Shown here: in pieces, positions 1 through 38,320 of the stretch
Numbering within the stretch: the first letter of the stretch is position 1
Layout of the letters: the number at the start of each line of letters is the position of its first letter
Origin: an uncultured Planctomycetaceae bacterium
Lineage (GTDB): Bacteria > Planctomycetota > Planctomycetia > Pirellulales > UBA1268
DNA length: 38,320 nt
Reading direction: 5' to 3'
Assembly: GCA_903831155.1 (NCBI GenBank)
Contig: CAIKWU010000020.1
Location: 1 to 38,320, forward strand
The notes under the pieces: generated by a model
What the model was told of the DNA's origin: nothing
The model's input: only the letters and a program-made list of their open reading frames with translations
The model's database searches: none
Position numbers and translations under genes: made by a program

Positions 1-382
1 CGTCGTACAGGAACTCGGCCGTCGCCGCCCGCACTCGCGGCACCGCCTCGACGTCCTCCATGCCTCCCCCCTCGACCGCCTCGAACCGCACCTCGATCGC
101 CACCAGCGCCTTGAGTTGGCCGCGGCGGCGATCGCGGGCGTAGATCACGTCGTCGTCGAAATCGACGTCGGCCCAGCGGAGCCCACGGGGCTTGCCGGTG
201 GCCGCGGCCCGCTCGATGAACCTGGCCTCGAGCCGCTCCCGCTGCCGGTGGAAGTCGCGCTGGGAGCGGGCCAGCCGTTCGGCGGCCCGCGCGGCACGGA
301 TCGGCCTGAGCGAGAGGGCCACGGCGGCGGCCGCCAGCGCTGCGCAGATCGCAATCGACGCAAGCACGAGCAGGTAGCTCAT
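1..382 (-). CDS. Hypothetical membrane-anchored protein, partial (runs off the left edge)
   Basis: Not in the ORF track because it has no stop in the window. Reverse strand from ATG at 382 reads MSYLLVLASIAICAALAAAAVALSLRPIRAARAAERLARSQRDFHRQRERLEARF..., open to base 1, with GGAGGTG just upstream of the ATG. N-terminal TM segment. Confidence 0.75.
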   Translation of the reverse strand, partial: MSYLLVLASIAICAALAAAAVALSLRPIRAARAAERLARSQRDFHRQRERLEARFIERAAATGKPRGLRWADVDFDDDVIYARDRRRGQLKALVAIEVRFEAVEGGGMEDVEAVPRVRAATAEFLYD

Positions 383-525
383 CTCATCACCTCCGGCCGG
401 AACGGCACCCCCGAAGTCTAGGACATCCGCCCCCGTCGGCCAAACGCCCGGGAGCGGCTGCCGGCCGTCGCCCCTCGACACCGCTGCGGGGCGTAGACTG
501 CGGCCCATCTCCCCGGGACCCCACC

Positions 526-1431
526 ATGCCGCCACGCCGTCCTCCGCAGCGACTTCTGCTCGGTGCCCACCACTCGATCGCGGGCGGCTTCACGAAGGCC
601 GTGGACCGGGCGGTCGAGACGGGGTGCGAGTGCCTGCAGATCTTCACCCGCAACATCAACCAGTGGGCCGTCTCGCCGATCGCCAACGCCGACGCGGCGG
701 CGTTTCGGGCGGCCGTCGACCAGGCTGGCCTCGCGATGGTCGTGGCTCACGACTCCTACCTGATCAATCCCGCCTCGGCCGATGCCGCCCTCCGCCGCAA
801 GTCGATCGAGGGCCTCGCCGAGGAGGTGCGGCGGGCCGGCCAGCTCGGCATTCCGTGGGTCGTGGCCCATCCGGGTGCCGCCGGCGAGCAGGCAGCCGAC
901 GCGGCGGTGGCCCGCGCGGCCGAGGGCTTCGCCGAGGCGCTCCGCCGGACGGCCGGCGTGGCCGCGGGCATTCTCATCGAGACGACGGCAGGCCAGGGAT
1001 CGTGCCTCGGGGCCCGCTTCGAGGAGATCGGGAGCATGCTCGACGCGATCGACGCCGTGCCGGGCCTGCGGAAGCGGATCGGGGTCTGCCTCGACACCTG
1101 CCACGTGTTCGCGGCCGGCTACCCGCTCGCGCCCGCCGCGGCGCTCGACGACACGCTCCGTCAGTTCGACCGCCACATCGGCCTCGCGCGGCTCAAGGTG
1201 ATCCATGCCAACGACTCGAAGCGGGAACTGGGATCGCGGGTCGACCGGCACGAGGCGATCGGAAAGGGAAGGATCGGCCGCGAGGCGTTCCGGCTCCTGG
1301 TCAACCACCCGAAGCTCGCCGGCATCCCACTGATCCTCGAGACCCCCAAGGAGGGCGCGGACGGCAAGCCCTCGCCGGCCGTCGATCGTCGCAACCTCGC
1401 CACGCTCCGTCGACTTCACGCCAAAGCATGA
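526..1431 (+). CDS. nfo: Deoxyribonuclease IV (endonuclease IV, AP endonuclease)
   Basis: 301 aa; LLLGAHHSIAGGF N-terminus, CLDTCHVFAAGY, VIHANDSKRELGSRVDRHEAIGKGRIG and LILETPKE motifs of the Nfo family. Confidence 0.95.
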   Translation: MPPRRPPQRLLLGAHHSIAGGFTKAVDRAVETGCECLQIFTRNINQWAVSPIANADAAAFRAAVDQAGLAMVVAHDSYLINPASADAALRRKSIEGLAEEVRRAGQLGIPWVVAHPGAAGEQAADAAVARAAEGFAEALRRTAGVAAGILIETTAGQGSCLGARFEEIGSMLDAIDAVPGLRKRIGVCLDTCHVFAAGYPLAPAAALDDTLRQFDRHIGLARLKVIHANDSKRELGSRVDRHEAIGKGRIGREAFRLLVNHPKLAGIPLILETPKEGADGKPSPAVDRRNLATLRRLHAKA

Positions 1432-1445
1432 ACCACGGCATGACC

Positions 1446-1548
1446 TCAGCGCGGGATTGCCCGAGCCTGGCGTGGTGCGTCCGCGGCCTTACGGCCGGTC
1501 GGCTTGTACGAATGCGGCATGAAGTCAGCGAGGGATTGCCCATGCCCC
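1446..1548. repeat. Two direct, diverged repeat copies (CGGCATGAnnTCAGCGnGGGATTGCCC)
   Basis: cggcatgacctcagcgcgggattgccc (from ~1436) and cggcatgaagtcagcgagggattgcccatgcccc (from 1515). Opposite in orientation to the tandem repeats at 1632-1751. Confidence 0.75.
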
Positions 1549-1631
1549 GAGAGCCGGCGTATGCCGCCAAGCGGAGCCAGGATGGCGAAGCGCCGGCGGC
1601 ATCCGAGTGAGCCGAGGCCACGATGGCCGAG

Positions 1632-1751
1632 GCGAATGTCCGGCGATGGGGCATGGGTAATCCCGAGCCACGCGAATGTCCGGCGATGGGGCATGGGTAA
1701 TCCCGAGCCACGCGAATGTCCGGCGACGGGGCATGGGTAATCCCTCGCCAG
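1632..1751. repeat. Tandem 40-bp repeat, about 3 units
   Basis: gcgaatgtccggcgatggggcatgggtaatcccgagccac at 1632-1671 and 1672-1711 (identical). Third diverging copy gcgaatgtccggcgacggggcatgggtaatccctcgcc from 1712. Confidence 0.93.
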
Positions 1752-1762
1752 ACGCCAGGCCA

Positions 1763-3025
1763 TCACGCCTCGGGCGGGATCTCGCGTCCGTGCGGATCGC
1801 TCGCATCGCCGGCCATCTCGGCCTCGAGCCTGCGCCGCATCGCCGCGCCGAGATGGTGCTCGACCCACTCGGCGGGCGGATGGAGGTGGTCGAGCGGCAG
1901 GTCGGCATGCCGGCCGAGCCAGGTTTCCCAGAGCCGGTGCGACCGCACGATCATCTCCGCCTCCCGCCGGCCCGAAGGGGTGAGCCGCAGCCGGCCCGAC
2001 TCGGCAACGAGCAGGCCGGCGGCCCGCAGCCACCGTTCGGCCCAGGTCACGATCCACGACGCCTCGGTGAGCGCCGCGGCCTCGCCGGCCTCCTCGGCCC
2101 GCCAGGCGGCGGCGAGCCGATCCTCGCGGGCCACGCGCCACGCGAGCCGCAGCCGCGACAGGCCGCGGGCGAGGAGACCGTCGTCGGGGGCCACGAGCGC
2201 GGCTGCCACGTACTCGACCCCGAGCACCACCGCGATCATGCCCGCCGCGCTCGTGCTGCATCGCCAGGCGATCGCGTAGCCCACGCAGCCGCCGACCGCG
2301 GCCAGCAGCATCGCGAGCAACGCCATGTGGTGCAGCCGCCGCGACAGGAGCTCGGCGGCGGCGGCGGGCACCACGAGCAGGGCCACCACGAGCACCGCGC
2401 CGACGGCGTCGAAGCTCGCCACGGTCGCGACGGCCGTCGCCACGAGCAGCCCCGCCGTCACGACCGCAACCGGCAGCCCGGCCGCGCGGGCGGCCGCCGG
2501 ATCGAAGGCCGTGAACACCTGGAGCTTCCAGGTGGCCGCCGCGGCGACGACGAGGCCCACGAGCGTGGCAGCCCCGGCCAAGAACCCCCGCGGCACGTCC
2601 ACGTCCGCCACCCGCACCGTGTCGAAGGGCAGGAAGGCGAGATCCCCATGCAGCACGCAGGCGGGATCGAGGTGGCTTCCGGGTGGCGCGGCGGCGACGA
2701 TCACGACCCCGACGGCGAACAGCGTGGTGAACACGACCCCCGCGCCCGCGTCCTCGGCGGGGCCGTCGCCCTCGCGGATCACCCGCGTCAGCCAGACGGT
2801 CAGCACCGCGGCGGCCACGGCGCCAAGGAACACAAGCGGGCCGCCCGGCCTGCCGCCGGCGAGCACCGCCACCGCGACCCCGGGCAGCACGGCGTGCCCG
2901 ATCGCGTCGCCCAGGAGGCTCAGCCGCCGCACGACGAGCAGCGTGCCGACGAGTCCGCAGGCGGCCGCCACGACCGCCGCCGTCGCCATCGCCCAGCCGT
3001 GCACGTGGAGCGTGGCGTCAGGCAT
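1763..3025 (-). CDS. Metal ABC transporter permease with C-terminal DtxR/MntR-like winged-helix plus metal-binding/dimerisation domain
   Basis: ORF from ATG 3025 ([49 protein letters not shown]...), 420 aa, ABC-3/ZnuB-type TM region. C-terminal ~142 aa include GLLVAESGRLRLTPSGRREAEMIVRSHRLWETWL...LHPPAEWVEHHL...DPHGREIP, colinear with DtxR/MntR. Confidence 0.9.
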   Translation of the reverse strand: MPDATLHVHGWAMATAAVVAAACGLVGTLLVVRRLSLLGDAIGHAVLPGVAVAVLAGGRPGGPLVFLGAVAAAVLTVWLTRVIREGDGPAEDAGAGVVFTTLFAVGVVIVAAAPPGSHLDPACVLHGDLAFLPFDTVRVADVDVPRGFLAGAATLVGLVVAAAATWKLQVFTAFDPAAARAAGLPVAVVTAGLLVATAVATVASFDAVGAVLVVALLVVPAAAAELLSRRLHHMALLAMLLAAVGGCVGYAIAWRCSTSAAGMIAVVLGVEYVAAALVAPDDGLLARGLSRLRLAWRVAREDRLAAAWRAEEAGEAAALTEASWIVTWAERWLRAAGLLVAESGRLRLTPSGRREAEMIVRSHRLWETWLGRHADLPLDHLHPPAEWVEHHLGAAMRRRLEAEMAGDASDPHGREIPPEA

Positions 3026-4241
3026 CGTGCCCGCCCCGCTGCGGAGGCCGGTTGATCCGGTCGAACGTCGCCATCGCCCGGGCCTCGTCTGGATCCTGGT
3101 CGAAGAGCCGCAGCCAGTGCTCCACGCCGCGCCTCCGCCTGTCCGCCTCCGCCGCTCCCTCCGCGGTGAGCCGCCACCGCCCCGCGGTGCCGGCCGCCGG
3201 TGCGACGAGTCCGGTCCGCACGAGCGTCTCCCAGGCGGTGCGGGCCGGCCGCCGGCCGCCGATCCGCTCGCCGCAGGTGGCCTCGAGCACGTCGGCCACG
3301 GTGAACGCTCCGGCCTCGTCGCCGCCGGCAAGCGTCCGGCAGGCATCGACGGCCAGTCCACGATCCCACTCGCGGGCGACGGTGGCCGCCTCCAGCCGGC
3401 GGGCGATCCAGCCGCGGCCCGGTGCCGCGAGGAACGAGACCGCAAAGCACACGGCCGCCGCGATCACCACCAGCGGGCCGGTGGCGAGCCCCGGCCACGA
3501 GGCGCTCACGGCCACGCCCACGAGTGCGGCGGCCACGCCGATGAACCCGGCCAGCGCGAGCATGGTGGGCACCCGGTCGGTCCAGGCGCGGGCCGTCACG
3601 GGCGGGATCACCACGAGCGCCGTCACGAGCACCGCGCCCACGGCGGGAAGGCCCGCCACCACCATCGCGGCGACGAGCCCCACGATCAGGCAGTCGATCG
3701 CCGTCACCGGCCAGCCGCTCGCCGCGGCGAAGGCCGCGTCGAAGGCGACCAGCGTCGACTCCTTGAGCGTGGCGACCACCACCACGAGCGCCAGGCCCGC
3801 CACGGCCGCCAGCACGGCCGCGTCGCGGGCCGTGAGCGCGGCGGTGTGCCCGAGCAGGAAGGTTTCCAGGCCGGCGCTGTCGGGGTAGCCCCACGCGGGG
3901 ATCCCCGAGACCAGCGCGATGCCCGCCCCGAAGCCGACGCCGATCACGATCGCCGTGGCGGCGTCGTCCCGCGTCCGCGTGAATCGGCGGATCAGCACGA
4001 GCGTGCCGAGCCCGGCCAGCGCCGAGGCGAAGCCGCCCACCAGCAGCGCCGGCAGGTCGCGGCGACCGGTGGCGAGAAAGGCGAGCGCCACGCCCACCAG
4101 CGTGGCATGCGCCGCCGCATCGCCAACGAGCGCCCGCTTCCGGAGCACGCACAGCGACCCCACGACGCCGGCCGCGAAGCCCACCGCCGACACGCCCGCG
4201 GCGACGACCAGCGTGTTGTGCGACAGGCCTGCGACGGTCAT
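3018..4241 (-). CDS. Metal ABC transporter permease with C-terminal winged-helix-like extension
   Basis: ATG 4241 ([50 protein letters not shown]...), 407 aa. ABC-3 permease plus a ~135 aa tail ([55 protein letters not shown]). Overlaps the next gene by 8 nt. Confidence 0.9.
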
Positions 4242-5020
4242 GGGGTGCGGCCCCGCTCGGCGACGGCGCGGCCCACCTCGTCGAGGATCTCGAGCTGCCC
4301 GGCGTAGGTTCTCCGCAGGTTCGCCGGCGTGAGCACCTCCGCCGTCGCCCCGGCGGCCACCAGCCGCATGTCGACGAGCGCCACGCGGTCGAACCATTCC
4401 GCGGCCGTCCGCAGGTCGTGGTGCACGACGATGACCAGCCGCCCCTCGCCACGGAGCTCCGCGAGCACCCGGAAGATTCCCTCCTGCGATCGCACGTCGA
4501 CGCCGGCCATCGGCTCGTCGAGCAGGTAGACGTCGGCCTGCTGCGCCAGCGCCCTGGCGAGGAACACCCGCTGCTGCTGCCCCCCCGACAGCCGGCCGAT
4601 CTGCCTGCCTGCGACGTCGGCGAGGCCCACGCGATCGAGGCTCTCCCCGGCCAGCCGCCGCTCCCGCGGGCCGGGCCGGCGGAACCAGCCGAGCCGGCCG
4701 TAGGTGCCCATCAGCACCACGTCCATGACGCTCACGGGGAAGTCCCAGTCCACCGTCTCGCGCTGCGGCACATAGCCCACCCGCGTGCGGACATCGCGGA
4801 GCGGCCTGCCGAAGAACCGCACGTCGCCGCCGACGAGCGGCACGAGCCCGAGCGCGGCCTTCAGCAGCGTGCTCTTGCCCGCGCCGTTGGGCCCGATGAT
4901 GCCGAACAGGCAGGGCGACTCGATGGCGAGATCGACGTGCCAGACCACGGGCCGACGGCCGTAGGCGACGGTCACGTCGTGGAACTCGACCAGCGGCGGT
5001 TGCGCCAGCGGCACGCTCAT
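4238..5020 (-). CDS. Metal ABC transporter ATP-binding protein
   Basis: 260 aa; Walker A GPNGAGKS, signature [15 protein letters not shown], Walker [13 protein letters not shown]. ZnuC/MntB/TroB type. Confidence 0.95.
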
Positions 5021-6009
5021 GGCGCCGTCTCCGCGAGGGCGGCGGCGATCGTCTCCGCGTTCGCCACGAGCGCGGCCTCGAGGGTCTCGGCGCCGCTGCC
5101 CGGGCCACCGAGCGAATCGGAGAGCAGCGTGCCGCCGAGCCGGACGTCCTGCCCCCGGGCCGCGGCACCCTCGCGGAGCGCGGTCACGCTCCGATCCGAC
5201 ACGCTCGTCTCGATGAACACCGCGGGAATGCGACGCTCGACGACGAGATCGACGAGCCGGTTGATGTCGGCGAGCCCGGCCTCGCTCTCGGTGCTCGTCC
5301 CCTGCACGCCGACCACGTCGATGCCGTAGGCCCGCCCGAAGTAGCGGAACGCGTCGTGGGCCGTGACGAGCACCCGCCGCGAGGCGGGGATCGCGGCGAT
5401 CCGTTGCCGCACCCGGCCATCGACCGCGGCGAGGCGGTCGGCGTGGTCACGGGCCCGGCGCCGATACGCCTCCGCGCCGGCCGCATCGATGCCGGCGAGG
5501 GCGTCGGCCAGCGCCACGCCGCAACGGGACCAGAGGCCGGGATCGAACCAGACGTGCGGATCGTGCCGCCCGCCGCCGGCCGGAAGCAGATCCGCGGCCG
5601 GCAGCATGTCGGCGACGGCGATCACGGGCCGCCGACTGCCCAGCCGCTCGAGGATGCCCGCGAGCCGTCCCTCGAGGTGCAGGCCGTTGGAGACCACGAC
5701 ATCGGCGGTGGCGAGGCGATCGGCGTCGCGAGGGGTCGGCTTGTAGGAGTGCGGATCGATGCCGTCGGCCATCAGGCACTCGACCACCACGCGGTCGCCG
5801 CCGATCTGGCGGGCGAGGTCGGCCACGATCGTGGTGGTCGCGAGCACCCGGAGCGGCCCGGATGCCGCCGGCCCCGGGCCCCCTGTGCAGCCCGCCGCCG
5901 CCGCGAGCACCGCCGCCGCAAGCGTCAGGGCTGCGGAGACCGGCCGACAGCGGGGCGGCACCGACGGTTTTGGGAAATCAAAAATCATTTTTTGAACCGT
6001 CAAAATCAT
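5017..6009 (-). CDS. Metal ABC transporter substrate-binding lipoprotein (TroA/MntA/ZnuA family)
   Basis: Lipobox [68 protein letters not shown] motifs. No long His-rich loop, favouring Mn/Fe over Zn. A GTG at 5961 giving [25 protein letters not shown] is an alternative start. Confidence 0.93.
5968..6005. promoter_or_regulatory. 38-bp AT-rich dyad, candidate metalloregulator operator
   Basis: TTTTG-GGAAA-TCAAAAA-TCAT-TTTTTGA-ACCGT-CAAAA: inner 7-bp and outer 5-bp arms perfectly symmetric about one centre, in an otherwise very GC-rich region, at the 5' end of the metal-uptake operon. Confidence 0.65.
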
Positions 6010-6154
6010 ACCCGCCCGCGGGAGCCCACCTCAACCGTCGCCCATGGGAGATTCCCGGGAACCGCGGCGGACGACCACCGGCGCGTTGACCGGGATGCGC
6101 GGCAGACTTACGTTCGGAGCGGTTGCACACGCCGCGACCCCCCGGGGGCCAGCC

Positions 6155-6715
6155 ATGGACTCGACCTACTTCAAGCGGTACCGCATGGACGTGGACCTCT
6201 CGGTCCCCCGCCACGCCGCCGCCCTGCCGCCGGGATACCGGTTCGTGCCCTGGAACGAGGCCGTGCTCGACGTGCATGCCCGGACCAAGTTCCGCTCGTT
6301 CCGCGACGAGATCGACGCCATCGTCTTCCCCTGCCTCGGCAGCCACGAGGGCTGTCGCCGCCTGATGCGGGAGATCCGCAACAAGCCGGGATTCCTCCCC
6401 AACGCCACCTGGCTGATCGCTCATGGCGCCGCGCCCGAGAGCCTGCAGTGGTGCGGCACGATCCAGGGGATCTCCGAGCGGGATGGCGGCGGCATGATCC
6501 AGAACATCGGCGTGGTCCCCGGGCACCGCGGGCTCGGGCTCGGCAGCTGCCTGATCGAGCGGTCTCTCGCCGGCTTCCGCATGCACGGGCTCCGCCGCGT
6601 GACGCTGGAGGTGACCGCCGAGAATGCCCGTGCGGTGCGGCTCTACCAGCGGCTGGGTTTCCGCCGGGTGCGGACGGTGTACAAAGTGGTGGACGAAGCC
6701 ACGGTCGGCGCCTGA
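6155..6715 (+). CDS. GNAT family N-acetyltransferase
   Basis: MDSTYFKRYRMDVDLSV...; acetyl-CoA binding motif IQNIGVVPGHRGLGLGSCLIE and VTAENARAVRLYQRLGFRRVRTVYK. ORF extends upstream to 6044; ATG 6155 preferred. Confidence 0.88.
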   Translation: MDSTYFKRYRMDVDLSVPRHAAALPPGYRFVPWNEAVLDVHARTKFRSFRDEIDAIVFPCLGSHEGCRRLMREIRNKPGFLPNATWLIAHGAAPESLQWCGTIQGISERDGGGMIQNIGVVPGHRGLGLGSCLIERSLAGFRMHGLRRVTLEVTAENARAVRLYQRLGFRRVRTVYKVVDEATVGA

Positions 6716-6764
6716 ACCGCTGTCCGCGGGGGCGGGCGACGGCCCCGCGGGAAGGCGACACGGT

Positions 6765-8012
6765 TTGAAGCAGCACCTCCACTCGGCGACGCTCGACAAC
6801 GGCATCGTGCTGCTCGGCGAGCACCTTCCCGACCTGGAGTCGGTGGCGGTGTCGTTCCACGCGCCGGTCGGGGCCATCCACGACCCGGCGGGAAAGTGCG
6901 GACTGGCCACCCTCGCCGGCGAGTTGTGCCTGCGGGGGGCGGGCCCCCGCAGCAGCCGCCAGATCGTCGAGGATCTCGAGTCGGCCGGCGTGCAGTGGTC
7001 GCAGGGCGTCTCGACCACCCACACCAGCTTCTCCGGCGCCATGGTGGCCCGCCACCTTCCGGGAGTGCTGCCGATCTACGCCGATCTTCTCCGCCGGCCC
7101 ACGCTGCCGGAGCAGGAGTTCGACGCGGCCCGCCAGATGGTGCTGCAGAACCTCGCGGGCCTCGAGGACGACCCCACGCACCTTGTGTTCTCCGCGCTGC
7201 GGCGGATTCATCAGCCCGCCCCGTGGGACCGGCCCACCGAGGGCCTCTCCGCCGAGGTCGAGACGATCGAACACGCCGACGTTCGCCGGTTCGTGGCGAC
7301 CCGCCTGCAGCCGAGCGGAATGATCGTGGCGATCGCCGGACGGATCGACTGGGACGACTTCGTGCGGCGTGCCGAAGGGCTGTTGGGCGACTGGCAACCC
7401 GGCACGGCGGTCGAGGTGCCGCTCGGCACGCGGGGGCCGCGGACGACGCACGTGCCCCACGACTCCCAGCAGACGCACGTGGCGCTCGCCTGGTCGGTTC
7501 CTCCGTATCGCGACGAGGCCGCCCGGGAGGCGAACGCGGCGCTGGCCATCCTCGGCGGCGGACCGAGTTCGCGGCTGTTCACGGAGGTGCGGGAGCGGCG
7601 GGGCCTCTGCTACAGCGTGTCGGCCGGATACCAGACCAACCGCGACTTCGCCACGGCCGTGTGCCACTCGGGAACCTCGGCCGACCGTGCCCAGGAGACG
7701 CTCGACGTGATCCTCGCGGAAATCGGCCGCCTGCCGGGCTCGATCACGGCCGACGAGGTGGAGCGGGTCAAGGCCCGCGTGAAGAGCGGCCTCGTGATGC
7801 AGCAGGAGTCGAGCGCCGCCCGCGCCGGAGCGATCGCCAGGCAGTGGTATCACCTCGGCCGGATGCGAACGCTGTCCGAGGAACTGGAGCGGTACGACCG
7901 GCTCTCCGTGGCGTCGATCGAGTCGTGGCTCGGTGCCCTGCCGCCGCCCGACCTCTCGGTCGCCTCGCTCGGCCGCGACCCCCTGGAGGTGCGCCGTGCG
8001 GTTCCTGCATGA
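6765..8012 (+). CDS. M16 family peptidase homologue lacking the HxxEH zinc motif
   Basis: TTG start at 6765 (LKQHLHSATLDNGIVLLGEHLPDLESVAVSFHAPVGAIHDPAGKCGLATLAGELCLRGAG). LATLAGEL replaces HxxEH. Retains GPSSRLFTEVRERRGLCYSVSAGY. Confidence 0.88.
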   Translation: MKQHLHSATLDNGIVLLGEHLPDLESVAVSFHAPVGAIHDPAGKCGLATLAGELCLRGAGPRSSRQIVEDLESAGVQWSQGVSTTHTSFSGAMVARHLPGVLPIYADLLRRPTLPEQEFDAARQMVLQNLAGLEDDPTHLVFSALRRIHQPAPWDRPTEGLSAEVETIEHADVRRFVATRLQPSGMIVAIAGRIDWDDFVRRAEGLLGDWQPGTAVEVPLGTRGPRTTHVPHDSQQTHVALAWSVPPYRDEAAREANAALAILGGGPSSRLFTEVRERRGLCYSVSAGYQTNRDFATAVCHSGTSADRAQETLDVILAEIGRLPGSITADEVERVKARVKSGLVMQQESSAARAGAIARQWYHLGRMRTLSEELERYDRLSVASIESWLGALPPPDLSVASLGRDPLEVRRAVPA

Positions 8013-9231
8013 ACGGCTCCCGAACGGGCTCGACGTGATCGCCGAGGTCGGCGATGCGGCGGTCTCGACGAGCGTCGGGTTCTTCGTGGCCACCGGCTCG
8101 CGGGACGAGTCGGATGCCGTCTGGGGCGTGAGCCACTTCCTCGAGCACATGGTGTTCAAGGGCACGCCCGAGATCCCGGGCGACGAGATCAACCGCCGCT
8201 TCGACGCGATGGGGGCCGGCGTCAACGCGTTCACGAGCGAGGAGGACACCGTCTACTACGCCTCGGTGCTCCCCGAGCGGCAGGGCGAGGCGGTCGACCT
8301 GCTCGCCAGGATGATGCGTCCGGCACTCCGCACGGAGGACTTCGACACCGAGAAGCTCGTCATCCTGGAGGAGATCCGGATGTACGACGACCAGCCGCCG
8401 TTCGGCGCCGACGACCGCTGCAGGGCGGCGTTTTTCGGCGGCCATCCGCTGGCGCGGAACGTGCTCGGCACGATCGAGTCGATCACGGCGCTCGGCGCCG
8501 ACGCGATGCGCGACTACCACCGCCACCGCTACGCGCCGGGCACGGTGGTGCTGGCCGCCAGCGGCGCAGTCGACTTCCCCGCGCTCGTCGAGTCGGCACG
8601 AAGGTTGTGCGGTGACTGGCAGCCCGTGGCCGGGCCGGCGCGGCTGGGCTCTCCCCCGCCGCGGGCCGCAGACCGTCAGGCAGTCGAGCGGATCATCCGT
8701 CCGGCCGCCACGCTCGATTACGCGGTCCGCATGGTGGCCGGACCGGGTGAGAACCACGACGACCGCTACGCCGCCCGGCTCCTCGGCATGCTGCTCGGCG
8801 ACGCCTCGGGGAGCCGTCTCTACTGGAGCCTCGTCGACACCGGCGAGGCCGAGCATGCCTCCTGCCAGCACCACGACTTCCTCGACGCCGGGCTGTTCGT
8901 CACGCAACTCTCCTGCGACACCGCCGACGTCGACCGGCTGCTCGGCCGGATCGAGGAGGTGTACGGGGAGACGATGGCCGGTGGCATCGCGACCGCGGAG
9001 TTCGAGCGGGCCCGCAACAAGCTGGCGAGCCGCGTCGTCCTCGGGGGCGAGAAGCCGCTCCGCCGCCTCTTCGAGGTCGGCCTGGAATGGTCCCATGCCC
9101 GGGCCTACCGGTCGGTCGCCGACTCCCTCCGGATCGTGGAGTCGCTCTCCCCCACCGACCTCGACCGCGTGCTGCGGGAGTGGCCGCTCGACGGTCCGGC
9201 GGCCACGGTGATCGCGGGCACGGGCGGCTGA
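7996..9231 (+). CDS. M16 family zinc metallopeptidase (active-type subunit)
   Basis: GTG start 7996 (MRFLHERLPNGLDVIAEVGDAAVSTSVGFFVATGSRDE); HFLEHMVFKGT (HxxEH), downstream EKLVILEEIRM. Overlaps the previous gene by 17 nt. Confidence 0.92.
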   Translation: MRFLHERLPNGLDVIAEVGDAAVSTSVGFFVATGSRDESDAVWGVSHFLEHMVFKGTPEIPGDEINRRFDAMGAGVNAFTSEEDTVYYASVLPERQGEAVDLLARMMRPALRTEDFDTEKLVILEEIRMYDDQPPFGADDRCRAAFFGGHPLARNVLGTIESITALGADAMRDYHRHRYAPGTVVLAASGAVDFPALVESARRLCGDWQPVAGPARLGSPPPRAADRQAVERIIRPAATLDYAVRMVAGPGENHDDRYAARLLGMLLGDASGSRLYWSLVDTGEAEHASCQHHDFLDAGLFVTQLSCDTADVDRLLGRIEEVYGETMAGGIATAEFERARNKLASRVVLGGEKPLRRLFEVGLEWSHARAYRSVADSLRIVESLSPTDLDRVLREWPLDGPAATVIAGTGG

Positions 9232-9297
9232 AACCGCCGCGCTTCCGTGCCTTCGCCGCGCACGGCATAATCGCGGGACGAAACCCGAGGATCGAGC

Positions 9298-10794
9298 ATG
9301 GTTCCCCTCGTCGCCAACGCGAATCGCTGGATGATCGCGCTTCCGCCGATCTGGCTCGTCGGAGCCGGCGCCGCCGCGGCCCTGCTGGCGACACTGCTGG
9401 CCTATGGCATCCTTCGCCTCGTCGCGCCCCGCCTCGCGGCCGAGGCCCGCGTCAGCCTCGGTGACGGCTTCCTCGGGCCGCTCGCCTGGCTGCTCGTGGT
9501 GGCGTCGGCCCTCGCGGTCGCCATCACGCCGCTGGTGCCGATCGACCAGATCGTCCGGTCGCTCGCCCGCATGACGTCGGCCGACGACTTCCGGACCTCC
9601 GTCGCGGTGCCGGTGGGAGCCGACCTGCAGGAGGTCGTGCTCGGCTTCCGCCCGCAGGAACTCTCCACCATGTGGATGGAGAGCGATGCGCCGCTGATGG
9701 TCCGCACGCAGCAGGCGGTCGAGGGATTCGCCCTCGCCAAGGATGCCGACGTGCCGCTCGAGGCGGACCGCCGCTGGGCGTGGACGAGGACCGAGGGTGC
9801 CACGAACCCCTTCCTCGGGCAGCGGGCGAAGCTCGAGGCGAGCAACGACGGATCCGCCGCGGCCACGCTTTCCGTGGGCTGGAGGCTCGTGCCCGAGAAT
9901 CCCCAGGCAGCCGTGCTGCCGTGGTCCTTCGTGGTCCTCGCCTCGGTCGTCGCGGCCTACTCCCTGTTCAGGCTCGGGGCGCCGCGGGTGGCGGCGATCG
10001 CCTCCGCGACCACGAAGGAGGCGATCGGCCAGCCGGTCTTCACGGTGGCGATCGTGGCGGGCATCGCCCTGCTGCTGGCCTTCATCGTGATTCCCTACAA
10101 CACGTTCGGCGAAGACGTGAAGATGCTCAAGGACAGCGGCCTCACCCTGATCAAGGTGCTGGCGCTGCTGGTGGTGGTGTGGACTGCGAGCGTGGCGGTG
10201 GCCGAGGAGATCGAGGGCCGCACGGCCCTCACGGTGCTCTCCAAGCCGCTGTCCCGCTGGCAGTTCGTGCTCGGCAAGTTCGCCGGGCTCGTGCTGGTGG
10301 CAACGCTCGTATTCCTGATCCTCGGCGGCGTGCTCTTGGCAACGACGAGCCTCAAGGTGGTCTACGACGCCCGGGAATCCTCCAAGACCGATCCGCTGTG
10401 GCGGGAGTGTGCCGACGAGATGATCACCGTGGTGCCGGGGCTGGTCCTGTCGCTGCTGGAGACGATCCTCATGGCGGCCGTGAGCCTCGCCGTCTCGACG
10501 CGGCTGGGGATGGTGCCCAACCTGATCGTCTGTTTCTCCGTCTACGCCCTCGGCCACCTCGTGCCGCTGATCGTGCAGTCGAGCGTGGGCAAGTTCGCGA
10601 TCGTGCGGTTCTTCGGAAAACTGATCGCGACACTGCTTCCCGTGCTCGACCATTTCACGATCGAGGCGGCGGTGATCGGCGGCGCCCCCGTGCCCTGGAT
10701 CTACCTCGGCTGGGCCGCCCTCTACGCCGCGCTCTACTCGACGCTGGCGATCCTCGTCGCGCTCATCCTCTTCCAGGACCGCGACCTGGCCTGA
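9298..10794 (+). CDS. ABC-2-type transporter permease-like membrane protein
   Basis: 498 aa; KEAIGQPVFTVAIVAGIALLLAFIVIPYNTFGED...EEIEGRTALTVLSKPLSRWQFVLGKFAGL, typical of ABC-2 permeases; multiple TM segments. Confidence 0.85.
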   Translation: MVPLVANANRWMIALPPIWLVGAGAAAALLATLLAYGILRLVAPRLAAEARVSLGDGFLGPLAWLLVVASALAVAITPLVPIDQIVRSLARMTSADDFRTSVAVPVGADLQEVVLGFRPQELSTMWMESDAPLMVRTQQAVEGFALAKDADVPLEADRRWAWTRTEGATNPFLGQRAKLEASNDGSAAATLSVGWRLVPENPQAAVLPWSFVVLASVVAAYSLFRLGAPRVAAIASATTKEAIGQPVFTVAIVAGIALLLAFIVIPYNTFGEDVKMLKDSGLTLIKVLALLVVVWTASVAVAEEIEGRTALTVLSKPLSRWQFVLGKFAGLVLVATLVFLILGGVLLATTSLKVVYDARESSKTDPLWRECADEMITVVPGLVLSLLETILMAAVSLAVSTRLGMVPNLIVCFSVYALGHLVPLIVQSSVGKFAIVRFFGKLIATLLPVLDHFTIEAAVIGGAPVPWIYLGWAALYAALYSTLAILVALILFQDRDLA

Positions 10795-10815
10795 CCTGCC
10801 CAGGTCGTGCATCGC

Positions 10816-10844
10816 GTCCGGCGACGGGGCATGGGCAGCCCCGA
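10816..10844. repeat. Dispersed copy related to the 40-bp repeat
   Basis: gtccggcgacggggcatgggcagccccga versus tandem unit gtccggcgatggggcatgggtaatcccga, in the 56-bp gap between convergent genes. Confidence 0.8.
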
Positions 10845-10850
10845 AGCATG

Positions 10851-11468
10851 TCACCTCGTCAGGCCGGTGCGGGCCGCCACCCCCACCATCGACGCCCCGT
10901 CGGTCGCGGTGCCGGGCATCGACCACCAGCCGGTCTCGGCCGACCGCATCGCCTGGGCCTCCGCCTTGCCGTCGATGAACACCGTGACGCCCTTCCCGAG
11001 CCGCCGCTCGACCCGCGGGCCCAGTTCGACGCCCACGAGGCCCCACTCGGCGTTGTTGCCCACGATGGTGCGGAGTTCCAGCGACTCCCGGCCGTCGCCG
11101 CGATCGTTCGACACCCCGACCCGGCCCGTCCAGCGTGCCGGCCCCTCCTCCACCACCTGCGAGTCGGCGAGCAGCCCCGCCGAGACGTCGAACCGGTCGA
11201 TCCGGCTGCGGAGTTCGGCCGTGAGCGGCACAGGCGGCGCGTCGCGACCGGAGGGTCCCTGCATCACCACGGCCACCTCGGGCATGCTTCGCAGACGCTC
11301 GCGTTCCGTCGCTGCCGAGATCCGCTGGAGTTCCGCCGCGATCGATCCCGACCCCTGGAAGTCGTCGAGCCCGAGGCCGTCGAACACGACCGGCGGCGCG
11401 GCGCCACACCACGCCGCGACAGCGGCGAACACGACGGCGACGAGGGACGTGACGATGCGGCGGGGCAT
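10851..11468 (-). CDS. Hypothetical secreted protein
   Basis: ATG 11468: MPRRIVTSLVAVVFAAVAAWCGAAPPVVFDGLGLDDFQGSGS... signal peptide; no family recognised. ORF extends to 11528. Confidence 0.7.
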   Translation of the reverse strand: MPRRIVTSLVAVVFAAVAAWCGAAPPVVFDGLGLDDFQGSGSIAAELQRISAATERERLRSMPEVAVVMQGPSGRDAPPVPLTAELRSRIDRFDVSAGLLADSQVVEEGPARWTGRVGVSNDRGDGRESLELRTIVGNNAEWGLVGVELGPRVERRLGKGVTVFIDGKAEAQAMRSAETGWWSMPGTATDGASMVGVAARTGLTR

Positions 11469-11589
11469 ACGGGATCCAGCAGCGGCGGTGCCACCCTCGG
11501 GCACATCCGCATCCTTCGGTATCGGCAAGGCGCGCCCGCCCGTGAAGCGTTGACCGTGCCGGTCGTGCCGACCGGCGCGGATCGACCGG

Positions 11590-12654
11590 TCAGCCGGCCT
11601 TGCGGTGCTGGACCGTCGGGGTCGGGGCGGCGGAAGTGGCTGATCCGCCGCGACCGAACCGCGTGCACTCCAGGGCGTCGAGCACGCGGGCGGCGATCTC
11701 CACGGCCGCGGCGCCGGCCGCGGCGGTGACGAGCGGTGCCCGGCGCTCGCGGATGGCGGCGAGGAAGTCGTCGTGCTCGCAGGCGATGGCGTTGGCGTCG
11801 GCGACGGTGACCGTCTCGAGCGGCAGGATGTCGGTGAAGAACCGATCCTTCATGGCCCCGCGGTCGCCCGGTGGAACGGCCGCCGCCGAGAACGAACCCG
11901 ACCGCACGCCGGCGGAGGCCGACACCGTCTCGACCGTCTTCGCCGTGAGGTCGCAGTGCACGAGCGCCGCGTCGGACCAGATCGACACGGTCCGCCGGGC
12001 CGCGGGGCTGATCCGCGACGCCGTCAGGTCGGCCACGAGGCCCGACGAGAAGACCAGCCGCGCCCGCGCGGCATCCTCGAATCCTCCAGTGGCCGCGATG
12101 CCCCTGGCCTCGACCCGCTCGAGCCGCCCGGGATCGAGCGAGAGCACGAGATCGATGTCGTGGATCATGAGGTCGTGGACCACGCCCACGTCGAGCGACC
12201 GAAACGTGAACGGGGCGGTACGGACCGCCTCCACGACCGTGGCATCGGCCACGCGTGCGGCGGCCGCCTGCCAGGCGGGATTGAACCGCTCGACATGACC
12301 GACGGCGACCGTGCGGCCGTGCCGCCGGCCGGCGATCACGATCGCGCGGGCGTCCTCGACGCCGGCTGCGATCGGCTTCTCGACGAGCAGGTCGATGCCA
12401 GCCTCCAGCAGCGGCAGGGAAACCCCCGTGTGCAGGCCGGTCGGCGCCGCCACGACGGCGGCATCGACGATCCCGACGAGGTCGCGGGGCTCCGCGACGG
12501 CACGGCAGCCGTGGGCCGTCGCCACGCGGTCGCGGGACTCGGCCAGCGGATCGACCACCGCCACGAGCTCCGCGTCGGGCCGCATGGCCAGCAGCCTGGC
12601 ATGAATCGCCCCGAGATGACCGCAGCCGACGACCGCCATTCGCATCCGCTTCAT
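11590..12654 (-). CDS. Gfo/Idh/MocA family oxidoreductase (GnnA-like candidate)
   Basis: MKRMRMAVVGCGHLGAIHARLLAMRPDAELVAVVDP, EKPIA, GHVERFNPAW, DVGVVHDLMIHDIDLVLSL. ATG overlaps the lpxA stop by 4 nt. Confidence 0.92.
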   Translation of the reverse strand: MKRMRMAVVGCGHLGAIHARLLAMRPDAELVAVVDPLAESRDRVATAHGCRAVAEPRDLVGIVDAAVVAAPTGLHTGVSLPLLEAGIDLLVEKPIAAGVEDARAIVIAGRRHGRTVAVGHVERFNPAWQAAAARVADATVVEAVRTAPFTFRSLDVGVVHDLMIHDIDLVLSLDPGRLERVEARGIAATGGFEDAARARLVFSSGLVADLTASRISPAARRTVSIWSDAALVHCDLTAKTVETVSASAGVRSGSFSAAAVPPGDRGAMKDRFFTDILPLETVTVADANAIACEHDDFLAAIRERRAPLVTAAAGAAAVEIAARVLDALECTRFGRGGSATSAAPTPTVQHRKAG

Positions 12655-13514
12655 GCCGCCTTCCTCCGTTCGCGGGCACGGCCATGCCGCCCCTGCTGCT
12701 GATGTTCCAGAAACTCGAGCAGTTCCTCGACCTGTGGCACGAGCATCGCCTGGGTCCGCAGGATTTCGCGGGCCGGCTCCACGCCGACCTTCGCGCGGTA
12801 GAGAAGCCGGTAGGCCTCCGAGACGGCCTCGATGGCGGCCTGGGAGAATCCGCTCCGCCGCAGGGCGACCACGTTGATGCACCGCGGCCGTGCGGGAGAG
12901 CCCTCGCAGAGCATGAACGGCGGCACGTCGTGGAGCACGCGGGACAGGCCCGCCACGAACGCCCAGCCCCCGATCGTGGCCCAGTGGTGCACCGCCACCA
13001 TGCCCGAGAGCGAGGCCCGGGAGTGCACCCTGACGTGGCCGCCGAGCAGGGTGCCGTTGGCGATGATCACGTGGTCGCCGATCCGGCAGTCGTGGGCCAC
13101 GTGGCAGGCGGCCATCAGGAAATTGTGGCTGCCGACCGAGGTGACCCCGTCCTCCTTCTCGCTGGCACGATTGATCGTCACGCCCTCGCGGATCAGGTTG
13201 TCGTCGCCGATCTCGACCCGCGTGTCGGTGCCCCGGTAGCTGACATCCTGCGGCTCGCCGCCGATCACGCAGTTGGGGAGAATCCGGTTCCGCTCGCCGA
13301 TCGACACGCTGCCCGAGATGGTGACGTGATTGGCGAGCACCGTGCCGCGGCCGATCACCGCGCCCGCCGAGACGACGCAGTACGGCCCGACCCGCACGTC
13401 GTCGGCGATCCGGGCGCCCTCCTCGACCACCGCCGTGGCGTGAATCTCCGGCGGCCGGCCCACGGAGGCCACCACCGGCAGCAGCTCGTTGTCAAGGGGT
13501 TCGCGGGCGTCCAT
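12651..13514 (-). CDS. lpxA: Acyl-ACP--UDP-N-acetylglucosamine O-acyltransferase
   Basis: Left-handed beta-helix hexapeptides; IHATAVVEEGARIADDVRVGPYCVV, NFLMAACHVAHDCRIGDHVIIANG, DVPPFMLCEGSPARPRCINVVALRRSGFS. Confidence 0.95.
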   Translation of the reverse strand: MDAREPLDNELLPVVASVGRPPEIHATAVVEEGARIADDVRVGPYCVVSAGAVIGRGTVLANHVTISGSVSIGERNRILPNCVIGGEPQDVSYRGTDTRVEIGDDNLIREGVTINRASEKEDGVTSVGSHNFLMAACHVAHDCRIGDHVIIANGTLLGGHVRVHSRASLSGMVAVHHWATIGGWAFVAGLSRVLHDVPPFMLCEGSPARPRCINVVALRRSGFSQAAIEAVSEAYRLLYRAKVGVEPAREILRTQAMLVPQVEELLEFLEHQQQGRHGRARERRKAA

Positions 13515-13519
13515 GCGGG

Positions 13520-14371
13520 TCAGGCCGAGGCCCGCCTCCCGAACGACGACGCCAGCACCGAGGCCATGGCGCCGTTGAGCCGGTGGCCGCTGCGGCACGC
13601 CCGCACGTGGGCGTGGATCGGCCTGCCGACGAGCGCGAGGTCGCCCACCAGGTCGAGCACCTTGTGCCGCACGCACTCGTCGGGCCAGCGAAGCGAGTTG
13701 CCCACCGGGCCGTCCGGTCCGAACACGACGAGGTCGCCGTAGCCGACGCCGACCGCGACGCCGGACGACTGCAGCCGCGCCGCTTCGTCGGTGGAGATGA
13801 AGGTGCGGGCCGACGCGAGTTCGGAACGATAGGATTCGGGCGTCACCCGCAGGGCGAGCGTCTGGCGGCCGATCGGCCCCGGGCCGTAGTCGAGCTCATA
13901 CTCCACGGAGAGCCCCGCGAACCGCGGCGGCAAGACCTCGACCCACGACGCATCGTCGCCGACCCGGCGCGGCTCCCGGACGACGAGCGGCTCGACCGGG
14001 GCCCCGAGCGGTTCGATGCCCGCCGCGTCGATCGCCTCGACGAACGCCCGCGACGACCCATCGAGGCCCGGCATCTCCTCCGCGTCGACACGGACGAGGC
14101 AGCAGTCGACGCCGGTCGCGGCCAGGGCGCTGAGCACGTGCTCGACCATCTGCACCCGCACGCCCGCCGACGCCAGATTCGTCCGTGCGGTCGCCTCCTC
14201 GCGGTGGTCGACGCTCGCCGGAATCCGCACGGGCACCGCCACGTCGGTCCTCAGAAAGACGACACCCGCCCCCGCCGGCGCCGGCACGAACTCGACCGTC
14301 ACGGGCCGGCCCGTCCAGTATCCGGTTCCGGCGACCGACACGGCTCGGCGGATGGTCTGCTGCGTGCGCAT
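13520..14371 (-). CDS. lpxC: UDP-3-O-acyl-N-acetylglucosamine deacetylase
   Basis: MRTQQTIRRAVSVAGTGYWTGRPVTVEFVPAP; MVEHVLSALAATGVD, GLDGSSRAFVEAI, CVRHKVLDLVGDLAL, RSGHRLNGAM (zinc and catalytic motifs). Confidence 0.96.
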   Translation of the reverse strand: MRTQQTIRRAVSVAGTGYWTGRPVTVEFVPAPAGAGVVFLRTDVAVPVRIPASVDHREEATARTNLASAGVRVQMVEHVLSALAATGVDCCLVRVDAEEMPGLDGSSRAFVEAIDAAGIEPLGAPVEPLVVREPRRVGDDASWVEVLPPRFAGLSVEYELDYGPGPIGRQTLALRVTPESYRSELASARTFISTDEAARLQSSGVAVGVGYGDLVVFGPDGPVGNSLRWPDECVRHKVLDLVGDLALVGRPIHAHVRACRSGHRLNGAMASVLASSFGRRASA

Positions 14372-14450
14372 GGAACCTGCGAGTGGGGAACGGGCCCGGA
14401 GGGGCGAACGACACCCTCCGGGCCCGGACGTCGATGGCGGCCCGACTCGA

Positions 14451-15098
14451 TCAGCGGAGCGGCTTGGGCTGGGACGGCGTGGCCCCCGCGACGGCGGCGC
14501 CGTTGAGCATCCGCGCGATGTCCGGGGTGATGTCGACCTGCGGATCGTAGTAGACGATCGGCTTGGTGATGCTGCCGAGGATCCGGTTGCGATCGGCGGC
14601 GTCGACCGGGTCGCCATCGAACCGGTGCACCACCGCGATCCCGTTGTCGCGGGCGAACTGGCTCACGGCCCGCTCGATCTCGGTGTAGACCTGCAGGTAG
14701 ACCTTGGCCTCGCGATCCATGAAGTCCTTCTTCTGGAGCTGGGCAGTCACGCTGAAATCGCCCTGCGCCATGGCCACCTCGGCCTCGAGCTTCTTGTATT
14801 CCGGCGTGCCGACGTTGAAGCCCTTGAGCTGCTCCATCAGGCCGTTGATGCGGTCCCGCTCGGCCTTGAGGGCGTTCTCGGCCTGCATCACCTCGTCCTT
14901 CATCTTGTCCATCGCCTGCTTGAAGCGCGTGTGATTCTTGAAGATGTAGCCCACGTCGATCACGGCGACGTGGGTGGCCGGCGAGGCGGCCCGGGCTGCG
15001 GGCGCGGCGGCCGGAGCCGGAGCGGGAACCTGGGCGTGGGCGGCCTGCCCGAATGCCGCGGCCACCGCGAGTGCGAAGACTGCCAGATGCCTGTTCAC
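14451..15098 (-). CDS. OmpH/Skp family periplasmic chaperone
   Basis: GTG start 15098 preceded by AAGGAGAG; MNRHLAVFALAVAAAFGQAAHA signal peptide; THVAVIDVGYIFKNHTRFKQAMDKMKDEV coiled-coil, IAVVHRFDG...NRILGSITKPIVYYDPQVDITPDI. Next to lpxC/lpxA. Confidence 0.88.
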   Translation of the reverse strand: MNRHLAVFALAVAAAFGQAAHAQVPAPAPAAAPAARAASPATHVAVIDVGYIFKNHTRFKQAMDKMKDEVMQAENALKAERDRINGLMEQLKGFNVGTPEYKKLEAEVAMAQGDFSVTAQLQKKDFMDREAKVYLQVYTEIERAVSQFARDNGIAVVHRFDGDPVDAADRNRILGSITKPIVYYDPQVDITPDIARMLNGAAVAGATPSQPKPLR

Positions 15099-15240
15099 GA
15101 ATGCTCTCCTTGCTTGCGGAACGTGGGCCGGACCTGTGGTGGCCGGCCCGCCGAGGCGGCCATCCGTGGCCGCCGGGAATGCCGACGCGGGCGGGATGAT
15201 GGCGACACACCCCCGCCAACTCAAGGGCAACTTCGCCGCG

Positions 15241-15285
15241 GAAAAAAAGCCGTTCTTGCGACGACGGCCGTGGCGTGACGCCACG
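15241..15285 (-). terminator. Candidate intrinsic terminator downstream of the M28 peptidase
   Basis: Reverse strand: perfect 7-bp stem CGTGGCG-TCA-CGCCACG (15269-15285), then GCCGT...ACGGC immediately followed by TTTTTTT (15242-15268). Confidence 0.6.
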
Positions 15286-15296
15286 AGGGCCCGAAC

Positions 15297-15324
15297 TCAG
15301 CGAGGGGCTGCCAGACGGGGCAGC
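15297..15324. repeat. Dispersed repeat relative (TCAGCGAGGGGCTGCC)
   Basis: tcagcgaggggctgccagacggggcagc; shares TCAGCGAGGG-YTGCC with the copy at 1525-1541 and the copy at 23931. Internal GCTGCC/GGCAGC hairpin. Confidence 0.6.
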
Positions 15325-15325
15325 G

Positions 15326-17221
15326 TCACTTTGGCGGGCCGAGCGTGACGTCGAGCGACACCTCGGCGCCGTCGCGTACCACCACGACGGGCACCGTCTC
15401 GCCTCCCTTGTGCTTGCGGAGGGCGCTGTCGAAGTCCTCGAGGTTCGCGATGGCGCTCGTGCCCACGCGGACGATGCGGTCCCCACCCTTCAGCCCGCCC
15501 TTGGCCGCGGGCGAATCCTTCGACACCCCGGAGATCGAGTAGCCGTTCCCAGGATTCCCGAAGTCGGGGATGCTGCCAAAGTAGGGGCGGTCGCCGCCGC
15601 GGGCGAAGGCGGGCGCCGCCACCTCGACGTAGGCCGGCCGGTCGGGACGACTGGCGAGGTCCCGGACGACGTCCGTCACGAGGTCGGCGAGCTTCTCCAT
15701 GCCGGCGACGTTGATCTTCTCGGCGGTGTCGCTCGGGCGGTGGTAGTCGCCGTGCGAGCCGGTGAACACGTGGAGCACCGGCACCTTCTTCGCGTAGAAG
15801 CTCGCATGATCGCTCGGCCCGAAGCCGCCGGGCTCCTTGGCGGCCGAGAGCCCGTGGGCGGACACCAGCCGGTCCACCAGCTCCTCGAGGCCGGTCCCCG
15901 TGCCCGTGCCGTGGACGATCACCTTGTCGTCCACGAGGCGGCCCACCATGTCGAGGTTCACCATCGCCACGGTGTCGGAGAGCGGGAGCACCGCGTTCGC
16001 CGCGTAGTGGCCGCTGCCGAGCAGGCCCCGCTCCTCGCCGGAGAAGGCGATGAACAGCACGCCCCGGGGATGGGGGCCCTCCGCCGCGAGCCTCCGCGCC
16101 ACCTCCACGAGCATCGCCGTGCCGCTGGCATTGTCGTCGGCGCCGTGGTGGATCGCCCGTTCCCCGGGGGCCGTGGAGTTCTCGCCGCCGTAGCCGAGGT
16201 GGTCATAGTGCGCGCCGAGGATCACGATCTCGCGGGCGTCGATGGCCGGCGAGTCGCCCGCGGCTGGGCGGCCCGCGCCCGGCAGAAAGGCGAGCACGTT
16301 GCGGGCCCGCGCCTCGCGACGGTCGATCGACACGCGGCCGCGGATCCGCCAGCCATCGAGCGCACGGCTGGCGGGCACCAGGCGGTCGTCGATGCCCTTC
16401 TGGATGTCGGCGAGCGCCGCGCCCGTCGCGGCCCGGACGATCTCGTCGATCGCCGACCGGCGGACGTGGAGCACCGGCATGGTCCGGGCCTTCGAGCCCT
16501 CGCCCGCCCGCGTGAAGGCCATCAGCGCGTCGCCGTCGGAGTCGGCGTCGTTGCAAAACACCACCGCACCGGCCTCGTGCTCCGACGCATTGGCGACCTT
16601 GCGGGCGAGCGCCGCGTGCTGCGACGCCTGATTGCCTTCGAAGACGCTGTGGGGATCGTCCTTCTGCGGCTCCTGTCGGAGCACGACGAGGGCCGCCCCC
16701 TTCGCCGCCGCGCCGAGCGGCGCGTAGTCGTCGTAGTTCTCCGGCGGCGCGGTGATTCCGTAGCCGGCGAACGCCAGGGGCAGGTCGAACTCACCGCCCC
16801 CGCCGGCGGCGAGCGGCGTGAAGTCGCGGCCGAGTTCGAGGGCCACTACCTGCGGTTCGCCGGTGGCGGTGGCCGGGCCGACCAGCTCGGCGACGTTGCC
16901 GGCTTCCGGGCCGAGGGTTGCCTCGAGCGTCATCTCGAACGGCTGGAACGGGCCGTCGCCGGCGACCCTCGTCTGGAGCCCGGGAACGGCGGCGAACTCG
17001 GCCGCGACCCAGTCGGCCGCCGCGTCGATGCCCGCGGTGCCCGGGCCCCGCCCCTCGCGTTCGGGGGCGGCGAGCCAGGCGACAGCCGCGGCGAGTCGCT
17101 CGGCCGGAGAACCCTCGTGAGACACCCGCCCGGCCGGCTCGCCGCGCGCGGCGGCGCCCCACAGCATGACCGCGACCACGGCGAACCGTGCCGGCCAACG
17201 ATCCCTCGCCCCGGACGCCAT
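15326..17221 (-). CDS. M28 family zinc aminopeptidase with PA-like and C-terminal PDZ domains
   Basis: VILGAHYDHLGYGGENS, GADDNASGTAMLVEVAR, FIAFSGEERGLLGS, MVNLDMVGRL, FTGSHGDYHRPSDT; C-terminal PDZ GYSISGVSKDSPAAKGGLKGGDRIVRVGTSAIANLEDF. Confidence 0.93.
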   Translation of the reverse strand: MASGARDRWPARFAVVAVMLWGAAARGEPAGRVSHEGSPAERLAAAVAWLAAPEREGRGPGTAGIDAAADWVAAEFAAVPGLQTRVAGDGPFQPFEMTLEATLGPEAGNVAELVGPATATGEPQVVALELGRDFTPLAAGGGGEFDLPLAFAGYGITAPPENYDDYAPLGAAAKGAALVVLRQEPQKDDPHSVFEGNQASQHAALARKVANASEHEAGAVVFCNDADSDGDALMAFTRAGEGSKARTMPVLHVRRSAIDEIVRAATGAALADIQKGIDDRLVPASRALDGWRIRGRVSIDRREARARNVLAFLPGAGRPAAGDSPAIDAREIVILGAHYDHLGYGGENSTAPGERAIHHGADDNASGTAMLVEVARRLAAEGPHPRGVLFIAFSGEERGLLGSGHYAANAVLPLSDTVAMVNLDMVGRLVDDKVIVHGTGTGTGLEELVDRLVSAHGLSAAKEPGGFGPSDHASFYAKKVPVLHVFTGSHGDYHRPSDTAEKINVAGMEKLADLVTDVVRDLASRPDRPAYVEVAAPAFARGGDRPYFGSIPDFGNPGNGYSISGVSKDSPAAKGGLKGGDRIVRVGTSAIANLEDFDSALRKHKGGETVPVVVVRDGAEVSLDVTLGPPK

Positions 17222-17380
17222 GCTTGCTGTCCCCTCGCGGTGTGTGACAAGGCCTCGGCCGCAGGCCGGCCGCCGAGATCATTCTACGCCCCGCCGCCGG
17301 ACCGCCGACCTCGCTTCCCGGCGCGGTGCGGGCGTGCGACAATCCGACCGGGTTTCCATCGCTCGCGAGCCATCCACACC

Positions 17381-19093
17381 GTGCCGTCGCTCTTCGTCAT
17401 CCAGGGCCGCAACCGCGGCGCCCGGTTCGACCTGCCCCCCAACGCGGCCGCCGTCAGCATCGGCCGCGAGGCGGGCAACATGATCCAGCTCGACGACCAC
17501 GAGATCTCGCGGCGGCACGCGGAGATCCGCCGGGTCGGCGACGCCCTCGTGGTGGGCGACCTGAAGAGCTCCAACGGCACGTGGGTGAACGACGTGCGGG
17601 TGGATCGGGCGGAGCTCGGCAGCGGCGACCGCGTGCGGGTCGGCCGCACGGTGTTCGTGTTCGCCCGCGACGGCGACGACCCGGCCGCCTTCGCCGCGGT
17701 CGACATTCTCCCCACCACGAGCACGGGAGACGGCTCGCGGATCGTTCGCACGATGCGGGAGGACGACTCGATCGTGCTCGCCGCCCCGGAGGAATCCCAG
17801 AACCGCTGGCTCGCCAAGGCCCGCAGCAATCTCCAGGTCATGTACCGCACGGCGCTCGCCGTGAGCCATACGCTCGACATCGACGAGCTCCTCGACCGCG
17901 TGCTGCAGCTGGTCTTCGAGTGGGTCGAGGCCGATCGCGGCTGCATCATGCTCCTCGACCCCGAGACCCGCGAGCCCCGGATCAAGGCACGCCGCGACCG
18001 CCGGGCCGGCGAGCCGGCCACGATGCAGATCAGCCGCACGATCCTCGACTACGTCCTCGACCGTCACGAGGGCGTGCTCACGAGCGACGCCCAGGACGAC
18101 GACCGCTTCGCGTCGGGCAACAGCGTGGTCAGGACGGGCGTCCGTGAGGCGATCTGCGTGCCCATGCGGGGCCGCTACGACACGGTCGGCGTGATCTACG
18201 TCGACACCACGGTGCCGCTGATCCAGGCCGCCGACGAGGGGCAACGGCGGTTCAGCGACGACCACCTCAAGCTGATGATCGCGATCGGCCACCAGGCAGC
18301 CCTGGCGATCGAGGACACCACCTACTACTCGGCGATGGTCCAGTCGGAGCGGCTGGCCGCGACGGGCCAGGCGATCGCCACGCTCTCGCACCACATCAAG
18401 AACATCCTCCAGGGCATCCGTGGCGGCAGCTACCTCGTGGAGATGGGACTCGACAACGACGACCTCGGTGTGCTCCGCAAGGGCTGGGACATCGTCCGCC
18501 GCAACCAGGACAAGATCTCGTCGCTGGTGATGGACATGCTCTCCTTCAGCAAGGAGCGGGAGCCGGACCCGGCCCCCTGCGACCTGGCGGCGGTGATCGA
18601 CGACATCGTGGAGACGGTGCAGCAGCGGGCGGACGAACTGGGGGCGACCGTGCACTGGCGGCCGCAGGCCGGCATGCCGCCCCTGCTCTTCGACGCCGCC
18701 GGCATCTCGCGGGCCATCCTCAACGTGGTCACCAATGCGCTCGACGCGGTGGAGGGACGCCCGCACTCGGTCGTCACGATCACGGCCGGGATCGATGATG
18801 ATTCGCAGGTGGCGCGGGTCACGGTCGCCGACAATGGCGCCGGCATGACGCCCGAGACGCTCGCCGCCATCTTCAATCTCTTCGTGTCGACGAAGGGCTC
18901 CAAGGGCACCGGGCTCGGCCTGACGGTGAGCCGGAAGATCCTTCGCGAGCATGGCGGCGACATCCACGCCTCCAGCCGGCTCGGCGAAGGGAGCACGTTC
19001 GTGCTCGAGTTCCCGCTCCGGGTGGCCGATGCGTCGAGTTCGCCGGTGGACCTCGACGGGCCGGGAACTCCCCCGCCGGGGCACGCCCCATGA
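17381..19093 (+). CDS. FHA-GAF sensor histidine kinase
   Basis: GTG 17381; FHA IGREAGNMIQLDDHEISRRHAEIRR...SSNGTWVNDVRV; GAF ADRGCIMLLDPET; H-box LSHHIKNILQGIRGGS; HATPase NVVTNALDAV, DNGAGMTPE, GTGLGLTVSRKILREHGG. Confidence 0.92.
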   Translation: MPSLFVIQGRNRGARFDLPPNAAAVSIGREAGNMIQLDDHEISRRHAEIRRVGDALVVGDLKSSNGTWVNDVRVDRAELGSGDRVRVGRTVFVFARDGDDPAAFAAVDILPTTSTGDGSRIVRTMREDDSIVLAAPEESQNRWLAKARSNLQVMYRTALAVSHTLDIDELLDRVLQLVFEWVEADRGCIMLLDPETREPRIKARRDRRAGEPATMQISRTILDYVLDRHEGVLTSDAQDDDRFASGNSVVRTGVREAICVPMRGRYDTVGVIYVDTTVPLIQAADEGQRRFSDDHLKLMIAIGHQAALAIEDTTYYSAMVQSERLAATGQAIATLSHHIKNILQGIRGGSYLVEMGLDNDDLGVLRKGWDIVRRNQDKISSLVMDMLSFSKEREPDPAPCDLAAVIDDIVETVQQRADELGATVHWRPQAGMPPLLFDAAGISRAILNVVTNALDAVEGRPHSVVTITAGIDDDSQVARVTVADNGAGMTPETLAAIFNLFVSTKGSKGTGLGLTVSRKILREHGGDIHASSRLGEGSTFVLEFPLRVADASSSPVDLDGPGTPPPGHAP

Positions 19094-19977
19094 CGACCGC
19101 CGCCGGACGCGGGGCCACGGCCCCGATCTCGGCCGTCGTGATCACCCGCGACGCCGCGGCACGCCTCGCCGATGTCCTCGCGGCGGTCGCGTTCTGCGCC
19201 GAGCGACTCGTGCTCGACTCCGGCTCCACCGACGACACCGTCGCGGTCGCGCGGGCGGCGGGCGCCCGCGTGGAACATCAGCCGTTCCTCGGCTACGGCC
19301 CCCAGAAGCGACGGGCCGTCGAACTCGCGGCCCACGACTGGATCCTCTCGATCGACGCCGACGAGGTTCTCGACGCCGAGGCCCGGGCCGCCGTGCAGGC
19401 TGCCGACCTCTCCGATCCGGGAGCCTGCTATGCCTTCCGTCGCCGCACCTTCGTGGGCGGCCGCGAGGTCCGCCACGGCGCCTGGAGCGACGACCGCGTG
19501 CTCCGGCTGTTCCACCGGCGGACGGCGTCGTTCAAGCCGCTGTCGGTTCACGAGGAGGTGGAGTCGGCCCGGCCCCCGACGCTCCTCCCCGGGTCGCTCC
19601 TGCACTACAGCTACGCATCGTGCGCCGACGTGCTTGCCAGGTCGCTCCGCTACGCCCCCCTGAAGGCGGCGATCATGCGGGGCAAGCGGCAGAAGACGGG
19701 CGTCGCGACGATGCCGATCCGCGGCCTCACCGCCTTCCTCAAGAGCTATGTCCTCCGCGGCGGCTGGCGGGACGGTGCGGCGGGGTTCGTGGTCGCCCTG
19801 GCCCGCGTGATCGACTCCACGCTGCCCCGGGCGATGCTCCTCGAGAACGAGGCCCTGCCCGATGAAAGGCCGTCGGACGCGGCCGTTCAGCCCGCCGATC
19901 GGAGCGCCGCGAGCATCGCCTCGAGGTCCGCGGGCAGCGGCGCCGAGAGCGTCAGCCGCTCACCCGAGGCCGGGTGA
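19090..19977 (+). CDS. Family 2 glycosyltransferase (WaaE/KdtX-like)
   Basis: ISAVVITRDAAARLADVLAAVAFCAERLVLDSGSTDDTV...GYGPQKRRAVELAAHDWILSIDADEVL; ATGA overlap with the upstream kinase. Confidence 0.9.
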   Translation: MTTAAGRGATAPISAVVITRDAAARLADVLAAVAFCAERLVLDSGSTDDTVAVARAAGARVEHQPFLGYGPQKRRAVELAAHDWILSIDADEVLDAEARAAVQAADLSDPGACYAFRRRTFVGGREVRHGAWSDDRVLRLFHRRTASFKPLSVHEEVESARPPTLLPGSLLHYSYASCADVLARSLRYAPLKAAIMRGKRQKTGVATMPIRGLTAFLKSYVLRGGWRDGAAGFVVALARVIDSTLPRAMLLENEALPDERPSDAAVQPADRSAASIASRSAGSGAESVSRSPEAG

Positions 19978-20987
19978 TCGATCTCCAGGCTGGCCGCGTG
20001 CAGGGCCTGCCGCGTGAGGATCGGCGGGCCGGCAGGCAGGCGGAGGAACGCGGGCTCGATCACGGTGCGGCCGCTGTAGAGGCCGTCGCCGAGCACCGGA
20101 CAGCCGATCGCGGCGAGGTGCACGCGGATCTGATGCGTGCGGCCCGTCTTCGGCGTCACGCGCACGAGGGCCCCGGCCCGATACCGCTCCAGCACCTCGT
20201 AGCGGGTCACGGCCTCGCGGCTCGTGGAATGGTCGCGGCGGACCGCCATCTTCTCCCGCTGGTAGGGATGGATGCCGATCGGCAGGTCGATCTCGTCGCG
20301 GTCGAGCCGCGGCGCCCCCTGCGTGATCGCCAGGTACGTCTTGGCGGTGGTTCGCTGCTCGAACTGTTTCGCGAGCGCGTGGTGCGCCTCCTCGGTCCGC
20401 GCCACCACGATCACGCCGCTCGTGTCGCGGTCGAGGCGGTGCACGATTCCGGGCCGCGCCGCCCCGCCGGCCGTCGACAGCCCGCCCCCCTCGCGCTCGA
20501 GATGCCACTTGAGCGCGCCGGCGAGCGTGCCTTTCCAGTTGCCCTTCGCCGGATGCACCACCATCCCCGCCGGTTTGTCGACCGCGGCCATCCACTCGTC
20601 GACGTGCAGAAAGACGAGCGGGATCTCCTCGGCGACGGGACCCTCGCGGGGCGGCGCCGGGACGGTGAACCGCACGACCGCGCCGGTGCGAAGTTTGAGC
20701 GAGGACCGCGCCGTCACGCCATCGACGCGGACGGCCCCGGCGTCGATCGCGCGGGCCAGGAAGGACCGGCTGCGATCGGGGAACGCCCGGTGCAGAAACA
20801 CGTCGAGCCGCTCCCCGGCGGCATCCGCATCGACCACGAAGCCCACCTCCGAGCCCGGCACGGGATCTGGCGCGGGATCCGGCACGGGACCCGGAGGGAC
20901 GGCCTCAGCCTCCGGCACCTGGCAGGAGCCGCTCGGCGGCACCTCCGGCAGGCGTGGCGGGATCGGGGGTGGGTTCGGGTTTGACAT
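19887..20987 (-). CDS. RluA/RluD family 23S rRNA pseudouridine synthase
   Basis: S4-like GERLDVFLHRAFPDRSRSFLARAIDAGAVRVDG; KPAGMVVHPAKGN, GIVHRLDRDTSGVIVVARTEEAHHALAKQF, GRTHQIRVHLAAIGCPVLGD. Confidence 0.93.
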   Translation of the reverse strand: MSNPNPPPIPPRLPEVPPSGSCQVPEAEAVPPGPVPDPAPDPVPGSEVGFVVDADAAGERLDVFLHRAFPDRSRSFLARAIDAGAVRVDGVTARSSLKLRTGAVVRFTVPAPPREGPVAEEIPLVFLHVDEWMAAVDKPAGMVVHPAKGNWKGTLAGALKWHLEREGGGLSTAGGAARPGIVHRLDRDTSGVIVVARTEEAHHALAKQFEQRTTAKTYLAITQGAPRLDRDEIDLPIGIHPYQREKMAVRRDHSTSREAVTRYEVLERYRAGALVRVTPKTGRTHQIRVHLAAIGCPVLGDGLYSGRTVIEPAFLRLPAGPPILTRQALHAASLEIDHPASGERLTLSAPLPADLEAMLAALRSAG

Positions 20988-21591
20988 CGTGGGCGTCGAA
21001 CCAATCGTACCAACCGGCCACCACGGGCCGGGCGATCGCCTTCGCCCGCTCCTCGGCCACGCTCCGCAGCGGGCCGTCGGCGTGCTCCGCGGCGAGGGTC
21101 TCGTAGCCCTGCCGGGCGAGGTCGAGTTGCCCGAGCGCCTCGCGGGCCTTCGCGAGCCCGAAGGCAGCCCGTTCCCCGGCCAGGTCGGCCGGACGCTGGG
21201 CGAGCACGCCGGCATACAGGTCGGCGGCCACCTGACACTGCTCGCGGCCGCGCTGCTTGTCGACGAACGCCATCCTGCATCCCTCCGCGAGGGCGCCGTC
21301 GGCGAGCAGGATCTGCGACCACGTGGCGGCGGGGGTGTTCGGATAGCGGCCCGACACGTCCCGGAGCTTCGCCACATCGCCGGCCGACAGCGCGGAGAGG
21401 CATGCATCCCACGAATCCGCCTTCTCAGAAGCCTGCTGCGACGAAAAGATCGTCCAGCCGGCGAACCCGACCAGCACCGCGCCGACGGCGGCGGCGATCG
21501 TGGCGAGGTGGGGGCGGATCCGATCGACGATCGACATCGTCGCCTGTGCGAGGTCGTTTCCCTCGATCTCGGCGCGGTCGGCGGGCTGCAT
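20905..21591 (-). CDS. Membrane-anchored TPR-like protein
   Basis: MQPADRAEIEGNDLAQATMSIVDRIRPHLATIAAAVGAVLVGFAGWTIF then TPR-like helices; overlaps the 5' end of the pseudouridine synthase gene by ~83 nt. Confidence 0.75.
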   Translation of the reverse strand: MQPADRAEIEGNDLAQATMSIVDRIRPHLATIAAAVGAVLVGFAGWTIFSSQQASEKADSWDACLSALSAGDVAKLRDVSGRYPNTPAATWSQILLADGALAEGCRMAFVDKQRGREQCQVAADLYAGVLAQRPADLAGERAAFGLAKAREALGQLDLARQGYETLAAEHADGPLRSVAEERAKAIARPVVAGWYDWFDAHDVKPEPTPDPATPAGGAAERLLPGAGG

Positions 21592-21734
21592 CTCGGGAGT
21601 CTCCGGGGGCGGGCCCAGCGGGCAGGGGCGTCGCGGGCAGGTGGAAAAATAGAGACCCGCTCGCTCCTGGCGTCAAGATGATCGCCGGGTGGCCGCGGCA
21701 CCGCGGGCGATCGTGCATCTGCTAGATTCGCCAC

Positions 21735-23885
21735 ATGCCTGCTCCGCCTTCCTCCATCTCACCGTCGGCCGAAGCACCGCCGGCCGGCTCCACGGCTCCC
21801 GCCAGTCGCCCGGCGGCCCGCGCCCCGGCATCGCCACCGCGCGGCTCAGGCCTGAACCCCGCCCAGCAGGAGGCGGTGCATGCGGCCCCCGGGCCGCTCC
21901 TGGTGCTCGCCGGGGCCGGCACCGGGAAGACCCGCGTGGTGATCGCGAGGATCGGGCACCTCGTGTGGCGGGGGGCGAAGCCGTCACGGATCCTCGCCGT
22001 GACGTTCACCAACAAGGCCGCCCGCGAGATGCTCGCCCGCGCCCAGAAGGGGCTCAAGAAGGGCTCGGAGGAGAAGCCCGAGATCTCGACGATCCACTCG
22101 CTCTGCGTGCGGATCCTCCGCCGGCATGCGGCGCGGCTCGGCTACCCCGACCGGTTCGCGATCATCGATCGCGGCGAGCAGGAGGCGGCGGCACGGACGG
22201 TGCTCAAGGAGCTCAAGATCGCCGACACGGTGCTCCGCCCGGCCGACCTCCTCGACCGCGTCGGTCGCTGGAAGAGCCGGGCAGTGCGGGCCGACGCGGC
22301 GATGGACGCCGTGCCGGCCGACGCCGACGACACCTGGACGCTCGCCGCCGCCGGCTACCGCCGCTACCAGAACGGCCTCAAGGCCGCGGGGGCCGTCGAC
22401 TTCGACGACCTCCTGCTCCTGGTGGATGAGCTCTTCACGCACCATGAAGACGTCCGCCGCGCCGAGGCCGGTCGCTTCGACCACGTGCTCATCGACGAAT
22501 ACCAGGACACGAGCGGCATCCAGGAGCGGATCCTCTCGGCGCTCGCCCGCGACCACAAGAGCATCTGCGTGGTGGGCGACGACGACCAGTCGATCTACGC
22601 CTGGCGGGGCGCGGAGATCTCGCACATCCTCGAGTTCGCGAAGCGGTGGCCCGGCGCGAAGATCGTGCGGCTGGAGGAGAACTACCGCTCCACTCCCGAG
22701 ATCATCCGCGCCGCCAACATGCTCATCGAGCGGAACGCACGGCGGCACGGCAAGACGCTCGTCTCGCATGCGCCGTCGGGCGTGCCCCCCGCGATCATCC
22801 AGGCGCAGGACGAGGTCGACGAGTCGCGGCGGGTGGTGGCCGACGTGGAGAGCCTGCTCCGCGAGCGAATGGTCGTGCCCTCAGAGGCGGTAATCCTCGT
22901 CCGCACCGGCGAGCAGACCCGGGCCTTCGAGCAGGAGCTGCGGCGGCGGCAGATCCCCTACGAGCTCGTCGGCAGCCGCTCGTTCTTCGACCGCCGCGAG
23001 GTCAAGGACGTGATGTCGTTCCTGCGGGTGCTCGTCGACCCCGACGACGACCTCGCGCTCTCCCGGATCGCGAACGTGCCGCCCCGCGGACTCGCGGGCT
23101 CCACCGTGCAGCAGGCGCGGGCCGAGGCGGCCACCGCGGGCCACAGCCTCTGGCGGGAACTTCTCGCCCGCCGCGACTCGGCGCGGCTCTCGCCGGCGGC
23201 CCGGTCGGGGGTCGACGCGGTGGCCCGGCTCGTCGCTCTCCGCGACTCCGCTCCACCGCCCGTGCCCGGGCAACCGCGGGCGGCGGCGGTGCTTCGCTCG
23301 CTCCTCGACACGGCCGGCTACCGGGCCTTCCTCGACAAGGAATACCAGGACGATCCCGCGGAGGCCGAGACCCGCTGGGCCTGCGTGGAGGAGGTGGCCA
23401 CCGCGCTCGACGAGCACGAGCGGGCCCGCCCCGGACAGCGGGACCTCGCCGCGGTAATCCGCGGCTTCCTCGACGACTTCGTGCTCCAGGTGGAGGAGCA
23501 GGAGGACCGCTTCACCGACGACAAGCCCAAGAAGGACGTGCTGCGGCTGATGACGCTCCACGCGGCCAAGGGGCTGGAGTTCGACTGCGTGTGGATGGTG
23601 GGCCTGGAGGAGACCATCCTGCCGCACCATCGCTCGCTGGCCGACGGCCTGCAGGCGATCGACGAGGAGCGTCGGCTCTGCTACGTGGGTGTGACCCGCG
23701 CGAAGCGTCGGCTGATGCTCTCGATGTGCCTGACGCGGACGAAGTGGGGCAAGACCAAGCCCTGCCGCCCGAGCCGCTTCCTCTATGAGCTCACGGGCCA
23801 GGCGGAGAAGTTCAGCGAGAATCCGCCCGAGAAACAGGACAAGGCCGAACCGACTGGGCCACGTGTCCGCAAGCGCCGGCGGTAG
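21735..23885 (+). CDS. uvrD: UvrD/Rep/PcrA-family ATP-dependent DNA helicase
   Basis: LNPAQQEAVHAAPGPLLVLAGAGTGKTRVVIARIGHL, DEYQDTS, VVGDDDQSIYAWRGAEISHI, LEENYRS, LMTLHAAKGLEFDCVWMVGLEE, EERRLCYVGVTRAKRRL. Confidence 0.95.
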   Translation: MPAPPSSISPSAEAPPAGSTAPASRPAARAPASPPRGSGLNPAQQEAVHAAPGPLLVLAGAGTGKTRVVIARIGHLVWRGAKPSRILAVTFTNKAAREMLARAQKGLKKGSEEKPEISTIHSLCVRILRRHAARLGYPDRFAIIDRGEQEAAARTVLKELKIADTVLRPADLLDRVGRWKSRAVRADAAMDAVPADADDTWTLAAAGYRRYQNGLKAAGAVDFDDLLLLVDELFTHHEDVRRAEAGRFDHVLIDEYQDTSGIQERILSALARDHKSICVVGDDDQSIYAWRGAEISHILEFAKRWPGAKIVRLEENYRSTPEIIRAANMLIERNARRHGKTLVSHAPSGVPPAIIQAQDEVDESRRVVADVESLLRERMVVPSEAVILVRTGEQTRAFEQELRRRQIPYELVGSRSFFDRREVKDVMSFLRVLVDPDDDLALSRIANVPPRGLAGSTVQQARAEAATAGHSLWRELLARRDSARLSPAARSGVDAVARLVALRDSAPPPVPGQPRAAAVLRSLLDTAGYRAFLDKEYQDDPAEAETRWACVEEVATALDEHERARPGQRDLAAVIRGFLDDFVLQVEEQEDRFTDDKPKKDVLRLMTLHAAKGLEFDCVWMVGLEETILPHHRSLADGLQAIDEERRLCYVGVTRAKRRLMLSMCLTRTKWGKTKPCRPSRFLYELTGQAEKFSENPPEKQDKAEPTGPRVRKRRR

Positions 23886-23926
23886 GGGCGCCTCGCAGGC
23901 CTTGAGACTCCCCTGAAACGGTCACG

Positions 23927-23948
23927 AACGCAGTGAGGGGCTGCCCCG
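23927..23948. repeat. Dispersed repeat relative (GCAGTGAGGGGCTGCCCC)
   Basis: acgcagtgaggggctgccccg between convergent helicase and ALDH genes; 14/16 match to tcagcgaggggctgcc at 15297. Confidence 0.55.
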
Positions 23949-23973
23949 ATCCGAAGATCGACCATGCACCGCA

Positions 23974-25650
23974 TCACCCGCCGAGCACCTGCGGCAACAT
24001 CTTCACGAGAGGCCACAGCCCGCTGCCGCCGCGGCCGATGGACGCGTAGACGTCCACCACGCCCCGCGCGAGCGCGGCGCCATGCCGATGCCAGGGCAGC
24101 CACGGCGGCGACGGCCGCACGAGCAAGGGCGCCCTCAGGATGCTGTTGTGCACCAGCGGCAGGAGGAGCGGGTCGTGCACGAAGCCGATGCCGCTGCGGG
24201 GCTCGGCGAGCGTGCCGCCGGGAAACCCGCCCCACGGAATGCTGCCGAACGCGTAGCCGAGGGCCGACCAGGTGTTGACGGCGACGGTGCCGTATTCGAG
24301 ATGCTCGACGAGCAACTCGACACGCTGCCGGTCATGGTGCGACAAGGTTTCGGGGATCGTCACGCTGGCGGCGAGGCTGCCGGGCAGTCGCCTCGTGAAC
24401 CCCGTGGCCCGCGTGCAGAAGGCCTCGATGTCGGCGGCTCCCAGCGGCACCTCGACCGCCACCGGGGCGAACCACTCCCGCTCCAGCCAGCGGGGTTCAC
24501 GCTCGGGATCCACTCCATCGCGAAACACACACGGAAGCGTGCCGTCGGCCGGCGGCCGCGTCTGCGTCACCTGCTCCCAGGCCGCAGCCGCGCCGGGATA
24601 CCAGGCCCGCCGGTGCGGAGCCGCCGCCAGCCGCCGCGCCACCTGCCCGAGAAACGCCTCCCGCTGGTCCCACGAGCGGCAGGTGACGACGCACTTCGTG
24701 GCGATGCAGTTGAACGACGTGTTGTTGAGGATCGAGGCGGCCACGACGTCGGCCTGGTAGGCGAGCTGGGCGTCGGTGTAGCGGCCGGGCACCACGATCC
24801 AGGGCGTGACCCCGCCGAGTTCGCACGTGATCGGCTTCGCGAGCAAGGGCGTGGCCCCGGCCACCGGGCCGCCCGGCCCCCAGACGATCGCGTCGAAGGC
24901 CCCCTGCCCGCCGGTCAGGTGGACGTGCGTGACGAGCGGCGACTCGATCACGGCCGCGGCGGCGGCTGAACCACCCGCCGAGATCGCGAGCACGCCCGCC
25001 TCCACCAGCGGGGCGAGCGCGGCCTGAAACATGGGCACGAGCGGATCGTGCAGCGGATGGAGCTTCAGGAACACGGCCCGGCCATGCTCGAAGACCTGCG
25101 ACACGACGTCGGTGATCGCGAGCCCCGTGACGTTGCCGGCCCCGAGCACCGCGGCCACACCTCCGCCTCGCGGCCGCTCATGGCACTCCTGCCGCCAGGA
25201 TCGGGCGAACGCCTCGAGATCCCCCTGATTGGCACAGCGGACGGTGCCCCGATGGCCGGCGAACATGGCCCGGTCGGCGAGCCACGGCTCCGGCACGACA
25301 TCGATCCCCACGAACGCCGCATCACCGCCACCGCGGTGCAGCAGCCGCGGAGGGGCGGCCGGCCTGGGCATGCCACCAGCCGCGATCTCGCGGAGGCTGC
25401 GGGCCGTCACGAGCAGCAGCCGGATCGCGGCGATCGGCCCGGTCGCGGTCTCTTCGGCCACGATGGCGGGAGTGCCGGCTTCCCCGGACGTCTTGATCGC
25501 GACGGCGGCCGCGATCCAGGAGTCGGCGGCGGCGGCGATGGTCAGCGCCGTCCGTCGCGCGAGTTCCGACCGCGTGGCGGCGTCGAGGCGGGCCAACCCG
25601 GCGGCCCCCGCCTGGAGGCTCGCGAGGGCGTCCGCATGGGATCCGGTCAT
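23974..25650 (-). CDS. Aldehyde dehydrogenase family protein
   Basis: AAVLGAGNVTGLAITDVVSQVFEHGRAVFLKLHPLHDP, VTHVHLTGGQGAFDAIVWG, CELGGVTPWIVVPG, NNTSFNCIATKCVV (putative catalytic Cys), EREWFAPVAVEVPLG. Confidence 0.85.
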   Translation of the reverse strand: MTGSHADALASLQAGAAGLARLDAATRSELARRTALTIAAAADSWIAAAVAIKTSGEAGTPAIVAEETATGPIAAIRLLLVTARSLREIAAGGMPRPAAPPRLLHRGGGDAAFVGIDVVPEPWLADRAMFAGHRGTVRCANQGDLEAFARSWRQECHERPRGGGVAAVLGAGNVTGLAITDVVSQVFEHGRAVFLKLHPLHDPLVPMFQAALAPLVEAGVLAISAGGSAAAAAVIESPLVTHVHLTGGQGAFDAIVWGPGGPVAGATPLLAKPITCELGGVTPWIVVPGRYTDAQLAYQADVVAASILNNTSFNCIATKCVVTCRSWDQREAFLGQVARRLAAAPHRRAWYPGAAAAWEQVTQTRPPADGTLPCVFRDGVDPEREPRWLEREWFAPVAVEVPLGAADIEAFCTRATGFTRRLPGSLAASVTIPETLSHHDRQRVELLVEHLEYGTVAVNTWSALGYAFGSIPWGGFPGGTLAEPRSGIGFVHDPLLLPLVHNSILRAPLLVRPSPPWLPWHRHGAALARGVVDVYASIGRGGSGLWPLVKMLPQVLGG

Positions 25651-25657
25651 CCGCGGC

Positions 25658-27037
25658 TCACTTTCCGATGCAGTGACGCGAGAATATCCGATCGAGGAGA
25701 TCGGTGCCGATCGCGGCGCCGGTCGCCTCGGCGAGGGCCTCGGCCGCCGCCCGCAGCCTGCCCGCCACGATCGCCTCGTCGCCGGGCCCCTCCGGTGCCC
25801 CTGCGACCCCCCGGCGCGCCTCCGCGATCGCGGCCGCCGCGGCGCCGGCGGCAACCCGCATCCGCAGGGTGGCCGCGGCCGTCGGCGGCAGCGCCGCCAC
25901 GACCGCATCGATGGCCGCCCTGAGCTCCGCGACCCCGGCGCCGGTCACGGCGCTGGTGGCAATCGCGGTGGCAACGTCGGCTCCCCGCGTGGCACGGTCG
26001 ATCCTCGTGATCACGGCGAGCGACGCACCGGTGGCGGGGACGAGCGGGGGCGGCCGCGAGTCGTCGGCATCGCGGCACGAGACCACGACGTCGGCCCGCG
26101 TGATTTCGGTCAGGGCTCTGGCCCGCGCCTCCGCCACGATCCCGTCGCCGGCATCCTCGGAAGCCCCGTCGATTCCTGCGAGATCGATGAGCAGCCAGTC
26201 GCGGCCGAGCCCGCCGGTCACGCGGGCCTCGACCCAGTCGCGGGTGGTGCCGTGCTCGTCGGCCACGAGCACGGCGTCGCGGCCGACGACCGCGTTGAAG
26301 AGGCTGCTCTTGCCGATGTTGGAGCGGCCGACGAGCACGACCCGCGGCAGGTCGACCGCCACGGCGTCGCGGCCGGCGAGCGTGGACACGACCCGCTCGA
26401 TCGCCAGTCGGCAGCGATCGAGCCGCGCCGCGATCACCGTCCACTCCGGCCCCACCGGCACTGCGTCGGGAGTCGTCTCGTCGGCGAAGTCGATCGAGGC
26501 CTCGATGTCGGCCAGGAGATCGAGCACCTCCCCGCGAATGGACTCGAGCGATCGTCCCGCCCCGCCGCCGAACCGGTCGAGGGCGGCGGAGAGCTCCGCG
26601 GGCGTCCGCGCGTCGACCACCCCGAGCACCGCTTCGGCCTGCACGAGATCGAGCCGGCCGGCGAGGAACGCGCGGAGCGTAAACTCACCGCCGCGGGCGA
26701 GACGGGCCCCGTGGCGGCAGGACTCTGCGACCACGGCAGCGACGAGCGGCACCGACGACGGGAGCTGCACTTCCGCGAGCGGGCCACCGATCGGGCCGCT
26801 CGGGCCGGGCCAGACGAGCACCTCGACGGGCAACGGCCCCCACTCGCCGCCGAGACCATCGGCCGCGAGCGTTCCCCTCACCACCGTCGGCCGCACGCCC
26901 GGCTGCGGCCATGCCTCGGCATCGACGAGCTTCGGCAGCAGGCCCGCGAGCGCCTCGCCCGCCAGCCGCACGATCGCCCGCGCGCCCGCGCCGGGCGCGG
27001 TGGCCGGCGCCACGATCAGTTCATCGGCCGACCACAT
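25658..27037 (-). CDS. mnmE: tRNA modification GTPase MnmE (TrmE), divergent G motifs
   Basis: EFTLRAFLAGRLDLVQAEAV, G1 GRSNIGKSSLFN, G2 VADEHGTTRDW, C-terminal IFSRHCIGK. G3 DLAGIDG and G4 TRID are non-canonical. Confidence 0.92.
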   Translation of the reverse strand: MWSADELIVAPATAPGAGARAIVRLAGEALAGLLPKLVDAEAWPQPGVRPTVVRGTLAADGLGGEWGPLPVEVLVWPGPSGPIGGPLAEVQLPSSVPLVAAVVAESCRHGARLARGGEFTLRAFLAGRLDLVQAEAVLGVVDARTPAELSAALDRFGGGAGRSLESIRGEVLDLLADIEASIDFADETTPDAVPVGPEWTVIAARLDRCRLAIERVVSTLAGRDAVAVDLPRVVLVGRSNIGKSSLFNAVVGRDAVLVADEHGTTRDWVEARVTGGLGRDWLLIDLAGIDGASEDAGDGIVAEARARALTEITRADVVVSCRDADDSRPPPLVPATGASLAVITRIDRATRGADVATAIATSAVTGAGVAELRAAIDAVVAALPPTAAATLRMRVAAGAAAAAIAEARRGVAGAPEGPGDEAIVAGRLRAAAEALAEATGAAIGTDLLDRIFSRHCIGK

Positions 27038-27098
27038 GCCAACGCCCGGAGGAATCCCCTCGTCGCGCAGGTTTCCACCCTGCGCATCGACCAGCGCG

Positions 27099-29384
27099 TC
27101 ACTTCCGCTTCCGCGACTGCCGCTTCTCGCGGGCCGCCGTCGCCGCACCGTTGGCGGTCGCCTTGCCGACGGGTGCGAACGCCGCATCGACCACGCGGGG
27201 CCCGCCGGCCGTGGCCGGCAGCGTCTTGGGCATCCAGAGCCGCTCCGCGATTCCCCAGAGGCTCGAGGCGATGAAGTAGAGGCAGAGGCCGCAGGGCACC
27301 TTGAAGAACATCAGTGCCATGAACCACATCATGTAGTTCATCACCTGCTGCTGCGTCTTCTGCTGCTCGTCCATCGCCGGCGGCATGAAGAGCTTCTGCT
27401 GCCAGAGGAACAGGCCGATCGTGACAAGCGGGAAGAGGTTGAGGTAGGGCCCGAGCCAGCCCTCCGGGGCGGTGAGAAATCCGGGCAGGTAGCTCGACCA
27501 GTTCCAGAGCATGTCCGGGGCGGCGAGATTCGAGCACCAGCGGATCGCCGAACTGAACAGCGGCGCCTGCCGGAGCTCGATGTCGGTGGCGAGCGAACGG
27601 TAGAGCCCCATGAAGATGGGGACCTGGATGAAGACCAGCAGGCATCCGCCCATCGGGTTGTAGTTGTGCTTCCGCCAGAGTTCCTGCGTGGCCTGGGTCT
27701 TCTTGGCCTGGTCGTCCTTGTACTTCTCGTTGATCGCCTTCATCTCGGGCTGCAGCTCCTGCATCTTCTGCGAGGAGAGGGCCTGCTTGCGGCTCACCGG
27801 AAACATCGCCCCGCGGACGAGCACCGTCAGCAGCAGGATCGCGATCCCGTAGTTGCCGATCACCGCATGCAGCGCGTGGAGGATGGCGATCATCGGGCGG
27901 GCCACCCAGCCGAACCAGCCGTAGTAGACGAGATCGTCCATGCCGGAGTCGGGCACGCCGTACTGCTTGAGCAGGTCGGGCCGCTTCGGGCCGGCGAAGA
28001 TCCGGTAGTGGTGCGTGGCCGCGCCGCCGGCAGGGATGACGAGATCCTGCGAGACGAGGCGGCTCGTCACGTTCGCGAGCTTCTTCCGCGCCCCGGAGGG
28101 AACATCGCCCACCACGATCGGCCGCACCTCCGCGAGGGCGGGCTTCGCCGCGCCGGCCTGGTCGGGGATCACGGCCGCCGCGAAGTAGAGGGCGTCGACG
28201 CCGGTGAACGACAGCGGCGTGCCCTCGCCGATCCGCGACGAGGGATGGTCGAGCTTTCCATCGGCGATCTTGAGACCGCTGGTGATCGTTCCCTGCTTGC
28301 CTACGAACCGCATCGCCACGTCGCGGACCGCGAGCGATCCCCAGTCGCGGGCCACCCGCTGCGTGTACCACCAGCCTTCGGTCGGCAGGCCCGTGGGGCC
28401 GTCGAGCGCGTAGGCCGCGACGGCGTCCTTGCCCCCGGCGCGGAGTTCGACGACCAGTTCGAGGCCGTAGCCGGCGTCGCCTTCCGCGTCGGCTCCGGAA
28501 GCGAGGCGATACTCCTTGACCACCGTGAGCCCGCCGGGAAGGGTCCGCGTGAACCGCACCCGCGTCGGGTCGCCCGCGTCGGCGAGCTCCCAATCGACAT
28601 CGGCGAGATCGAGGCCGGGGATCTCGGCGAGCGGCTCCGGGGGCCGCTTCCGCGCGTCGCACGACTCGAGCGAGAGACGGAACGAGAGCGGGTCGTGCGG
28701 GCTCGAGTCGGGGTCGGCGACGGGGGCCGTCTTGTATTCGGGCCTGACGACCTCCAGCGGCCTGCGGTCGAGCTTCACCTCGACCGCAGATGGAGTGCCG
28801 TCGCGCACGAGGTCGACCTTCACGGTTCGGCCGGGCTTCGTGCCCGCCAGCGACGTCCGCAGCGACTCGGTGTCGGGCGTCGCGGTCCCATTCACGCTCG
28901 CGATCACGTCACCCGCCTTCAGGCCCGCGCGGGCCGCGGGGGTGCCGGGACCGACCACCCCCACGCGGCATCCGCCCGTGGTCGCCGACACGGCCAGGTG
29001 GCCGAGGTAGCCGGAGCGGTCGTCCTGATCGTGAAACTTCTCGTCGGCAAGTTCGATCCGCTCCACCGCAGCCCCGCGGCTGGTGAGCGTGACGAGCATC
29101 CGGGCGGCCGAGGGATCGAGCGATCCGAGCGTGCGACGAACGCGGGGGGCAGCCTCCGAAGGCTCACGGGCCTGCAGGTCGCCGATCTCGTCGGCCTGAT
29201 TCGCGGGCTCGACCGCCGCGGCGCTTGCGGGGTCGACGGGCACCTTCTCCGCCGACTCACCGGCCCCGACGGCCTCCTCGACCGCCGGCTTGGGCGGCTT
29301 CGGGAAGATCCAGGCCTGAAGTGCCTGGCTGGCCATGATGATCGCCAGCGAGATGACGAAAAAGTGGAGGTAGCGGCGGTCCAA
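27099..29384 (-). CDS. yidC: Membrane protein insertase YidC/Oxa1 with PDZ-like domain in the periplasmic region
   Basis: TTG start 29384: LDRRYLHFFVISLAIIMASQALQAWIF; C-terminal core GNYGIAILLLTVLVRGAMFPVSRKQALSSQKMQELQPEMKAINEKYKDD...NPMGGCLLVFIQVPIFMGLYRSL; internal PDZ GVVGPGTPAARAGLKAGDVIASVNG. Confidence 0.94.
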   Translation of the reverse strand: MDRRYLHFFVISLAIIMASQALQAWIFPKPPKPAVEEAVGAGESAEKVPVDPASAAAVEPANQADEIGDLQAREPSEAAPRVRRTLGSLDPSAARMLVTLTSRGAAVERIELADEKFHDQDDRSGYLGHLAVSATTGGCRVGVVGPGTPAARAGLKAGDVIASVNGTATPDTESLRTSLAGTKPGRTVKVDLVRDGTPSAVEVKLDRRPLEVVRPEYKTAPVADPDSSPHDPLSFRLSLESCDARKRPPEPLAEIPGLDLADVDWELADAGDPTRVRFTRTLPGGLTVVKEYRLASGADAEGDAGYGLELVVELRAGGKDAVAAYALDGPTGLPTEGWWYTQRVARDWGSLAVRDVAMRFVGKQGTITSGLKIADGKLDHPSSRIGEGTPLSFTGVDALYFAAAVIPDQAGAAKPALAEVRPIVVGDVPSGARKKLANVTSRLVSQDLVIPAGGAATHHYRIFAGPKRPDLLKQYGVPDSGMDDLVYYGWFGWVARPMIAILHALHAVIGNYGIAILLLTVLVRGAMFPVSRKQALSSQKMQELQPEMKAINEKYKDDQAKKTQATQELWRKHNYNPMGGCLLVFIQVPIFMGLYRSLATDIELRQAPLFSSAIRWCSNLAAPDMLWNWSSYLPGFLTAPEGWLGPYLNLFPLVTIGLFLWQQKLFMPPAMDEQQKTQQQVMNYMMWFMALMFFKVPCGLCLYFIASSLWGIAERLWMPKTLPATAGGPRVVDAAFAPVGKATANGAATAAREKRQSRKRK

Positions 29385-29430
29385 GGGAGGTCTTTCCGAA
29401 GCGGGAGGGGGGCGGTGGGTGGGCGGGGCG

Positions 29431-30201
29431 TCAGCGGCCCTGGCCGAGGCGGTCGCCGAGGAAGTTGTCGAGGTCGGCGATCGCGTGAATCTTCTTCGAC
29501 GTCGTTTCGAACGGATAGTCGATCCGCCGGAACCGCACGCGGCGGTCATCCTCGACCACCACGTAGCAGGCCCTGGGGTCGTTGTCGCGGGGCTGGCCCA
29601 CCGATCCGACGTTCACCATCGCCTTCGTCCGGGGCAGGTCGATGGCCACCTCGGGCTCGCTCCGCGGCACACTGGGCGAGATGAACTCGGGCGACATGGT
29701 GAACACGCCGGGAATGTGGGTGTGCCCCTGGAAGCAGTACCGGCCGATCAGCTCGAAGATGTGCTCCATCTTCAGTGGGTTGTAGATGTCCTCCGGAAAC
29801 ACGTACTCATCGAGCGGCCGGCGGGCCGAGCCGTGCACGAAGAGGAAGTCGCCGTCGGTGCTGGTGCGGGGGAGTTCACCGAGGAAGTCGGTGAGCGGAT
29901 CGGCCGCGTTCCGCGGCATGCGATCGTGCATCTCCAGCTGATGCCGCGTCCAGCGGATGGCCCGCTCCGCACCGGAGTTGAAGCCGTCCGGGTCGAAAAG
30001 GGCCCCCTGGTCGTGGTTGCCCAGGATCACGAGGCTGCAACGGTCCCGCACGAGCTTCACGCATTCGCAGGGGTTCGGGCCGTAGCCCACCACGTCGCCG
30101 AGGCAGATCACGGTGTCGACCCCCTCCCGGTCGATGTCCTCGAGCACGGCCTGGAGGGCCTCGAGGTTGCCGTGGACGTCGCTGATGATGGCCCGCTTCA
30201 C
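29431..30201 (-). CDS. Metallophosphoesterase (YfcE/phosphodiesterase-like)
   Basis: GTG 30201 preceded by [91 protein letters not shown]. Confidence 0.93.
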
Positions 30202-30313
30202 GTAAACTCCATCGGTCGCGGGCCGCGATCCGGCTGGCTTTCCGCGGAAATTGAGGTTACGGCCCCCCTCCGGCACGGTCAAGGACGAGGCCCCGGCCCC
30301 GCAGAGGCGAATC

Positions 30314-31018
30314 ATGCGCATCCTCGCGATCGACACGAGCGTCGGGACCGGGTCCGTGGCGGCCGTGGACGACCACGGATCGAGCGATCGCCCGCTGGGG
30401 CCCGCCGGCGGCCACGCCAGGGTGCTCACCGCCACTCTTGCCGAGGTCGTGGCGGATCGCGGCTGGGGCGACCTCGGCACGCTCGGCCCGGGCGACGTGA
30501 TCGCGGTGGTCCGCGGCCCCGGGTCGTTCACGGGCTTGCGGGTCGGCATCACGACCGCGAAGTCGATCTCGTGGACGACGCGGGCGAGTCTCGTCGGGGT
30601 GTCGGGCTTCGAGGTGATCGCCTCGCGGGCGATGCGAATCGACGGCTGGCGCGACCAGCGGATGGTGATCGCCTACGACGCCGGCCGGGGCGAGGTCTAC
30701 GTGGCGACGGCTTCGCCGCTGGACCACGGGTGGACGGTCGCCCCTCCCGCCCTGTTCCGTCGGGATGAGTGGCTCGCCTCCCTGCCGCGTGGCAGCCACG
30801 TCACGGGCCCCGCTGCCGATGCCCTCGAGACGCCACTGCTCGGCAGGGGCGATCTCATGGTGGCCCCGCCCGAAGCGAGGCACCCGCGGGCCCTCGAGGC
30901 CGCGGCGATCGCCCGACGGCGGGCCGAGTCTGGCGACTTCGACGACCCGCACGCCCTCGTTCCCGACTACCTTCGGCCCAGTTACGCCGAAGAAGGCAAG
31001 GGCTCCCCGGCCGGCTGA
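30314..31018 (+). CDS. tsaB: tRNA threonylcarbamoyladenosine biosynthesis protein TsaB
   Basis: [57 protein letters not shown]. Confidence 0.92.
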
Positions 31019-31168
31019 GGCGCGCGGTCGCGCGACCGGCGTCGCCGAAAACCCCATGCCGCTACCCCGGCTGGGGGCCGCCGGTACATTGATGCCCGCG
31101 GGCGGAGCCGTGGGAAAAAACGCGGTCCGGTCCCGATCCGTCCGTGCCCCGAAGCAGTCACACGAGCC

Positions 31169-34100
31169 ATGCGGCCCATCACCAAACTCCTCGTCGCCAA
31201 TCGCAGCGAAATCGCCATCCGCGTGTTCCGGTCGGCGCACGAACTCGGCATCCGCACCGTCGCGATCTACGCCCACGAAGACCGCTTCGCGCTCCACCGT
31301 TTCAAGGCCGACGAGGCCTATCTCGTGGGCAAGCCTGGTGAGCCGATCCGGTCGTATCTCGACATCGAGGGCATCGTCGCCCTGGCGAAGGCCCACGGCG
31401 TCGACGGGATCCACCCGGGCTACGGCTTCCTCTCCGAGAATCCGGAGTTTGCGGAGGCGTGCGGCCGCGCGGGCATCACGTTCGTCGGCCCGCGGGTCGA
31501 ACTGCTGCAGATGCTCGGCGACAAGACGGCCGCCCGCGACCTCGCCAGCCGCGCCGGCGTGCCGATCCTCGCCGGCAGCCCGAAGCCGGTGGCGAGCCAC
31601 GCCGACGCCCTGAAGATCGCCAAGGATCTCGGCTGGCCCGTGATCCTCAAGGCGGCGCACGGCGGCGGCGGCCGCGGCATGCGGGTGGTTCGCGGCGAAG
31701 ACGAGCTCGCCGTCGCCCTCGAGAGCGCCCAGCGCGAGAGCAAGACGGCCTTCGGCTCCGCGGCGGTGTTCGTCGAGAAGTTCATCCAGCGGGCGCGGCA
31801 CATCGAGGTGCAGCTGCTCGGCGACCTCCACGGCAACCTCGTCCACCTCTTCGAGCGCGACTGCTCCGTGCAGCGGCGGCACCAGAAGGTGGTGGAGCTC
31901 GCCCCCGCCCCGAACCTCGAGCCGAAGACCCGCGACGCGATCTGTGAGGCGGCGATCGCCATCGGCCGCACGGCCCGCTACGAGAACGCGGGCACGGTGG
32001 AGTTTCTCGTCGATGCCGACACCGGGAAGTTCTACTTCATCGAGGTGAACCCCCGGATCCAGGTGGAGCACACCGTCACCGAGGAGATCACCGGCATCGA
32101 CATCGTGCGGCGGCAGCTGCTCGTGGCCCAGGGCCACAAGCTCTCCGACCCCGAGATCGGCCTCGGCGACCAGAAGGCGATCCGTTCGATGGGCGCGGCG
32201 ATCCAGTGCCGCGTGACCACGGAGGATCCCGAGAACCGCTTCCTTCCCGACTACGGCCGGATGACGGCCTACCGCTCGGCCAGCGGCATGGGCATCCGCC
32301 TCGACGCCGGCACCGCCTTCTCGGGCGCCGTGGTCACGCCCTACTTCGACTCCCTGCTCGTGAAGGTGACGGCCCGCGGCCTGACCCACGGCGAGGCGGC
32401 CGGCCACATCGAGCGGTGCCTGCAGGAGTTCCGGATCCGCGGGGTGAAGACCAACATCCCGTTCCTGATCAATCTCGTCACGCACCCGGAGTTCCTTGCC
32501 GGCAACTGCACCACGCGGTTCATCGACGAGACGCCCGCGCTCTTCGACTTCCCGGTCCGCCGCGACCGGGCCACGAAGGTGCTCGAGTTCCTCGCCGACG
32601 TGATCGTCAACGGCAATCCGCTCGTGAAGGGCCGGCCTGCCGCGGCGCGCCGTCATCCGGCGCCGCTTCCCGAGTTCGATCGCTTCGCCCCGCCGCCGGC
32701 CGGCACCCGCACCAGGCTCAAGGAGCTCGGGCCCACGAAGTTCGCGGCCTGGGTTCGCGAGCAGAAGCGGCTCTTGATCACCGACACGACGATGCGCGAC
32801 GCCCACCAGTCGCTCCTGGCCACGCGGATGCGGAGCCACGACATGCTCGCCGTGGCCGACGCCTATGCCCGCCTCGGCAGCGGCTTCTTCTCGCTCGAGA
32901 TGTGGGGCGGAGCCACGTTCGACACCGCGATGCGGTTCCTCAAGGAGTGCCCCTGGGATCGGCTCCTGCAGCTCCGCGAGCGAATCCCCAACGTCCTCTT
33001 TCAGATGCTGCTCCGGGCCAGCAACGCCGTCGGCTACACCAACTACCCCGACAACGTCGTGCAGGCGTTCGTGAAGGAATCAGCCGCCTCCGGCATCGAC
33101 GTGTTCCGCGTCTTCGACCCGCTCAACTGGGTGCCGAACATGCGGGTGGCGATCGACGCGGTCGTCGAGAGCGGCGCGATCTGCGAGGCGGCCGTCTGCT
33201 ACACGGGCGACGTCCTCGATCCGAAGCGGACGAAGTATTCGCTCGACTACTACGTGAAGCTGGCGAAGGAGCTCGAGAAGGCCGGCGCCCACATGCTCGC
33301 CATCAAGGACATGGCGGGCCTCTGCAAGCCTTTTGCCGCGGGCAAGCTGGTGTCGGCCCTGCGCGACGAGATCGGCATCCCGATCCACTTCCACACCCAC
33401 GACACGTCCGGGGCCCAGGTGGCCGCGGCCCTCGAGGCGGCCCGGAACGGCGCCAGCGTGGTCGACGCCGCCTTTGCATCGTTCGCGGGCCTCACGAGCC
33501 AGCCGAACCTCAACGCGCTCGTGGAGGCGGCCCGCAACACGCCGCTCGACACCGGCCTCGATCCCGATCCCCTGCGGCACCTCTCCCACTACTGGGCCGC
33601 GGTCCGCGAGCACTACACCGCCTTCGAGTGCGGGATGAAGGCTCCGGATGCCGACCTCTACCTCCACGAGATGCCCGGCGGCCAGTTCACGAACCTGCTC
33701 GAGCAGGCCAAGGCGCTCGGCCTCGGCGACCGCTGGGAGGAAGTGTGCCGTGCCTACGCCGACGTGAATGCCCTCGTGGGCGACATCGTGAAGGTCACGC
33801 CCACGAGCAAGTCGGTGGGCGACCTCGCGCTCCTGCTCGTGACCAACAACATGAAGGCGGCGGACCTCCTCTCCGACTCCCGCGAGCTTGCCTTCCCCGA
33901 GTCGGTGATCGACCTGCTCGCCGGCCGCATGGGCCAGCCGCCGGGTGGGTTCCCGGCGGACGTGGTCAAGCGGATCGTCCGCAAGGCCGATCTCGTCACG
34001 GGCCGGCCCGGCGAGTCGCTCGCGCCGGCCGACTTCACCGCCGCCGAGAAGAAGGTCGCTGAACTGGTGGGCCGGAAGGCCTCACCCCGCGAGGTGCTCT

Positions 34101-34618
34101 CGTGGCTGCTCTATCCCCGCGTGTTCGCCGACTACGCGGCGCACCGTGGCAAGCACGGCGACGTGAGCGTGCTGCCGACCCCGGCGTTCCTCGAGGGTCC
34201 GAAGCCGGGCGAGGAACTCTCGGTCGACATCGAGCCGGGCAAGACGCTGCTCATCCGCCTCCTCACGGTCGGGGAGCCGCACGCCGACGGCACGCGAACC
34301 GTGTTCTTCGAGCTGAACGGTCAGCCGCGGAGCGTGTCGGTGGCCGACAAGAGCCTCGAGGCCAAGGTGCAGAAGCGGCCGAAGGCCGTGATCGGCGACG
34401 CCCGCGAAGTGGGCTCCCCGATGCCGGGGTTGATCGTGACGGTGGCGGTGAAGCCGGGCGACGTGGTGACGAAGGGCCAGAAGCTCCTCTCGCTCGAGGC
34501 GATGAAGATGGAGACGACGGTCTACGCCGAGCGCGACGGCAGGCTGGCCGAGGTTTTGGTGACTCCCGGCACGCCCGTGGAGGCCGGCGAGCTGGTGGCA
34601 CGTTACGCTGACGCGTAA
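31169..34618 (+). CDS. pyc: Pyruvate carboxylase
   Basis: 1149 aa: biotin carboxylase (KLLVANRSEIAIRVFRSAHELG, HGGGGRGMRVV, FIEVNPRIQVEHTVTEEITGIDIV), carboxyltransferase (LLITDTTMRDAHQSLLATRMRS, EMWGGATFDTAMRFL, LAIKDMAGLCKP), BCCP SLEAMKMET. Confidence 0.97.
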   Translation: MRPITKLLVANRSEIAIRVFRSAHELGIRTVAIYAHEDRFALHRFKADEAYLVGKPGEPIRSYLDIEGIVALAKAHGVDGIHPGYGFLSENPEFAEACGRAGITFVGPRVELLQMLGDKTAARDLASRAGVPILAGSPKPVASHADALKIAKDLGWPVILKAAHGGGGRGMRVVRGEDELAVALESAQRESKTAFGSAAVFVEKFIQRARHIEVQLLGDLHGNLVHLFERDCSVQRRHQKVVELAPAPNLEPKTRDAICEAAIAIGRTARYENAGTVEFLVDADTGKFYFIEVNPRIQVEHTVTEEITGIDIVRRQLLVAQGHKLSDPEIGLGDQKAIRSMGAAIQCRVTTEDPENRFLPDYGRMTAYRSASGMGIRLDAGTAFSGAVVTPYFDSLLVKVTARGLTHGEAAGHIERCLQEFRIRGVKTNIPFLINLVTHPEFLAGNCTTRFIDETPALFDFPVRRDRATKVLEFLADVIVNGNPLVKGRPAAARRHPAPLPEFDRFAPPPAGTRTRLKELGPTKFAAWVREQKRLLITDTTMRDAHQSLLATRMRSHDMLAVADAYARLGSGFFSLEMWGGATFDTAMRFLKECPWDRLLQLRERIPNVLFQMLLRASNAVGYTNYPDNVVQAFVKESAASGIDVFRVFDPLNWVPNMRVAIDAVVESGAICEAAVCYTGDVLDPKRTKYSLDYYVKLAKELEKAGAHMLAIKDMAGLCKPFAAGKLVSALRDEIGIPIHFHTHDTSGAQVAAALEAARNGASVVDAAFASFAGLTSQPNLNALVEAARNTPLDTGLDPDPLRHLSHYWAAVREHYTAFECGMKAPDADLYLHEMPGGQFTNLLEQAKALGLGDRWEEVCRAYADVNALVGDIVKVTPTSKSVGDLALLLVTNNMKAADLLSDSRELAFPESVIDLLAGRMGQPPGGFPADVVKRIVRKADLVTGRPGESLAPADFTAAEKKVAELVGRKASPREVLSWLLYPRVFADYAAHRGKHGDVSVLPTPAFLEGPKPGEELSVDIEPGKTLLIRLLTVGEPHADGTRTVFFELNGQPRSVSVADKSLEAKVQKRPKAVIGDAREVGSPMPGLIVTVAVKPGDVVTKGQKLLSLEAMKMETTVYAERDGRLAEVLVTPGTPVEAGELVARYADA

Positions 34619-34665
34619 CGGCACGGCTGCCGGGCCGGCGGCCCACGACTCCATCCACAGCGGGC

Positions 34666-36435
34666 ATGAAGCGGCCTGACGCACCACGAACGGAACCGAA
34701 GGCCGCCGGAGCACGTCCCGGGGGCGGTCCGTCCCCGTGGGTCGGCATGGGGGGCGGCCTGATCATCGGGCTGGCCGTGCTCTTGGCCTTCTGGCCGTCG
34801 CTGGGCGGCGGGTTTCTCTGGGACGACGACACCTGGATCGCGGCCGTGCCGACCACGCCGACGCACCGGCTGATCCACGACGACGGCGGCCTGCGAGACA
34901 TCTGGCTCACGCACCAGACGCAGGATTATTGGCCGCTGTCCAACTCGGTGTTCTGGCTCGAGTGGCGGCTCTGGGGCATGAACCCCACGGGTTACCGGGC
35001 CGTCAACCTGGCGCTGCATGCGATCGGCTCGATCCTGGCCTGGCGCGTCGGGCGGCGCCTCGGCGTTGCCTGGGCATGGCTCGGGGCGATCCTGTTCGCC
35101 GTCCATCCGGTGACGGTCGCCTCCGTGGCGTGGATCGCGGAGCTGAAGAACTGCCTCTCGCTCGCGCTCCACGCCGCGGCCCTCCTGCTCTGGCTCCGGT
35201 TCGATGACACCGGCCGGCGGGGCTGGTACGCCGCGTCACTGGTGGCATTTGCCCTCGCGCTGACGGCGAAGACCTCGACGGTCGTGCTGCCGGTCCTGCT
35301 TCTGGCCTTCGCCTGGTGGCGGCGGGGACGGATCGACCGACGGGACGTCGCCCACGCCGCGCCCTTCTTCCTGCTCGCCGTCGCGATGGGCCTCGTGACG
35401 TTGTGGCGGCAGACGTCGGGACCCGGCGTTCCGGGCGACGACGCCGCCGACGGTCTGCTCTCGCGGATCGCGGCGAGCGGCTGGGCCGCGTGGTTCTATC
35501 TCTCGAAGGCGCTCGTGCCGGTGCGGCTGGCGATGCTCTATCCGCGGTGGACGGTCGATCCCGCCACGGTCACGGCCTGGCTGCCCCTGGCAGCCCTCGG
35601 CGCCGCGGCGCTCGGCATCCAACGGCTCGATCCACGCTGGCGACGGCCGCTCGCCATGGGCCTGGGGTGCTACCTCGTGTCGCTCGGCCCGGTGCTGGGC
35701 ATCTTCCCGATGTGGTTCCGTCGCTACTCGCTGGTGTCGGATCATCTTCAATACCTGGCTCTTCCGGCGATCACGATGCTCGTGGCGGCCGGCCTGGGGA
35801 GGTCCGCCACGCTCGAGGGCTGGCGGCACGTCGCCACGGGAGTCGCGGCGGTGCTCGTGCTCGGCTGCACGGCGCTGACGTGGGAGCGGAGCAGCGTGTT
35901 CACGTCGACCGTCAACCTGATGCAGGACTCGCTGGCGAAGAGCCCCGACTCATGGACGGCCCACACGAACCTGGGAGCCGCCCTCGGCAGCCTCGGCCGC
36001 CCCCAGGAGGCGATCCCGCACTACGAGGCGGCCCTGCGGCTGAGGCCCACGTCGTTCCAGGCGCACAACAACCTGGCTGCGGTGCTGTTCCAACTCGGCC
36101 GCCCGCAGGAGGCGATCCCGCACTACCAGGAGGCGGTGCGGATCAACCCGGACGTCGCGGAGATCCACTCCAATCTGGGCGTCGCCCTCGCCCTGCTGGG
36201 CAAGATCCCCGAGGCGACCGGCCATTTCCAGGAGGTGGTGCGGCTGGCTCCGAGTTCGGCGGAGGCCCACAACAACCTCGGCTACATGCTCGCGATCCAG
36301 GGCCGGCTCGTCGAGGCCGTGCCCCACTACGAGGAGGCCTTGCGGCTGAACCCCGCCCACGAGAAGGCCCGCGACAACCTCGGTCGTGCCCGGGAGGACC
36401 TGCTGCGGCAAGAGCGCGGCGAACAGGCTCCTTGA
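34666..36435 (+). CDS. TMTC-like multi-pass membrane protein with C-terminal TPR repeats
   Basis: GGFLWDDDTWI...DYWPLSNSVFWLEWRLWGMNPTGYRAVNLALHAIGSILAWRVGRRLG...HPVTVASVAWIAELKNCLSLALH, then at least 4 TPRs (NLGAALGSLGRPQEAIPHYEAALRLRP...). Confidence 0.88.
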   Translation: MKRPDAPRTEPKAAGARPGGGPSPWVGMGGGLIIGLAVLLAFWPSLGGGFLWDDDTWIAAVPTTPTHRLIHDDGGLRDIWLTHQTQDYWPLSNSVFWLEWRLWGMNPTGYRAVNLALHAIGSILAWRVGRRLGVAWAWLGAILFAVHPVTVASVAWIAELKNCLSLALHAAALLLWLRFDDTGRRGWYAASLVAFALALTAKTSTVVLPVLLLAFAWWRRGRIDRRDVAHAAPFFLLAVAMGLVTLWRQTSGPGVPGDDAADGLLSRIAASGWAAWFYLSKALVPVRLAMLYPRWTVDPATVTAWLPLAALGAAALGIQRLDPRWRRPLAMGLGCYLVSLGPVLGIFPMWFRRYSLVSDHLQYLALPAITMLVAAGLGRSATLEGWRHVATGVAAVLVLGCTALTWERSSVFTSTVNLMQDSLAKSPDSWTAHTNLGAALGSLGRPQEAIPHYEAALRLRPTSFQAHNNLAAVLFQLGRPQEAIPHYQEAVRINPDVAEIHSNLGVALALLGKIPEATGHFQEVVRLAPSSAEAHNNLGYMLAIQGRLVEAVPHYEEALRLNPAHEKARDNLGRAREDLLRQERGEQAP

Positions 36436-36470
36436 CCGGTCGCTCGACGGCCGGCGGTCCGACGCCGCCG

Positions 36471-36722
36471 TCAGCACCGCTCGAGCGACTCCCTGATCGC
36501 CTCGAGTTCCGCCGCCGCGTCGGCTCCCGCGTGGTCGAGTTTGCCGCAGCGGCGATACCAGTAGCGGGCGTTGCCAGCGTCGCCCTCGATCGCGTGCAGC
36601 ACCGCGTGCAGCCAGTCGGCCGTGGCGTCGCCCTCGTGCCGCTGGGCGAGGTCGTGGGCCTCGTCCCACGAGCCGGCGATCGCGAGTTCCACTCCGCGGC
36701 GAAGGTCGTCGGCCTTCGTCAC
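36471..36722 (-). CDS. Small hypothetical protein
   Basis: GTG start 36722 overlapping the msrA stop: [63 protein letters not shown]...; coherent protein of 83 aa. Confidence 0.75.
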
Positions 36723-37333
36723 TTGAGGAGATCCTTGAACACCTTCCGGACCTTGTCCACCTTCGGCGCCGCGACGGCCTGGCAGTAGGGCTGAAACGGG
36801 TTGTTGGCGAAGTAGTCCTGGTGATAGTCCTCGGCCGGGTAGAAGGTGGTCGCCTTCGTGACCTCGGTGACGATCTTCCGCGGAAACACCTTCGCCTCGT
36901 CGAGCTTCGCGATCACCTCCTCGGCGATCCGCTTCTGCTCGTCGTCGTGATAGAAGACGCCGGAGCGATACTGCGTGCCCACGTCGGCTCCCTGGCGGTT
37001 GAGCGTGGTCGGGTCGTGCGTGGCGAAGAACACCTCGAGGAGCTTCTCGAACGGCACGACCGCGGGATCGTATTCGATCTCGATCGCCTCGGCATGGCCG
37101 GTCTGGCCGGTGCACACGTCCTTGTAGGTCGGGTTGGGCACCGCGCCGCCGATGTAGCCGCTCGTGACGGCCTTCACTCCCTTGAGTTCGGCGTAGACCG
37201 CCTCGGTGCACCAGAAGCAGCCGCCGGCCAGCGTGGCCTTGGCGAGTTTCACATCCTCCGCTCCGCTCGTTCCGCTCCCCATGGCGATACTGGCTCCTGC
37301 AAAGATGATGGTGACCGCGACTCGACGATTCAT
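36719..37333 (-). CDS. msrA: Peptide-methionine (S)-S-oxide reductase MsrA, exported form
   Basis: [54 protein letters not shown]; signal peptide [26 protein letters not shown]. Confidence 0.95.
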
Positions 37334-37929
37334 GGCTTTCGGCTCCCGGACAGGGGGATTGTAGGAAGTTCATCGGGGTCGACGACGAACCGCAGCGGTT
37401 TCTGGGCCCACGCGCCGGCATAGCCCACGCCGATTCGCGGCGTTCGCTCCACCAGCCGCTGTGGCACGCGGCTGCCGCCGGCCTCGAACCAGAGCCCGCC
37501 CCGCCGCGTGGCCGGCCGGCCATCGAACGAGCGGTCGATCCCGAGCGCCTTCGTCACGCGGCCCGGACCGACGTGCGCGCCCACGCCGCGGATCAGCACC
37601 GCGGCGGGCACGCCCCGGTCGCCGGTGACGATGTTCAGCATCCAGTGCATCCCGTAGCAGAGGTAGACATACCACCGCCCTGCCGGGCCGAACATCGTGG
37701 CGTTTCGCCTCGTCATGCCCTTCGAGCCGTGGCAGGCGAGGTCGTGGGCTCCGAGGTAGGCCTCCGTCTCGAACACGACGTGCCGAGTCGGCCGCCCGTT
37801 CGGCCCCGGGATCACGAGCCAGGCCCCGAGCAGGTCGCGCGCCACCCGATCCGCCGGTCGGTCGAAGAAGTCGGCGGCGAGCGGGTGGCAGCCGCGGGGA
37901 TGGGCGGAGGCTGGCATATTCGGCATCAT
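37330..37929 (-). CDS. 3-methyladenine DNA glycosylase (Mpg/AAG family)
   Basis: [93 protein letters not shown]. Confidence 0.93.
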
Positions 37930-37975
37930 ACGTCGGCGACGTTCTCCCCCTCCCCGCCCACCCCGCCAGGAAACC

Positions 37976-38320
37976 ATGGAAGCAGGCATCGTCGGACTGC
38001 CGAACGTCGGCAAGAGCACCCTCTTCAACGCCCTCACGATGTCGAAGGCGGCCCAGAGCGCGAACTATCCGTTCTGCACGATCGAGCCCAACGAGGGGAT
38101 GGTGAGCGTGCCCGACGGCCGCCTCCAGCGGATCACGAAGTACATTCCGCCGCAGAAGGTGATTCCGGCGGCCCTCAAGCTGGTCGACATCGCCGGAATC
38201 GTGAAGGGGGCGAGCGAGGGCCAGGGGCTCGGCAACAAGTTCCTCTCCCACATCCGCGAGGTCGACGCGATCCTGCAGGTGGTCCGCTGCTTCGACGACC
38301 CCGACGTGATCCACGTGGCC
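37976..38320 (+). CDS. ychF: YchF/Ola1-family GTPase/ATPase, partial (runs off the right edge)
   Basis: [47 protein letters not shown]...[42 protein letters not shown]; no stop before the window end. Confidence 0.95.

Follow-up and report, generated by a model that had tools for sequence, protein, structure and literature searches.

A dispersed structured intergenic repeat of one planctomycete family and its orientation along the chromosome

The window analyzed here, a stretch of 38,320 nucleotides from an uncultured Planctomycetaceae bacterium, contains direct and inverted repeats in a gap between two convergent genes. What are these repeats, and do they belong to this locus only?

The repeats in the nfo gap and the element that contains them

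The gap extends from the end of an nfo-like gene (position 1431) to the end of the last gene of a metal-ABC operon (1763). Pfam assigned the upstream flank to AP_endonuc_2 and the convergent flank (1766–3025, − strand) to an ABC-3 metal permease fused to Fe_dep_repr_C, the C-terminal domain of an iron-dependent repressor, which bears out the convergent setting given in a preliminary description of this DNA. Three head-to-tail units of 40 nt, also reported there, were recovered on the + strand at 1632–1671, 1672–1711 and 1712–1751, the first two identical and the third at 90%. The inverted arm at 1528–1549 pairs with 1727–1748 over 22 nt at 95%, the two being 177 nt apart, and the alternative right arms proposed earlier are present as well, the same arm pairing with units 1 and 2 over 17 nt at 94%. 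A search with the 17-mer arm (up to 3 mismatches) gave 5 matches compared to 0.06 expected in shuffles, far beyond chance. A further inverted copy, placed earlier at 1446–1462, falls inside a 32-nt direct repeat (1436–1467 versus 1515–1546, 84%); 1436–1467 is a degenerate copy of the left arm region on the + strand. The folding z-score was −4.0 for the 331-nt region and −7.3 for the 137-nt core described below.

Repeat counts were derived from searches of the host draft genome (4.39 Mb, 652 contigs, 89% complete), in which the 331-bp region used as query gave 62 matches. Because many copies lie at contig ends, the element appears to fragment assemblies. The repeats are real, but they do not form a local cluster: the locus is one copy of an element dispersed in about 100 copies in the host genome, and the idea that the sequence might be unique to this locus is false. 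Alignment of the matches revealed a common core of ~140 nt, which extends beyond the 40-bp repeat. The latter stands as a real repeat but is only one end of the larger unit, its right half.

The fold of the core (RNAalifold and a hand-extended model) consists of an 18-bp closing stem P1, an inner 5-bp stem and a three-way junction with two hairpins, P2 and P3. The copy in the window is a full match to covariance model R1 (1520–1671, + strand, 169.8 bits). On this strand, the arms of P1 lie at 1532–1549 and 1647–1664, the left side of its inner part, P1b, at 1553–1557 with 1640–1644 as partner, P2 at 1558–1605 (inner tip 1571–1591) and P3 at 1611–1633; the conserved loop of both hairpins has the form ASGAN.

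The stems of the element show strong compensatory change. Both-sided changes were found in 18 pairs compared to 10.9 expected in shuffles and in 120 cells compared to 36.9 expected, while pairing is kept in 93.8% of cells and in 31–47% of those of slid-partner controls. P3 is the most variable stem and retains its pairing through both-sided changes, several variants having tandem G.A pairs (G opposite A). In three orthologous copies common to genome G002 and the host, P3 is altered on both arms and the flanks are similar, a pattern suggestive of rapid compensatory change or of conversion between copies. Neutral change in a double-stranded repeat is expected to produce G.U and A.C in equal numbers. 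On the + strand, we counted 130 G.U cells and 32 A.C cells (27 versus 5 by pair column), so that the fold of one strand seems constrained; this excess argues strongly for such a constraint, with the reservation that related copies are not independent and the comparison is therefore not a clean test. Rfam returned no match at the gathering threshold and none at E up to 5, and uncultivated planctomycetes would have in this element an abundant structured repeat that Rfam does not contain.

The right half is present three times at this site of the window, unit 1 belonging to the core and unit 2 being its identical tandem copy. The inner units end CCCGAGC, and the terminal unit 3 ends CCCTCGC, which is fully complementary to the left end GCGAGGG. 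Fourteen copies (set A3) have 2–4 right halves with a spacing of about 40 bp; the same motif, which misses diverged units, detected no tandem right halves in 62 copies from other species. Right halves also occur solo or in short arrays, a 22-mer giving 115 matches versus 2 for the reversed control. A repeated unit that occurs in inverted pairs and is amplified in tandem or in mosaics has the architecture of BIMEs. Elsewhere in the window, there is an isolated right half-unit, a fragment or a solo unit (10812–10845, + strand), and a collapsed half-unit hairpin (23922–23955, + strand; weak match, E 0.13). A separate dispersed hairpin module (CCGCGGCCTTACGGCCGGTCGGCTTG; 1470–1505, + strand) lies left of the core and also left of several other copies, and a second dispersed hairpin module of the form GGATTTGTGAG...CACAAATCTC was seen directly left of several copies (left flanks of L046, L060, and L146).

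Distribution, turnover and gene context

Within the genomes surveyed, the element is restricted to one planctomycete family. The covariance model gave 99 matches in the host genome, 57 in G002, 63 in G019, and 76 in G131. In a survey of relatives, 34 of 60 genomes were positive, all from the same family, and an order-wide survey found the element in 32 of 36 family genomes and in 0 of 161 others. In a sample of 293 other genomes of the phylum, the model had no match, and no element was found in the phages, plasmids, and viral contigs searched. The family members lacking it in the order-wide survey are G022, G023, G194, and G034, and only 2–3 copies were found in G024 and G033.

Occupied sites differ between genomes. 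The nfo relatives that share the neighborhood are planctomycete MAGs, of which L061, L062, and L065 hold the element at the same gap, in copies from different subfamilies, and many others hold none. Filled and empty versions of a gap were observed in both directions: host contig C391 is filled where G028 is empty, and G012 is filled where host contig C304 is empty. Comparison of host contig C642 with G014 placed one copy at a gene-order break. These relatives are too distant for the exact ends of the element to be read. Target duplications were in no excess over shuffled flanks or pairs in 61 copies, among which old ones may have lost them, and no autonomous parent with the same ends was met in the loci examined, which come from fragmented draft genomes. 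A half element with a transposase gene (L053/C391) was considered as an autonomous version and rejected, since it is an insertion sequence inserted in a copy with its own 11-bp duplication. This insertion (L271, about 9375–10893; G000:C391; duplication CAGGCGGCATC) is apparently of the IS4 type, judging from duplication length and end sequences. In the window, a TPR-like gene (34666–36435) sits where G002 (L296) has an element copy.

The position of copies relative to genes was determined with gene calls from a simple codon-usage script, whose boundaries are approximate. Among 50 copies of the first set with both neighbors, 21 were in convergent gaps, 28 in co-directional gaps (14 sense, 14 antisense) and 1 in a divergent gap, compared to a background of 20 convergent, 77 co-directional, and 43 divergent gaps of at least 100 bp. 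In an independent set of 64 copies from other species, none overlaps a gene; convergent gaps held 20, co-directional gaps 36 (16 sense, 20 antisense) and divergent gaps 3, and element-free gaps numbered 27, 98, and 73, respectively. Divergent gaps are therefore depleted (3/59 versus 73/198, p = 5e-7) and convergent gaps enriched (p = 9e-4), and the median distance of copies from a gene 3′ end is 59 nt. This placement, intergenic, after genes and rare between divergent genes, is of the REP/REPIN type. A terminator cluster had been suggested for the gap, but the U-run that follows the GC-rich hairpin of an intrinsic terminator was looked for and not found, and copies are sense and antisense to genes equally often. 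Because of this equality, the location after genes is most simply explained by purging of harmful insertions, and copies may have a local role in mRNA 3′ ends.

Orientation along the chromosome and candidate enzymes

The orientation of the element follows GC skew, not transcription. In the first set, flanking GC skew read in element orientation had a mean of −0.017, and the regression intercept was −0.017 +/− 0.004 after correction for gene orientation. In the independent set, skew was negative at 28 of 37 loci (p = 0.0026), and neighbors more than 1 kb apart were on the same strand in a ratio of 17:4 (p = 0.007). Genome G019 has contigs of up to 330 kb with copies mostly on one strand (p = 0.0005), and element orientation is opposite to GC skew in 17 of its 20 stretches. 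Because copies share ancestry, significance values are overstated. Replication direction is taken here from GC skew, which is no more than a proxy; a G-rich leading strand is consistent with rpoB in G131 and the ribosomal L2 gene in G019, and rpoB in G019 is on a contig with mixed copies. With this proxy, the element presents the orientation bias by replication strand of IS200/605-type elements. Transposition of IS200/IS605 elements as single strands at forks predicts hairpins, no target duplication, and strand polarity (PMC6006769), and all three are seen here.

A link to a RAYT, the REP-associated transposase, had also been suggested. It was tested and not found: the element model had no match in 13 sources holding Y1 genes, and no Y1 transposase was found linked to the ends of the element. 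Y1 genes and copy number do not go together: element-rich genomes such as G012, G013, G021, G026, G032, and G035 gave no Y1_Tnp match, while G022 has four and no element. The GTAG foot, unpaired and 5′ of the hairpin, is absent from the consensus of 39 copies. The host does have a RAYT-like Y1 transposase gene (L269, 13521–14255; G000:C94; motifs NHWH and YVERNP) bounded by inverted repeats (AGATTTGGTGGCTGGCACCTTTT), which are unrelated to the element.

Explanations and known systems

The element is a real, abundant, family-restricted structured repeat that works like a BIME and, by the features that define GTAG and CGTC REPs, belongs to neither of them. The preliminary description, which had listed a REP-like or MITE element or a structured RNA among its options, was right in kind, since the sequence is dispersed and intergenic, lies at gene 3′ ends and has stems that covary. 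That the repeat is a dispersed, structured element can be taken as secure, whereas its spread is inferred. Very probably, it is a lineage-specific, non-autonomous, BIME/REP-like element of ~140 nt. Our preferred reading as a whole, to which we give a probability of about 0.55, adds replication-fork spread, purging, and later right-half arrays. Two inverted half-units enclosing a conserved two-hairpin core form the three-way junction on one strand, and copying would occur while the element is single-stranded at replication forks, through an enzyme acting in trans, of the IS200/IS605 type or similar to it. Insertions harming promoters or genes would be purged, so that those in 3′ regions persist; slippage or unequal recombination would later have multiplied the right half into the 40-bp tandem arrays, and any effect on mRNA 3′ ends would be secondary. 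The route itself, via single-stranded DNA at the fork with an enzyme now lost or unrecognized, is proposed tentatively, at somewhat less than even odds. Against the preferred reading, the element has no linked transposase, and no target duplications were seen, although insertion of the IS200/605 type does not produce any. Moreover, provided that the leading strand is the G-rich one, it is the complement of the apparently constrained strand that is found on the lagging-strand template. A simple IS608 model does not predict this mismatch, which leaves room for an RNA intermediate.

Selection is the core of two other explanations. A functional 3′-UTR RNA, either a protector of mRNA 3′ ends or a bidirectional terminator independent of U-tracts, maintained by selection at each locus, would account for copies after genes with convergent gaps enriched and divergent gaps nearly empty, for orthologous copies that keep pairing while the P3 sequence changes, and for an RNA-like tolerance of G.U and G.A on one strand. 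We consider it unlikely, since co-directional copies are sense and antisense equally (14/14 and 16/20) even though one strand in particular is the better paired, species differ in the loci occupied, no U-tract was found, and orientation tracks GC skew rather than transcription. A polar signal of chromosome architecture or replication, similar to KOPS or gyrase sites and kept in one orientation by selection, agrees with strand coherence over contigs of 100–330 kb and with a structured sequence in non-coding gaps. Such a signal is hard to reconcile with the quick turnover of occupied sites between species, with its absence from four family members and the 2–3 copies in two others, and no binding protein is known, which makes it very improbable.

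The two other explanations invoke known modes of mobility. An ordinary REP/REPIN with a GTAG foot, mobilized by a RAYT, fits the inverted intergenic units, the high copy number and the Y1 transposases of some family genomes; the lack of the foot in the consensus, of elements near the Y1 loci tested, and of any relation between Y1 presence and copy number, together with the unrelated repeat around the host Y1 gene, already disfavored it, and little weight is left to it. A MITE of the classical kind, with the terminal inverted repeats of a DDE transposon and a duplicated target, fits the inverted ends of about 18–22 bp, the length of ~140 bp and the dispersed distribution. It is equally doubtful: duplications do not exceed those of shuffled pairs, no autonomous partner was seen in the loci examined, the only IS found within a copy is unrelated to it and has an 11-bp duplication of its own, and orientation bias by chromosome strand is unexpected for double-strand cut-and-paste. 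It is also conceivable, though unlikely, that the element represents a new class of small mobile structured element, in which the conserved part is a single-stranded (RNA or DNA) fold and not a linked transposase gene, with fork integration at fixed polarity and P3 exchanged as a unit between copies.

Among known systems, BIMEs and REPINs (inverted REP pairs of E. coli and Pseudomonas) resemble the element in that half-units are inverted on either side of a spacer, combine in mosaics with other repeats and are amplified in tandem, and in their high copy number, lack of target duplication, and intergenic location in convergent and co-directional gaps. Our element differs in its larger unit (~140 nt), in a spacer that is a conserved covarying three-way junction, in having neither GTAG foot nor linked RAYT, and in an orientation that follows the chromosome strand. 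BOX, ERIC and similar intergenic repeats are ~100–200 bp long with a stable stem-loop, BOX having a tandemly variable module; here, in a comparison of general features, the variable module is the right half. Relative to IS200/IS605 (IS608), the element has in common hairpin ends, no target duplication and orientation tied to the replication strand, but no transposase was found for it and the active strand is not a simple fit. CGTC-tagged REPs have no dedicated transposase, lie downstream of genes and form mostly inverted pairs (Di Nocera 2013, PMC3733652). The element resembles them in these respects and its right half contains CGTCC, but it has no 8–9 bp stem starting with AT after the tag, no 4–5 nt loop, and no consistent CCA tail. 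Its replication polarity without a recognizable transposase bears on how transposase-less palindromic repeats spread, a question raised for the CGTC REPs (PMC3733652). In Planctomycetes, the “atypical structures” of class 3 TnpA-Y1 genes are high-copy, flank these genes, and have a CnGA foot (Quentin 2018, PMC6006769). The element shares with them its high copy number, an atypical secondary structure and the phylum, but no class 3 motif was seen in the Y1 loci examined here.

Palindromes of the form CACAGGTTGGAAACCTGTG are recurrent in gaps of related genomes (L061, L062, L205, and L292), and G131 holds many close inverted pairs of the element, about 17 bp apart, for example at C14:46736–47052.
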